A DNA stretch of 42,903 nt from a virus. The stretch is from positions 1 through 42,903 of the IMG/VR virus record IMGVR_UViG_3300032132_000742; one strand, written 5' to 3'. Below the pieces are notes generated by a model. That model saw only the letters and a list, made by a program, of their open reading frames with translations, was not told the origin of the DNA and searched no databases. Below, in pieces: positions 1 through 42,903 of this stretch; position 1 is the stretch's first letter, and every line of letters begins with the position of its first letter. A program made the translations under genes and the position numbers.

Positions 1-294
1 TTACAGTGCTTTGCCGTAGCTTACTTTCGGCAAATCCTCCCAATCCTTGCCGGCGGCGATCAGGCAGGTCGGACCGGTTGGCAAGGTGATGACGATCGTC
101 CAGGTGCTGCCGTCCTTGGCCGTGAACAGCTCCACAACGCCGCCGTTGTTGGCGACGCCGAGGGCGATCGATTTTTCTTTGTAATTCTTCGAGAGGTGCT
201 GCTTGACGGTGCCACGGTTATGGCACGCCATTCCGGCCCCAAGGGCGGGCGTCGCGATCAATAGCGCGGCGAAGGCGATGACGATTGAGCGCAT
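1..294 (-). CDS. Small secreted protein, unknown function
   Basis: A 97-residue protein with a clear Sec signal peptide: basic MRS, a hydrophobic run of about 14 residues, then an ALGAG cleavage region. The mature part has two Cys (near residues 24 and 77) and a TWTIVITLP segment. I chose the ATG at 294 because GGAGGG lies 8 nt upstream; an in-frame ATG at 369 would put an implausible basic stretch ahead of the signal peptide. The stop codon is the first codon of the window, so the gene is complete. It sits beyond the integrase, so it is either a lysogenic-conversion gene or the first host gene next to the attachment site. Small exported proteins of this shape are common in Alphaproteobacteria, but I cannot name the family. 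Confidence 0.75.
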   Translation of the reverse strand: MRSIVIAFAALLIATPALGAGMACHNRGTVKQHLSKNYKEKSIALGVANNGGVVELFTAKDGSTWTIVITLPTGPTCLIAAGKDWEDLPKVSYGKAL

Positions 295-424
295 TCTGAT
301 ACCCTCCGGCAGCGAGCTGCCTCTTGTCGTCTTGCAGTCAATCCAACGGTAGCGATCCGTGCTTAACACATGGTTAATGCCGGATTAGCAAAACCTTAGA
401 GTTTCTGCGGGGAACAAAAGGTGG

Positions 425-455
425 GAGTTGGACAGATTAGGATTTTGTCCAACTC
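425..455. repeat. Perfect 10-bp inverted repeat downstream of integrase
   Basis: GAGTTGGACA (425-434) and TGTCCAACTC (446-455) form a perfect 10-bp stem with an 11-nt AT-rich loop. It lies 7 nt beyond the integrase stop. It could act as a transcription terminator for the leftward operon or as part of the attachment/integrase-arm region, which is normally next to the integrase gene. The following T-run is weak (CTTTTG after a gap), so terminator function is uncertain. No duplicate that would define attL/attR is visible at the other window end. Confidence 0.5.
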
Positions 456-461
456 TTCCGC

Positions 462-1700
462 TCAATCGGTTCGCTTTTCGTGCTCCAGCCGGGTGGCGAA
501 AGCCGTCTCGGCCAGCTTGGTGGTGCGGATCAGGTAGCGGTCGAGGATCGTATTGACCGTCGAGATCGCGTGGCCGGAGATCGTGGCGATCGCTTGCGGC
601 GTGAGCTCGGCCTCGGACATGCGGGTGATCGCCGTGTGCCGGAGGTGACCGAAGCGCAGCGCAGCCGTTTCAATCTCGGCGATCTCCTCAACGCCGTCGC
701 CGCCCAGCACAACATAGCCTGCCGGGAAGCTCGGCTGCGTCCTGGCGGCCTCGCCTCGGACCTTGGCGAAGTGGTGGCGAAAGGCGCTCGGCGTCCACGG
801 CGCCCCGGTGTCGTCGGCGATGATGGTGGTCGCCTGGACGTTGGTGTCGCCGGTGCGGCCGCGCGCGGCTTGGCGGGCGAGGGCATCGTCGACGCGGGCC
901 TGCAAAGCCGGCACCTTGGCGAAGGGCAGGTGCACGGCGGCGCGGGTCTTGCGCTGGCCGAAGACGAAGGCGCCGGCGTCGAGCACCGAGCGCCGCAGCA
1001 GCAGCACGTCGGCGGTCCGCTGGCCCAGCCACTCGTTCAAGCGCACGGCGTCGCCGATTGCCGGCAGGCCCATGGCGTCGGCGGTGGCGACCAGGTGGTC
1101 GACCGCCTGGCGGGGCCAGAGCACCGGCATGTACTCGCTGGCGATCGGCGGCAGCGTTAGCCCCTCGGCCGGGTTGTGGGTGGTGTAGCCTGGCTCGCCC
1201 GGCGCGTAGAGGGCCTTGGCGCGGCCGAGCAGCAGCCGCAGCACGGCGCGGACCTGTTTGACGGTGCCGGGATTGACTTGCGCGAAGGCGCCGAGCACGG
1301 CCTCCAGGCCGCCCGTGTGAAGCGACGGCACGTATTGGTCGCCCAGCATGCGCTCGATGTGATCGAACATGATGGCGTAGTTGGACCGGCTCGACGGCGC
1401 CAGCCGCTGCCATTTGGGCGAGGCCATGTAGCGCGCGATCAGATCGCGGACGGTGCCGGACTGGCGGCGGGGCGCTTTTTTGGGTGCGTCGTCGCCGGCG
1501 CGCCAGGCGTCGAGCTCGGCGTTCTTAGTTTCAGCCTCGGCGATCGCGGTGATCTCGTCGTCGGCGAGGCGCAGCGTCCCGAAGCCGTGCTCGCGGAGCT
1601 TCTTGTCGGGCTGCCAGTAGTGGCGGGTGTAGAGCGGCTTGCCGTCCGGTCCCTTGGGGCCGTTCTTGGCGACGAGATAGCGGATCTGAAACTTGGCCAT
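462..1700 (-). CDS. int: Tyrosine recombinase (phage integrase)
   Basis: 412 residues, typical for a phage integrase. It should catalyse site-specific recombination between phage and host attachment sites. The N-terminal part (about 1-75) looks like an arm-binding domain, the middle (about 80-180) like the core-binding SAM-like domain, and the C-terminal half carries the catalytic residues: Arg228 in LGQRTAD, Lys251 in GQRKTR, the HLRH box at 352-355, His377 in SGHA and the nucleophile Tyr389 in LDRYL. All expected catalytic positions are present, so the enzyme should be active. The start is the ATG at 1700 with GGGAG upstream; a longer in-frame reading to 1928 overlaps the upstream gene and is Arg-rich shadow sequence. 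It is the last gene of the leftward operon, 44 nt after the excisionase-like gene. Confidence 0.93.
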   Translation of the reverse strand: MAKFQIRYLVAKNGPKGPDGKPLYTRHYWQPDKKLREHGFGTLRLADDEITAIAEAETKNAELDAWRAGDDAPKKAPRRQSGTVRDLIARYMASPKWQRLAPSSRSNYAIMFDHIERMLGDQYVPSLHTGGLEAVLGAFAQVNPGTVKQVRAVLRLLLGRAKALYAPGEPGYTTHNPAEGLTLPPIASEYMPVLWPRQAVDHLVATADAMGLPAIGDAVRLNEWLGQRTADVLLLRRSVLDAGAFVFGQRKTRAAVHLPFAKVPALQARVDDALARQAARGRTGDTNVQATTIIADDTGAPWTPSAFRHHFAKVRGEAARTQPSFPAGYVVLGGDGVEEIAEIETAALRFGHLRHTAITRMSEAELTPQAIATISGHAISTVNTILDRYLIRTTKLAETAFATRLEHEKRTD

Positions 1701-1744
1701 GGTGCGATCTCCCGGCCGCAGTGAATGCCGGATCGTTTCCGGCG

Positions 1745-2080
1745 TCAAGCCGGCGTGTCGGCCATGGCGCGCTTCACGGCCGCGTCGACATCGAAGGGCG
1801 CCGGCTCGGCCTCGCCGCTTTCCGCCCGCAGGATGCGCGCGAGCTCGGCCTGGTGCGCCTCGGACATCTGCGCGTTCTGCCAGAGCGCGATCGCCAGCGG
1901 GTCCCATTGCTCGGGGTGCCGCACCCAAGTCACCGGCTTGGGGAAACCCAAGGCCTCAAGCGCGGCGCGCCGGCGGGTGAACTTGTTGCCGGTGAGGCGC
2001 AGCATCTTGGCGACCTGGTGCTTCAGCAGATAGGCGCGCGGCACATAGGGGCCGGCGGGGAGCGGCGGCGCGTCGTTCAT
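1745..2080 (-). CDS. Excisionase-like DNA-binding protein
   Basis: A 111-residue protein. Residues about 18-60 (HQVAKMLRLTG, KFTRRRAALEALGFPKPV, then WDPLAIALW) resemble the winged-helix AlpA/excisionase arrangement, in which a short HTH is followed by a 'select the right column' loop and a final helix. It lies directly upstream of the integrase in the same direction, the usual place for a recombination directionality factor. The start ATG at 2080 overlaps the stop of the 37-residue membrane protein gene (ATGA), so translation is likely coupled. The C-terminal third is Ala/Glu-rich and may be disordered. Excisionase function is inferred from fold-like pattern and position; a general transcription regulator is possible. 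Confidence 0.55.
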   Translation of the reverse strand: MNDAPPLPAGPYVPRAYLLKHQVAKMLRLTGNKFTRRRAALEALGFPKPVTWVRHPEQWDPLAIALWQNAQMSEAHQAELARILRAESGEAEPAPFDVDAAVKRAMADTPA

Positions 2081-2190
2081 TTCAGCCACTCGACGAACAG
2101 GACCGTCGCGACGATCCAGGCGAGCACGACGATGAAAAGCACGGTGAACTCGGTCTCGTCGATATCGTCGATGGGATCGCGGCGTTTCAT
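2077..2190 (-). CDS. 37-residue single-span membrane protein
   Basis: Tiny gene encoding an acidic, charged N-terminus (MKRRDPIDDIDETE) followed by one hydrophobic helix of about 20 residues and a short EWLK tail. Both ends use 4-nt ATGA overlaps, with the 29-residue gene upstream and the excisionase-like gene downstream. This, together with the clean amphipathic/hydrophobic pattern, supports it as a real coupled gene despite its length. Function is unknown; a small inner-membrane protein made during establishment or excision is all that can be said. Confidence 0.6.
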   Translation of the reverse strand: MKRRDPIDDIDETEFTVLFIVVLAWIVATVLFVEWLK

Positions 2191-2276
2191 CCGGGGTGCG
2201 CTCCAAGCCACGGGGTGAGCGCGGCGGCCAGGACCGTCGCGGTGATGAGCAGAACGACGACCCAGAACTCGCTCAT
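2187..2276 (-). CDS. 29-residue membrane protein
   Basis: Tiny gene encoding MSEFWVVVLLITATVLAAAL followed by TPWLGAHPG: a single hydrophobic helix from about residue 5 to 20. Its ATG overlaps the stop of the ParB-like gene (ATGA) and its stop overlaps the start of the next small membrane gene (ATGA). The two consecutive tiny membrane genes locked into the overlap chain suggest they are translated stoichiometrically. Function unknown. Confidence 0.55.
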   Translation of the reverse strand: MSEFWVVVLLITATVLAAALTPWLGAHPG

Positions 2277-3631
2277 GGGGTGTCTTCGCCTTCCTCGCGC
2301 TCGATGACGATGCGGCGGATAACGTTGGGGTCCCGCGACGTGCCGGCTATGAACGCGGCTAGGTCGAACGCGGCGAGGTCGGTGCCGGGCTGTTGGACAA
2401 TGCCAGCCGCGTAAGTGTGTTCGATCGTGACCGTGAAGCGCGGGGCGTCGGGATCGGCGGCGCGCCGCAGCTCCGGCGGTATGTCGCAGAGACGGCGGCG
2501 CTCTTCTGCGTCGGGATCGGTGGGATCGGCCACGGTGGCGGCCTGGCCGGCGGGCAGGGACGGCGGCCTGGTGTTGCCGATCGGCTGGGTGGCGGGCCGA
2601 TCATCGAGATCACTGGGAGAAGATGCCGCCGGCGGGGTGTCGTCGTGTTGAACGCTTCGTTCACGATCCGCCGGCGGCGCGTCCGGCGCCGCGTCGGTAT
2701 CCGGGCCGGACGGTTCGGGCTGCCCGCGATCATCAGGTGCACCATCAGCGGAGATGGACGGTGCGGGCTGCCCCTCGTTATCGGAGAACATGGGTTCTTG
2801 CGCTTCCGCCTCGGCGACCTCCTCGATCGCGGCGCGGATCTGATCTTCGGTGCGCAGCTCGCCGCGCCGGGCGCGGTGGTAGAGCGGCTCTTGGATGTCC
2901 TGCGGGGCCTGGGCGAGCGCCTCGGCTTGGGCGAGGGTGATCTTGCCGGCGTTCAGTCCGTCTTGGGTGCGTTGCTGGAGCCGCTCGACGAGCTGGATCC
3001 GCGACTGGATGTGGCGCTTGGACTTGCCGAAGCGCTTGGCCTGGTCGGCGGTCGATAGGCCGTCGTCGTCGCGCAGCATCTTGTAGGCGCGCGCCTCGGC
3101 CAGCGGAGCCATGTCCTGGCGCTCCAGGTTCTCCACCAGGCCGGCTTCGAGGGCGGCGGTGTCCGAATAGTCGCGGATACGCACCGGCAGCGTGTCGGTG
3201 TCCTGGCGGCGGCCGGCGCCGACCAGGCGGGCGAAGGCCTGCCAGCGCCGCTCGCCGGCGACGATCTCAACGAAGCCGGCCGGCGCGCGGCGGCCGAGCA
3301 GCGGCACCTCGATGCCCTTGGCGTCGATCGAGTTGGCCAGGCCGTCGAGCTGGCCGGGGTCGACGTCGCCGCGTGGGTTGCGGCGCGGCCCGATCAGCAT
3401 GCGCCAGGGCACTTCGAAGAGCTCGCCGGCGGGCTCGCCGTTGAGCTCGGCGACGGTGGTGCCGAGGGTGTCGGCCAGCTTGGCGACGGTGGCGAAGCCG
3501 GGGTCGGTGATCTTGGCGTTCTCGATGTCGCTCAGATTGCCGAGGCTGAACCCGCCCGCCTTGACGACGTCGCGCAGGGTGAGCCCGGCATCCTTGCGCG
3601 CGGCCTTGATGCGGTCGCCGAGTGTGGTCAT
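2273..3631 (-). CDS. XRE-HTH / ParB-domain fusion protein
   Basis: 452 residues. Residues 1-65 form a Cro/CI-type HTH (LGDRIKAARKDAGLTLRDVV, then a NLSDIENAK recognition region). About 75-180 is a ParB N-terminal (ParB/Srx) domain with the VAGERRW box and an ENLERQDM box; about 185-250 is a KorB/ParB-type HTH (TADQAKRFGKSKRHIQSRIQLVERL). The remaining 180 residues are Pro/Asp-rich and low complexity, probably a flexible linker with a short ordered C-terminus. ParB-fold proteins bind centromere-like sites and CTP. No ParA gene is visible here, so a regulatory or DNA-organising role is more likely than classical partition. The gene overlaps its upstream neighbour by ATGA and its downstream tiny gene by ATGA. 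Confidence 0.85.
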   Translation of the reverse strand: MTTLGDRIKAARKDAGLTLRDVVKAGGFSLGNLSDIENAKITDPGFATVAKLADTLGTTVAELNGEPAGELFEVPWRMLIGPRRNPRGDVDPGQLDGLANSIDAKGIEVPLLGRRAPAGFVEIVAGERRWQAFARLVGAGRRQDTDTLPVRIRDYSDTAALEAGLVENLERQDMAPLAEARAYKMLRDDDGLSTADQAKRFGKSKRHIQSRIQLVERLQQRTQDGLNAGKITLAQAEALAQAPQDIQEPLYHRARRGELRTEDQIRAAIEEVAEAEAQEPMFSDNEGQPAPSISADGAPDDRGQPEPSGPDTDAAPDAPPADRERSVQHDDTPPAASSPSDLDDRPATQPIGNTRPPSLPAGQAATVADPTDPDAEERRRLCDIPPELRRAADPDAPRFTVTIEHTYAAGIVQQPGTDLAAFDLAAFIAGTSRDPNVIRRIVIEREEGEDTP

Positions 3632-4005
3632 TGAGCGGCCTCCAGGCGAGCTTCGCGCCGCGCGAGGGACATCAGCCGCCCCGTGATGGAGTTGCGCTTG
3701 CGACCCAAGGCCTTGGCGATCTTGGATAAATTCATGCCGGTGGCCTCCAGCCGCAAAAGTTCTTCGTCCTCTTCGACGGTAAAGCGGCGTATCGTGTGCC
3801 CGAACCGATATTCAATCTTGGCCTCGGTCGGCACCGGCCTGGGCGTGACCGGGTTTGGCGGTTCCGCCGCTTTCTCCAGGCAATGCCAGGAGACGCAGCC
3901 GGGCGAGACCCCGAGCTTATCTGCGATCCATTTGTAGGAATGGCCCTTTTCGCGAAGATCGACGATCTCGTCGATTTGCTCGGTGGTGAGAATGCGCTCC
4001 GCCAT
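3628..4005 (-). CDS. Small protein with two helix-turn-helix motifs
   Basis: 125 residues. The N-terminal half (about 5-45; TTEQIDEIVDLREKGHSYKW, then IADKLGVSPGCVS) is a resolvase/transposase-type HTH. The C-terminal half (about 75-118; FTVEEDEELLRLEATGMNL, then SKIAKALGRKRNSITGRL) resembles a Myb/SANT or GcrA-like HTH. It probably binds DNA as a transcription regulator. The start ATG at 4005 has GGAGG 12 nt upstream and follows the XRE gene by 3 nt; its stop overlaps the XRE-ParB fusion by ATGA. GcrA is a cell-cycle sigma70 cofactor of Alphaproteobacteria, but the likeness here is confined to the short HTH and should not be read as orthology. Confidence 0.7.
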   Translation of the reverse strand: MAERILTTEQIDEIVDLREKGHSYKWIADKLGVSPGCVSWHCLEKAAEPPNPVTPRPVPTEAKIEYRFGHTIRRFTVEEDEELLRLEATGMNLSKIAKALGRKRNSITGRLMSLARREARLEAAQ

Positions 4006-4008
4006 CGG

Positions 4009-4497
4009 TCAGCTCGCCTCCGTCGCGGCCTCTTCCGCCGGCACCTTGGAGAGCGTGCGGATCAGGCTGTAGATGCCGTCGCGGGTGCGCTCGTTCTTGA
4101 TGTTGTGGAAGTTGCGCATGAGCTCCAGGTCGGCGCGGCCGGGCGCGAGCGGCACCGCCTCGCCGTTGCTTTGAGGGGTGGCGCCGGGGATCTCGGGCGG
4201 CATGTCGTCGAAGAAGAACGACACCGGCACGTCGAGGATGCACGAGAGCTGCCACAGGCGGGAGGCGCCGACGCGGTTGGTGCCGCGCTCATACTTCTGG
4301 ACCTGCTGGAAGGTGAGGTCGAGCTCAGCCCCGAGCTTCTCCTGGCTCATGCCCAACATCGTGCGGCGCAGCCGGATCCGCGAGCCGACATGGACGTCGA
4401 CGGGGCGCGGGCCATCGCGCAGGACGGTGCGGCGGCTGCCGGCCAGATCAGGCGTAGCCTGGGGGCGGGCGGCAGGATCGGCTACGGTGAAGGACAT
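4009..4497 (-). CDS. XRE-family transcriptional regulator
   Basis: 162 residues with a canonical HTH at about 33-95 (VDVHVGSRIRLRRTMLGMSQ, EKLGAELDLTFQQVQKYERG, TNRVGASRLWQLS). This variant, with FQQVQKYERGTNRVGASRL, is a recurrent alphaproteobacterial regulator type. The C-terminal region lacks a peptidase domain, so it is not an autocleaving repressor. Start ATG at 4497 overlaps the stop of the leading gene by ATGA. It is the second gene of the leftward early operon and may modulate that operon or antagonise the main repressor. Target sites are unknown. Confidence 0.85.
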   Translation of the reverse strand: MSFTVADPAARPQATPDLAGSRRTVLRDGPRPVDVHVGSRIRLRRTMLGMSQEKLGAELDLTFQQVQKYERGTNRVGASRLWQLSCILDVPVSFFFDDMPPEIPGATPQSNGEAVPLAPGRADLELMRNFHNIKNERTRDGIYSLIRTLSKVPAEEAATEAS

Positions 4498-4787
4498 CAG
4501 CGGTTCTCCTGGTTCAGCGTGTCGAGGTGCTGGTGGTGGCGGTCGACGATCTCGCCCCAGTACTTGCGGACGTCGTGCCGGTCGAAGCCGTATTCGCAGA
4601 GATCGTCGCTGGTGCAGTCGCCGCGCCGGTAGGCCTTGGCGGCGTAGACGCGGGCCATGCGCTCGATCAGCGCGTCGAGCCGGGCGACCTCGCCGAGCGC
4701 GGCAGCGCTTTCGGGCGGGGCCGTGTCGTTGGTGGCGGGCTCGGGGACAGCGTGCACGGCGTGCACTTGCGGCGGGATATCGGTCAT
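4497..4787 (-). CDS. Hypothetical protein, first gene of leftward early operon
   Basis: 96 residues, no recognised domain. The N-terminal 40 residues are Pro/Ala-rich (with a VHAVHAV stretch encoded by a copy of the dispersed GTGCAC palindrome); the rest is charged and helical, with a Cys pair (CTSDDLC). The ATG at 4787 is preferred over one at 4826 because the longer form would start upstream of the predicted promoter elements. The predicted transcription start is only a few nucleotides before this ATG and no Shine-Dalgarno sequence is present, so the message may be leaderless. The stop overlaps the XRE gene by ATGA. Confidence 0.6.
   Translation of the reverse strand: MTDIPPQVHAVHAVPEPATNDTAPPESAAALGEVARLDALIERMARVYAAKAYRRGDCTSDDLCEYGFDRHDVRKYWGEIVDRHHQHLDTLNQENR
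4752..4766. repeat. Dispersed 15-bp palindrome, copy 1
   Basis: GTGCACGGCGTGCAC: two GTGCAC palindromes separated by three bases, the whole being symmetric except for the centre base. It lies inside the leading gene of the leftward operon (encoding VHAVH on the minus strand), 36 bp from the early operator. Three other perfect copies occur at 16217, 24428 and 37044, and a one-mismatch copy at 28535. Confidence 0.6.
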
Positions 4788-4796
4788 GGGCGTGAC

Positions 4797-4826
4797 GATA
4801 TACTCCAAAATGGAGTTAAACGTCAA
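4797..4826 (-). promoter_or_regulatory. Leftward early promoter with embedded repressor operator (PL/OL)
   Basis: On the minus strand: -35 TTGACG (4821-4826), 18-bp spacer, -10 TATATC (4797-4802). The spacer contains the 15-bp palindrome ACTCCAAAATGGAGT (4802-4816; half-site ACTCCA). The same half-sites recur at 6226-6240 next to the repressor gene with a different 3-bp centre. A repressor bound here would block polymerase entry. The layout matches OL of lambdoid immunity regions. Both promoter and operator are read from sequence; binding is inferred. Confidence 0.75.
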
Positions 4827-4864
4827 GTCGATGCTCGGTAATTTAGATAATTGCTGAGCGCCAG

Positions 4865-5293
4865 ATGCTCTACTTTGGCGTTATGCGGGCAGTTTTATGG
4901 GTTGCAATCGTATGCTGGGTGATGGTCCACGTCGGCCCCGCTAGGGCAGGTGTGACCTTGGCCGAGTTAATGATCCAGTGCCAAAACACACTTGAACTTC
5001 AGCTCCACCGGCAGGCGTTGAGGAAAGCGCGGACAAAGATCGAGCTTGGTGTGAAGGCTGCCCGGATGGTCGGCGCCAGCCTACGGGCCGGCAGATGCGT
5101 AGGGTATCTCCAAGGCCATGCGGCGATGCAGGGTTTTTTGGACAGGAAAGATCGTTACTGCGTACCGGCGAGCACGAGCATCAAGGCGCTGATAAACCAA
5201 TTGTTGAAAGATGTCGGGTCGCCCCGGAATTTCACGGAACCGACTGTCGTTGTGGTTCAGCACGTCCTAAATCGCCGCTATCCCTGCAAGTAA
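4865..5293 (+). CDS. Secreted Rap1a/Tai-like protein (probable moron)
   Basis: 142 residues with a signal peptide (MRAVLWVAIVCWVMVHVGPA, cleavage near ARAG). The mature part has the Rap1a/Tai pattern: an early Cys (QCQNT), RCVGYLQGH, YCVPAS and a C-terminal YPCK. Family members include periplasmic immunity proteins against type VI secretion peptidoglycan amidases, but many are uncharacterised. It sits between the early operator and the repressor, on the opposite strand to both, with lower GC than its neighbours. That is typical of a lysogenic-conversion moron expressed from the prophage, in the position rex genes hold in lambda. A start at 4883 is an alternative. Its stop abuts the repressor stop with no gap. 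A weak promoter (GATAAT at 4846-4851) may drive it. Confidence 0.7.
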   Translation: MLYFGVMRAVLWVAIVCWVMVHVGPARAGVTLAELMIQCQNTLELQLHRQALRKARTKIELGVKAARMVGASLRAGRCVGYLQGHAAMQGFLDRKDRYCVPASTSIKALINQLLKDVGSPRNFTEPTVVVVQHVLNRRYPCK

Positions 5294-6214
5294 CTATTCC
5301 GGCGTGATCGCCTCGACCACCACGCCGAGGATCTCGGCGGGGTCGTTGTCGGTGGGCGCGTAATGGATCTCGCGCTCGCGGGGCAGGTCGAGATAACCGG
5401 TCTCGCCCAAGCCGCTGTTGCCGCGGGGCGCGGCTTGGATGGTGACGGCGCCCGGCATGTCGCGCCGGGTGCTGCGGATGTGGATGCTGAGATCGCCGGT
5501 CACCGGGCGGTCGACCACACCGATCAGAATTTCCATGGTCTCGCCGCCGCCCCGGTTTGATCGGTAGTGCCGCACGGCCACCTTGGCGCCGATCGGGATC
5601 GGGCCGTCTTGGGCTTCCAGCCGCCGCACAACCAGTAGCGAGCCGGCCGGATAGAGGCGGTCGCAATGCTGGTCTATCACGCGGATGGCAAAGCAATTCT
5701 GCGGGCGCTTCACCGCGCTGGTCGGCTTGACCCAATTGTGCGGGCCGGCGATGTCGAAGCTGTCGGGCCTGGCTTCGTCGAAGCTCGACGCGGCGATCAT
5801 CGCCACCGGCACGGAGACGCCGACGACGTCGGGCAGCAGATCGGCCGGCGCGACTTCCAGTGCGTGGGCGAGCTTCTGCGTTGCGACCAGGGTGAGGCCG
5901 CGCTGACCGCGCTCCAGCGAGCCGATCTGTTGCTGGGATAATCCGACGCGATCCCCGAGCTCTTCCTGTGAGAGGCCGCGCATGTCGCGGAGCTCGCGGA
6001 TGCGGTTGGGCGCCTGGTTCGATGCCGGCGTGGCGCGCGGGCGACCGCGCGGGCGGACCTCGGCCGGCTGAGGCTTGCCGCCACAATCCTCGCCGTCCTC
6101 GTCGTTGCCGAGATCGAGCGCGCGCCTTGAAACGTTGTCGGTGTTGCCGCTTTCCATGCGGCCAACAATGTTCCAATTCGGAGACGGGTGCTCACACCAA
6201 GCCACGCTAATCAT
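5294..6214 (-). CDS. CI-like phage repressor, XRE HTH plus S24-like domain without obvious catalytic Ser
   Basis: 306 residues. About 20-65 is a flexible acidic/basic arm; about 70-129 is the HTH (NRIRELRDMRGLSQEELGDR, VGLSQQQIGSLERG). The C-terminal part (about 170-300) has LexA/CI-like features, notably CFAIRVIDQHCDRLYPAGSL followed by LVVRR, matching the usual V-x-G-D-S-M-x-P-x-x-x-x-G-D-x-L-V-V line. At the Ser-Met position the protein has His182-Cys183, so self-cleavage seems lost or changed. The ATG at 6214 coincides with the predicted transcription start of its own promoter, so a leaderless start is likely; ATG 6157 is an alternative. It lies between the two 15-bp operators. Confidence 0.8.
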   Translation of the reverse strand: MISVAWCEHPSPNWNIVGRMESGNTDNVSRRALDLGNDEDGEDCGGKPQPAEVRPRGRPRATPASNQAPNRIRELRDMRGLSQEELGDRVGLSQQQIGSLERGQRGLTLVATQKLAHALEVAPADLLPDVVGVSVPVAMIAASSFDEARPDSFDIAGPHNWVKPTSAVKRPQNCFAIRVIDQHCDRLYPAGSLLVVRRLEAQDGPIPIGAKVAVRHYRSNRGGGETMEILIGVVDRPVTGDLSIHIRSTRRDMPGAVTIQAAPRGNSGLGETGYLDLPREREIHYAPTDNDPAEILGVVVEAITPE

Positions 6215-6220
6215 GCTTGC

Positions 6221-6250
6221 AATATACTCCAATATGGAGTAATGCCGAAA
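6221..6250 (-). promoter_or_regulatory. Repressor promoter and right operator (PRM/OR)
   Basis: The palindrome ACTCCAATATGGAGT (6226-6240) matches the left operator except for the 3-bp centre. On the minus strand it lies between TTTCGG (6245-6250) and TATATT (6221-6226) with an 18-bp spacer, the same geometry as the leftward promoter. Transcription would begin at about 6214, the A of the repressor ATG. On the plus strand TTGCAA (6217-6222) and TAATGC (6240-6245), 17 bp apart, give a weaker candidate for the rightward early promoter. One dimer could therefore repress both directions. Confidence 0.7.
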
Positions 6251-6270
6251 CCCACTACATATTGTGGTCA

Positions 6271-6567
6271 ATGTCGCCAAAACGGAGACATCTTGTGGAA
6301 ACGGCGCTCGAAGCGTTGCGAAACAAGCGAAATTGGTCCTATCGCCAGCTCGGCGAGGCGGTCGGCCTCGACGCGCCCCAGAACTCGCGCCGCTACTGCC
6401 TGGATCCAGACGATCCGGAGTTTCGGCGACCGCGTCCCGAGCACATGGTCAAGATCTACGTCATCAGCGACGGCGAGGTCCAGCCCAACCACTTCTACAA
6501 GTTGCCCGAGCTCGCGGCCAAGGCGAACGGCGAAGCGGAGCAGGCGAGCGTTGAGGCGAGCCCGTGA
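6271..6567 (+). CDS. Cro-like HTH protein, first gene of rightward early operon
   Basis: 98 residues. A helix-turn-helix is visible at about 9-45 (ALEALRNKRNWSYRQLGEAV, GLD), followed by EHMVKIYVISDGEVQPNHFY, the DGxVxPNxFY tail often seen in phage Cro-like or YdaS-like proteins. Being first after the right operator and divergent from the repressor fits a Cro role, repressing the repressor promoter during lytic growth. A GTG at 6295 has a better Shine-Dalgarno (GGAG, 7-nt spacing) and would remove eight residues; the ATG is kept because the basic N-terminus reads well. The stop overlaps the next gene (GTGA). Confidence 0.7.
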   Translation: MSPKRRHLVETALEALRNKRNWSYRQLGEAVGLDAPQNSRRYCLDPDDPEFRRPRPEHMVKIYVISDGEVQPNHFYKLPELAAKANGEAEQASVEASP

Positions 6568-6794
6568 GCGGGGATGGCAAGGAGCCGTGGCGCTGCGATC
6601 TCTGGCAGCGCCGGACCGGCTGGAAGCTGATGGGGCACAAGCGCAAGAAGACCGCCGCCATGAACCTGATCGACCGGCCGTTCAAATCCGGCGTCGGTCA
6701 TGTCCAGAACATCAACTCCGGCGAGAGCTGGAAACGGGTGCGCGGCTCGTGGTTCCGCGAGGTCAAGCCGCAGCCGAAGGCATCATCGATATGA
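6564..6794 (+). CDS. Hypothetical basic protein
   Basis: 76 residues, GTG start overlapping the stop of the Cro-like gene (GTGA). The protein is short, basic and Trp-rich (five Trp), with the sequence starting MSGDGKEPWRCDLWQRRTGW. No domain is recognised. Its stop overlaps the start of the following 54-residue gene (ATGA), so it belongs to a tightly coupled early operon. The Trp/Arg/Lys make-up would suit nucleic-acid or protein contact, but no function can be assigned. Confidence 0.6.
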   Translation: MSGDGKEPWRCDLWQRRTGWKLMGHKRKKTAAMNLIDRPFKSGVGHVQNINSGESWKRVRGSWFREVKPQPKASSI

Positions 6795-6955
6795 GTTTGG
6801 CCCCCGTCCTGCCTTTCAAGCCGGCGACCCGGCCCGCCGGAGCAAACCAAGTTCCCCTGCCAGCCCTGTGGGACGGGGGGCGCCGAGAGGCGCTCATTCT
6901 AACGCGAGGGCAAGGGGGGCACGGCCGGATTTCATCTGAAAGGCGGGGGCTATGA
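6791..6955 (+). CDS. 54-residue hypothetical protein
   Basis: Begins MSLAPVLPFKPATRPAGANQ and ends with a basic RISSERRGL. ATGA overlaps join it at both ends, to the upstream Trp-rich protein and to the downstream ParB-domain protein, which is the main evidence that it is a real gene. The middle contains a RREALILTR helix-like segment. Codon use is slightly less GC3-biased than in neighbours. Function unknown. Confidence 0.5.
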   Translation: MSLAPVLPFKPATRPAGANQVPLPALWDGGRREALILTRGQGGHGRISSERRGL

Positions 6956-7869
6956 ACGCGGCGATCGGCCCGCGTCCGGAGCTCGCCTGGGTCGTGTTGG
7001 ATCTGCTCGACGTCGACGAGCGCTACCAGCGGGCGATCTCCAGCGAACGCGGACAGGACGTGATCGAGCGCCTGGCCCGCGATTTCCACTGGCGGCGCTT
7101 CCAGCCGCCGACGCTGACGCCGCGCGAGGGCGGGCGCTATGCCGTGCTCGACGGGCAGCACCGGGTCGAGGCGGCGAAGATCGTCGGGCTGGGCGAGGTG
7201 CCGGCCTATGTGGTGGCGACCGACAGCCTGGCGGAGGAGGCGGACAGCTTCGTTGCGATCAATGGCGGCCGCGTCCAGGTCAATCCGTTCCAGATGCACC
7301 ACGCCAAGTTGGTGGCGGGGGATCCCGACGCGCTGGCGATCAAGGCGGCCTGCGACAAGGCGGGCGTGATCGTGCCGCGCTATCCGATCCCCAAGACGAT
7401 GATGAAGCCGCGCGTGACGATGGCGCTGACCACGATCCGGGATCTGTTGAAGAGCCACGGCGAGGTCGCGGCGGTGGCGGCGCTCGAAACCTTGGCCGAC
7501 GCCTTCCCGGCGCGCGGCGGCGAGATCCGCGCGCTGGCGATCCGCGCCCTGTCGATCCTCTTCAAGGCGGATCCGGGGCTCGACCGGCGCGGCATGATCT
7601 CGGCTTTGGTCAAGCGGCCGCCGGAGAAACGCGAGCACCAGGCGGCGATCACGGCGAGCGATAAGGGGATCCGCCGGGTCGAGGCCTTCGTGCAGGCGCT
7701 GGCGCGCGACTACGGCGACTGGATCAAGCGCGCGGAACGGGCGGCGGGCGCCACGGCAAAGGGCTTCGCGCCGGGCGGCAGCTGCTTCCGAGATATCGAC
7801 GCCGGCGACGTCGCCGAGGTCAAGCGCCGAGACCTGGCCGCCCGGGCGGCGGCGAAGGTGATGGCATGA
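6952..7869 (+). CDS. ParB N-terminal-like / DGQHR domain protein
   Basis: 305 residues. The first 110 residues are a ParB/Srx-fold domain with DERYQRAIS and the hallmark VLDGQHRVEAAKI (DGQHR). The rest is helical, with RRVEAFVQAL near the end. Proteins of this type occur in phage early regions and mobile elements; some bind nucleotides or DNA, but the phage role is not established. It is distinct from the XRE-ParB fusion in the leftward operon. ATGA overlaps join it to genes on both sides. No ParA partner is present, so partition is unlikely. Confidence 0.8.
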   Translation: MNAAIGPRPELAWVVLDLLDVDERYQRAISSERGQDVIERLARDFHWRRFQPPTLTPREGGRYAVLDGQHRVEAAKIVGLGEVPAYVVATDSLAEEADSFVAINGGRVQVNPFQMHHAKLVAGDPDALAIKAACDKAGVIVPRYPIPKTMMKPRVTMALTTIRDLLKSHGEVAAVAALETLADAFPARGGEIRALAIRALSILFKADPGLDRRGMISALVKRPPEKREHQAAITASDKGIRRVEAFVQALARDYGDWIKRAERAAGATAKGFAPGGSCFRDIDAGDVAEVKRRDLAARAAAKVMA

Positions 7870-8081
7870 GCGCCGGCCGCCTTACCACGCACCGCGCCAC
7901 GCTGCGCGTCGAGCGCGAGGGCGGGCGGCTGTTCCTGGTGATCGGGGCGCGCGAGGCGGCCTTCGTCAAGGCGGTGCTGAACGGCGCGCCGATCGAGTTC
8001 GAGGACCTGCTGGCGGCCGAGAGGCTCGGCGAGGAACTCGTGTGGCAGGCGCGAATGGCGCGGGACGAGACGGAGGTTTAG
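7866..8081 (+). CDS. Hypothetical protein
   Basis: 71 residues, ATGA overlap with the ParB-like gene. The sequence begins MSAGRLTTHRATLRVEREGG and continues RLFLVIGAREAAFVKAVLNG, suggesting a small beta-alpha fold. No family is recognised. The next gene starts immediately after its stop. It is probably translated together with the early replication genes. Confidence 0.65.
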   Translation: MSAGRLTTHRATLRVEREGGRLFLVIGAREAAFVKAVLNGAPIEFEDLLAAERLGEELVWQARMARDETEV

Positions 8082-8510
8082 ATGGGACAGGCAAGGAAAC
8101 GACCGAACCTTCGGCGGCCGCCAGCGGCGGCGCTGGCGGCGGCGAATGCGGAACCGCCGAGCTTCAAGGGGCAAAAGAACATCTACGTGTGCCAGGAGTG
8201 CTGCGGCCACATCGTGAGCGTCGACCTGGATGAGGGCGTCACGCCGTTCATGATCGGCTGCGAGGCGACGCTGACCTGCAAGGGCTGGATGCAGAGCAGC
8301 TTTTATCGGGTGTTCGATCAGAAAATGCGGGCGTCGCACGAATGGTACAAGCCGCCGGAGCCTGAGATCGCGGCCATGTCGGTGGCGATGCAGGATCATG
8401 TCCGCAAAGGCGGGCTGGTAATGCGCCGGGCGACCGGCGCGTCAGAGGCCACGGCCGTTACGTCTGGCCGTGAGCGCACAACACCGAAGGAGAGCAAGAC
8501 CGATGGATGA
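8082..8510 (+). CDS. Zinc-ribbon-like phage protein
   Basis: 142 residues. After a basic, Ala-rich N-terminus (MGQARKRPNLRRPP) there is a Cys cluster: YVCQECCGH at about 35-43 and GCEATLTCKGW at about 59-69, giving a plausible four-Cys zinc site. The segment after it (SSFYRVFDQ, HEWYKPPEPE) resembles small phage proteins of unknown role found near replication genes. The C-terminal 30 residues are Ser/Thr/Lys-rich. The start follows the preceding TAG directly. It could bind DNA or a host protein through the ribbon; this is inference. Confidence 0.65.
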   Translation: MGQARKRPNLRRPPAAALAAANAEPPSFKGQKNIYVCQECCGHIVSVDLDEGVTPFMIGCEATLTCKGWMQSSFYRVFDQKMRASHEWYKPPEPEIAAMSVAMQDHVRKGGLVMRRATGASEATAVTSGRERTTPKESKTDG

Positions 8511-8778
8511 GTGCATGGATTTCTCGCAGGCGCTGACGGCGCTGAAGGATGGCAAGCGCGTGGCGCGGGTGGGCTGGAACGGCAACGGCATGTTCCTCTA
8601 CCTGGTCGCCGGCTCGCATTTCACCGTGAACCGCAAGCCGCTGCTCGGGATCTATCCCGAGGGCACGGAGATCGACTACCACGCGCATATCGACATGAAG
8701 ACCGCGCAGGGCGATTGCGTGCCCTGGGTGGCCTCGCAGACCGACCTGCTGGCCGACGACTGGACGCTCGCCGGCTGA
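8503..8778 (+). CDS. DUF2829-type protein
   Basis: 91 residues matching the Thoeris anti-defence/DUF2829-like small phage protein pattern: MDFSQALTALKDGKRVARVG, WNGNGMFLYLVAGS, then a C-terminal WVASQTDLLADDWTL. The motif 'F..AL..LK.GK.V.R.GWNGKGM.L' is diagnostic of DUF2829. Some DUF2829 members (Tad2) sequester cyclic signalling molecules of the Thoeris defence system; whether this one does is unknown. The start ATG at 8503 has GGAG 9 nt upstream and overlaps the previous stop by 8 nt. A longer in-frame start at 8470 lacks a ribosome binding site. Confidence 0.85.
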   Translation: MDECMDFSQALTALKDGKRVARVGWNGNGMFLYLVAGSHFTVNRKPLLGIYPEGTEIDYHAHIDMKTAQGDCVPWVASQTDLLADDWTLAG

Positions 8779-9947
8779 TGAACACCCGTCCGCCCCTCGT
8801 GTCGATCGGGCAGTTGGCGCAGGAGCTCGCCGACCGGGCCGAGGACGTCTGCCGCCGGCTGTTGCCGGCGGGCCGGCGCGAGGGGAAGGACTGGGTCGAC
8901 GCGCGCCGGGCCAAGGGCGGGCTCGGGGACAGTCTCAAGGTGTGCTTGAACGGCCCCAAGGCGGGGGTGTTCTGCCACTGGGGCGTGGCGGGCCGGCCGG
9001 CGGGGGACATGATCGACCTGGTGGCTTATCTCGTCACCGCCGGCGACAAGGGCCAGGCGGCGCGCTGGGCGCGGGCCTTCCTGGGCTATGACGACAAGGT
9101 CGATCCCAGGACGCTGGAAACGCGCCGGCGCCAGGCGGCGGCGAAACGCAAGGCATCGCAGCGCTCGGCCGAGGCCGAAGCCAAGAAAGTAGCGGGCCGG
9201 GCGCAAAAGCTCTTCATCGAGGCGCAAGCGGATCTTATCGGCACGCCGGCGGCTTCATACCTCATGGGCCGCGGCATCGACCTGCGGCGTTTGGACCGCC
9301 CGGTGCGTTCGCTGCGCTTTCATGGCGCGCTCAAGACCGTCGACGGGGAACGGACGATCACCGCGCCGGGGCTCGTGGCCGCGATCGCGGCGGCGGATGG
9401 CTCCTTTGCCGGGGTGCACCGGACGTTTCTGATGCCGCGCGCCGATGGCTCGTGGGTCAAGCGGCCGCTCGGCCGCGACGGGGCGGACAGCAAGAAGAGC
9501 TACGGGCGATATGCCGGCGGCTGCATTCGCCTGTGGAACGGGGAACATGCCGACCCGGCGACGGGCGAGGTCCGGGCCGGGCCGCGCTGGCGCGAGCTCG
9601 ACCGCGCGATCGAGCCGCACGCGCAAAAGCATGGCGGGATCCCGGTCGATCATCCGTTGCGGCGGTGTCTCATTTCCGAGGGCATCGAGGATGGGCTGAC
9701 AGCGGTGCTGGCGCGCCCGGAGCTCCGGGTGCTGGTGGCGGTGTCGCTCTCGAACATGGGCGCGATGGCGCTGCCGCCGGGGATCGCCGAGGTGATCCTC
9801 TTGCGCCAGAACGACGACAAGGCCCAGGCGCTGGCGGCCTTCGACCGGGCGATCGACCATTTTCAGCGTCTCGGCGTGAACGTGCGCCTGGCGCCGCCGC
9901 CGGCGGGGGTGAAGGACATCAACGACATGGTGCGAAAGGGGGCTTGA
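8778..9947 (+). CDS. DNA primase with Toprim domain
   Basis: 389 residues. The N-terminal 100 residues look like a degenerate CHC2-type primase zinc region (VCLNGPKAGVFCHWG, GDMIDLVAYL). A charged linker follows, then a Toprim domain at about 270-370 with CLISEGIEDGLTAVLA carrying the catalytic Glu, and a KDINDM motif near the end. The family (DUF7146/Toprim phage primases) lays RNA primers for phage replication. It is paired with the P-loop helicase three genes downstream, so primase and helicase functions are separate here, unlike T7 gp4. The ATG shares one base with the preceding stop (TGATG). Confidence 0.85.
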   Translation: MNTRPPLVSIGQLAQELADRAEDVCRRLLPAGRREGKDWVDARRAKGGLGDSLKVCLNGPKAGVFCHWGVAGRPAGDMIDLVAYLVTAGDKGQAARWARAFLGYDDKVDPRTLETRRRQAAAKRKASQRSAEAEAKKVAGRAQKLFIEAQADLIGTPAASYLMGRGIDLRRLDRPVRSLRFHGALKTVDGERTITAPGLVAAIAAADGSFAGVHRTFLMPRADGSWVKRPLGRDGADSKKSYGRYAGGCIRLWNGEHADPATGEVRAGPRWRELDRAIEPHAQKHGGIPVDHPLRRCLISEGIEDGLTAVLARPELRVLVAVSLSNMGAMALPPGIAEVILLRQNDDKAQALAAFDRAIDHFQRLGVNVRLAPPPAGVKDINDMVRKGA

Positions 9948-10301
9948 ATGCGTGAAGAGGAAAAGCTGGCGGCCGAGATGGGGATTAGCCTGCCGCCCAC
10001 GGCGTCGGACAGCGACGAGCCGATCCATATGTGGTTCGGGCTGACTTATGCGTCCTACTTCGTGATGCCCCGGTCGGTGCTTCAGGCAATGCCGCTCCAA
10101 TGGCAGCGGCGCTTCGTGTTGCTGATGCAAGAGGCGGAGGATGCGGGCGTGGAAGTGAGCGCGCGCTACGCCGTCAATGCCCGTGACCTGAACGGCCGTT
10201 TCTACCGGGATCCGTTGGCGCAGTATCGCCGGCCGCACCGGCGGGCCGTAAACGAATGCCTGGGTAATTGGGCGAAAGGGGGCTTGATCGATGGCCGGTG
10301 A
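9948..10301 (+). CDS. Hypothetical phage protein
   Basis: 117 residues, beginning immediately after the primase stop. It contains HMWFGLTYASYFVMPRSVLQ and MPLQWQRRFVLLMQEAEDAG, then YRDPLAQYRRP. This is a recurrent phage early protein of unknown function. No catalytic motif is visible. It overlaps the next gene by 11 nt. Confidence 0.7.
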   Translation: MREEEKLAAEMGISLPPTASDSDEPIHMWFGLTYASYFVMPRSVLQAMPLQWQRRFVLLMQEAEDAGVEVSARYAVNARDLNGRFYRDPLAQYRRPHRRAVNECLGNWAKGGLIDGR

Positions 10302-10761
10302 GCAGCGAGACGCACCGCGAGAACTGATCGACTGGTTAGCCGCGCGTCGAGACAACTGTATTCGGATCTCGCACACCAAAGCCACTGAGGATCGTGCCGG
10401 TTGGCTGCTGGATGCGGCCCACTTCCAAGCTGCGCTAGACAACCTGAGCGGCAACTTGGTTGATGGCGTGGGCCTAATTGCGGCCGAACGGCGGCGCCAA
10501 GTCGACGAAGAGGTTTGGACGGCCGGGCACGACGATGAGCATGTCGATGGCGAGCTTGCGAAAGCTGCGGCCTGCTACGCGCTGGGCCAGCCGGTGATTC
10601 ACAGCGGTCGGCGGGGCGGTGAGGTCAAACTTTGGCCGTGGGATTGGCGGTGGTGGAACCCTAAAGATCGGATCCGCGACCTGGTGCGCGCCGGCGCGCT
10701 GATCGCCGCAGAGATCGACCGACTTGAGCGGCTGGCCGCGCAGGAAAAGGCGGCCCAATGA
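10291..10761 (+). CDS. Conserved phage early protein (ER-rich, WPWDWRWW type)
   Basis: 156 residues. The segment from about 65 to 145 (IAAERRRQVDEEVWTAGHDD, GELAKAAACYA, WPWDWRWWNPKDRIRDLVRA, GALIAAEIDRL) matches a widespread phage protein seen next to replication and nucleotide-metabolism genes. The family looks helical and may be related to MazG-like folds, but no enzymatic residues can be assigned with confidence. The N-terminal 60 residues are extra compared with the shortest members. Overlaps flank it on both sides, including ATGA with the acyl carrier protein gene. Confidence 0.75.
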   Translation: MAGEQRDAPRELIDWLAARRDNCIRISHTKATEDRAGWLLDAAHFQAALDNLSGNLVDGVGLIAAERRRQVDEEVWTAGHDDEHVDGELAKAAACYALGQPVIHSGRRGGEVKLWPWDWRWWNPKDRIRDLVRAGALIAAEIDRLERLAAQEKAAQ

Positions 10762-11012
10762 GCGTTCTCTGGGACGCCGGCATGGTCGAGGCCGAGGTCA
10801 CGCGCCTCGTCTCCGAGACGTTGGATGTGCAGCCGCCAAGGCCCGAGGTCGTGCTGGCATCGCTCGGCGCGGACAGCCTCGACGCGGTGGAGCTCACCAT
10901 GGAGTTCGAGCTCACCTTCGGGATCGAGATCAGCAACGAGACCTTCGAGGCGGCGGTGACCGTGGGCGACTGCATCGCGCTGGTCAAGCGCAAGCTCGGG
11001 GTCGAAGTATGA
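10758..11012 (+). CDS. Acyl carrier protein
   Basis: 84 residues with a full ACP pattern: SLGADSLDAVELTMEFEL at about 35-52, with Ser40 as the 4'-phosphopantetheine attachment site, then TFGIEIS and TVGDCIALVKRKL. Length, acidity and helix spacing match AcpP. It should be converted to the holo form by a host phosphopantetheinyl transferase. No ketosynthase, acyltransferase or synthetase is present in the window, so it must use host partners. It is coupled by ATGA overlaps to both neighbours, in the middle of the replication operon. The role is unknown: it might divert acyl chains or interact with the many host proteins that bind ACP. Confidence 0.9.
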   Translation: MSVLWDAGMVEAEVTRLVSETLDVQPPRPEVVLASLGADSLDAVELTMEFELTFGIEISNETFEAAVTVGDCIALVKRKLGVEV

Positions 11013-12916
11013 CCGACGAGGTGCCAGCGCCCTTCAGCAATCCCCTGGCGGCGGTGCGCGAGGTCATCGACGACGCCGTGGCCGTGCCGGCGCGCGTGGA
11101 AGAAGCGCCGCCGCCGCCGACGCTGGGCTCGTTGTGGCGCGGCGAGGCGGCTGGACCGCCGCCCGAGCCGCCGCCGGCGCAGGACCACGGTGGCGGCCGC
11201 GCGCTGGTACCGGCGGCGGGGCTGCCGGAGGACTGCCCGGTGACGCCGTTGGGCGTGCAGGGCGCGCTCTACTGGTATCTGGACGCGCTCAACCAGCTCC
11301 GGGACGTGCCGGCCAAGGACCACAACAAGAACGTGATCCGGAGTTTGTACGGCCGGCACCTCGGCGAGCTGCGGGCGCATTTCCCGCGCCACAACAAGAA
11401 CGCCGAGATCATCGGCTGGGACGGCGAGGACGCCGCCGAGACGCTGATGGCGGCGTGTTCACGAAAAGGAGTATGGGACGTGCAGGGACGTGTGAGGGGA
11501 CCCGGCGGCTGGCTGGGCGAGCATGGCGAGCTGATCTTCCATTGCGGGGATATCGTCGTGCAGGGCGCAAGCGGGACAAGCGCCGAGTGCGCCGCGCGGC
11601 CCGATCAGATCGGGCGCTTCGTCTATCCGGCCTCGGCGGCGTTGCCGCAGCCGGTGGAGAGGGCGGTGGCCGGGGAGGCCGGGCCGGCGGGGCAGCTCCT
11701 GGAGCTGCTGAAGACCTGGCACTGGGCGCGCGACGAGACCGACGCGATCCTGCTGCTCGGCTGGATCGGGGCGGCGCTGCTGGGCGGGGCGCTCGACTGG
11801 CGGCCGATGCTGTGGCTGACCGGGGACAAGGCGACGGGCAAGTCGACGCTGCAAAAGCTGTTGAAATACGTGTTGCAGGACGGGCTCTTGAGCGTCACCG
11901 ATCCGACCGAGGCGGGGGTGCGCCAGACGCTGGCGCATGCCAGCCTGCCGGTGGCCATCGACGAAGCGGAAGCGGAAGAAGACAACCGGACGCTGGGCAA
12001 GATCGTGCGCCTGGCGCGCCAGGCAGCCTCGGGCAGCATCGTGGCGCGGGGCGGCTCCGACCATAAGGGGCATACGTTCACCGTTCGCTCGGCCTTCTTG
12101 CTGAGCTCGATCAACGTGCCGCCATTGCAGAGCCAGGATTTGTCGCGGATCACGCTGATGGATCTGCGCGAGCTGCGCGCGGCCAAGGGCGGGGCGTTGC
12201 CGGAGCTGCGGCTCGACCCGGCGGCGATCGGCGAGATCGGGCGGGGGCTGAAACGACGGCTGTTGATGGGCTGGCCGCGGTTCGCGGTGACCCTGGAGAC
12301 CTGGCGGCAACAACTGGCGGCGGGCGGCGCTCATGCAGCAAGAGGCGCGGACCAGTTCGGGACGTTGCTGGCCTGCGCCGATCTGCTGCTGTTCGACGGT
12401 CCGCCGGATCCCGACACGCTGGACGCCTGGACCGCCGATCTGGGGGCGAAGGCGATTGCCGCGCGCACCGACGATGCCGCCGACCATGAGCGGATGGTGC
12501 GGCATCTTTTGTCCTCGATCCTCGACGTCTACCGGGGCAACAAGCGGGTGACCGTGGCCGGGGCGGTGATGGCGGCGGCGAAGCGCGAGACCGTCGACCC
12601 GGTCGATACGCCGGAGGGCGCGCAGGCGGCGTTGCAGACCTATGGGATCAAGGTGCACGAGCTAGGGCAGGGCGAGGCCGCCGGGGATGGGGCGGCGGTG
12701 CAGTTCCTGGCGCTGGCGAACAACCACCAAGGTTTGGCGCATCTGTTCGAGCGCACGCATTGGGCGGCGCGCTCGGGCGCGGTGGGCGGCTGGGTGCAGG
12801 CCTGCATGCGGGTGCTCGACGCGCGCGCCGGCAATCTGCGCTTCGAGGGGGTGGCGACGCGGTGCTGGCTGCTGCCGCTGGATGCGGTGTTTGGAGAGGG
12901 CGATGTCGCAGTTTGA
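11009..12916 (+). CDS. P-loop NTPase, probable replicative helicase
   Basis: 635 residues. The first 75 residues are Pro/Ala-rich and probably flexible; a second domain (about 75-220) precedes an ATPase core. Walker A is LTGDKATGKST at about 270-280, Walker B LPVAIDEAEAE near 312-322, and a SSINVPP sensor-like segment follows at about 370. The form fits phage-encoded helicases that work with a separate primase. Its position downstream of the Toprim primase supports a replication role. The start ATG at 11009 overlaps the ACP stop (ATGA); a longer reading to 10724 is out of context. The exact helicase superfamily is not certain from sequence inspection. Confidence 0.75.
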   Translation: MTDEVPAPFSNPLAAVREVIDDAVAVPARVEEAPPPPTLGSLWRGEAAGPPPEPPPAQDHGGGRALVPAAGLPEDCPVTPLGVQGALYWYLDALNQLRDVPAKDHNKNVIRSLYGRHLGELRAHFPRHNKNAEIIGWDGEDAAETLMAACSRKGVWDVQGRVRGPGGWLGEHGELIFHCGDIVVQGASGTSAECAARPDQIGRFVYPASAALPQPVERAVAGEAGPAGQLLELLKTWHWARDETDAILLLGWIGAALLGGALDWRPMLWLTGDKATGKSTLQKLLKYVLQDGLLSVTDPTEAGVRQTLAHASLPVAIDEAEAEEDNRTLGKIVRLARQAASGSIVARGGSDHKGHTFTVRSAFLLSSINVPPLQSQDLSRITLMDLRELRAAKGGALPELRLDPAAIGEIGRGLKRRLLMGWPRFAVTLETWRQQLAAGGAHAARGADQFGTLLACADLLLFDGPPDPDTLDAWTADLGAKAIAARTDDAADHERMVRHLLSSILDVYRGNKRVTVAGAVMAAAKRETVDPVDTPEGAQAALQTYGIKVHELGQGEAAGDGAAVQFLALANNHQGLAHLFERTHWAARSGAVGGWVQACMRVLDARAGNLRFEGVATRCWLLPLDAVFGEGDVAV

Positions 12917-13103
12917 TGCGCTCTCAGAGCTTTGGTTCGCGGCGGTGAATGCCGTGGACGGCGCGGAGGATGAAGGCGACCGCGTCTATTTCGGCTCAAC
13001 CAACGATCTGGATTGGCTCTCGGAAGTCATCGAGAAGTGGCGGCACGAGCCCGAGCTTGAAGATGTTTATGCCAAGGCGGATGCGGAGATGAGCGATGGG
13101 TAA
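12903..13103 (+). CDS. Small acidic hypothetical protein
   Basis: 66 residues, starting MSQFDALSELWFAAVNAVDG. Strongly acidic and helical. ATG at 12903 has GGAGAGG 4 nt upstream and overlaps the helicase gene by 14 nt. Acidic proteins of this size can be DNA mimics or adaptors, but nothing specific is visible. It overlaps the next gene by 8 nt. Confidence 0.65.
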   Translation: MSQFDALSELWFAAVNAVDGAEDEGDRVYFGSTNDLDWLSEVIEKWRHEPELEDVYAKADAEMSDG

Positions 13104-13392
13104 AACCGTGTGCCCGGTCTGCGGCGATCCGCATCCCTACAAGTTCTGGATCGACACCGAGCCACCGGACCGCTGTCCTCACGACCCGGTCGAATGGGGC
13201 GACGGGCCACCGACCATCGGCAACGTTTCGGAATGCAGCTATCAGCGCGCCAAGGCATGGCAGGCGGCAGAGTTCCGCAAGCTGGTGCCTGATGCCTTCG
13301 ATCAGGTCGGCAAGATGAAGTTCGGCCAGTTGGCGCGGGTGCTCAGAGCCTTTGCAGACGCGCATCCCGGAAAGGGGCTGGTGATCGGATGA
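13096..13392 (+). CDS. Small zinc-finger-like protein
   Basis: 98 residues. The N-terminus carries CPVCGDPHPYKFWIDTEPPD, then RCPHDP: a CxxC followed by C-x-x-H spacing that could bind zinc. The rest is helical (AKAWQAAEFRKLVPDAFDQV). Family unknown. Part of the overlapping early gene chain. Confidence 0.65.
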   Translation: MGKTVCPVCGDPHPYKFWIDTEPPDRCPHDPVEWGDGPPTIGNVSECSYQRAKAWQAAEFRKLVPDAFDQVGKMKFGQLARVLRAFADAHPGKGLVIG

Positions 13393-13520
13393 CGAAGCTC
13401 TACGTGTTCCTGGCCCTGGCCTGGCTGGGCTTTTGCGGCGGCGTGTCCTACGCCCTGGCGCATGCCGGGCACCCGTCCGCCCTGTGGTGGTGGCGCGACG
13501 TGCTGGGGGTGTTGCCGTGA
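13389..13520 (+). CDS. 43-residue membrane protein
   Basis: Begins MTKLYVFLALAWLGFCGGVS and ends WWWRDVLGVLP: one hydrophobic helix (about 4-24) and a Trp-rich amphipathic end. ATGA overlap upstream and GTGA overlap downstream support it as a coupled gene. Function unknown; together with the next gene it forms a pair of small membrane proteins at the end of the early operon. Confidence 0.6.
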   Translation: MTKLYVFLALAWLGFCGGVSYALAHAGHPSALWWWRDVLGVLP

Positions 13521-13735
13521 CGCGGCCACATCGCGGCTGGGGCTGGCGGCTCGCCGGGCTGGCGCTGTTGCTGGCGGCGCTCGGCCTGCTGTCGGTGCTG
13601 CTGGCCAATGTGCCGCGCGATGCCGGCACGCTGGCGATCTTCGTCTACCTGCTCGGCGTCGTCGTGGCGATGGCGCTGATGCTCGTGGGCGGCGCGATGA
13701 TCGTGGCCAACGGGGTCGACGACCGCCATGGGTGA
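13517..13735 (+). CDS. 72-residue membrane protein with two helices
   Basis: GTG start overlapping the previous stop (GTGA). Two hydrophobic segments: about 12-30 (LAGLALLLAALGLLSVLL) and about 40-62 (LAIFVYLLGVVVAMALMLVG), joined by a short loop with ANVPRDAG. The ends are charged. It might be an early inner-membrane protein, for example superinfection-related, but there is no direct evidence. It ends 5 bp before the converging antirestriction operon, with no terminator hairpin between them. Confidence 0.65.
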   Translation: MTRPHRGWGWRLAGLALLLAALGLLSVLLANVPRDAGTLAIFVYLLGVVVAMALMLVGGAMIVANGVDDRHG

Positions 13736-13740
13736 TCGGG

Positions 13741-13989
13741 CTAGCCGGGGTCCGAAATGCCAGCCTCCAGCGCCGCCATGGCCAGGCGCACGGTCTTGGA
13801 TATCTCGCCCTTGCGGCCGCCGGTGGGCGTCCAGGTGCCCTCGTAGAGCTGGATGGAGGAGAGCGACACGCCGAGCGCCTCGGCGGCCTGGCTCTGCGTC
13901 ATTTTCATGCGGTCGCGCCAGGCGCGGAAGTGTTCAGGCGTCATGCTGCGCTCATGGGGTGATCTGGCCAGTTTCGTTGCGGTGGTCAC
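13741..13989 (-). CDS. XRE-family regulator of the antirestriction operon (probable)
   Basis: 82 residues with an HTH at about 22-60: RAWRDRMKMTQSQAAEALGV, SLSSIQLYEGTWTPTGGRKG. The start GTG at 13989 is chosen because AGGAGG lies 7 nt upstream; ATG 13944 is an internal alternative. It is the last gene of the leftward antirestriction operon, and the operon promoter carries three identical 13-bp palindromes. A small HTH protein in the operon is the natural candidate to bind them and give negative feedback. That pairing is inferred, not shown. Confidence 0.8.
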   Translation of the reverse strand: MTTATKLARSPHERSMTPEHFRAWRDRMKMTQSQAAEALGVSLSSIQLYEGTWTPTGGRKGEISKTVRLAMAALEAGISDPG

Positions 13990-13991
13990 GG

Positions 13992-14177
13992 TCAATCCTC
14001 CTTCTTCAGGTCCTCAAGATCAAGTTGCCCGCGCATGCCGGGATCGAACAACGGCAAGCCGTCGATGCCGGATTGCGGTGGCGGTTCGGTCGGTGCCGGC
14101 GTTGCCGGCTCGGGCCGCGCGAGGCCGGGGAGCGTGGGCTCCCCGGCCGGGCCGCGCGTGTAGGGGCGGCGGCGCAT
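13992..14177 (-). CDS. Small Pro-rich hypothetical protein
   Basis: 61 residues: basic N-terminus (MRRRPYTRGP), a Pro-rich middle and a DLEDLKKED acidic tail. GGAGG lies about 8 nt before the ATG and the gene starts 3 nt after the preceding stop. Probably disordered. The SD-supported spacing is the main evidence for it. Confidence 0.55.
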   Translation of the reverse strand: MRRRPYTRGPAGEPTLPGLARPEPATPAPTEPPPQSGIDGLPLFDPGMRGQLDLEDLKKED

Positions 14178-14180
14178 TGG

Positions 14181-14756
14181 TCAGGCCTCCGCCTCGTGCG
14201 GCCGCCAGTCGATCATAAAGGCGTTGGGGTTGAACTCGACGAGCCAGGCGCGCAGCTCTTCGACCTGGTCGAGGGCGACCGCCTTGATGATCTGGATCAC
14301 CTCGCCGGCGGGGCCGAAGCTGGCGACGTCGTAGAGCGGCGCGAGTTTGCCGGTGGCGGCCGCTATTGCCGCGTTGACGTCGGCGAGGGCAAGGTCGGTG
14401 CCGCGATCTCCGCCCTGCTTGCGCGCGCCCTCGGCCCAAATCTCCAGCTCGTCGCGCGCGGCGCAGAGCGCGCCGAGCATGTCCTCGGAGGCGTTGTGCC
14501 TGCGGAGTGCAGCCACGCTGGCGTCGGGCTCGGGCCAGGCGTCGCCGTCTATTTCGTCGGCCTCCCAGTGCAGCTCGCCTTCGTCCTCGCAGAAATCGTC
14601 ATAGAGCAGCGGCCTGTCGGGGGCGTTGTCCCAAATCGTGCCGGCCTCAAATGCCTTCTCGGCCTTCTCGATGGCGGCCTCCTCGCTGTCGGCCTCGATG
14701 CCGACGACGACGCGGTGGTGGTACTTCAGCTCGTAGGCTGTTTCGTAGCGTGGCAT
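14181..14756 (-). CDS. Hypothetical protein of antirestriction operon
   Basis: 191 residues, acidic. The first 45 residues (MPRYETAYELKYHHRVVVGI, EADSEEAAIEKAEKAFEAGT) look like a small alpha/beta domain seen in accessory proteins of plasmids and phages. The middle and C-terminal part, including WAEGARKQGGD and a LRAWLVEFNPNAFMIDW end, is not recognised. GGAG is 8 nt before the ATG. It follows ArdC and is preceded by a GC-rich hairpin. It may help antirestriction or be an ArdC-linked accessory factor. Confidence 0.65.
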   Translation of the reverse strand: MPRYETAYELKYHHRVVVGIEADSEEAAIEKAEKAFEAGTIWDNAPDRPLLYDDFCEDEGELHWEADEIDGDAWPEPDASVAALRRHNASEDMLGALCAARDELEIWAEGARKQGGDRGTDLALADVNAAIAAATGKLAPLYDVASFGPAGEVIQIIKAVALDQVEELRAWLVEFNPNAFMIDWRPHEAEA

Positions 14757-14806
14757 GGTCGTATCTCCTTGGTGGCAGTGGCTCGGATTGATGCTGGCGC
14801 ATCGGC

Positions 14807-14840
14807 GAGGGCGCGGCCTGCCAGGGCGGGCCGCGCCCTC
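14807..14840. repeat. 12-bp perfect hairpin between ArdC and the 191-residue gene
   Basis: GAGGGCGCGGCC (14807-14818) pairs perfectly with GGCCGCGCCCTC (14829-14840) around a 10-nt loop. It starts 9 bp after the ArdC stop in the leftward reading. There is no T-run, so simple termination is unlikely. A similar hairpin plus a shared GAGCCACT leader precedes ArdC, so this looks like a repeated intergenic module that sets expression or RNA stability. Confidence 0.6.
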
Positions 14841-14849
14841 TGCGCTGCG

Positions 14850-15764
14850 TCAGGCGGCCTTGCGGTCGTTGAGGGCGGCCAGGCCTTGGAAGGCTTCGAG
14901 GTATTCCGCCGCGTCGGAGGCGCGGGCGGCGGCGGTGAAAATCGCCTTCTTGTCGGCCTTCAAGACGCCCAGCCAATTCTCGATATAGCGGGCATGATCG
15001 GCGCGGGGCTCGGCGGCGATGCCCAGGCTGGCGCAGAGATAGGCCGCGCCCAGCTCGGCAACCAGCTCCTCCATCGCGTAGCCGTCATCGCCGAAGCGCT
15101 GGCCGCCCAAGTCGCGGTCGAGCCGGCGCTCGTGCTTGGTCCAGTGGGTCAGCTCGTGGAGGAGCACGCCATAAGCGTTTTCGGTGGCGGTCGCGCCATC
15201 GGTGTCCTTGAACTGGTCCCAGTCGGGCATGCCGACAAAGTCATGGCTCGGCGAGTAGAAGGCGCGGCCCTGGCCATAGCGGATATCCGCGCCGGTGGCG
15301 GTAACGAAGCGCTCGGCATGGGCCAGGCGCTCGGCCAGGTCGGGCCGCTCCACGGTGGGCAGCTCGTAGCCGTCGACCTGGGCGGCGTTGAACACGTGCG
15401 AGCATTTGAGGAAACGAATGGTGCGCTCGTTCTCCTCGCCGCCCTCCGCCGGATCGCGCACGACCGTCTGGCCGGCATAGACAATGAGCGTGCCGCGCTC
15501 GCCCTTGCGGACCTGCGCGCCGGCACCATGCCATTGCTTGTAGCTGGCCCACTGGTTGGCGGGGTAGGCGCGCTCCTGCGCCTCGAACCACAACATCACG
15601 ACGTTGACGCCCCGGTAGCGGTGGCCGGTGGTGGCGTTGTGCGGCATGCCGCCAGCGGCCCCGGCGGTCCAGGGCATGACCCACTGGTCTCCGCATGCGC
15701 CGGCCTCGATGGCGCGGATGATTTGGTTGGTCACGTCCTGGTGCAAGTCTCGTTTGTGTGCCAT
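14850..15764 (-). CDS. ardC: ArdC-family antirestriction protein
   Basis: 304 residues. The N-terminal half (about 1-125) is the ArdC ssDNA-binding domain (HQDVTNQIIRAIEAG, NATTGHRYRGVNVVMLW, NQWASYKQWHGAGAQVRKGE). The C-terminal half is a zincin-like metallopeptidase (MPTase-PolyVal) with LLHELTHWTKHERRLDRDL at about 198-216, where HELTH is the HExxH site. ArdC proteins protect incoming DNA from type I/II restriction and coat ssDNA. The start ATG at 15764 has GAGGAACCGAGAAA upstream. It is the second gene of a leftward operon under a three-operator promoter. Confidence 0.92.
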   Translation of the reverse strand: MAHKRDLHQDVTNQIIRAIEAGACGDQWVMPWTAGAAGGMPHNATTGHRYRGVNVVMLWFEAQERAYPANQWASYKQWHGAGAQVRKGERGTLIVYAGQTVVRDPAEGGEENERTIRFLKCSHVFNAAQVDGYELPTVERPDLAERLAHAERFVTATGADIRYGQGRAFYSPSHDFVGMPDWDQFKDTDGATATENAYGVLLHELTHWTKHERRLDRDLGGQRFGDDGYAMEELVAELGAAYLCASLGIAAEPRADHARYIENWLGVLKADKKAIFTAAARASDAAEYLEAFQGLAALNDRKAA

Positions 15765-15809
15765 TTTCTCGGTTCCTCTTGGTTGCGTGGTAGTGGCTCG
15801 GAGGGATGG

Positions 15810-15844
15810 CGGCCGGCGCGCGGGGTGCAACCCAGCGCCGGCCG
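15810..15844. repeat. 10-bp perfect hairpin upstream of ArdC
   Basis: CGGCCGGCGC (15810-15819) and GCGCCGGCCG (15835-15844) form a perfect stem with a 15-nt loop, located between the 66-residue gene and ArdC. It is followed, in the direction of transcription, by CCGAGCCACTACCAC, a motif that also follows the hairpin at 14807-14840. The two intergenic regions are therefore built alike. Confidence 0.6.
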
Positions 15845-15851
15845 TTTTGGT

Positions 15852-16052
15852 TCAGGTGATCTCAACCAGCGTTTCGGCTATGCGATTGGCCTGGGCCGCC
15901 TGAAGGCGAAGTTGCGCCGCCATTTCGCTGTAGCGCTTGGGCAGCTCGTCGGCGATGTTCTCCCAGGCGTGCGCCTTGTCGTTGAGCGCGTTAATCACCA
16001 TCCAGAGATCGCTATCGCTTTCGAAGGCCTCGCGGATGCGTTCGGTTTGCAT
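15852..16052 (-). CDS. 66-residue helical protein, first gene of antirestriction operon
   Basis: Entirely helical, with MQTERIREAFESDSDLWMVI, NALNDKAHAWENIADELPKR and a final QANRIAETLVEIT. GAGGAG lies 8 nt before the ATG at 16052. No family recognised. As the first gene behind the three-operator promoter it would be made in the same burst as ArdC, and may be a partner of it. Confidence 0.65.
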   Translation of the reverse strand: MQTERIREAFESDSDLWMVINALNDKAHAWENIADELPKRYSEMAAQLRLQAAQANRIAETLVEIT

Positions 16053-16091
16053 TTCGTTTGCTCCTCGGTTGCGTGTCCCGCCGGCCGAATG

Positions 16092-16159
16092 CCCAACGGT
16101 TGGGTATTAGTAAGCCCAACGGTTGGGCAGTGTCAAGGGAAAAATACCCAACGGTTGGG
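16092..16159 (-). promoter_or_regulatory. Antirestriction promoter with three CCCAACGGTTGGG operators
   Basis: Three identical copies of the 13-bp palindrome CCCAACGGTTGGG at 16092-16104, 16115-16127 and 16147-16159 (centres 23 and 32 bp apart). On the minus strand a perfect -35, TTGACA (16131-16136), and a -10, TTACTA (16108-16113) or TACTAA, are 17-18 bp apart. The middle operator fills the spacer, one lies downstream of the -10 and one upstream of the -35. This is a tightly repressible strong promoter for the ArdC operon. The small XRE protein encoded at the operon's end is the likely repressor (inferred). Confidence 0.85.
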
Positions 16160-16216
16160 TTGGCGCTGCCGCCTGCGATCTCGCCGGCGCACGACCTGGC
16201 CCCCACCCGGCGGCAT

Positions 16217-16231
16217 GTGCACGGCGTGCAC
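16217..16231. repeat. Dispersed 15-bp palindrome, copy 2
   Basis: GTGCACGGCGTGCAC, identical to copy 1. It is in non-coding DNA, 58 bp upstream of the third antirestriction operator, so coding constraint does not explain it here. Confidence 0.6.
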
Positions 16232-16299
16232 TCCCGACCTCCTGAAGCCAATCAAGTTGCGCTGGAGCGTGGGCTTTGCTCGCCTCGCGGGTGCGGGGA

Positions 16300-16530
16300 G
16301 GGTGCCTGTTACAGTCCCGTTGCAGGGTTTGTTGCAGTACTATCGAGTGATATCAATGGGTTACGGGCGCTGTAACGCTGAAACGCTGAAACACGGAAAA
16401 ATACGGATGCGCGCGCGCTCGCACGCACGTAGGCAAACACGTGTTACAGCGTTACAGCGTTACACTACCTCTAAGTCATTGAAATATAACAATACTACTG
16501 CAACAAAACTGTAACAGGGGTGTAACAGGG
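16300..16530. repeat. GTTACA/TGTAAC repeat region upstream of terS (candidate origin or packaging site)
   Basis: The gene-free stretch 16053-16575 holds the antirestriction promoter, the GTGCAC palindrome and this repeat region. Seven hexamers occur: GTTACA at 16308, 16443, 16451 and 16459, TGTAAC at 16371, 16510 and 16521. Three tandem 8-bp units (GTTACAGC, GTTACAGC, GTTACACT; 16443-16466) face an inverted array GCTGTAAC, GCTGAAAC, GCTGAAAC (16369-16392), giving an imperfect 25-bp inverted repeat with a 50-bp gap. The DNA is clearly more AT-rich toward terS. This could be a replication origin with iterons, or the pac/cos recognition site that terS often neighbours. Which is right cannot be told from sequence. 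Confidence 0.6.
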
Positions 16531-16575
16531 CCGGTGATGACGGCTTAAGGCATTAAAATATAAGGGTTTTATTCG

Positions 16576-17175
16576 ATGGATCAGAAATCGGGGATCAAGG
16601 CGGCATTCGACCTGGCATTGGCGCGCGCCGGCGAGCGTGCCGAGGCCGAGCAACTGCCATTGCTGCCGCCCGGCGCTGACCAGGCCGACCAGGCTGGGGC
16701 GGATGGGAATGAGCCGCGCGGGCGCGGCCGCCCGCCCGGCGCGAAGAACAAATCAACCGAGGCGATGGCCGAATATCTGTTGACCCGGCACAGCTCGCCG
16801 CTCGAAGGCATGGCGCGGCTTGCCGGGGCGAACCTCTACGAGCTGGCGGCGGAGTTCGGGGCGACGTCGCCGGAGTTCGACCAGCTCTACCGCCTGGCCA
16901 AGCTCCAGCTTGAGGCCTCGGTGGCGCTGGCGCCCTACCTGCATTCCAAGCAGCCCGTCGCGATCGACGCGGGCGAGCATGGCCTGGTCTCGCTCACGCT
17001 CATGGTCTCGGAAGGTACGGCGCAGGCCTTGATGCCGGGGGATGGCGCGCGGGATGTCACGGTCGAAGTGATCGAATTGGAAAGCGTGGAAAATCAAGGG
17101 GTTAGCGGGAAGGACAAGCCGGAGTTGGACAAGCACCAGTTGGACAAACCGCAAAAAAACGAGGCCGATCAATGA
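16576..17175 (+). CDS. Terminase small subunit-like protein
   Basis: 199 residues, directly upstream of the large terminase. The region RGRGRPPGAKNKSTEAMAEY (about 49-68) is an AT-hook/DNA-binding segment found in small-terminase-like phage proteins, followed by a helical part (EGMARLAGANLYELAAEFGA). AAGGG lies 9 nt before the ATG. The C-terminus is acidic and Lys/Gln-rich with two LDK(H/P)QL-type repeats. Small terminase function, which is recognising packaging DNA and assisting the large subunit, is inferred from position and the AT-hook; sequence conservation in this class is low. Confidence 0.7.
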   Translation: MDQKSGIKAAFDLALARAGERAEAEQLPLLPPGADQADQAGADGNEPRGRGRPPGAKNKSTEAMAEYLLTRHSSPLEGMARLAGANLYELAAEFGATSPEFDQLYRLAKLQLEASVALAPYLHSKQPVAIDAGEHGLVSLTLMVSEGTAQALMPGDGARDVTVEVIELESVENQGVSGKDKPELDKHQLDKPQKNEADQ

Positions 17176-17447
17176 CTTGCGCAGACCACGGCGTTAATGC
17201 CCTATCAACCGCCGGCCTTCGCCGCGCGCCCTCGCCAGCCAGCCGCGCGGCCTCGCCAGGTGAATATGGGACCCATCGAGGGGGGGGCATCCACCACGCG
17301 CGCGGCCGGCCGGGTCCCCTCCGGGGGGGTGTCAGGGAGCGCCCCCGATTTCCTGTTTGCCCTCTTCGAGGCGGCGAAATCCTCTCCAGCGGGTGGGGTG
17401 CGGGGAAGGGGGCAACGACCGATCGGGGTCAGGGGTGGCGCCGGTGA
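17172..17447 (+). CDS. Doubtful Arg/Gly-rich reading frame between terminase genes
   Basis: An open frame of 91 codons whose ATG overlaps the terS stop (ATGA) and whose stop overlaps the proposed terL start (GTGA). The overlaps favour it. Against it, the product (MTCADHGVNALSTAGL, then Gly/Arg-rich) is low complexity and codon bias is poor. A second frame from 17197 (MPYQPPAFAARPRQ) has better third-position GC but runs 180 nt into terL. Either may be real; the stretch could also be a spacer with RNA or packaging function. Confidence 0.25.
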   Translation: MTCADHGVNALSTAGLRRAPSPASRAASPGEYGTHRGGGIHHARGRPGPLRGGVRERPRFPVCPLRGGEILSSGWGAGKGATTDRGQGWRR

Positions 17448-19000
17448 GCCAGCTCAAGATCGGCTGGGCCGAGCCGGGGCCGGTCTCCGCGCAGTTCATG
17501 CAGGCCGATGCCGCGGTGTCGTGTCTGAACGGCCCCATCGGGTCGGGGAAGACGACGACCAACTTCGTCAAGCACCTTGCCAACGCCATGCGCCAGCGGC
17601 CCTCCACGCGAGACGGTGTGCGTAAATACCGGGTCGCGGTGATCCGCAACACCTATCGTCAGCTCTGGCGCTCGACGCTGCCCTCGTGGTGGAAGCGCGT
17701 GCCGCAGAACACCGGTACCTGGACCGGCTCCAAGGACGGCCCGGCGACGCATCGTATCAAGTTCGTGCTCAATGACGGCTCGAAGGTCGATTTCGAGGCC
17801 ATGTTCGCGGCGATCGGCGATCACGATGTCGAAGAGTTCATGCGCGGCTTCGAGACCACGGGGTTCTATCTAAACGAGCTCGACACCCTGGCCGAGGAGG
17901 TCTTGACCTATGCGCGCGGCCGCGCCGGCCGCTACCCCGATATGGAGGATGGCGGTCCGTCCTGGTACGGCGTCACGGCCGACTGCAACGCCCCGGAATT
18001 CGATAGCTGGCTGCACAACAAGATCGTCAACGAGTGGACCGAAGGGATCGATTTCTTCCGCCAACCGCCGGCGATGCTGCGCGACCAGGCAGGCGTGCTC
18101 ACGTCGGCCGGGGCGGTCGTCGTCAATCCCGAAAGCGAAAACCTCGCGAACCTCCCGGAGGGCTACTACTGGAACCAGGTCAAGGATCAGCCCGCCCATT
18201 ACGTCCAGCGCATGATCCTCAACGAGTTCGGTTACAACCGCGATGGCAAGGCGGTGTTCCCGGAGTTCAACGACCAGTTCCACGTCGCCAAGCGTGAGCT
18301 CGAACCCGTGGAGACGCTGCCGCTCCTGATTGGGGCGGATGCGGGTTTGTCGCCGGCCGCCATCATCCGCCAGAGGTTGCCAAACGGACAGTGGCGCGCC
18401 CTCGACGAGCTCTGCTGCGAGCATGGCACCGGCCCTAAGCGCTTTTCGCGACAGCTCAACCAGCTTCTGGCCGAGCGATACGGCGGTTGGAGGCCCGAGG
18501 GCATCAAGGGTTGGGCCGATCCCTCTGCCGCCTACGGCGCCGACACCACGGAGGGCGAGGCGGCATGGATCGACACCGTCGCTTCGGAGACCGGCATTCG
18601 CTTTCGCCCGGCGCCTGGCGCCAACAAGCTGATCCCGAGGCTCGAAGCGGTGCGCCAGACCCTCACGCGCCTGATCGACGGCGAGGTGCCTGGCAACCTG
18701 CTTTCGCCGCGCTGCCGCACGCTCCGTAAAGCCTACGCGGCAGGCTACCGATACCGTCGCATCAAGTCGATCGAGGGCCATTCGGTGGTCTACACGACGG
18801 AGCCGGTCAAGGATGAATACTCGCATGTCGCCGATGCGGACCAGTACGTCACCTTGGCCTGCGGCGAATACGACGCCGTGCTCGGCCGTAAGTCGGCGGC
18901 GGCGGCGGCGAGGGGGCAGAGCCACGCCGTGTCTGACTTGAAGCCGCGCGGCGGCTGGCGAGACGATCGCCGGCAAACTCGCGCTATTCGAGGGGGCTAG
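17444..19000 (+). CDS. Terminase large subunit
   Basis: 518 residues. An ATPase domain carries Walker A GPIGSGKTT at about 29-37 and Walker B-like FYLNELD at about 141-147. The C-terminal nuclease domain has LIGADAGLSPAA at about 292-303 with the first catalytic Asp, and DEYSHVADADQYV near 455-470 with later acidic residues. This powers DNA packaging into the prohead. Length and motif order match podoviral/siphoviral large terminases. The GTG at 17444 is preferred (AGGGG about 8 nt upstream); in-frame GTG 17435 or ATG 17357 are possible. The last 35 residues are basic and probably flexible. Confidence 0.92.
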   Translation: MSQLKIGWAEPGPVSAQFMQADAAVSCLNGPIGSGKTTTNFVKHLANAMRQRPSTRDGVRKYRVAVIRNTYRQLWRSTLPSWWKRVPQNTGTWTGSKDGPATHRIKFVLNDGSKVDFEAMFAAIGDHDVEEFMRGFETTGFYLNELDTLAEEVLTYARGRAGRYPDMEDGGPSWYGVTADCNAPEFDSWLHNKIVNEWTEGIDFFRQPPAMLRDQAGVLTSAGAVVVNPESENLANLPEGYYWNQVKDQPAHYVQRMILNEFGYNRDGKAVFPEFNDQFHVAKRELEPVETLPLLIGADAGLSPAAIIRQRLPNGQWRALDELCCEHGTGPKRFSRQLNQLLAERYGGWRPEGIKGWADPSAAYGADTTEGEAAWIDTVASETGIRFRPAPGANKLIPRLEAVRQTLTRLIDGEVPGNLLSPRCRTLRKAYAAGYRYRRIKSIEGHSVVYTTEPVKDEYSHVADADQYVTLACGEYDAVLGRKSAAAAARGQSHAVSDLKPRGGWRDDRRQTRAIRGG

Positions 19001-19004
19001 TGCC

Positions 19005-19337
19005 ATGAAGACTATCGAGTTTGAGGCGCTTGAATTCAACGCCGAACGGCCGCTGGGTGCGCAGCTCGCGGCGGCGCGGGCTATGGGCTGCCCGTACAAG
19101 ATCCTGCAAAGCAAAACCGGACTTTCGCGCGAGAAAATCCGGAAGCTGGTCAGCGAGGAGTTCTTCGGCCCTCGCGCGGCTTTTGAGCACGCGGTGGGCG
19201 AGGCGATGATGGCGCTCTGCGGCTCGTTGTGGACTTTCGGCGAGGTGACCCTCGTTGTGGACGGTCGCGCGCTCGCCAGCGTCAGTATCGATTGGCAGTC
19301 GGCCGAGGCGAAGACGGTGTACCTGGACAAGCCGTGA
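19005..19337 (+). CDS. Hypothetical protein downstream of terminase
   Basis: 110 residues, ATG 4 nt after the terL stop with GAGGGGG about 8 nt upstream. A possible HTH is seen at KILQSKTGLSREKIRKLVSE (about 32-51). The C-terminal half is a mix of strands. No known family. It may regulate late expression or assist packaging; both are guesses. It is the last gene before a terminator-like palindrome. Confidence 0.65.
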   Translation: MKTIEFEALEFNAERPLGAQLAAARAMGCPYKILQSKTGLSREKIRKLVSEEFFGPRAAFEHAVGEAMMALCGSLWTFGEVTLVVDGRALASVSIDWQSAEAKTVYLDKP

Positions 19338-19372
19338 AACTGATCGGCGGAAACGCTGGCGTCTCGCTCAAC

Positions 19373-19396
19373 TAAAATGCCCATGGGCATTTTAGG
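19373..19396. terminator. 24-bp perfect palindrome (terminator or operator)
   Basis: The sequence from 19373 to 19396 equals its own reverse complement, centred on CCATGG, with A-rich and T-rich flanks (CTAAAATGCC, GGCATTTTAG). As RNA it gives a 10-bp stem with a CATG loop and U-rich 3' side, which fits a bidirectional intrinsic terminator. It also ends only 3 bp before a strong -35, so it could be an operator for the late promoter. Confidence 0.65.
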
Positions 19397-19399
19397 CTT

Positions 19400-19428
19400 T
19401 GACATTGACCCCAATTGTCGATTCTTAA
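19400..19428 (+). promoter_or_regulatory. Late structural promoter
   Basis: A consensus -35, TTGACA (19400-19405), 17-bp spacer, and -10 TTCTTA (19423-19428; TCTTAA one base on). It lies in the only real gap between terminase and the head genes, upstream of the portal module. The spacer is AT-rich (TTGACCCCAATTGTCGA), unlike the surroundings. It should give strong host sigma70-type transcription of the structural genes. Confidence 0.6.
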
Positions 19429-19500
19429 CTCGGTCCCATCGAGACCGGGCGCGAACCCGCCCGACACGCTGATCGGAAAGCGCGAGCCGATGCGGACCTG

Positions 19501-19713
19501 ATGGTGGGCCTCTTTTCATCGAAAACCCCGACGCGCCAGGCGACGCCTGCCCGGCCGTCCGCCGATGAGGGCGCGGCCGAAGAGGCGCGGCGCAAGACCC
19601 TGGAGACGGTCGGCCGCAACGCCCGGCGCAGCGCCACGCTGCTGACCGGGGGGCAGGGGGTGACAGAGGCGCCGCCGGTGCGTCGCGCCAGCCTCTTGAG
19701 CGGGGCGGCCTGA
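19501..19713 (+). CDS. Small hypothetical protein upstream of portal
   Basis: 70 residues, beginning MVGLFSSKTPTRQATPARPS with a final RRASLLSGAA. Rich in Ala, Arg, Thr and probably disordered. Similar small Pro/Ala-rich proteins commonly sit just before podoviral portal genes. No ribosome binding site of note; ATG 19501 is the only sensible start. Function unknown. Confidence 0.6.
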   Translation: MVGLFSSKTPTRQATPARPSADEGAAEEARRKTLETVGRNARRSATLLTGGQGVTEAPPVRRASLLSGAA

Positions 19714-19714
19714 C

Positions 19715-21373
19715 ATGACCGACCGCGCAGAAATGTGGATCCACCGCAAGGAAACGGCGAGCGCCGACCGTATCGTCGCCGACGCCAAGTTCAAGGAGAT
19801 CCGCGACTACATCTTCCCTTCCGGCGAAGGCTTTATCGCCAAGGACACGCCCGGCGCCAACTCGCGCGCCAAGGTCTTCGACAACACCGGCGAGCTCGCC
19901 AACGACAACATGGCCGGTGGGATCCATGCCCTGGCCACCAACCCCGCGACCAAGTGGTTCGGATCCAAATTCGAGGACGAGGATCTGAACCAGGACGAGG
20001 ACGCAGCGCTCTGGCTGGCCGACAGCCGAAAGCGCATGTTCAGGGTCTATCAGGATCCCCGTGGCGGCTTCGGGCTCAACGCCCAGGAGTTCTATCTCCA
20101 GCTTTCGTCTTACGGAAATTCGCCTTTCTTCGTCGGCGACCGGCCGGGCCGCATGCCGCTGTTCCGCAGCCGCGCGCTCGCCGACGTCTACTGGTACGAG
20201 GACGCGGACGGCACGGTCGATACCGTCCTCTACGTGTTCCAGCTCTCCGCCCGCGCCGCCGTCCAGCAATGGGGCAACGCCGCCGGTATCAAGGTCGCCG
20301 AGAAGGCCGCCAACGGCAGGACCGCCGAGGAGAAATTCACGTTCCTCCACATCGCCGCGCCGCGCCGGAACCACAATCCGCGCAGCCCGCTGGCGCTCCA
20401 GATGCCGGTGATGAGCCTCTGGATCAACATCGACGAAAAGATCGAGATCTTGGAGAGTGGCTACCCGGAGTTGCCCTACATGACCGCGCGCTGGCGCAAG
20501 CGGCCCTCCGAACTGTATGCCAGAGGGGCAGGCCACAAGGCGCTACCTGACGTCAAGATGCTCCAGCGCTGGGACCGCGCCGGCATCATCGCCGCGGAGA
20601 AGACCATCGAGCCGTCGCTCGCCGTGCCCGACGACGGGGTGCTCGGCCCGATCACGCTCGAAGCCGGTGGGATCAATTATGTCCGCTCCGAGCTCTTCCA
20701 GCGCGGCGGCGCCTCGCCGATCCGGGCGATCGAGACCGGCGCGCGGCCCGACGTCGCCGAGGACAGCGCCGAGACCCGGCGGGTGCGCGTGCGCAACGCC
20801 TTCATGGCCCAGCTTCTCCAGCTCCTGCGCGACCCGCGCATGACGGCGACCCAGTCCTTGCAGCTCGAAGAGGAGCAACTGCGCAGCATGTCGCCGGTGC
20901 TGACCCAGCTCGAAAGCGAATGGATCGGCCCCCTGGTTGACCGCACCTTCTCGGTCATGCTCCGTGGCGGGCTGTTCGCCGATCTGCCGCCGGCGCTCCA
21001 GGAGCGCGCGGCCGAAGGCTCGATCCGCATCGAGACATCCTTCATCTCGCCACTCTCGAAGGCGCAAAAGCTCTCCGAAGCGCGGGCGATCTCGCAGACC
21101 ATGGACATCATGGGGCCGGCGATCCAGGCCGACCCCTCGATCCTCGACAACCAGGACATGGATGAGACCTATCGCGACGTCGCGGAAAATGTCGGCGTTC
21201 CGATCGAGCTCCTGCGGCCAGTGGCGCAGATCGAGGCCATGCGCAAGGCCCGCCAGGAAGCCGCCGAAGCCCGCGAGGAACGAGAGGCCGCCAAGGACGC
21301 CGCCGTGGTCGCCAAGCAGGCGCTGCCGGCAGCGCAGGCCGCCGGGCTCGTGCCGCAGGCGGAGGCCGCCTGA
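19715..21373 (+). CDS. Portal protein (podoviral head-to-tail connector)
   Basis: 552 residues matching the T7-type head-tail connector family: an opening AEMWIHRKETASADRIVADA, FKEIRDYIFP, the mid segment SSYGNSPFFVGDRPGRMPLF and WYEDADGTVDTVLYVFQLSA, then TQSLQLEEEQLRSMSPVLTQ and SEWIGPLVDRTFSVMLRGG. It would form the dodecameric ring at the capsid vertex for DNA entry and exit. The C-terminal 70 residues are a long charged helix and Ala-rich tail (EEREAAKDAAVVAKQ). Clear support for podovirus morphology. Confidence 0.93.
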   Translation: MTDRAEMWIHRKETASADRIVADAKFKEIRDYIFPSGEGFIAKDTPGANSRAKVFDNTGELANDNMAGGIHALATNPATKWFGSKFEDEDLNQDEDAALWLADSRKRMFRVYQDPRGGFGLNAQEFYLQLSSYGNSPFFVGDRPGRMPLFRSRALADVYWYEDADGTVDTVLYVFQLSARAAVQQWGNAAGIKVAEKAANGRTAEEKFTFLHIAAPRRNHNPRSPLALQMPVMSLWINIDEKIEILESGYPELPYMTARWRKRPSELYARGAGHKALPDVKMLQRWDRAGIIAAEKTIEPSLAVPDDGVLGPITLEAGGINYVRSELFQRGGASPIRAIETGARPDVAEDSAETRRVRVRNAFMAQLLQLLRDPRMTATQSLQLEEEQLRSMSPVLTQLESEWIGPLVDRTFSVMLRGGLFADLPPALQERAAEGSIRIETSFISPLSKAQKLSEARAISQTMDIMGPAIQADPSILDNQDMDETYRDVAENVGVPIELLRPVAQIEAMRKARQEAAEAREEREAAKDAAVVAKQALPAAQAAGLVPQAEAA

Positions 21374-21669
21374 TGGCAACACAGACCGGACAATCCAGCC
21401 AGGAGGCCGCCGAGACGGCAGAGCGACGTGTTGCCCAGGCCTATCGGCAGGTTTTCGAGGGTTCGCCCGAAGCGGAGATCGCCCTGGCGGACCTGCTGGA
21501 GTTTTGCAGCATCGGCCGCACACAGTATCAGCCTGGGATGAGCGCCCTGGATCTGGCCTACGAGGAAGGCAAGCGCCGTGTCGCGCTCCGCGTCACCAGT
21601 TTTTTACACCTCGCCGATCGAGAGATCGCCCGCCGCGCGTCGCAAACGCGCGCCACGCTAGGAGACTAG
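21373..21669 (+). CDS. Bbp19-like structural protein
   Basis: 98 residues with ALADLLEFCSIGRTQYQPGM, SALDLAYEEGKRRVALRVTS, matching the Bbp19 family of podovirus genomes, which lies next to the portal gene. The role is not established; it is usually considered structural or head-assembly related. ATG shares one base with the portal stop (TGATG). Residues 1-25 are Gln/Thr/Ala-rich. Confidence 0.75.
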   Translation: MATQTGQSSQEAAETAERRVAQAYRQVFEGSPEAEIALADLLEFCSIGRTQYQPGMSALDLAYEEGKRRVALRVTSFLHLADREIARRASQTRATLGD

Positions 21670-21672
21670 ACC

Positions 21673-21870
21673 ATGCCGAACCCATCGAAACCCAAGGCGA
21701 AACCCAAGCCGCCGCCCGTGCAGGACGCGCACGCTCGCCGCGAGCTCGGCAAGATCCGCAAGGCGCTCGCCGCCTGCGCAGCCTTTGCCGCATCGCTCGA
21801 CGGCCTGCCGTCGCCGGCGGAGGAAAAGCGCCAGGCGTTCCTCGACGCTGTTGCCAAGCTCAAGCGGTAG
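21673..21870 (+). CDS. Small Lys/Pro-rich hypothetical protein
   Basis: 65 residues: a Lys/Pro N-terminus (MPNPSKPKAKPKPPPVQD) and an Ala-rich helix (RKALAACAAFAASLDG) with EEKRQAFLDAVAKLKR at the end. GGAG lies about 9 nt before the ATG. Unknown, possibly a capsid-assembly accessory. Confidence 0.6.
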   Translation: MPNPSKPKAKPKPPPVQDAHARRELGKIRKALAACAAFAASLDGLPSPAEEKRQAFLDAVAKLKR

Positions 21871-21876
21871 CGGCTC

Positions 21877-22419
21877 ATGGCGCAGAAACCGCAGAAACCA
21901 GCCAAGCCCAAGCCGGGCAACCAGGATGCACCCCAGCCAGCGAAGTCCGTAGCGACCAGCGCGGCCGGGGCGGCGGCACCGAAGGCCGCCGCCCCGATGG
22001 CGGTGCCTGCTGCGGATCCCGGCGCGCAGCTCGTGTCGGTGTCGGAGAACCTGGCGCTCGCCGCCGAGGCGCTGCGCGAGGGCATGGAGCGTGCCGACTA
22101 TACGCGGGCCACAATGGCCACCGCGAACCTCGACGCGGCGAAGGTGAATGCCGAAGCGGCGAAGTCGCTCCGCGAGGGGATCACGGCGCTGGCCGCCGGT
22201 GTCACCCAGCTCGCGGCTTTGACGGCGGCGGCGCAGGCGCAAGGCGACGCCGGCGGCGTCGACACGCTGGCTCGGACCGGGATCACGGCGCTCAAGCCGA
22301 TCCTGGGCGCGCTGCCTTCCGGGTTCCTGAAGGGCAACGTGGAAAACCACCGCGAGATCTTCAACAAGGTCTGCCGCCGCATCGACGGCGTGCGGACGGA
22401 GATGGACGATGCTGCCTGA
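21877..22419 (+). CDS. Ala-rich hypothetical head-module protein
   Basis: 180 residues: a Lys/Pro/Ala-rich N-terminal 50 residues, a long helix (LVSVSENLALAAEALREGME, AAKSLREGITALAAGVTQLA) likely to form a coiled coil, and a compact C-terminus (FLKGNVENHREIFNKVCRRI). Located between the Bbp19-like and scaffold genes. Perhaps a structural or assembly protein. It overlaps the scaffold gene by 11 nt. Confidence 0.6.
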   Translation: MAQKPQKPAKPKPGNQDAPQPAKSVATSAAGAAAPKAAAPMAVPAADPGAQLVSVSENLALAAEALREGMERADYTRATMATANLDAAKVNAEAAKSLREGITALAAGVTQLAALTAAAQAQGDAGGVDTLARTGITALKPILGALPSGFLKGNVENHREIFNKVCRRIDGVRTEMDDAA

Positions 22420-23290
22420 AGATCCTAATCCGAGCCCCGAACCAAATCCCGATCCGAACCCGGATCCAAACCCTGATCCCAATCCGAGCCCAGATCCCTC
22501 ACCGGCCCCGAACGGTTGGTCGTCCGGTCTCTCCGACGACGATCGCGCCCTGGCGGAAATCAAAGGCTGGGACACGCCTGAAAAGGTCATCGGCTCCTAC
22601 CGCGATCTGGAGGGCAAGCTCGGCGCCGACAAGGTTGTGGTGCCCGGCAAGGACGCCGACGACGCCGCGATCGCCGACTTCCACAAGCAAATAGGCGTGC
22701 CCGACGATCACGCCACCTACACCTTTGCCGAGGCCGAAGGTCGCCAGGCCAACGAGCAGGACAAGGCCTTCCAGGAGACCATGCGTCCGCTGCTCGCCAA
22801 GGCCGGCGTGACGCAGCGTGGGCTCGACGTGCTGACCGAAGGCTTCAACGGTTTCACGGGGCAGCTCGCCCAAGAGGCGCAGACCGCCGATGCCGATTTC
22901 GTCAAGGCTTCCGAGGCGGCGCTCCGCAACGAATGGCCGGGCGGCGACTACGACAAGAACACCGACATGGCCAACCGCGCCATGCGCCACTTCGCCGGCA
23001 AAGATCTCGCCTCCGAGCTCGCCCAGGTCGAGATGAAGTCCGGGCGCTTCCTGATGGATGATCCGCGCATGTTGCGTCTCTTCGCCAAGGTCGGCCAGTC
23101 GATCTCCGAGGACGGCGTGTTGCCGGCCGGTATTGGTGCCGACTTCCAGTCGCCGACCGCGATCAAGGCCGAGATTACGCGCCTTCGTGCGAACGAGGCC
23201 TACAGCAAAGAAAATCACCCCGAGCACAAGGCGATCACCGAGAAGGTCGCCCAGCTTTACGAATTGCTGCCCGAGGAGGGCGGCGACTAA
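22409..23290 (+). CDS. Capsid scaffolding protein
   Basis: 293 residues, directly before the major capsid gene. The N-terminus contains an NPDPNP-type repeat (about 6-30) encoded with varied synonymous codons. The middle has LAEIKGWDTPEKVIGSYRDL, GVPDDHATYTF and a long acidic helix, which is the standard layout of podovirus scaffold proteins (DLPGKYTF-like elements). The C-terminal region is charged (ENHPEHKAITEKVAQLYELL). It would guide prohead assembly and then leave. The N-terminal repeats look like a spacer, rarely seen in such proteins. Confidence 0.85.
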   Translation: MLPEDPNPSPEPNPDPNPDPNPDPNPSPDPSPAPNGWSSGLSDDDRALAEIKGWDTPEKVIGSYRDLEGKLGADKVVVPGKDADDAAIADFHKQIGVPDDHATYTFAEAEGRQANEQDKAFQETMRPLLAKAGVTQRGLDVLTEGFNGFTGQLAQEAQTADADFVKASEAALRNEWPGGDYDKNTDMANRAMRHFAGKDLASELAQVEMKSGRFLMDDPRMLRLFAKVGQSISEDGVLPAGIGADFQSPTAIKAEITRLRANEAYSKENHPEHKAITEKVAQLYELLPEEGGD

Positions 23291-23303
23291 TCCCGCCGTG
23301 GTT

Positions 23304-23342
23304 GTCGGGGCCGGGTAACCGGATTGCCGGTCCGGCCCCGAC
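23304..23342 (+). repeat. Hairpin H1 after scaffold gene
   Basis: GTCGGGGCCGG (23304-23314) and CCGGCCCCGAC (23332-23342) form a perfect 11-bp stem with a 17-nt loop that contains a smaller CCGG/CCGG pairing. It is followed by CACCAAAAAGGAG, not a U-run. It punctuates the scaffold-capsid boundary and may be a processing or stability element. Confidence 0.65.
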
Positions 23343-23360
23343 ACCAAAAAGGAGACCTTG

Positions 23361-23502
23361 AACCCGGATAAGGCCGCGAAAGCAGCCCCCGGTTGACAGC
23401 GGGAAAGACCGCCGCCGATGAGGCCGGGCGTGACCGGCCAGGAAGGGTCCGGAGACCGGGCAACCCTCCCGCAGATGCACCGCAAAGCAACTGATAGGAG
23501 GG
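23361..23502 (+). ncRNA. Structured leader of the major capsid gene, with possible SD masking
   Basis: The 218 bp between scaffold and capsid genes contain no gene. After H1 come: an AACCCGG/CCGGTT helix (23361-23367 with 23389-23394) enclosing a GGC-GC stem with a GAAA tetraloop (23372-23387); GCGG-GAAAGA-CCGC (23399-23412); GGCCGG-GCGTGA-CCGGCC (23422-23439); and GGGT(CCGG-AGA-CCGG)GCA-ACCC (23445-23466). Finally CCCTCC (23464-23469) can pair with the capsid ribosome binding site GGAGGG (23497-23502). The last two helices share 23464-23466, so they are mutually exclusive. This may control capsid translation. Confidence 0.55.
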
Positions 23503-23508
23503 CAGAAA

Positions 23509-24387
23509 ATGTCCGCAGAAGTCCCCAAGAATTTCGCAGCGAAGTTCAAAGACGACTGGATCATGCTGGTCCAGCAGCGCGGCCCCAAGCTGCGCGGTAC
23601 CGTTCGCGAAAACCCCGACATGCTCGAAGGCAAGCTCGGATATTTCGACCGCATCGGCTCGGTCGCCTCGAAGAAGAAGACCACGCGGCATGGCGACACG
23701 CCGATCATCAACACGCCGCATTCCAGGCGCCGCATCATCCGCGACGTCTTCCAGATCGCCGACATGATCGACCGGTCCGACGTGCGGCGTATGATGAAGA
23801 ACCCGCAGAACCGCTACGTCACGAACTTCCGCTGGGCGTTCGGGCGGGATTTCGACGACGCGGTGATTTCCGCTGCCAACGGCACGGCGTTCTCGATCGA
23901 CGAAGACGACACCGCGGCATCGGTCGCGTTGCCGGCAGCGCAGAAAGTCGCGGCGGCCGCGACGGGTCTGACCAAGCCGAAGATCCTCGACACCTATCAG
24001 AAGTTCGTCGAGGCCGATGTCGATGTCGAGAATGAGAAGCTCTATTGGGCGGCTGGTCCGCAACAGTGGACCGATCTCCTCGGCATCACCGAGGTCATCT
24101 CCGCCGATTTCGTGTCCGCTAAGGCGCTCGAAAATCCGCGCGAGATCAAATTCATGGGCTTCCACTGGATCCCCTCGACGCGGCTTCTCACCGATGGCAG
24201 CGGCGACCGCCTCAACCTCGCCTGGGCGGAGACGGGGATCGGCGTCGCCGCCGACATGGATCCCTTCGTCGATGTCGGGCCTCGCCGCGACAAGCAGTCG
24301 AACACGCAGATCTACATGGAGTGGGAGATCGGCGCGACGCGGGTCGAGGACGAGAAGGTCGTCGAGATCGCCTGCGTGGAACCCTGA
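23509..24387 (+). CDS. Major capsid protein
   Basis: 292 residues, of the podoviral capsid type (Phage_capsid_2-like): MSAEVPKNFAAKFKDDWIML, VQQRGPKLRGTVRENPDMLE, RYVTNFRWAFGRDFDDAVIS and KFMGFHWIPSTRLL. It should form the icosahedral shell. GGAGGG lies 6 nt before ATG 23509. The surrounding hairpins and the folded leader suggest that its RNA level and translation are set separately from neighbouring genes, as expected for the most abundant virion protein. Confidence 0.9.
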   Translation: MSAEVPKNFAAKFKDDWIMLVQQRGPKLRGTVRENPDMLEGKLGYFDRIGSVASKKKTTRHGDTPIINTPHSRRRIIRDVFQIADMIDRSDVRRMMKNPQNRYVTNFRWAFGRDFDDAVISAANGTAFSIDEDDTAASVALPAAQKVAAAATGLTKPKILDTYQKFVEADVDVENEKLYWAAGPQQWTDLLGITEVISADFVSAKALENPREIKFMGFHWIPSTRLLTDGSGDRLNLAWAETGIGVAADMDPFVDVGPRRDKQSNTQIYMEWEIGATRVEDEKVVEIACVEP

Positions 24388-24414
24388 TCCGGGGCTGACC
24401 AAACCGTGAGCTGA

Positions 24415-24454
24415 CCGGGGCGCCCGAGTGCACGCCGTGCACAGGGCGCCCCGG
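24415..24454 (+). repeat. Hairpin H2 after capsid gene, with GTGCAC palindrome in the loop
   Basis: CCGGGGCGCCC (24415-24425) and GGGCGCCCCGG (24444-24454) form a perfect 11-bp stem around an 18-nt loop. The loop holds the 15-bp GTGCAC palindrome, so a second hairpin can form inside. It lies 27 nt after the capsid stop. It could mark RNA processing, transcript attenuation or stability. Confidence 0.65.
24428..24442. repeat. Dispersed 15-bp palindrome, copy 3
   Basis: GTGCACGCCGTGCAC (the opposite-centre version of copies 1 and 2), in non-coding DNA between the capsid gene and its neighbour, inside the loop of hairpin H2. Confidence 0.6.
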
Positions 24455-24482
24455 ACCGAACCGAAACTGAAGGAGACGAACG

Positions 24483-24989
24483 ATGGCAGTAGCCAACACC
24501 AAAGCGACGGTGGTCTCGAACCGCGATGCGAGCCCCGCCAAAATGAACCCGGTACACCTCGAAGGTGGCCGGCTCCGCGAAATTGTCGGCGTGGCCGAAG
24601 TCGCCGCGGCCGACGATGATGATTCCGTCTATCGGCTGGGCGCGGTCCATTCGTCCTGGCGGATCTCCGACATCCTGATCGCCAACGACGCGATCACCCT
24701 TGGCACCGTCTACAATCTCGGCCTTCACGAAACGGCGGAGAATGGGGGCGCGGCGAAGGACGACAATTTCTTCGCCTCGGCCGTCGATCTGAGCTCGGCC
24801 GCCGCTTTTCGCAGCCTGCTCTACGAAGCCACGGCGGCGAATATCGACAAGGCGGAGATGAAGCTCTGGGAGTTGCTGGGCGAAAGCGCGGATCCCAATC
24901 GCTTCTACGACGTCACGCTCACCGGCGCCACGGTGGGCACGGCGGCCGGCACGCTCGCCGCCCGCATCCAGTACAGCGACGGCACCTAA
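24483..24989 (+). CDS. Capsid-associated structural protein (possible decoration)
   Basis: 168 residues, ATG 24483 with GGAGACG about 6 nt upstream. Begins MAVANTKATVVSNRDASPAK and includes LGAVHSSWRISDILIANDAI and TLTGATVGTAAGTLAARIQY. It follows the capsid gene at its own hairpin-flanked position. Proteins in this slot in related podoviruses are virion structural or decoration proteins. No defined domain; the call rests on position and composition (beta-rich, acidic). Confidence 0.6.
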   Translation: MAVANTKATVVSNRDASPAKMNPVHLEGGRLREIVGVAEVAAADDDDSVYRLGAVHSSWRISDILIANDAITLGTVYNLGLHETAENGGAAKDDNFFASAVDLSSAAAFRSLLYEATAANIDKAEMKLWELLGESADPNRFYDVTLTGATVGTAAGTLAARIQYSDGT

Positions 24990-24997
24990 GCGGGGAA

Positions 24998-25035
24998 GCG
25001 GCTCCGGAACCTTGCTCTGAACAGTCCGGGGCCGC
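24998..25035 (+). repeat. Hairpin H3 after capsid-associated gene
   Basis: GCGGCTCCGGA (24998-25008) and TCCGGGGCCGC (25025-25035) pair over 11 positions with one G-U wobble, around a 16-nt loop. It sits in the gap before the tail module. With H1 and H2 it makes three 11-bp GC-rich hairpins after three consecutive genes. Confidence 0.65.
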
Positions 25036-25048
25036 ACCCGGTTAGCCC

Positions 25049-25630
25049 ATGGCCACCGTCACCCAAATCGAGAACCTGGCGCTCGGCATGCTCGGCGCGA
25101 AGCCGATCACCGATCACGACCAGCCGGACAGCACGGCGGCCAGCGCCATGAAAGTGCTGTTCGACGATACGCGGGACGCCACGTTGCGCGCCCATAACTG
25201 GAATTTCGCAACCGAGCGCTTTTCCGCCCCGCTCGACGGCACGCCGGACTGGGGCTTCGGCAATCAATACCAGCTCAGCCAGGATCCATTCGTGCTCCGC
25301 GTCGTGGAGCTTAACCCCGATCGCCACGGCCTCGATGCCGACTTCAAGGTAGAGGGGCGTCATATCCTTACCGACGAGGGCGATCCGCTGGAATATCTCG
25401 GCATCATCCGCGTCACCAACCCCGCGCTTTTCGATCCGCTCTTCGTCGACGTGCTGGCCGCCCGCCTGGCTTGGAAGGGCGCCTACCGGATCACCCAGTC
25501 ACGCGAGATCGAGCGCGACAAGAAGGCCGATTACAAGGACGCGCTCCGCGAGGCGCGCTCGGTCGACGCCCAGGAGGGAACGCCGGCGGCGGCCTTCCGC
25601 TCGCGCTTCCTCGAAGCGAGGGACGAATAA
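25049..25630 (+). CDS. Tail tubular protein A-like (head-tail adaptor)
   Basis: 193 residues resembling podoviral gp11/tail tubular A: MATVTQIENLALGMLGAKPI, DDTRDATLRAHNWNFATERF, LEYLGIIRVTNP and ARLAWKGAYRITQSREIERD. It would attach to the portal ring and connect to the nozzle. The stop overlaps the next start (TAATG), as expected for adjacent tail-tube genes. Confidence 0.8.
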   Translation: MATVTQIENLALGMLGAKPITDHDQPDSTAASAMKVLFDDTRDATLRAHNWNFATERFSAPLDGTPDWGFGNQYQLSQDPFVLRVVELNPDRHGLDADFKVEGRHILTDEGDPLEYLGIIRVTNPALFDPLFVDVLAARLAWKGAYRITQSREIERDKKADYKDALREARSVDAQEGTPAAAFRSRFLEARDE

Positions 25631-28380
25631 TGGCGCGCGCGCGCCCGATCATCACCCATTTCAACGGCGGCGCGATCTCGCGCAAGCTCGACGGCCGCCC
25701 GGATCTGGCCTGGTACCATCATTCCTGCCGTTTCATGCGCAACGCCTGGGCCTGGCCGCACGGTCCGACCGAGGGGCGCGGCGGTCTGGCCTATGTCTCG
25801 GAGATCAAGGCGAGCGCCAACCGCACGCATTTGATCGAATACGAGTTCGACAAGACACAGGCCTACATGATCGAGGCCGGCGACCGCTATTTCAGGTTTT
25901 TCCGGGATCACGGTCAGATCGTCGTGCCGGCGACCGACGCCGCGATCGCGAATGGCGACTTCACTGCCGGCATCGCGAGTTGGGACGAAAAATCGACCGG
26001 CGGCGGCGCCAACGCGATCAGCCATGACGCGGTCGGACTTCGTCTCACGCTGACGCCGGATGGCACCGCCGCCGACGATATCGGCTGGGCCGAACAGGCC
26101 GTAACGGTCGGCGCCGGCTTCAAGGACAACGAGCACGGTTTGCGCTTCCGCTGCGACGGCCGCCCGGGCGACGAGCTGGAGATCCGCATCGGCACGACGA
26201 CCACCGGCGCGGAGATCCTCGATACCGTGCGGACACCCGGCGAGCATCTGATCGCCTTCACGCCGGGCGTCACGACCTTCTACGTGCAATTCCGGGCGGC
26301 CGGCGCGCGCCAGGAAAAAGTGCTTCACATCGACGACGTCGATCTCCTGAATGACACGCCGATCGAGCTGCGCACGCCCTATCTCCAGGCCGACCTTTTC
26401 GACGAGGCCGGCCGCTTCCGGATCAAGTTTCATTCGACCGAAGATGTGCTCTACCTGGTCGTTCCGGGCTATCCGGCACGGCGGCTGGAGCGCCGCGGCA
26501 ATACGACCTGGTCGCTCTCGCCGGTCAATTTCATCGACGGTCCCTATCTCGACGAAAACACGACGGTCACGACCCTCACGCCCTCGGCCGCGACCGGCAA
26601 CGGCATCATGCTGACCGCCTCGGCGGTGACCGGGATCAATGACGGCCAGGGTTTCCTCGACAGCGATGTGGGTCGGCTGGTTTCGGTCAAGATCGGCGGC
26701 GACTGGGGCTACGCGATCATCACGGCACGAACCAGCGAGCTCATCGTCGTGGCCGACGTGCTGGTCGATTTCGGCGGCACCACCGCCTCGGCCGCCTGGC
26801 GGCTCGGCCTGTGGTCGGACACGACCGGCTATCCCGCCGCCGTCACCCTGCACGAGCAACGCCTGGGGCTGGGCGGCGGCACGACCGTCAACCCGGCGCG
26901 CATCGACCTGTCAAAGTCGACCTTCTTCGAGACCTTCACCCCCGGCGCCAATGACGCCGATCCGGTGCCCTACACGATTGCCGCAAAGTCGGCCTCGGTG
27001 TTCTGGCTCGCCTCCGGCGCCAAGCACCTCCTGGCCGGCACGCTGGGCGGGGTGCACCGCTTCAAGGGCAAGGGTATCGACGAGCCGATCACCCCGGCGA
27101 CGCCCGATCGCAAGCCGGCCTCCGAAGCCGGTTGCGCGGATCTCCGGCCGGCGACCATCAATCCGGCGGCGCTCTTCGTCGACCGTTTCGGGCGCGCGTT
27201 GCACGAGCTCGCCTTTTCGTTCGAGGTGGACGGCTACAAGGATCCCGACATCTCCCAGCGTGCGGAACACCTGCTGCTCGGCGGCATCACCTCGATCGCC
27301 TATCAGGGCCGCCCGGCGCGGATCAACTGGGCGACGCGGACGGATGGCCGTTTGCTCGGCCTGACCTACCAACGCGACGAGGGCATCACCGGGTGGCACG
27401 AGCATCCGGTTGCGGACTTGACCCAAGTCGGCGCCGTGGTCGAGGCCGTGGGCGTCATCCCGTGTGCGGTGTGCGACGAGCTCTGGGCGATCGTGCGCCT
27501 GACGATCGGCGGCGCCACCAAGCGCTATGTCTGCTATCTCAAGGACGGCCTGGCCGAAGACGCGCCGGTCGAGGATAGTTTCTTCGTCGATTTCGGCGTC
27601 ACCCTCGACAATACGGGCAAGTTCGCGTCCGGCACCGACGCCTGCACGCTGACCCCAGGCGCCACAACAGGCGACGGCGTGACATTCCTTGCAGGTGCTG
27701 CCGTCTTCACAGCCGGCGACGTCGACCAGTTCATCAAGCGCCGCTATATCGATCCAGCCGACGCCGAGGACGAAAACGGTTTTGTCAAATACAAGACGGC
27801 GGTGGCCAAAATCACCGGCTTCACGTCGGGGACGGACGTCACGGCCGACATCCTGGTCGATTTTCCCTCCACTGCCGTCATCGCCGCCACCGACTGGCGT
27901 CTCACCGTCTCGACCGTCTCCGGCGCCGATCATCTTGAAGGTGAGACCGCGCAGATCTGCGGCGACGGCGCCGCCCAGGCGGCCAAGCTGGTCACCGGCG
28001 GATCCGCCACCCTCGACCAGCCGGCGGCCACCGTCCATTTGGGGCTCGGCTACCGCACCAAGATCGTGCCGACCCGGCGCGAGCTCGGCGGCGAGGGCGT
28101 CACCACCATGGGCGCCAAGCAGCGCGTCGCCTCGCTGATCGTGCGCTTCTTCAGGTCGGCCGGCTGCAAATACGGCCCCGCCGAGAACGATCTGCAAACG
28201 CTCACGACGCGCCCGGAAGGCCTGCCCGGCGACACGGCGATCCCTCTTTTTACAGGCGACAAGCACGTGAACTACGACGGCGATTTCGACCGCAAGGGCG
28301 ATCTCACGATCGTCCAGGACGAGCCCTTGCCCTGCACAATCACGTCGCTCATCCCCAGCACGGAAGCACACCCAACATGA
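25630..28380 (+). CDS. Tail tubular protein B-like (tail nozzle)
   Basis: 916 residues, beginning MARARPIITHFNGGAISRKL and followed by GRPDLAWYHHSCRFMRNAWA and TEGRGGLAYVSEIKA, the normal N-terminal pattern of podoviral nozzle proteins. Repeated beta-sandwich-like segments follow (VTVGAGFKDNEHGLRF, YVQFRAAGARQEKVLH; later LTPGATTGDGVTFLAGAAVF). The C-terminus (EPLPCTITSLIP) also fits. It forms the tube through which DNA leaves. The longer reading upstream to 25471 is a shadow of the previous gene. Confidence 0.85.
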   Translation: MARARPIITHFNGGAISRKLDGRPDLAWYHHSCRFMRNAWAWPHGPTEGRGGLAYVSEIKASANRTHLIEYEFDKTQAYMIEAGDRYFRFFRDHGQIVVPATDAAIANGDFTAGIASWDEKSTGGGANAISHDAVGLRLTLTPDGTAADDIGWAEQAVTVGAGFKDNEHGLRFRCDGRPGDELEIRIGTTTTGAEILDTVRTPGEHLIAFTPGVTTFYVQFRAAGARQEKVLHIDDVDLLNDTPIELRTPYLQADLFDEAGRFRIKFHSTEDVLYLVVPGYPARRLERRGNTTWSLSPVNFIDGPYLDENTTVTTLTPSAATGNGIMLTASAVTGINDGQGFLDSDVGRLVSVKIGGDWGYAIITARTSELIVVADVLVDFGGTTASAAWRLGLWSDTTGYPAAVTLHEQRLGLGGGTTVNPARIDLSKSTFFETFTPGANDADPVPYTIAAKSASVFWLASGAKHLLAGTLGGVHRFKGKGIDEPITPATPDRKPASEAGCADLRPATINPAALFVDRFGRALHELAFSFEVDGYKDPDISQRAEHLLLGGITSIAYQGRPARINWATRTDGRLLGLTYQRDEGITGWHEHPVADLTQVGAVVEAVGVIPCAVCDELWAIVRLTIGGATKRYVCYLKDGLAEDAPVEDSFFVDFGVTLDNTGKFASGTDACTLTPGATTGDGVTFLAGAAVFTAGDVDQFIKRRYIDPADAEDENGFVKYKTAVAKITGFTSGTDVTADILVDFPSTAVIAATDWRLTVSTVSGADHLEGETAQICGDGAAQAAKLVTGGSATLDQPAATVHLGLGYRTKIVPTRRELGGEGVTTMGAKQRVASLIVRFFRSAGCKYGPAENDLQTLTTRPEGLPGDTAIPLFTGDKHVNYDGDFDRKGDLTIVQDEPLPCTITSLIPSTEAHPT

Positions 28381-28393
28381 GCGAGGGGGCGAC

Positions 28394-28837
28394 ATGATCG
28401 GCTTCCGTCCCATGGTGCCGGACGATCTTCCACGACTTGGCACGCTCCAGGAGGCCGAGGCCTATCTCGGCCCGCAACTGGGCGACGCCGGTTATGCCGA
28501 GGATCTATGCGCCGTCGGCTTCGCCTGGACTGGCGTGCACGGCGTGCGCGTGGTCGCCTGCGGCGGCGTCGTGGCGCAGACCGCCTGGCGCGGCTATGCC
28601 TGGATGCTGATCGGGGCGGTGCCGCGCGCCGCCTGGCTCGCCATCCTCCGCAAGTCGCTCGACGTCATCCGCCGCGCCCATGTCGCGGGATTGCGGCGCA
28701 TCGCCGCCGAGGTCGATCTCATGTTCGCCGCCGGCCACCGCTTCGCGCTCATGCTTGGGTTCGAGCCCGAGGGCATCACGCGCTGGGTCGGCCCCTTCGA
28801 CAAGCCCTTCGTGTCCTATTCGAGGTACGGGCCATGA
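28394..28837 (+). CDS. GNAT-fold gp13-like virion protein
   Basis: 147 residues: MIGFRPMVPDDLPRLGTLQE, GYAWMLIGAVPRAAWLAILR, EVDLMFAAGHRFALMLGFEP and a final PFVSYSRYGP. This has the acyltransferase-like fold of the small internal-virion/assembly proteins (T7 gp13 position), without the clear acetyl-CoA motif of active GNATs. Likely an assembly factor of the ejection core. It includes a one-mismatch copy of the GTGCAC palindrome at 28535-28549. Confidence 0.65.
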   Translation: MIGFRPMVPDDLPRLGTLQEAEAYLGPQLGDAGYAEDLCAVGFAWTGVHGVRVVACGGVVAQTAWRGYAWMLIGAVPRAAWLAILRKSLDVIRRAHVAGLRRIAAEVDLMFAAGHRFALMLGFEPEGITRWVGPFDKPFVSYSRYGP

Positions 28838-28847
28838 GTATCGCGCC

Positions 28848-29327
28848 ATGACCGGGATTGAAGTCGCCGTCGGCGCGACGCTCCTGTCCAGTGCCGTGGG
28901 CGCGGCCTCCGCCATTTCGCAGGGCCAACAACAGGCGGCGCTCGCCGATTTCAACGCCCAGGTCGCCGAGGACGAGGCGCAGGCGGCGATCGACGCGGCG
29001 GCGCTGGCGGAAGAGCAGGACCGGGCGCGCAGCGAGGCGCTGATATCGACCGGCCTGGCCCAGGCCGGGGCGTCGGGCGTGCGCGGCGATACCGGCGCGC
29101 CGCTGATCGTGCTGGCGGAGAACACCGCGCAGGCCGAGCTCGACGCGCAGACGATCCGCTTCGGCGGCGCCGTTGGCGCCGCGCGCGGCCGCTCCAAGGC
29201 CTCGGCCCTGAAAGTCCAGGGCGATTTCGCGGAGAGCAATTCCTTCGTTCGCGCCGGCGCCACGCTCTTGACCGGTGCCTCACGCGCCGGCGATCTCCTG
29301 GGCGGCGCCTCGCCCAAGAAGGCGTGA
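28848..29327 (+). CDS. Internal virion protein B-like (gp14-like)
   Basis: 159 residues: hydrophobic N-terminus with GATLLSSAVGAASAISQGQQ, then a long Ala-rich helix (AEDEAQAAIDAAALAEEQDR) and a C-terminal Gly-rich part. This matches the short ejection protein (T7 gp14 position) that forms a pore in the outer membrane. The stop of the previous gene is bridged to this start by a five-codon mini-ORF (28834-28851, ATGA at each end), so translation may be passed on by reinitiation. No good ribosome binding site is present. Confidence 0.75.
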   Translation: MTGIEVAVGATLLSSAVGAASAISQGQQQAALADFNAQVAEDEAQAAIDAAALAEEQDRARSEALISTGLAQAGASGVRGDTGAPLIVLAENTAQAELDAQTIRFGGAVGAARGRSKASALKVQGDFAESNSFVRAGATLLTGASRAGDLLGGASPKKA

Positions 29328-29331
29328 GGCG

Positions 29332-31812
29332 ATGGCCACGATCCCCCGCATCTTCGCCCGCCGCCAGCTTCCCGCCGTTGCCCCCAACGTTGCGGTCAGC
29401 CCCAACATCACCGGCGCCGGCGACGTCAACCGCTCGCTGGCGCAGCTCGACGCGCGGGTCGCGCGCTTTGCTCAGGTCGAAGTTACCGCCCGGAGGACGG
29501 CGGCGCTGGCCGGCGCGGAGACCGGCGCGATCAAGGAGCTTTCCGAGCTCCAGGCGGCCTTCGAGAAGGATCCCGATCACAAGACCAAGGCCCAGCGCTT
29601 CGATGTGAAGTCGCGCGAGATCCTGGCCCGCCACGGGGCCGCGCTCGACCGCGTAACCAGCCCGATCTTTCAGCGCAACCTCTCACGCATCACCGCCTCG
29701 AAGATGCTGGCGATCACGCGCCTGGCGCGGCGCCAGGAGATCGACGAGGCGCGCGGCGCGCTCAATTCTTCGCGCGGCGTGTTCCTGACCGATGCGCTCA
29801 AGGCCGGGAGCGCCGCCGAGCGCGCCGTTTCCATCCAGGGCTTCACCGACCAGCTCGTGCGCGCCAAGGCGGCGGGGCACATCTCCGCCGTCGAGGCCGA
29901 GCGCATCGGCCGCGGCTTCCGCGCCGAGCTCGGTGAAACGCTAGCGATTAGGATCTTGCGCAGCAATCCCAGCGCTTTGCTGAAAGTGTTGCGGTCGGTT
30001 AGCGGCCGTACGCGGGAAGGCCGTAGGGTCCTGCAGAACCCTGATGGTTCGGTTTCCACCGAAGAAACCGTGACCGTCACGGATCGGCGGATCAACGGAG
30101 GGCGAGCAACCAACATTCCGACGATATTCAACGGCCAGCGTGTCAGTCAGGCTCAGGCAATAGAGAATATCGCGAGGGCGGGGGGTAAGGACCCTGAAAC
30201 GGGTCGCAAGTTGGAAGGGTTTGACACGATCGAAGCGGCCACCGCCGCAGCACGAAAGCGCTCAGAAGAACTTGGGCGTTCGGTTGGGCGCGGCGGCAAT
30301 GTCTTTGATGCTATATCGCCCCGCCGCCGCGAGCGGCTGATCTTCCAGGCCGAGCGCGCCGTGAAGGCCTTGGGCGCCACGGCGCGGCGCGAGACGCTGG
30401 ACATCGCCCGCAACCGGTTGGCCCGGCTCCAGGCGCAGGGCAGCGAGGTGCCCAAGGACGAGCGTTTCAGCAAGGTCTCGCTGAGCCGCCAATTCGGCGA
30501 GCGGCGCGGCGGCCAGATGTTCGAGGCGCTGGAGGGCGCGCGGCGCTTCGGCGACATGATGGTGAAGCTCCGGACCGCCGCGCCCGAAGAGGTCAAGGCG
30601 CTGCGGGCGGAGCTCAACGCCAAGACCAAGACCGACAAGGATTTCATTCTGAACCGCCAGCGCCGGCGGGCCTTCGATCAGGCGCTGCGGGCGCGCAATA
30701 TCTCGCTGACCAAGGATCCGGCGGCGCATGTCGTGGCCTCGGATGAAACGGTCGGCGCCAAGTTCCAGGCCATGACTGCGCTGCTCGGCGATGCCAATGC
30801 CAGCCCGGCGGCCCGGCGCGCGGCGACCCAGGCGTATGTCGCTTCGGTCCTGGCCGCCCAGGAGCGCATGGGCGTGCCGGCATCGCTGCGCAAGGTGCTG
30901 CCCGAGATCGCCGTGCAGGGCGAGGTCGAGCGCTTCCGCAACATTGACGTCCGGACCGGCGGCGCGATCCTCAAGGACCTGAACGAACGCTACGGAACGG
31001 CCGCCCCGGCGGTGTTCCGCCAGTTCGCCAAGAGATTGTCGCCGGCCGGGCGGGTGCTCGCGACGATGCCGGCCGGCGATGCCTCCAACCGGCTGGCGGC
31101 CGCCGTCAAGCTCGGCGAGAAGAAGCTCACGGAATTGGCGGCGCTCCAGCGCGGCGACAGCGTCAAGATCGACGAAGCGGTAACCAAGGCGTTGCGGCCC
31201 CTGGAGGGCACCTTTGCCGGGCATATCGGCGCCGACCAGACGGCGCTCGATTATCGCGGCGCGGTCCGGTTGCTCGCACTCCGGCGCATCGCGGACGGCG
31301 AGCGCAATGTGGCGGCGGCCGCGCGCCAGGCGGCGCGCGAGGTCATCCTCGACCGCTACGAGATCTTCGACAGCTACCGGGTGCCCAAGGCGCTGGGCGA
31401 TCTCAAGGTCAGCGAAGTCAATGTCGGCGCGCGGCGACTTCTGTCCAACCGCGACTGGTTGGGATCGCTGCGGTTCGATATCGTCACGCGCGGCAGCGCC
31501 ATCCCGCGCAAGGCGGCGCGCCAACAAGCAATCAATTCACTGCGCGCCAACGGCACCTGGCGCTCGGCCCCAGAAGAGGACGGGCTCATTCTGTTCTGGG
31601 GCGACGGCCGGCCGGTCACCGTCAACGGCGAACCGGTCAAGGTGCCCTGGACCGGGCTCTCGCAGGCCGGGCGGGCGGTGGTGAGCCCGGTCGACATCAA
31701 GCGCAGCCAGGAGGATCTCGGGCCATTCCTCGGCGCCGCCAACGAGGCGTTGCGCATCAAGGAGCGTCTGGAAAAGCGCGGCGCCGAGTTTCTGCGGGGG
31801 CTCGTGCAATGA
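29332..31812 (+). CDS. Internal virion protein (gp15-like) with mobile domain insert
   Basis: 826 residues. The N-terminal part (MATIPRIFARRQLPAVAPNV) and the many long helices fit a podoviral internal core protein. Between residues about 203 and 330 lies a domain with NPDGSVSTEETVTVTDRRIN, TNIPTIFNGQRVSQAQAIEN and FDTIEAATAAARKRSEELG. I recognise it as a small domain that recurs within unrelated phage virion proteins. Its DNA is less GC-rich and has different codon use than the flanks, suggesting insertion by transfer. The gene overlaps the next by ATGA. It helps DNA ejection. Confidence 0.75.
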   Translation: MATIPRIFARRQLPAVAPNVAVSPNITGAGDVNRSLAQLDARVARFAQVEVTARRTAALAGAETGAIKELSELQAAFEKDPDHKTKAQRFDVKSREILARHGAALDRVTSPIFQRNLSRITASKMLAITRLARRQEIDEARGALNSSRGVFLTDALKAGSAAERAVSIQGFTDQLVRAKAAGHISAVEAERIGRGFRAELGETLAIRILRSNPSALLKVLRSVSGRTREGRRVLQNPDGSVSTEETVTVTDRRINGGRATNIPTIFNGQRVSQAQAIENIARAGGKDPETGRKLEGFDTIEAATAAARKRSEELGRSVGRGGNVFDAISPRRRERLIFQAERAVKALGATARRETLDIARNRLARLQAQGSEVPKDERFSKVSLSRQFGERRGGQMFEALEGARRFGDMMVKLRTAAPEEVKALRAELNAKTKTDKDFILNRQRRRAFDQALRARNISLTKDPAAHVVASDETVGAKFQAMTALLGDANASPAARRAATQAYVASVLAAQERMGVPASLRKVLPEIAVQGEVERFRNIDVRTGGAILKDLNERYGTAAPAVFRQFAKRLSPAGRVLATMPAGDASNRLAAAVKLGEKKLTELAALQRGDSVKIDEAVTKALRPLEGTFAGHIGADQTALDYRGAVRLLALRRIADGERNVAAAARQAAREVILDRYEIFDSYRVPKALGDLKVSEVNVGARRLLSNRDWLGSLRFDIVTRGSAIPRKAARQQAINSLRANGTWRSAPEEDGLILFWGDGRPVTVNGEPVKVPWTGLSQAGRAVVSPVDIKRSQEDLGPFLGAANEALRIKERLEKRGAEFLRGLVQ

Positions 31813-33677
31813 CGCTCTTCACCGAAGGGATCGAGCGCGGACCGGCGCCGCATATCCTCGACATCGAGGCGGCGACGGAAGACTTCACCCGCGCCACCGG
31901 GCTCGAAGCGATCATCCGCAGCCCGTTCGCCTCGACCTTCCGGGCCGCCGAGCTTGAGCGCGAGGATCCGCGCCAGACCGGCAGCTTCTTCGAGGGCCTG
32001 GCGGAGAGCGGCGGCCCGTTCGCGCCGTTTGCGTCGGGCGCCGTAAGCCGCGCCGGCGAGCCGCTCTCGCGTAACCTGCCGCAGGCCGAAGCCAAAACGC
32101 GCGTCGAGGCCGCCGGCGTCGAGCTCAAGATCCCGGTCGCCGGGATCCGCGCGGCGGCGCTCGATATCCTGATTGCCCGCAAGCGAGCCGAGGCGGAGCG
32201 CCAGGCCGCGATCGCGCGCACGCCGACCACGGCAGGCTCCGTGACGCTGGGGCTTGCCGTATCCCTGCTGGCCTCCGCCGTCGATCCGATCAATGTGGGC
32301 GCGGCCTTCCTGCCAGTCTTCGGGGCGGCAAGACAGTTGCGACTTCTACAAGGCGCGCGTTCTGCGCTCGGCCGGACCGGCATCCGCGCCGGCATCGGCA
32401 CCGTCGAGGGTGTCGCGGGCGCGGCGTTGGTCGAGCCGATCATCGCGGCCGCCGCCGACGCCGAACAGGCCGATTACGGACTTGCCGACAGCTTGCTCAA
32501 CGTAGCGGTGGGCGGTCTCCTCGGTGGCGGTTTGCATGTCGCCGCCGGTGCCGTGCAAGGTTCCTTCGGTTATGCGGCGGCGCGCGCCGACCGGCGCACC
32601 CGCGAGGCGGCGTTGCGCGTCGTCGTTGGCCAGCTCGCGGAAGGCAAGACGCCGGAGCTCGGCCCGCTCTTCAAGGCCGATCCGGGCTTTCGCCGCTCGT
32701 TGATGGACACGACGGCGCTGCCACGAACCGCCGAGGATCTGACCGCCGCCGCCGCGCGCCGCGCGGTGCGCGGCGAAGAGATCGATCTCGATCCGGCGCG
32801 TTTCATGAGCCGGTCCGACGCCGAAGGGACGCCGGCGCCAGTCAATACCGATGGCGCGGCGCGGGGCGAAGCCGGCGCCGAGATCGAGGCTGGCGAGGCC
32901 CTGATCGAGATGCTGGCCGATCTCCGCAAGGGCGAGCGCTTTCGCATCCAGCCGCGCACGCTGGTTCAATTCATCATCGACCGGGGCGGCATCCAGGATC
33001 CGGGCGGCGAGCTCCGTGCCGCCGGCGCGCCGGGTCGGCTTCGCCGGCCCAAGGCTGGACAGCGTCAGGACGATATCGGCGAGGTGGCGCACGAGTTCGG
33101 TTTCTTCAAGGAACGCCCCTCCGTACCGGAGCTGATCGACGCGCTCGTCGACGAGCTCCAGGGATCACCGCCGCGTATTCATCCGCAAGACGTCGAGCTC
33201 GCCGCGTCTTTCGAGCGCCGCCGGGCCTTCGCCCAGGAGCTCGACGAGCTCGGCATCGATCCCAAGACCATGAGCGACAACCAGGTCGCCGCGGCGCTGG
33301 CCGAGGCCGATCGGGCGCGCTTCCGGCAAACGCCGGAGTTCCTGCGCGAGGAGGGCATGATCGACCTGACGGGCTTGGAGCCCGAGCTCGACAGCGCCGC
33401 CGCGCGGCTCGACAGCGTCGAGGCGATCCGCGTGGCCGATCCCGAGGCCAGCGCACGCGCCGATGCCGATCTCGCGGCGATGCCTGATGACCCCTTCGCC
33501 TTCGCCGACGATCTGACGGCCGAGATCCTGATCGAGGCCAAGGCGATCGAGGCGCGTCTCGGTGCCGAAGGCGCCGTCGACGCCGCGCTCAAGCCCTTCG
33601 ACGATTTGTTTGAGACGGCGGACGCCTATGGCCGCGCGCTCAAGGAAGCGGCGTCATGCGCCAGGGCCAGAGGGTGA
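31809..33677 (+). CDS. Internal virion/ejection protein
   Basis: 622 residues. A central hydrophobic region (about 135-205: TAGSVTLGLAVSLLASAVDP, NVGAAFLPVFGAARQL and LADSLLNVAVGGLLGGGLHV) could enter membranes, flanked by long acidic helical regions. The arrangement and position between the gp15-like and the following large protein fit the ejection-protein set of a podovirus. No lysozyme or transglycosylase motif seen. Starts with an ATGA overlap. Confidence 0.65.
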   Translation: MTLFTEGIERGPAPHILDIEAATEDFTRATGLEAIIRSPFASTFRAAELEREDPRQTGSFFEGLAESGGPFAPFASGAVSRAGEPLSRNLPQAEAKTRVEAAGVELKIPVAGIRAAALDILIARKRAEAERQAAIARTPTTAGSVTLGLAVSLLASAVDPINVGAAFLPVFGAARQLRLLQGARSALGRTGIRAGIGTVEGVAGAALVEPIIAAAADAEQADYGLADSLLNVAVGGLLGGGLHVAAGAVQGSFGYAAARADRRTREAALRVVVGQLAEGKTPELGPLFKADPGFRRSLMDTTALPRTAEDLTAAAARRAVRGEEIDLDPARFMSRSDAEGTPAPVNTDGAARGEAGAEIEAGEALIEMLADLRKGERFRIQPRTLVQFIIDRGGIQDPGGELRAAGAPGRLRRPKAGQRQDDIGEVAHEFGFFKERPSVPELIDALVDELQGSPPRIHPQDVELAASFERRRAFAQELDELGIDPKTMSDNQVAAALAEADRARFRQTPEFLREEGMIDLTGLEPELDSAAARLDSVEAIRVADPEASARADADLAAMPDDPFAFADDLTAEILIEAKAIEARLGAEGAVDAALKPFDDLFETADAYGRALKEAASCARARG

Positions 33678-33681
33678 GGCC

Positions 33682-36261
33682 ATGACGATTTCCTTCGACA
33701 AGTGCATCGCCTCGATCCAGAAGGCCGCCGGGCGCAAGCTCTCCGATGAGGAGCTCGACACGCTGCTGGAGGGTCTGCAGAAGAAGATCCGCGCCAAGAC
33801 GGCGAGCTTCTTCCCCGATCCCGCCGGCGCCGCCGCCGAGGAGCTGGCGGAGGAGATCGCGCTCGCCGTCAAGATCGAGCGCCGCAATGCCGCGCTCAAC
33901 GTGCGGGCGCGCCTCGATGCGGTCGAGTTCGTGCGCAGCGAGTTCCCCAACGACCCGGCGCTCGGCCTGGAGAGCCTGCTTGTCGGCGTCAACCGTTCGC
34001 GGCTGGGCTCGCGCTTCTCGGTCGCGGCCACGCAACAGGCGTTGATGGGCGATTATCTCGGCGGCTTCTTCGCCGACATGGAGCGGGAGAAGCTGACGAG
34101 CGTGCTCAATTCCGGCGCCCTCGACCGCGAGATCGCGCAGGCGCTGTGGAAGCTCGGCGACGAGAGCCTTCCCTTTGGGCAGACTTCCGATTTGCGCGGG
34201 CTCGATATCCCGGCCGAGGCCGAGGCGATCGGGCGCATCATCCACAAATGGCAGGAAAAGGCGCGGCTCGACGCGAACAGGTCCGGCGCTGCGATCGGCA
34301 GGCTGGGCGGCTACATCGTGCGCCAGTCGCACGACCAACGGAAGATCCTGAAGGCCGGCCGCGACGCCTGGAAAACGGCGGTTCGCGAGCGCATCGACTG
34401 GCAACGGACGCTGCCCGACGCGGAAGACGTCCATATCGAGGCCTTCCTCGACAAGGTCTATGAGAACCTCGCGAGCGGCGTGCACATCAAGGCGCAGCGC
34501 TCGCCAACCTCAGTTGAGGGCGGCGATCCAGCCTCCGGCTTCAAGGGCTCCCGCAATATCGCGAAAGGCTTGAGTCAGGAGCGCGTGCTGCATTTCAAGA
34601 GCGCCGACGACTGGTTCGATTACAACGCCCAATTCGGCCGTGGCAGCCTGCGCGAGGCCTTCGTCGACGGGCTGGAGCGGGTGGCCCGCTCCACCGGCAT
34701 GATGCAGGTGCTGGGGCCGAATGCCGAGGCCAATTTCGGGCTCGGCCCGCGCGGCAGCGCGCCGCAGGATTGGACGGTGGCGGGCCAGATCCTGAAGGGC
34801 CTGGAAGGCGAGCCCGAAGCCAAGCTCAAGCTCTCCAACGCGCAGAGCTGGTTGACCAACCGCTTCCAGGAAGTCGACGGCACGACGCGGATCCCCGGCA
34901 ACGTGACCGCCGCCAACATCAACGCCATGGTGCGGGCCGGCCAGTCGATGGCCAAGCTCGGCGGGGCCACGCTCTCGGCGTTTGGAGACTTGCCGCTGTT
35001 CGCTTCGGAACTGTCCTATCAGGGCGGCGGCTTCCTGGATGGGATCGGCGTTGCGTTCAAGGGTTTGCTCGAAGGCAAGGCCAAGGGCGAGCGCCTGGAG
35101 ATCCTGTCCTCGCTGGGCGTGGTTTATGACGCGGCGCGGGGCGAGGTGCGCTCGCGCTTTTCCGCCCATGACGATCTGCCGGGCGGCTGGTCGCGGCTGC
35201 TGCAAAAATTCTTCAAGCTCAACCTGCTGCAATGGTGGACCGACACGCTGACGGGCGCCGCCGCGCTCTCCATGTCGCACCGCCTGGCGCTTAACCGCTC
35301 GGTGGCCTGGGGCGCGCTCGATCCCGATCTTACGCGCACGCTATCGCTCTACGGGCTCAACGAGGCGCGCTGGAACGTGGTGCGCAAGGCGGCGACGCGC
35401 CAGGAGGACGGGCGCCACTACGTGATCCCGGACGGCATCGAGGATCTCGGCGACGAGCTCTTCGAGCGCGTTCTGGCCTTCGAGGGCCGCCCGGCGACGG
35501 CTGCCGCGATCGCGCGCTTGAAGCGCGAGATCCCGACGCAGCTCCGCGCCTATTTCATCGAGCGTTCGGAGTTCGCGGTCATCCGGCCCGACGCGCGGAC
35601 GTTGGCGACGATGCGGCGCGGCACCCGGCCCGGCACGGTCGAGGGCGAGCTCCTGCGGCATGTCGGACTGTTCAAGGGGTTTTCGTTTTCCGTCGTGCAG
35701 AAGGCCGGCGGGCGCGAGATCTTCGGGCGTGGCGCCGACACCTTCGGCCAGGCGATCCGCAACGGCAATGGCGAGATGACCGGCCTGGCCCGCATGGTCG
35801 CCATGACGACGCTCTTCGGCTACGGCGCGATGACCGCCAAGGAGCTGCTCAAGGGCCGCACGCCGCGCGATCCCCGCGACCCGGAAACCTGGTTCGCCGC
35901 CATGGCCCAGGGTGGCGGCGCCGGTATCTACGGCGATTTCCTCTTCGGCGAGATGCGCAACCGCTTCGGCGGCGGCGTATTGACGACGGCCGCCGGGCCG
36001 GTGCTGGGCGGGGTGCAGGACATATTCGACCTGGTGGGCCGGATCCGCGAGGGCGACGATCCGAGCGCGGCGGCCTTCCGCCTGGCGCTCACCAACACGC
36101 CCTTCGCCAACCTCTTCTACGTCAAGCCGGCCTTCGACTACCTGATCGGTTACCAGATCTCCGAGGCGCTTTCGCCGGGCTATCTGCGGCGCCTTGAAAA
36201 CCGTGTGGAGCGTGAGAACGGCCAGACTTTTATCATTCCGCCATCGGAGTTCGCCCAATGA
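33682..36261 (+). CDS. Large internal virion protein (gp16-like)
   Basis: 859 residues: N-terminal helical coil (MTISFDKCIASIQKAAGRKL, SDEELDTLLEGLQKKI), a middle part with QSHDQRKILKAGRDAWKTAV and a C-terminus that contains a stretch of small and hydrophobic residues (AMAQGGGAGIYGDFLFGEMR). Such proteins form the internal core that is ejected into the cell with the DNA. T7 gp16 has an N-terminal transglycosylase; no equivalent catalytic motif is visible here. The stop overlaps the fibre gene by ATGA. Confidence 0.7.
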   Translation: MTISFDKCIASIQKAAGRKLSDEELDTLLEGLQKKIRAKTASFFPDPAGAAAEELAEEIALAVKIERRNAALNVRARLDAVEFVRSEFPNDPALGLESLLVGVNRSRLGSRFSVAATQQALMGDYLGGFFADMEREKLTSVLNSGALDREIAQALWKLGDESLPFGQTSDLRGLDIPAEAEAIGRIIHKWQEKARLDANRSGAAIGRLGGYIVRQSHDQRKILKAGRDAWKTAVRERIDWQRTLPDAEDVHIEAFLDKVYENLASGVHIKAQRSPTSVEGGDPASGFKGSRNIAKGLSQERVLHFKSADDWFDYNAQFGRGSLREAFVDGLERVARSTGMMQVLGPNAEANFGLGPRGSAPQDWTVAGQILKGLEGEPEAKLKLSNAQSWLTNRFQEVDGTTRIPGNVTAANINAMVRAGQSMAKLGGATLSAFGDLPLFASELSYQGGGFLDGIGVAFKGLLEGKAKGERLEILSSLGVVYDAARGEVRSRFSAHDDLPGGWSRLLQKFFKLNLLQWWTDTLTGAAALSMSHRLALNRSVAWGALDPDLTRTLSLYGLNEARWNVVRKAATRQEDGRHYVIPDGIEDLGDELFERVLAFEGRPATAAAIARLKREIPTQLRAYFIERSEFAVIRPDARTLATMRRGTRPGTVEGELLRHVGLFKGFSFSVVQKAGGREIFGRGADTFGQAIRNGNGEMTGLARMVAMTTLFGYGAMTAKELLKGRTPRDPRDPETWFAAMAQGGGAGIYGDFLFGEMRNRFGGGVLTTAAGPVLGGVQDIFDLVGRIREGDDPSAAAFRLALTNTPFANLFYVKPAFDYLIGYQISEALSPGYLRRLENRVERENGQTFIIPPSEFAQ

Positions 36262-37934
36262 CGATCACCGTCGATACAAACCGCTGGGCATATCTGGGTA
36301 ATGGAGCCACGACCGGCTTCGACTACACAAACAAGATCTTCGCCAGCGCCGATCTCAAGGTCTATGTCGACAGCATCTTGCAGACCGAGACGACGCATTA
36401 CAGCGTGACCAATGTCGGCGAGCCCGATGGCGGCAAGGTGAACTTCGTCACCGCGCCGCCGGCGCCGGCGGTGGCGGGCACAAAGAATGTCGTCATCGTG
36501 CGCGACGTGCCGGCGACCCAGCTCCGCGATCTGCGCGCCTTTGGAAACTACGATCCGGTCGGCCATGAAACCGCCGACGACAAGCTCACCGTTCTGATGC
36601 AGCAAATCGCCGATCTGATAGACCGGGCGCTGGTGCTGGCGGAGAGCGATCCCGATGGCATCGGCACGCTGCCCGACAAGGCGACGCGGGCGGGAAAGAC
36701 GCTTGCTTTCGATGGGGCGGGCGATCCGATCGCCGGAGCTACCGACATATCGGCCCTCGCGCTCACCTACGTTACCGAGTTGTTCGACGGTGACGCCAAC
36801 GAGACCGACTTCACGCTCTCGACGGCGCCGGCATCGGTCGACGTGACCGAGGTCTTCATCGACGGTGCCCGCCAAGTCCCGCTCACTGATTACACGCTTT
36901 CTGACACTACGCTCACTTTCCTTGTGCCGCCGCCGGTTGGCACGGGCATCATTCATGTGCGCTACGGGGCCGCCTTCGCCAGCGTGCCGAGCGACGGATC
37001 TGTCACGCTCGCCAAGATGGCGGCCGACGCGGTCGACTGGGTAGTGCACGCCGTGCACAAGGTCGCGGGGAACATTCCGTTCTTTGGGGCCTCGGGCGTG
37101 CCGGCGCTGCTCGCCCCGCCGGCGACGGCCCAGGTGCTGGGCGAGAGCGGCGGGCTGCCGGCCTGGACCGACCACGCCCTGGTGCAGGCCTTCATTTCCG
37201 GTTGCGTGCCGTCCAGTGCGGCGGATGCCGCGCACGACATCTCGTTTACCGCCGGCAAATGCCTGAACGCCGCCGGGACCAAGGTGTTGACCCTGCCGGC
37301 TTTCACCAAGCAGTTCGACGCCGCGTTTGCCGAGGGCGACGCCGCCGGCGGCTTCGGGGCGGCGCTGCCGACGAGCGGGACCTACTACATCTTCGCGATC
37401 ACCAAGGATGCCGACGCCTCGGTCGACTACTTCGGCGATACGTCGAGCACCGGGACGAACGTTCCGAGCGGCTGGACGGTCGAGCGCGAGGTCTACCGAC
37501 ACATAACGGACGGCAGCGACGATCTCCTGCCATTCGACGGCTATGCCTTGGCCGGCGGGGCGCTTGAAATCGAACTGCGGACCGGCACGCTGGATATCAA
37601 CAACGCCCCCGTGGCCAGCACCAGAACCATAGGCACGCTTTCGGTGCCGGCCGGCAAGGAATACGCGTGTTTCTGCGCCTGGGGCATGGGTCCGATCGGT
37701 ATTGGCGCGTCAAATCCCGGTTGGGTGCACCACCCCGACAAACCGGATTACACGGAAAGCACCGGCAGTGCGGGGGCGGGCATCATCGGCAGCTCCGACA
37801 CGACAAGCCAACATATCCCGAGCGGCAACGTTCACGTTCGCACGAACGCAAGCCAGCAGGTTGCCTACCGAACGACCAAGGCGATCACGCTGTCCATTGT
37901 CCTGCATCGCTGGATCGACGATCGGATCGCCTGA
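36258..37934 (+). CDS. Tail fibre with T7 gp17-type N-terminal domain
   Basis: 558 residues. The first 125 residues (TVDTNRWAYLGNGATTGFDY, IFASADLKVYVDSILQTETT, VVIVRDVPATQLRDL, ADDKLTVLMQQIADLIDRAL) are the gp17 N-terminal module that attaches the fibre to the tail. A second similar beta module occurs near residues 170-235 (LFDGDANETDFTLSTAP, VTEVFIDGARQVPLTDYTLS). The C-terminal half is variable and probably receptor binding. A copy of the 15-bp palindrome at 37044 encodes VHAVH. It begins the host-range module. Confidence 0.9.
   Translation: MTITVDTNRWAYLGNGATTGFDYTNKIFASADLKVYVDSILQTETTHYSVTNVGEPDGGKVNFVTAPPAPAVAGTKNVVIVRDVPATQLRDLRAFGNYDPVGHETADDKLTVLMQQIADLIDRALVLAESDPDGIGTLPDKATRAGKTLAFDGAGDPIAGATDISALALTYVTELFDGDANETDFTLSTAPASVDVTEVFIDGARQVPLTDYTLSDTTLTFLVPPPVGTGIIHVRYGAAFASVPSDGSVTLAKMAADAVDWVVHAVHKVAGNIPFFGASGVPALLAPPATAQVLGESGGLPAWTDHALVQAFISGCVPSSAADAAHDISFTAGKCLNAAGTKVLTLPAFTKQFDAAFAEGDAAGGFGAALPTSGTYYIFAITKDADASVDYFGDTSSTGTNVPSGWTVEREVYRHITDGSDDLLPFDGYALAGGALEIELRTGTLDINNAPVASTRTIGTLSVPAGKEYACFCAWGMGPIGIGASNPGWVHHPDKPDYTESTGSAGAGIIGSSDTTSQHIPSGNVHVRTNASQQVAYRTTKAITLSIVLHRWIDDRIA
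37044..37058. repeat. Dispersed 15-bp palindrome, copy 4
   Basis: GTGCACGCCGTGCAC inside the tail fibre gene, in the frame VHAVH, as in copy 1 on the minus strand. Fourth perfect copy in the window. Confidence 0.6.
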
Positions 37935-37958
37935 CGACAACGAGAGGAGAGCGAAACC

Positions 37959-38309
37959 ATGACTATGATGCCACGAGACGATGGCGGAGCCGCTGTGCAG
38001 ATGGTGGCGTCGCGCTTCGACGATGGTGACAAGATCGCTATCGGCGCCGCAAGCGTGCCGTCGATCGCCATCACGGGCAGCGCCGACCTCGGCGAAGTCG
38101 ACGGGGCGAACTTGGTCGCCGATGCCGCCTGCCATTACAAGATCGGTGCGGCGCCGACGGCGGTCGACGACAAGGACAGCCAGTATTTGCCGGCCGACCA
38201 GATCGTGTGGACCCCACTCAAGGATGGCGACAAGGTCGCGGTGATCCGGCACGGCACCTCGTCGGGCAACCTCTACATCATGCCGACGAGCGCCGGAGTG
38301 ACGCCCTGA
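37959..38309 (+). CDS. Small tail-associated protein
   Basis: 116 residues with GAGAGGAG before the ATG. Contains MTMMPRDDGGAAVQMVASRF, then VPSIAITGSADLGEVD and HGTSSGNLYIMPTSAGVTP. Beta-rich, acidic; located between two fibre/spike genes, so it is likely a small fibre accessory or chaperone-like protein. Stop shares one base with the next start. Confidence 0.6.
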   Translation: MTMMPRDDGGAAVQMVASRFDDGDKIAIGAASVPSIAITGSADLGEVDGANLVADAACHYKIGAAPTAVDDKDSQYLPADQIVWTPLKDGDKVAVIRHGTSSGNLYIMPTSAGVTP

Positions 38310-39580
38310 TGCTGGTGACGCCAGGCCGGATGATGATGCCGTTGCGGGCGGGAGGGGCGGCCGCTGGCGACGGGCGCACGCTCGATCTCCAGTTTGCCGC
38401 CGATGGAACCTTGGTTCCGCGCGTCGGGCCAACCCCGGCGTTTGTCAATGCTACGACGACAAACCACTGGCTTGGTGTGAGCAAAGCATGGAATGCCGGG
38501 GCGGCGAACACTCCGCGTTTTCCGTACAATCCTGCGACGAACCTGCCGCTTGGGTTGCACATCATCAGCAACGCTAACAACCCGCTCGATTACAGCCGGG
38601 ACATGACCCAGGCCAACTGGGTGAAGTCGAACATCACGGCGGCAAAGGATGCGACCGGGCTTGATGGGGTCGCAAATTCCTGCTCGACACTCACGGCTGA
38701 TGCGGCCAACGGCACATGCCTTCAGGTTCTGGTGACAGGCAACAGCTACCACGGGATCAGCCTTTGGGTGAAGCGCAAGACCGGCACTGGCGTCGTCGAG
38801 TTCACCGACGATGGCGGCACGACCTGGGAGGAATTGGAGGATCTGTCCGCCAGCGAGTTTAAGATGTACACGCCGCTGTTGCCTCTCTCGACCAAGACCT
38901 CAAACCCTGAATTTGGCTTTCGGATCGTCACAAGCGGCGATGAAATCGAAGTGGATTTCGTTGGGGCTGACGTGCACGGCGCTGTTGGTGTGCCGACCGG
39001 GCCGGGCGGGCTGATTGAGACGGTTACGTCCACCGTCATTATGGGCACCGATCAGGTGACGATCACCGGTACCGATTTTTCCGATTTGTACAATACTGAC
39101 GAGGGCACCATCGTCGTCGAGGTTGATTTTATCGAAAACCTCGGCTCCTCCGCCGCCAACAGCCTATTCCATCAAGGTGTCGATCACGACCTTTTCGCTA
39201 TAGGCGACACGGACAGTTTTGTCACAAACGCCATTTGGTCGAGTTGCAGCGCATTCCGCGCCGGCAAGCTGCGTTCCCGCATCTATGCAGCAGGTGTCAG
39301 TGAGTGGGAGCATTACGCCAATTCCACGCCCTGGCAGGACAACGCCGCCGGGCAGTTCAAGGTGGCCATCGGATGGGATAAGCCCGCGTCCACAGTGACC
39401 AAAGTTGAGAATGGCATCGAGTTGGATCACGAGACGGCGGTTCCGAACATGCCGACCGGCGAAGATCGGCTCCGAATTGGCCGCGTCACGACCAGCTTGA
39501 ACGGCGGGTACATCAAGCAGTTTGTCTACTACCCGACCTACAAAGGGCGCTCCGAAATTCTGGCGTTGGGGACACTGTAG
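38309..39580 (+). CDS. Spike/adhesin with lectin-like domains
   Basis: 423 residues. The sequence MLVTPGRMMMPLRAGGAAAG, TLDLQFAADGTLVPRVGPTP and NPLDYSRDMTQANWVKSNIT (with TLTADAANGTCLQV later) is the phage spike form: a short head-binding part, then a carbohydrate-binding beta-sandwich. The second half (VTITGTDFSDLYNTDEGTIV, GQFKVAIGWDKPAS, GEDRLRIGRVTTSLNGGYIK) resembles a LamG/concanavalin-like domain. It probably binds cell-surface glycans. Lower GC and mosaic look suggest recent exchange. Confidence 0.7.
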   Translation: MLVTPGRMMMPLRAGGAAAGDGRTLDLQFAADGTLVPRVGPTPAFVNATTTNHWLGVSKAWNAGAANTPRFPYNPATNLPLGLHIISNANNPLDYSRDMTQANWVKSNITAAKDATGLDGVANSCSTLTADAANGTCLQVLVTGNSYHGISLWVKRKTGTGVVEFTDDGGTTWEELEDLSASEFKMYTPLLPLSTKTSNPEFGFRIVTSGDEIEVDFVGADVHGAVGVPTGPGGLIETVTSTVIMGTDQVTITGTDFSDLYNTDEGTIVVEVDFIENLGSSAANSLFHQGVDHDLFAIGDTDSFVTNAIWSSCSAFRAGKLRSRIYAAGVSEWEHYANSTPWQDNAAGQFKVAIGWDKPASTVTKVENGIELDHETAVPNMPTGEDRLRIGRVTTSLNGGYIKQFVYYPTYKGRSEILALGTL

Positions 39581-39814
39581 ATGGCGAGAAAAGTCGAAAT
39601 CGTTGAGGATTTTGTTGGGGTGGAGGGCACGACTTGGCTCGTAACGCCGATCGAGGACGGCAAGAAAGGCGTCACAGCCGGGCCGTTCGACACCGAAGCC
39701 ATAGCAAAATCAGAGGCCAATAAATCCAGATCACGGCTCGGCTGGGCGAAGTCAAACGCACCCGATGAAATACAGCGACGCCCCGCCGACGTTAGGCAAG
39801 GAAGGGGGATCTAG
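39581..39814 (+). CDS. Small hypothetical protein between spikes
   Basis: 77 residues starting immediately after the preceding TAG. MARKVEIVEDFVGVEGTTWL then PFDTEAIAKSEANKSRSRLG. A beta-strand opening, helix and basic tail. Could be a spike-associated chaperone or an adaptor. Lower GC than the rest of the late region. Confidence 0.55.
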   Translation: MARKVEIVEDFVGVEGTTWLVTPIEDGKKGVTAGPFDTEAIAKSEANKSRSRLGWAKSNAPDEIQRRPADVRQGRGI

Positions 39815-39815
39815 C

Positions 39816-40967
39816 ATGCCGACATGGCCAGAACGTGGAGATCCGTCGGAGCTCTTCGTGGATCCTGACAACGGAAACGACGAATACGACGGGCAAACCC
39901 GACGATGGGCTAAACAGTCCATCCAGGATGCGCTTGACAGCATCCCCGTCGTGCAGACCGGCGGCAGCCCTGCCGTCCCTGTGAATGCCAGGCACGGTGG
40001 CAGGATCCACTGCATGGACGGGCGGCACGACGTGGGCTCTGGCCTTGTCATGCGGCGCGGTCTGCCGATCGAACTCGACGGCGTTTACAATCCGGTGCTA
40101 CGCACGTCGACCAGCGGCGGCGAAATGATAATGAAGGGGCCGACGCTCTACAGCTCGGATACGATCAAGCCGCAATCCTTGATCCGGCTCGGCCTCGCCG
40201 CAGACGACGAGATCAACCAGAACGCCTACGGCCACAAGTTTCGCAACCTCATTTGGGAGATGGCCGGCGTCACCAAATATTGCGTCGACGCGGAACGCTG
40301 GAATATGGGGCTGGTCGAGGGTTGCTCCTGGCGTCACCTCGACTTGGCGACTGAGCCGGATAGCTTCTGCGTTCGCAATCAGGGCGAAAATATCGGCGGC
40401 TCCGACTGTTCGTGGATCCACATGGTCGATAACGAGTTCAATTCGAGCGGGCTCTATCGGAACACCGCGCCCACGACGCAGGGCTTGAACGCGAACCATC
40501 ATTGTTTCAACCGCAATATCGGATTTTCCGGCGGCACGCGAACGGAGGCCATGATCTCCCTGGAAAACGCGCAAGGCTGCTGGATCGAAGGGAACAACCT
40601 CGAAGTGGTGCGCGGAACCGGCGGAAATAAGACGATGGCCATCGAGTTCCGGCCCAGCCCTGGCGGCAACGGCAACAAGCAAAACTACATTGGCGGGAAT
40701 ACGGGCGAGTTTGCCGACTTCTTCCTGGTGGCGGATGAGTTCTGGGCCAATCTGGTGTTTGAGACCGGTTGCCGTGTAACGACCCGCGACCAGGCAGACC
40801 CCGACGACAACAGCAAGCTGATTTGGTTCAAGACGAACGCGCTTGCGAATTTCGTCATCGATGGCGTGACCACTCCCTACGGCGGTTCCTACGATCAAAG
40901 CCCGATCGCCCGCGTCGTCGACGGCATCCAGAACACAATCCTCGATACCGGCATTTTGCCGGCGTAA
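39816..40967 (+). CDS. Tailspike-like protein (beta-helix)
   Basis: 383 residues. Opens with PSELFVDPDNGNDEYDGQTR, a typical D-P-x-x-G-x-D-x-x-D-G opening, followed by RHGGRIHCMDGRHDVGSGLV and many short turns (NQGENIGGSDCSWIHMVDNE, NHHCFNRNIGFSGGT, NAQGCWIEGNNLEVVRGTGG) typical of a right-handed beta-helix. It is probably a polysaccharide-binding or depolymerising spike. ATG 39816 has GGAAGGGGG upstream; an ATG at 39765 would lack one. Catalytic residues cannot be assigned. Confidence 0.7.
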   Translation: MPTWPERGDPSELFVDPDNGNDEYDGQTRRWAKQSIQDALDSIPVVQTGGSPAVPVNARHGGRIHCMDGRHDVGSGLVMRRGLPIELDGVYNPVLRTSTSGGEMIMKGPTLYSSDTIKPQSLIRLGLAADDEINQNAYGHKFRNLIWEMAGVTKYCVDAERWNMGLVEGCSWRHLDLATEPDSFCVRNQGENIGGSDCSWIHMVDNEFNSSGLYRNTAPTTQGLNANHHCFNRNIGFSGGTRTEAMISLENAQGCWIEGNNLEVVRGTGGNKTMAIEFRPSPGGNGNKQNYIGGNTGEFADFFLVADEFWANLVFETGCRVTTRDQADPDDNSKLIWFKTNALANFVIDGVTTPYGGSYDQSPIARVVDGIQNTILDTGILPA

Positions 40968-40983
40968 CCCCAAGGGGCACCCT

Positions 40984-41562
40984 ATGGCTGACACCATCCA
41001 CGACGTTATTCTTCTTACCGGCCATTCGCCGAGCTCACCCGGTTCCCGAAATCCTGGGCCGACGATGCTGCCGCGCGACGATACATACGAATACCATTTC
41101 AACTACGCGATTGCCGATCAGGTCGGCAAGCGTCTCACCCGTGCGGATAGCGGTCTCACCTGCCGCACCGAAGTCTATGCGGGCGGCGATAATCCATTTC
41201 GCCGCTGGCAAGACCGCTCAAGATTGTTGGTCGAACTGCATTGCGGATCTGCCAGCGGCAAGCCGGAGGGTCCGCGCAGCGGCACGGAAGTTCTGTACCG
41301 GGCCACTGACGGAACGGCCAAGAAAGCCGCGCAGCTCATGCAAGGCATCCTGGTTGCCGAGCTGGGCCTGCCCGATCTCGGCGTCCGGGCCGTCGATGCG
41401 GACGCCAGGGGCGCGCATATCATCCACGGCGTGAACCAGGTCGCATTGCTGCCGCAACCCTTTTTCATCGACAACGACGACGACTTCGCGGTGGCGCAAG
41501 AAACCGATTTCGTCGCGCTCTACGTCAAGGCGATCAACGCCGTTTTGGCAAATCTTCAATAG
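40984..41562 (+). CDS. Amidase_3-like protein with substituted catalytic Glu
   Basis: 192 residues and paralogous to the amidase at 41767-42357. It keeps the zinc-ligand positions His14 (LTGHSPSSPG), Glu36 (YEYHF) and His86 (VELHCGS), but the C-terminal motif is LLPQPFFIDND, with Gln158 where the paralogue has Glu156. In N-acetylmuramoyl-L-alanine amidases this Glu is needed for catalysis. It may be inactive, a wall-binding or regulatory copy, or a virion protein. A single base change (GAA to CAA) separates the two. It is the first gene of the lysis cassette. Confidence 0.75.
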   Translation: MADTIHDVILLTGHSPSSPGSRNPGPTMLPRDDTYEYHFNYAIADQVGKRLTRADSGLTCRTEVYAGGDNPFRRWQDRSRLLVELHCGSASGKPEGPRSGTEVLYRATDGTAKKAAQLMQGILVAELGLPDLGVRAVDADARGAHIIHGVNQVALLPQPFFIDNDDDFAVAQETDFVALYVKAINAVLANLQ

Positions 41563-41572
41563 CGAGCCAGCC

Positions 41573-41770
41573 ATGATCGACGACGCCGAAAAGAAGAGCT
41601 TGGAAGTCCACGTCGTGGCCTGCGGCGAACGCTACAGGACGATCTTCAACAGGGTGCGCCGCATCGAGGGCGTGCTGCTCGGCGCCGTCGTCGGCCTGAT
41701 CGGCGCGATGTGGTGGGTGATCCAGAAGCTCGCGGACATTCACAAGGTCGTGCAGGGGGTGGGCCAATGA
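41573..41770 (+). CDS. XhlA-like membrane protein (holin-associated)
   Basis: 65 residues: an N-terminal cytoplasmic part (AEKKSLEVHVVACGERYRTI) with a heptad-like helix, then one transmembrane segment (VLLGAVVGLIGAMWWVIQKL). The layout resembles hemolysin XhlA/holin accessory proteins. It lies between the two amidase genes and its stop overlaps the second (ATGA). Likely acts in lysis. Confidence 0.7.
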   Translation: MIDDAEKKSLEVHVVACGERYRTIFNRVRRIEGVLLGAVVGLIGAMWWVIQKLADIHKVVQGVGQ

Positions 41771-42357
41771 CGTCCGTCAAACTCGTCACCGGGCATTCGG
41801 AGCGCTCGCCCGGCGCGCGCAACCTGGGGCCGACCACCGAGCCCGAGGACGATCTCTACGAATGGCAGTTCAACAAGCCGCTGGTGGCCCGCACAGTGGC
41901 ATTGCTGCGCGAGCGGGGCATCGTGGCCAGCGCGGGCGGTTACCTGCCTGGCGGCGGCAACGTGGCGCGCTGGAATGGGGCGAGCGATCTGCTCGTGGAG
42001 CTCCACTGCAATGCGTTCAACCGGCGGGCTTCGGGGACCGAGGTTCTCTACGCGCGCGGCTCGGCGCGGGGCAGGGCCTGCGCGGGGATCCTGCAACGCC
42101 ACCTGGTTGACAGCCTGCGGCTCCCGAACCGCCGGGTTAAGTCGATCGCGGGTGATCGGCTGCCTAGCGGACGCTGGAGGAAACGGGGAGCCTATCTGCT
42201 GTGGGGCGTGCGCCAGGTGGCGCTGATCCCGGAGCCCTTTTTCATCGACAACGACGAGGACCTGGCGCGGGCGCGCGAGGTCGACCTGGCCGCCGTTTAC
42301 GCGGACGCGATCGCGGAATGCGTGGGCGCGGTTTTCAACAAGGAGAGCCCAAGATGA
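41767..42357 (+). CDS. N-acetylmuramoyl-L-alanine amidase (endolysin)
   Basis: 196 residues with the Amidase_3 pattern: zinc ligands His10 (VTGHSERSPG), Glu32 (YEWQF) and His80 (VELHCNA), and catalytic Glu156 in LIPEPFFIDND. It cleaves the bond between MurNAc and L-Ala in peptidoglycan. No signal peptide, so it needs a holin for release. It is the active member of a tandem pair, since the upstream copy has Gln at the catalytic position. ATGA overlaps on both sides link it to the holin-type proteins. Confidence 0.85.
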   Translation: MTSVKLVTGHSERSPGARNLGPTTEPEDDLYEWQFNKPLVARTVALLRERGIVASAGGYLPGGGNVARWNGASDLLVELHCNAFNRRASGTEVLYARGSARGRACAGILQRHLVDSLRLPNRRVKSIAGDRLPSGRWRKRGAYLLWGVRQVALIPEPFFIDNDEDLARAREVDLAAVYADAIAECVGAVFNKESPR

Positions 42358-42545
42358 AATTCATTAAACCCATCCTCAATCGTTTCAAGGAGCCGAGCTC
42401 CTGGGCGGCGATCGCGGGTGCCCTGGCGCTCGCCGGGATCGACGCGCAGGCCTGGGGCGGCTGGCAATACGTCGTCTGGATCGGCGCCGGCGCGGCCGGG
42501 TTGCTGGCGGTCCTGTTGCCGGAGAAAGCTGCGCCGGCGGTTTGA
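42354..42545 (+). CDS. Holin-like membrane protein
   Basis: 63 residues: a basic N-terminus (MKFIKPILNRFKEPSSW) and two hydrophobic segments, about 16-30 (WAAIAGALALAGIDA) and about 38-56 (YVVWIGAGAAGLLAVLLP). Starts with an ATGA overlap after the amidase. Position, size and hydrophobicity fit a holin, which controls when the endolysin reaches the wall. Confidence 0.7.
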   Translation: MKFIKPILNRFKEPSSWAAIAGALALAGIDAQAWGGWQYVVWIGAGAAGLLAVLLPEKAAPAV

Positions 42546-42560
42546 GCCCCGGCAATAATC

Positions 42561-42761
42561 ATGTGGCTCACTCTGATCCTCGGCCTGACGATCGCGGCGC
42601 TCATCGCCGCGGTCGTCTGGCTGGCGCGCGTTAACGGGCGCCTGCGCCATGAACGGGACGAAGCACGCCGGATTTCGGAGATCAAGGATGACCAGCTTAA
42701 AGACGGTGCCGATCATCGCCCTGGGGCTGGCCTTGACGGCCTGCGAGACGACACCTTCTAG
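42561..42761 (+). CDS. Inner-membrane spanin subunit (Rz-like)
   Basis: 66 residues: one N-terminal transmembrane helix (MWLTLILGLTIAALIAAVVW) and a charged coiled-coil periplasmic part (ARVNGRLRHERDEARRISE). This is the Rz-type i-spanin layout, though short. The o-spanin gene starts within it in another frame (42688). The pair fuses inner and outer membranes as the final lysis step. Confidence 0.75.
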   Translation: MWLTLILGLTIAALIAAVVWLARVNGRLRHERDEARRISEIKDDQLKDGADHRPGAGLDGLRDDTF

Positions 42762-42903
42762 CTGCCCGCCCCTCAAGGACTACACGAAAGCGGAGCGCCA
42801 GCGCGCGGTGCGCGAGATCGAGGCGCTGCCCTTCGATGCGTTCCTGCGCACGATGGTCGACGACTATTTCCTGCTGCGAAAACAAGTGCGGCGCTGCCGC
42901 TGA
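42688..42903 (+). CDS. Outer-membrane lipoprotein spanin subunit (Rz1-like)
   Basis: 71 residues with a lipoprotein signal: MTSLKTVPIIALGLALTACE, lipobox LTAC and Cys19 as the lipidated residue. The mature part is charged and helical (SCPPLKDYTKAERQRAVREI), ending YFLLRKQVRRCR. The start ATG at 42688 is chosen because it begins the lipoprotein signal; a frame extension to 42649 would add a basic N-terminus. It is partly embedded in the Rz-like gene, the hallmark of spanin pairs. The stop is the last codon of the window. Confidence 0.8.
   Translation: MTSLKTVPIIALGLALTACETTPSSCPPLKDYTKAERQRAVREIEALPFDAFLRTMVDDYFLLRKQVRRCR

Follow-up and report, generated by a model that had tools for sequence, protein, structure and literature searches.

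How much capsid protein a tailed dsDNA phage makes in proportion to its scaffold and portal proteins is attributed for the most part to promoters, to terminators and to how strong the ribosome-binding sites are. Leaders that are bound by the product of their own gene are known from ribosomal-protein genes and, as the coat operator, from single-stranded RNA phages. The put RNA of phage HK022, a V-shaped pair of stems of about 70 nt with a triplex, acts on RNA polymerase in early operons, where it binds the beta' zinc-binding domain (PMC9378689).

Here we describe the leader of the major capsid gene on a viral record of 42,903 bases (IMG/VR virus IMGVR_UViG_3300032132_000742; G+C content 67%), which is taken over its full length and called the window below. 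Its head and tail genes are of the podovirus type. In our reading, to which we assign a probability of about 0.6, the leader is a conserved cis-acting RNA of the capsid gene that would control capsid translation. For phages akin to those that infect Pelagibacter and Vibrio, a conserved regulatory RNA at this place would be a new control point.

The capsid leader of the window and its relatives

The elements of the locus are listed in Table 1. As the first-pass annotation of the sequence had stated, 218 nt of noncoding DNA separate the assembly gene from the capsid gene. RNA of the region 23291-23530 is predicted to fold with -111 kcal/mol, compared with -91.6 ± 4.8 kcal/mol for dinucleotide shuffles (z = -4.0; 0 of 200 as good). 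This strong folding agrees with the row of stem-loops that had been proposed, but the row has an order of its own, as one module recurs in it three times (A1, A2 and B). That annotation had overlooked the repetition, the way in which the copies are coupled, and the additional copy A1. A1 is one of the two top-scoring matches in the whole window, while A2 occupies the place of module A in the relatives with which it was compared (L035, L038 and L146). The outer helix of A1 comprises 12 bp, and L015 carries tandem copies of module A, so the copy number varies.

Table 1. Elements of the capsid locus in the window
Element	Position	Strand	Sequence or assignment	Evidence
Upstream capsid-assembly gene	22409..23290	+	scaffold/protease-like	phrog_3742, E=2.7e-44; weaker, phrog_458 'protease', 1.6e-8; same position in relatives
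Module A1	23303..23343	+	TGTCGGGGCCGG-GTAA-CCGG(ATTG)CCGG-T-CCGGCCCCGACA; strand-swapped, extra 5' copy	descriptor scan
Module A2	23364..23392	+	CCGG-ATAA-GGC(CGCGAAAGCA)GCC-C-CCGG; strand-swapped	descriptor scan; position relative to the L035, L038 and L146 leaders
Hairpin M1	23399..23412	+	GCGG-GAAAGA-CCGC	read from the sequence; near-identical hairpin in L035 and L038
Hairpin M2	23422..23439	+	GGCCGG-GCGTGA-CCGGCC; loop consensus GCGUNA	R2 match 23422-23470; helix covaries
Module B	23444..23467	+	AGGG-T-CCGG(AGA)CCGG-GCAA-CCCT	descriptor; R2; covariation
Anti-SD	23464..23469	+	CCCTCC; overlaps the 3' strand of the module B outer helix	duplex with SD region, -13.5 kcal/mol
Shine-Dalgarno sequence of the capsid gene (SD)	23497..23502	+	GGAGGG	sequence; six nt before ATG
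Major capsid gene	23509..24387	+	PF19821 Phage_capsid_2	Pfam E=2.7e-59; phrog_3437 major head protein, 1.3e-70

Neither a nucleotide search of phage records with the region of the window nor single-sequence searches of viral and genome contigs with the capsid protein gave any match. A capsid-protein search yielded 75 phage records, among them phages of Pelagibacter, Vibrio, Yersinia and Alteromonas and Manatee Spring phages, and a profile search found hundreds of IMG/VR contigs with a related capsid. Where the upstream sequence reached far enough, nearly all relatives had about 90-300 nt between assembly and capsid gene, a few having more, and the relatives carrying a long leader at the same place range from 33 to 67% in G+C content. 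A long leader here is common to the capsid lineage, and the idea that it is a block recently inserted into the window phage between an older SD and the gene is not supported. Many of the relatives L002, L006, L009, L010 and L016-L022 have a small frame of 55-84 aa that fills part of the gap; few or no modules are recognisable in their leaders.

A leader peptide had also been suggested. The 12-codon TTG frame after GGAG is present (23358-23396), where it overlaps module A2, but it is not conserved: only L035 among 13 relatives has a similar frame. We rejected the leader peptide because the SD-preceded 12-codon TTG frame is confined to the window and L035 among 14 leaders.

A conserved module with matched bulges

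When the leaders are read side by side, a hairpin module is seen to recur in them whose internal loop is asymmetric: 5'-GG-RNWR-N-3' lies opposite 5'-N-Y-CC-3'. In many phages the strands of one copy are swapped with respect to the other. The GG/CC pairs are in the inner helix of both copies in the AT-rich clade. In the clade of the window it is the outer helix of the first copy that carries GG/CC, this copy being strand-swapped. The order of conserved secondary structure is module A, hairpins M1 and M2, module B and then the SD; the loop of M2, GCGUNA, is followed by (C)AAGG.

Because the descriptor of this module had been written after inspection of the first leaders, it was frozen and then run on 42 leaders fetched later, where it found 44 modules against 2.7 ± 1.5 in shuffles. 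Over 82 nonredundant leaders it found 104 modules (6.6 ± 2.6 in shuffles), and 37 leaders had at least two of them (0.4 in shuffles). In 499 kb a covariance model built from nine AT-rich leaders (R1) matched 33 leaders and gave no other hit. Of the 23 pairs in the alignment of these leaders 17 showed double changes, and the covariation score was 0.485 compared with 0.165 after shuffling and at most 0.091 when the partner strand was slid. R1 did not reach the GC-rich clade, and R2 was therefore built, comprising M2 and module B, from four GC-rich leaders with the window excluded. In a search of 349 kb it matched the window at M2 and module B with E=3.8e-4; when the window alone was scanned without filters, this match had E=4.7e-5 and the next one E=1.1. 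The R2 alignment of 17 leaders, which was fitted to the structure and so favours covariation somewhat, and in which a few of the lowest-scoring rows may be chance matches, had double changes in 10 of 13 pairs and a covariation of 0.529 (0.163 shuffled). The paired segments are kept in the relatives, with strong covariation in both alignments. From these comparisons it is almost certain that the window leader belongs to a conserved family of structured RNAs in front of capsid genes. Strong hairpins are common at 67% G+C, but folding by chance and without function is hardly credible in view of the covariation, the conserved position over 33-67% G+C, the shuffle controls and the independent set of leaders.

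Searches of whole records with R1 gave a single copy per record in seven records, with no other match in them. To keep the capsid gene out of the selection, the whole of IMG/VR was searched with two sequence patterns; all 63 matches (63/63) lay directly before a capsid gene of the PF19821 family. The AT-rich module pattern, the one that was also searched in bacterial and archaeal genome contigs, had no match there.

The family was previously uncatalogued. No Rfam 15 family reached its gathering score in the window or in 15 relatives, and scans of the leaders alone at E<=10 gave weak matches far below the gathering scores. We found no description of the leader family in the literature; a 2017 survey of 224 candidate RNAs stood outside this comparison, many of its families presumably being contained in Rfam. 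Self-cleaving ribozyme models gave no match in the Rfam scans, and a hammerhead-like reading of CCGATGA...GAA was dropped because the core is unmatched. A group I intron remnant, considered for the AGACU/AGUCU hairpins of some pelagiphages, was likewise rejected, because the leaders are not long enough for one and conserve other helices.

While the core helices, GG/CC and a Y-R wobble are conserved across modules, the bulge of the internal loop varies (AUAA, ACAA, GUAG, GUUG, GCAA, GGAG and others). Among 148 modules the combination of the single Y with the first base of the bulge was C.A in 86, U.G in 46, U-A in 13 and C-G in 2. This is an exchange of the wobble type in which the standard C-G pair is avoided. 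The Y-R type changes about nine times on the capsid tree, and L112 and L114 are one such double change apart in module A. Since Y also correlates with the fourth bulge base, this register of the internal loop is tentative.

Of 40 leaders in which both modules were found, 25 have the same last three bulge bases in the two (7.8 by permutation), and so do 18 of the 26 leaders whose first module is strand-swapped (3.5 by permutation), although permutation does not fully take out common ancestry. Matched pairs include UUG/UUG (L012 and L013), CAG/CAG (L038), GAG/GAG (L069), GUG/GUG (L132) and UAG/UAG (L189, L201, L213 and the named phages phiVC8 and K300). The three bulges of the window, UAA, UAA and CAA, are alike but not identical. 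Simple duplication fails to explain the matching because the modules are strand-swapped. Bulges that match within a leader and drift between phages suggest that one partner reads both sites, most plausibly a phage protein with a drifting preference, and they offer a direct handle for finding it.

Predicted pairing with the Shine-Dalgarno sequence

The complementarity between the anti-SD and the SD, pointed out in the first-pass annotation, is exact, and the two are paired in the minimum-energy fold. The stem that was said to precede it is also there, GGG (23445-23447) pairing with CCC (23464-23466), but its fourth pair, T23448-A23463, is one of two registers, as G23460 is the other possible partner of T23448. 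The first bases of the anti-SD form the 3' strand of the module B outer helix, and the module B stem and the anti-SD/SD pairing therefore exclude each other. By nearest-neighbour energies, which leave out tertiary contacts, pseudoknots, ribosomes and co-transcriptional folding, the sealed state in predicted ensembles lies 4.5 kcal/mol below the module B state in the window and roughly 3-12 kcal/mol lower in L013, L112, L114, L069, L076, L146 and L160. The SD is mostly sealed in the predicted ensembles of the window's clade; when module B is enforced, that of the window is unpaired about half of the time (0.49). In L096 and L098 a hairpin stands beside the SD rather than over it.

In the clade of the window it is the bases after the module B bulge that can pair with the SD, and the pairing changes between relatives: it is CCCUCC/GGAGGG in the window and L076, CUCUCCGA/UCGGAGAG in L112, UCCUUC/GGAGGA in L146 and GCCCUUC/GGAGGGC in L069. 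Within the clade of the window the leaders' own duplexes had a mean of -13.1 kcal/mol, compared with -9.3 kcal/mol for exchanged ones (0 of 10000 permutations as good), and in the L160 clade the values were -10.2 and -8.8 kcal/mol (p = 0.0025). No such specificity was found in the AT-rich clade (p = 0.75), in which the modules are present and the anti-SD is absent. Sealing of the SD is thus not the universal function of the family. The two-state switch that had been proposed is supported as regards the folded, conserved leader and the bases shared by the anti-SD and the preceding stem. It has comparative support in two clades, but would be a use of the wider element that is confined to some lineages.

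In the window, where the mutually exclusive sealing of the SD probably works as translational control, the mechanism might be as follows. With the outer helix of module B formed, CCCT would be held by AGGG and the SD could be free; with this helix open, CCCTCC would pair with GGAGGG and initiation would be blocked. Because the sealed state is the lower one in energy, translation would be raised by a binder that stabilises module B. This binder would more likely be a phage protein that co-evolves and touches both sites than an invariant small molecule, since the bulge sequence common to the two modules drifts from phage to phage. Such a protein is the likeliest trigger of the leader, though we propose it tentatively; the capsid or the assembly protein would be natural candidates.

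Two other readings must be weighed here. In the window sequence the SD is predicted to be sequestered by a helix that excludes an upstream conserved helix, with clade-specific complementarity, as in translational riboswitches. Modules A and B might then be a small-molecule aptamer and the anti-SD its expression platform; the overlap of an aptamer-like helix, anti-SD and SD is as expected, and the loop GCGUNA and the AAGG between the modules are conserved. We consider a riboswitch unlikely, however, because a small-molecule pocket would not be expected to vary as this internal loop does, in step within one leader, because the capsid gene is the only gene found downstream and because no Rfam riboswitch matched. 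Somewhat less unlikely, but still doubtful, is an element without a ligand, in which the module would be a rigid structural motif and the fold would stabilise the mRNA or set a fixed or kinetically timed rate of translation. It would account for modules being kept in clades without an anti-SD, and where a promoter precedes the first module the fold would be the 5' end of the mRNA. The matched, drifting bulges nevertheless suggest recognition by a partner.

Transcription signals and comparison with known RNAs

A sigma70-like promoter was found just upstream of the first module in 24 of 78 leaders at q<=0.1 (about 8 expected), at a median distance of 9.5 nt. It is clearest in phiVC8 and K300 and weak in the window (q = 0.17). 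The record of Vibrio phage phiVC8 (L247) carries its depositors' annotation of a putative promoter and terminator at positions 518-630; the two modules, GAGG-GTAG-CGGA...TCCG-T-CCTC and GAG-T-CCG...CGG-GTAG-CTC, are found in this region, preceded by a sigma70 promoter that is nearly perfect. A search of 22400-24500 of the window for plus-strand terminator-like sites (a GC-rich hairpin with a U-run) found none. In L076 a hairpin resembling an intrinsic terminator, with a T run (GCCCCCATGGGGGCTTTTTT), lies at about 2966-2990 between the anti-SD and the SD of the capsid leader, which might mean that transcription is controlled at this point as well.

The position of two hairpins close behind a promoter, as in phiVC8, K300, L013, L096 and others, might suggest an antitermination RNA that acts on RNA polymerase after a late promoter, as HK022 put does in early operons; putL likewise lies just downstream of its own promoter (PMC9378689). 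We regard this as most improbable. The leaders, whose architecture was compared by reading, show no V-shaped pair of stems with a triplex, and both the strand-swapping and the coupling to the SD would be left unexplained.

Control of capsid translation is the reading we prefer. More speculatively, these leaders might represent a new class of regulatory RNA, in which a phage structural protein would recognise a co-evolving, strand-swappable module, present twice per capsid leader, and so set capsid translation, which in some lineages it would do by freeing a sealed ribosome-binding site.

Among described RNAs, HK022 put (PMC9378689) shares with these leaders the two hairpins soon after a phage promoter but differs in its described architecture, and coupling to an SD is no part of it. 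The manA and wcaG motifs of marine phages (PMC2864571) are also structured 5' leaders found by comparison; they precede metabolic, exopolysaccharide and photosynthesis genes, however, and the Rfam models of known motifs are unmatched here. Like translational riboswitches that sequester the SD, the present 5' leader has an upstream helix exclusive with an anti-SD/SD helix, but its loop drifts in step in two copies, it occurs only before a phage capsid gene and it matches no Rfam family. With autogenous leaders it shares the small hairpin whose loop is asymmetric, and the position of this hairpin close to the start of a gene for an abundant ribonucleoprotein or capsid component. The leaders described here, known from sequence alone, differ in that the hairpin occurs in two copies, with swapped strand order, and in dsDNA phages.
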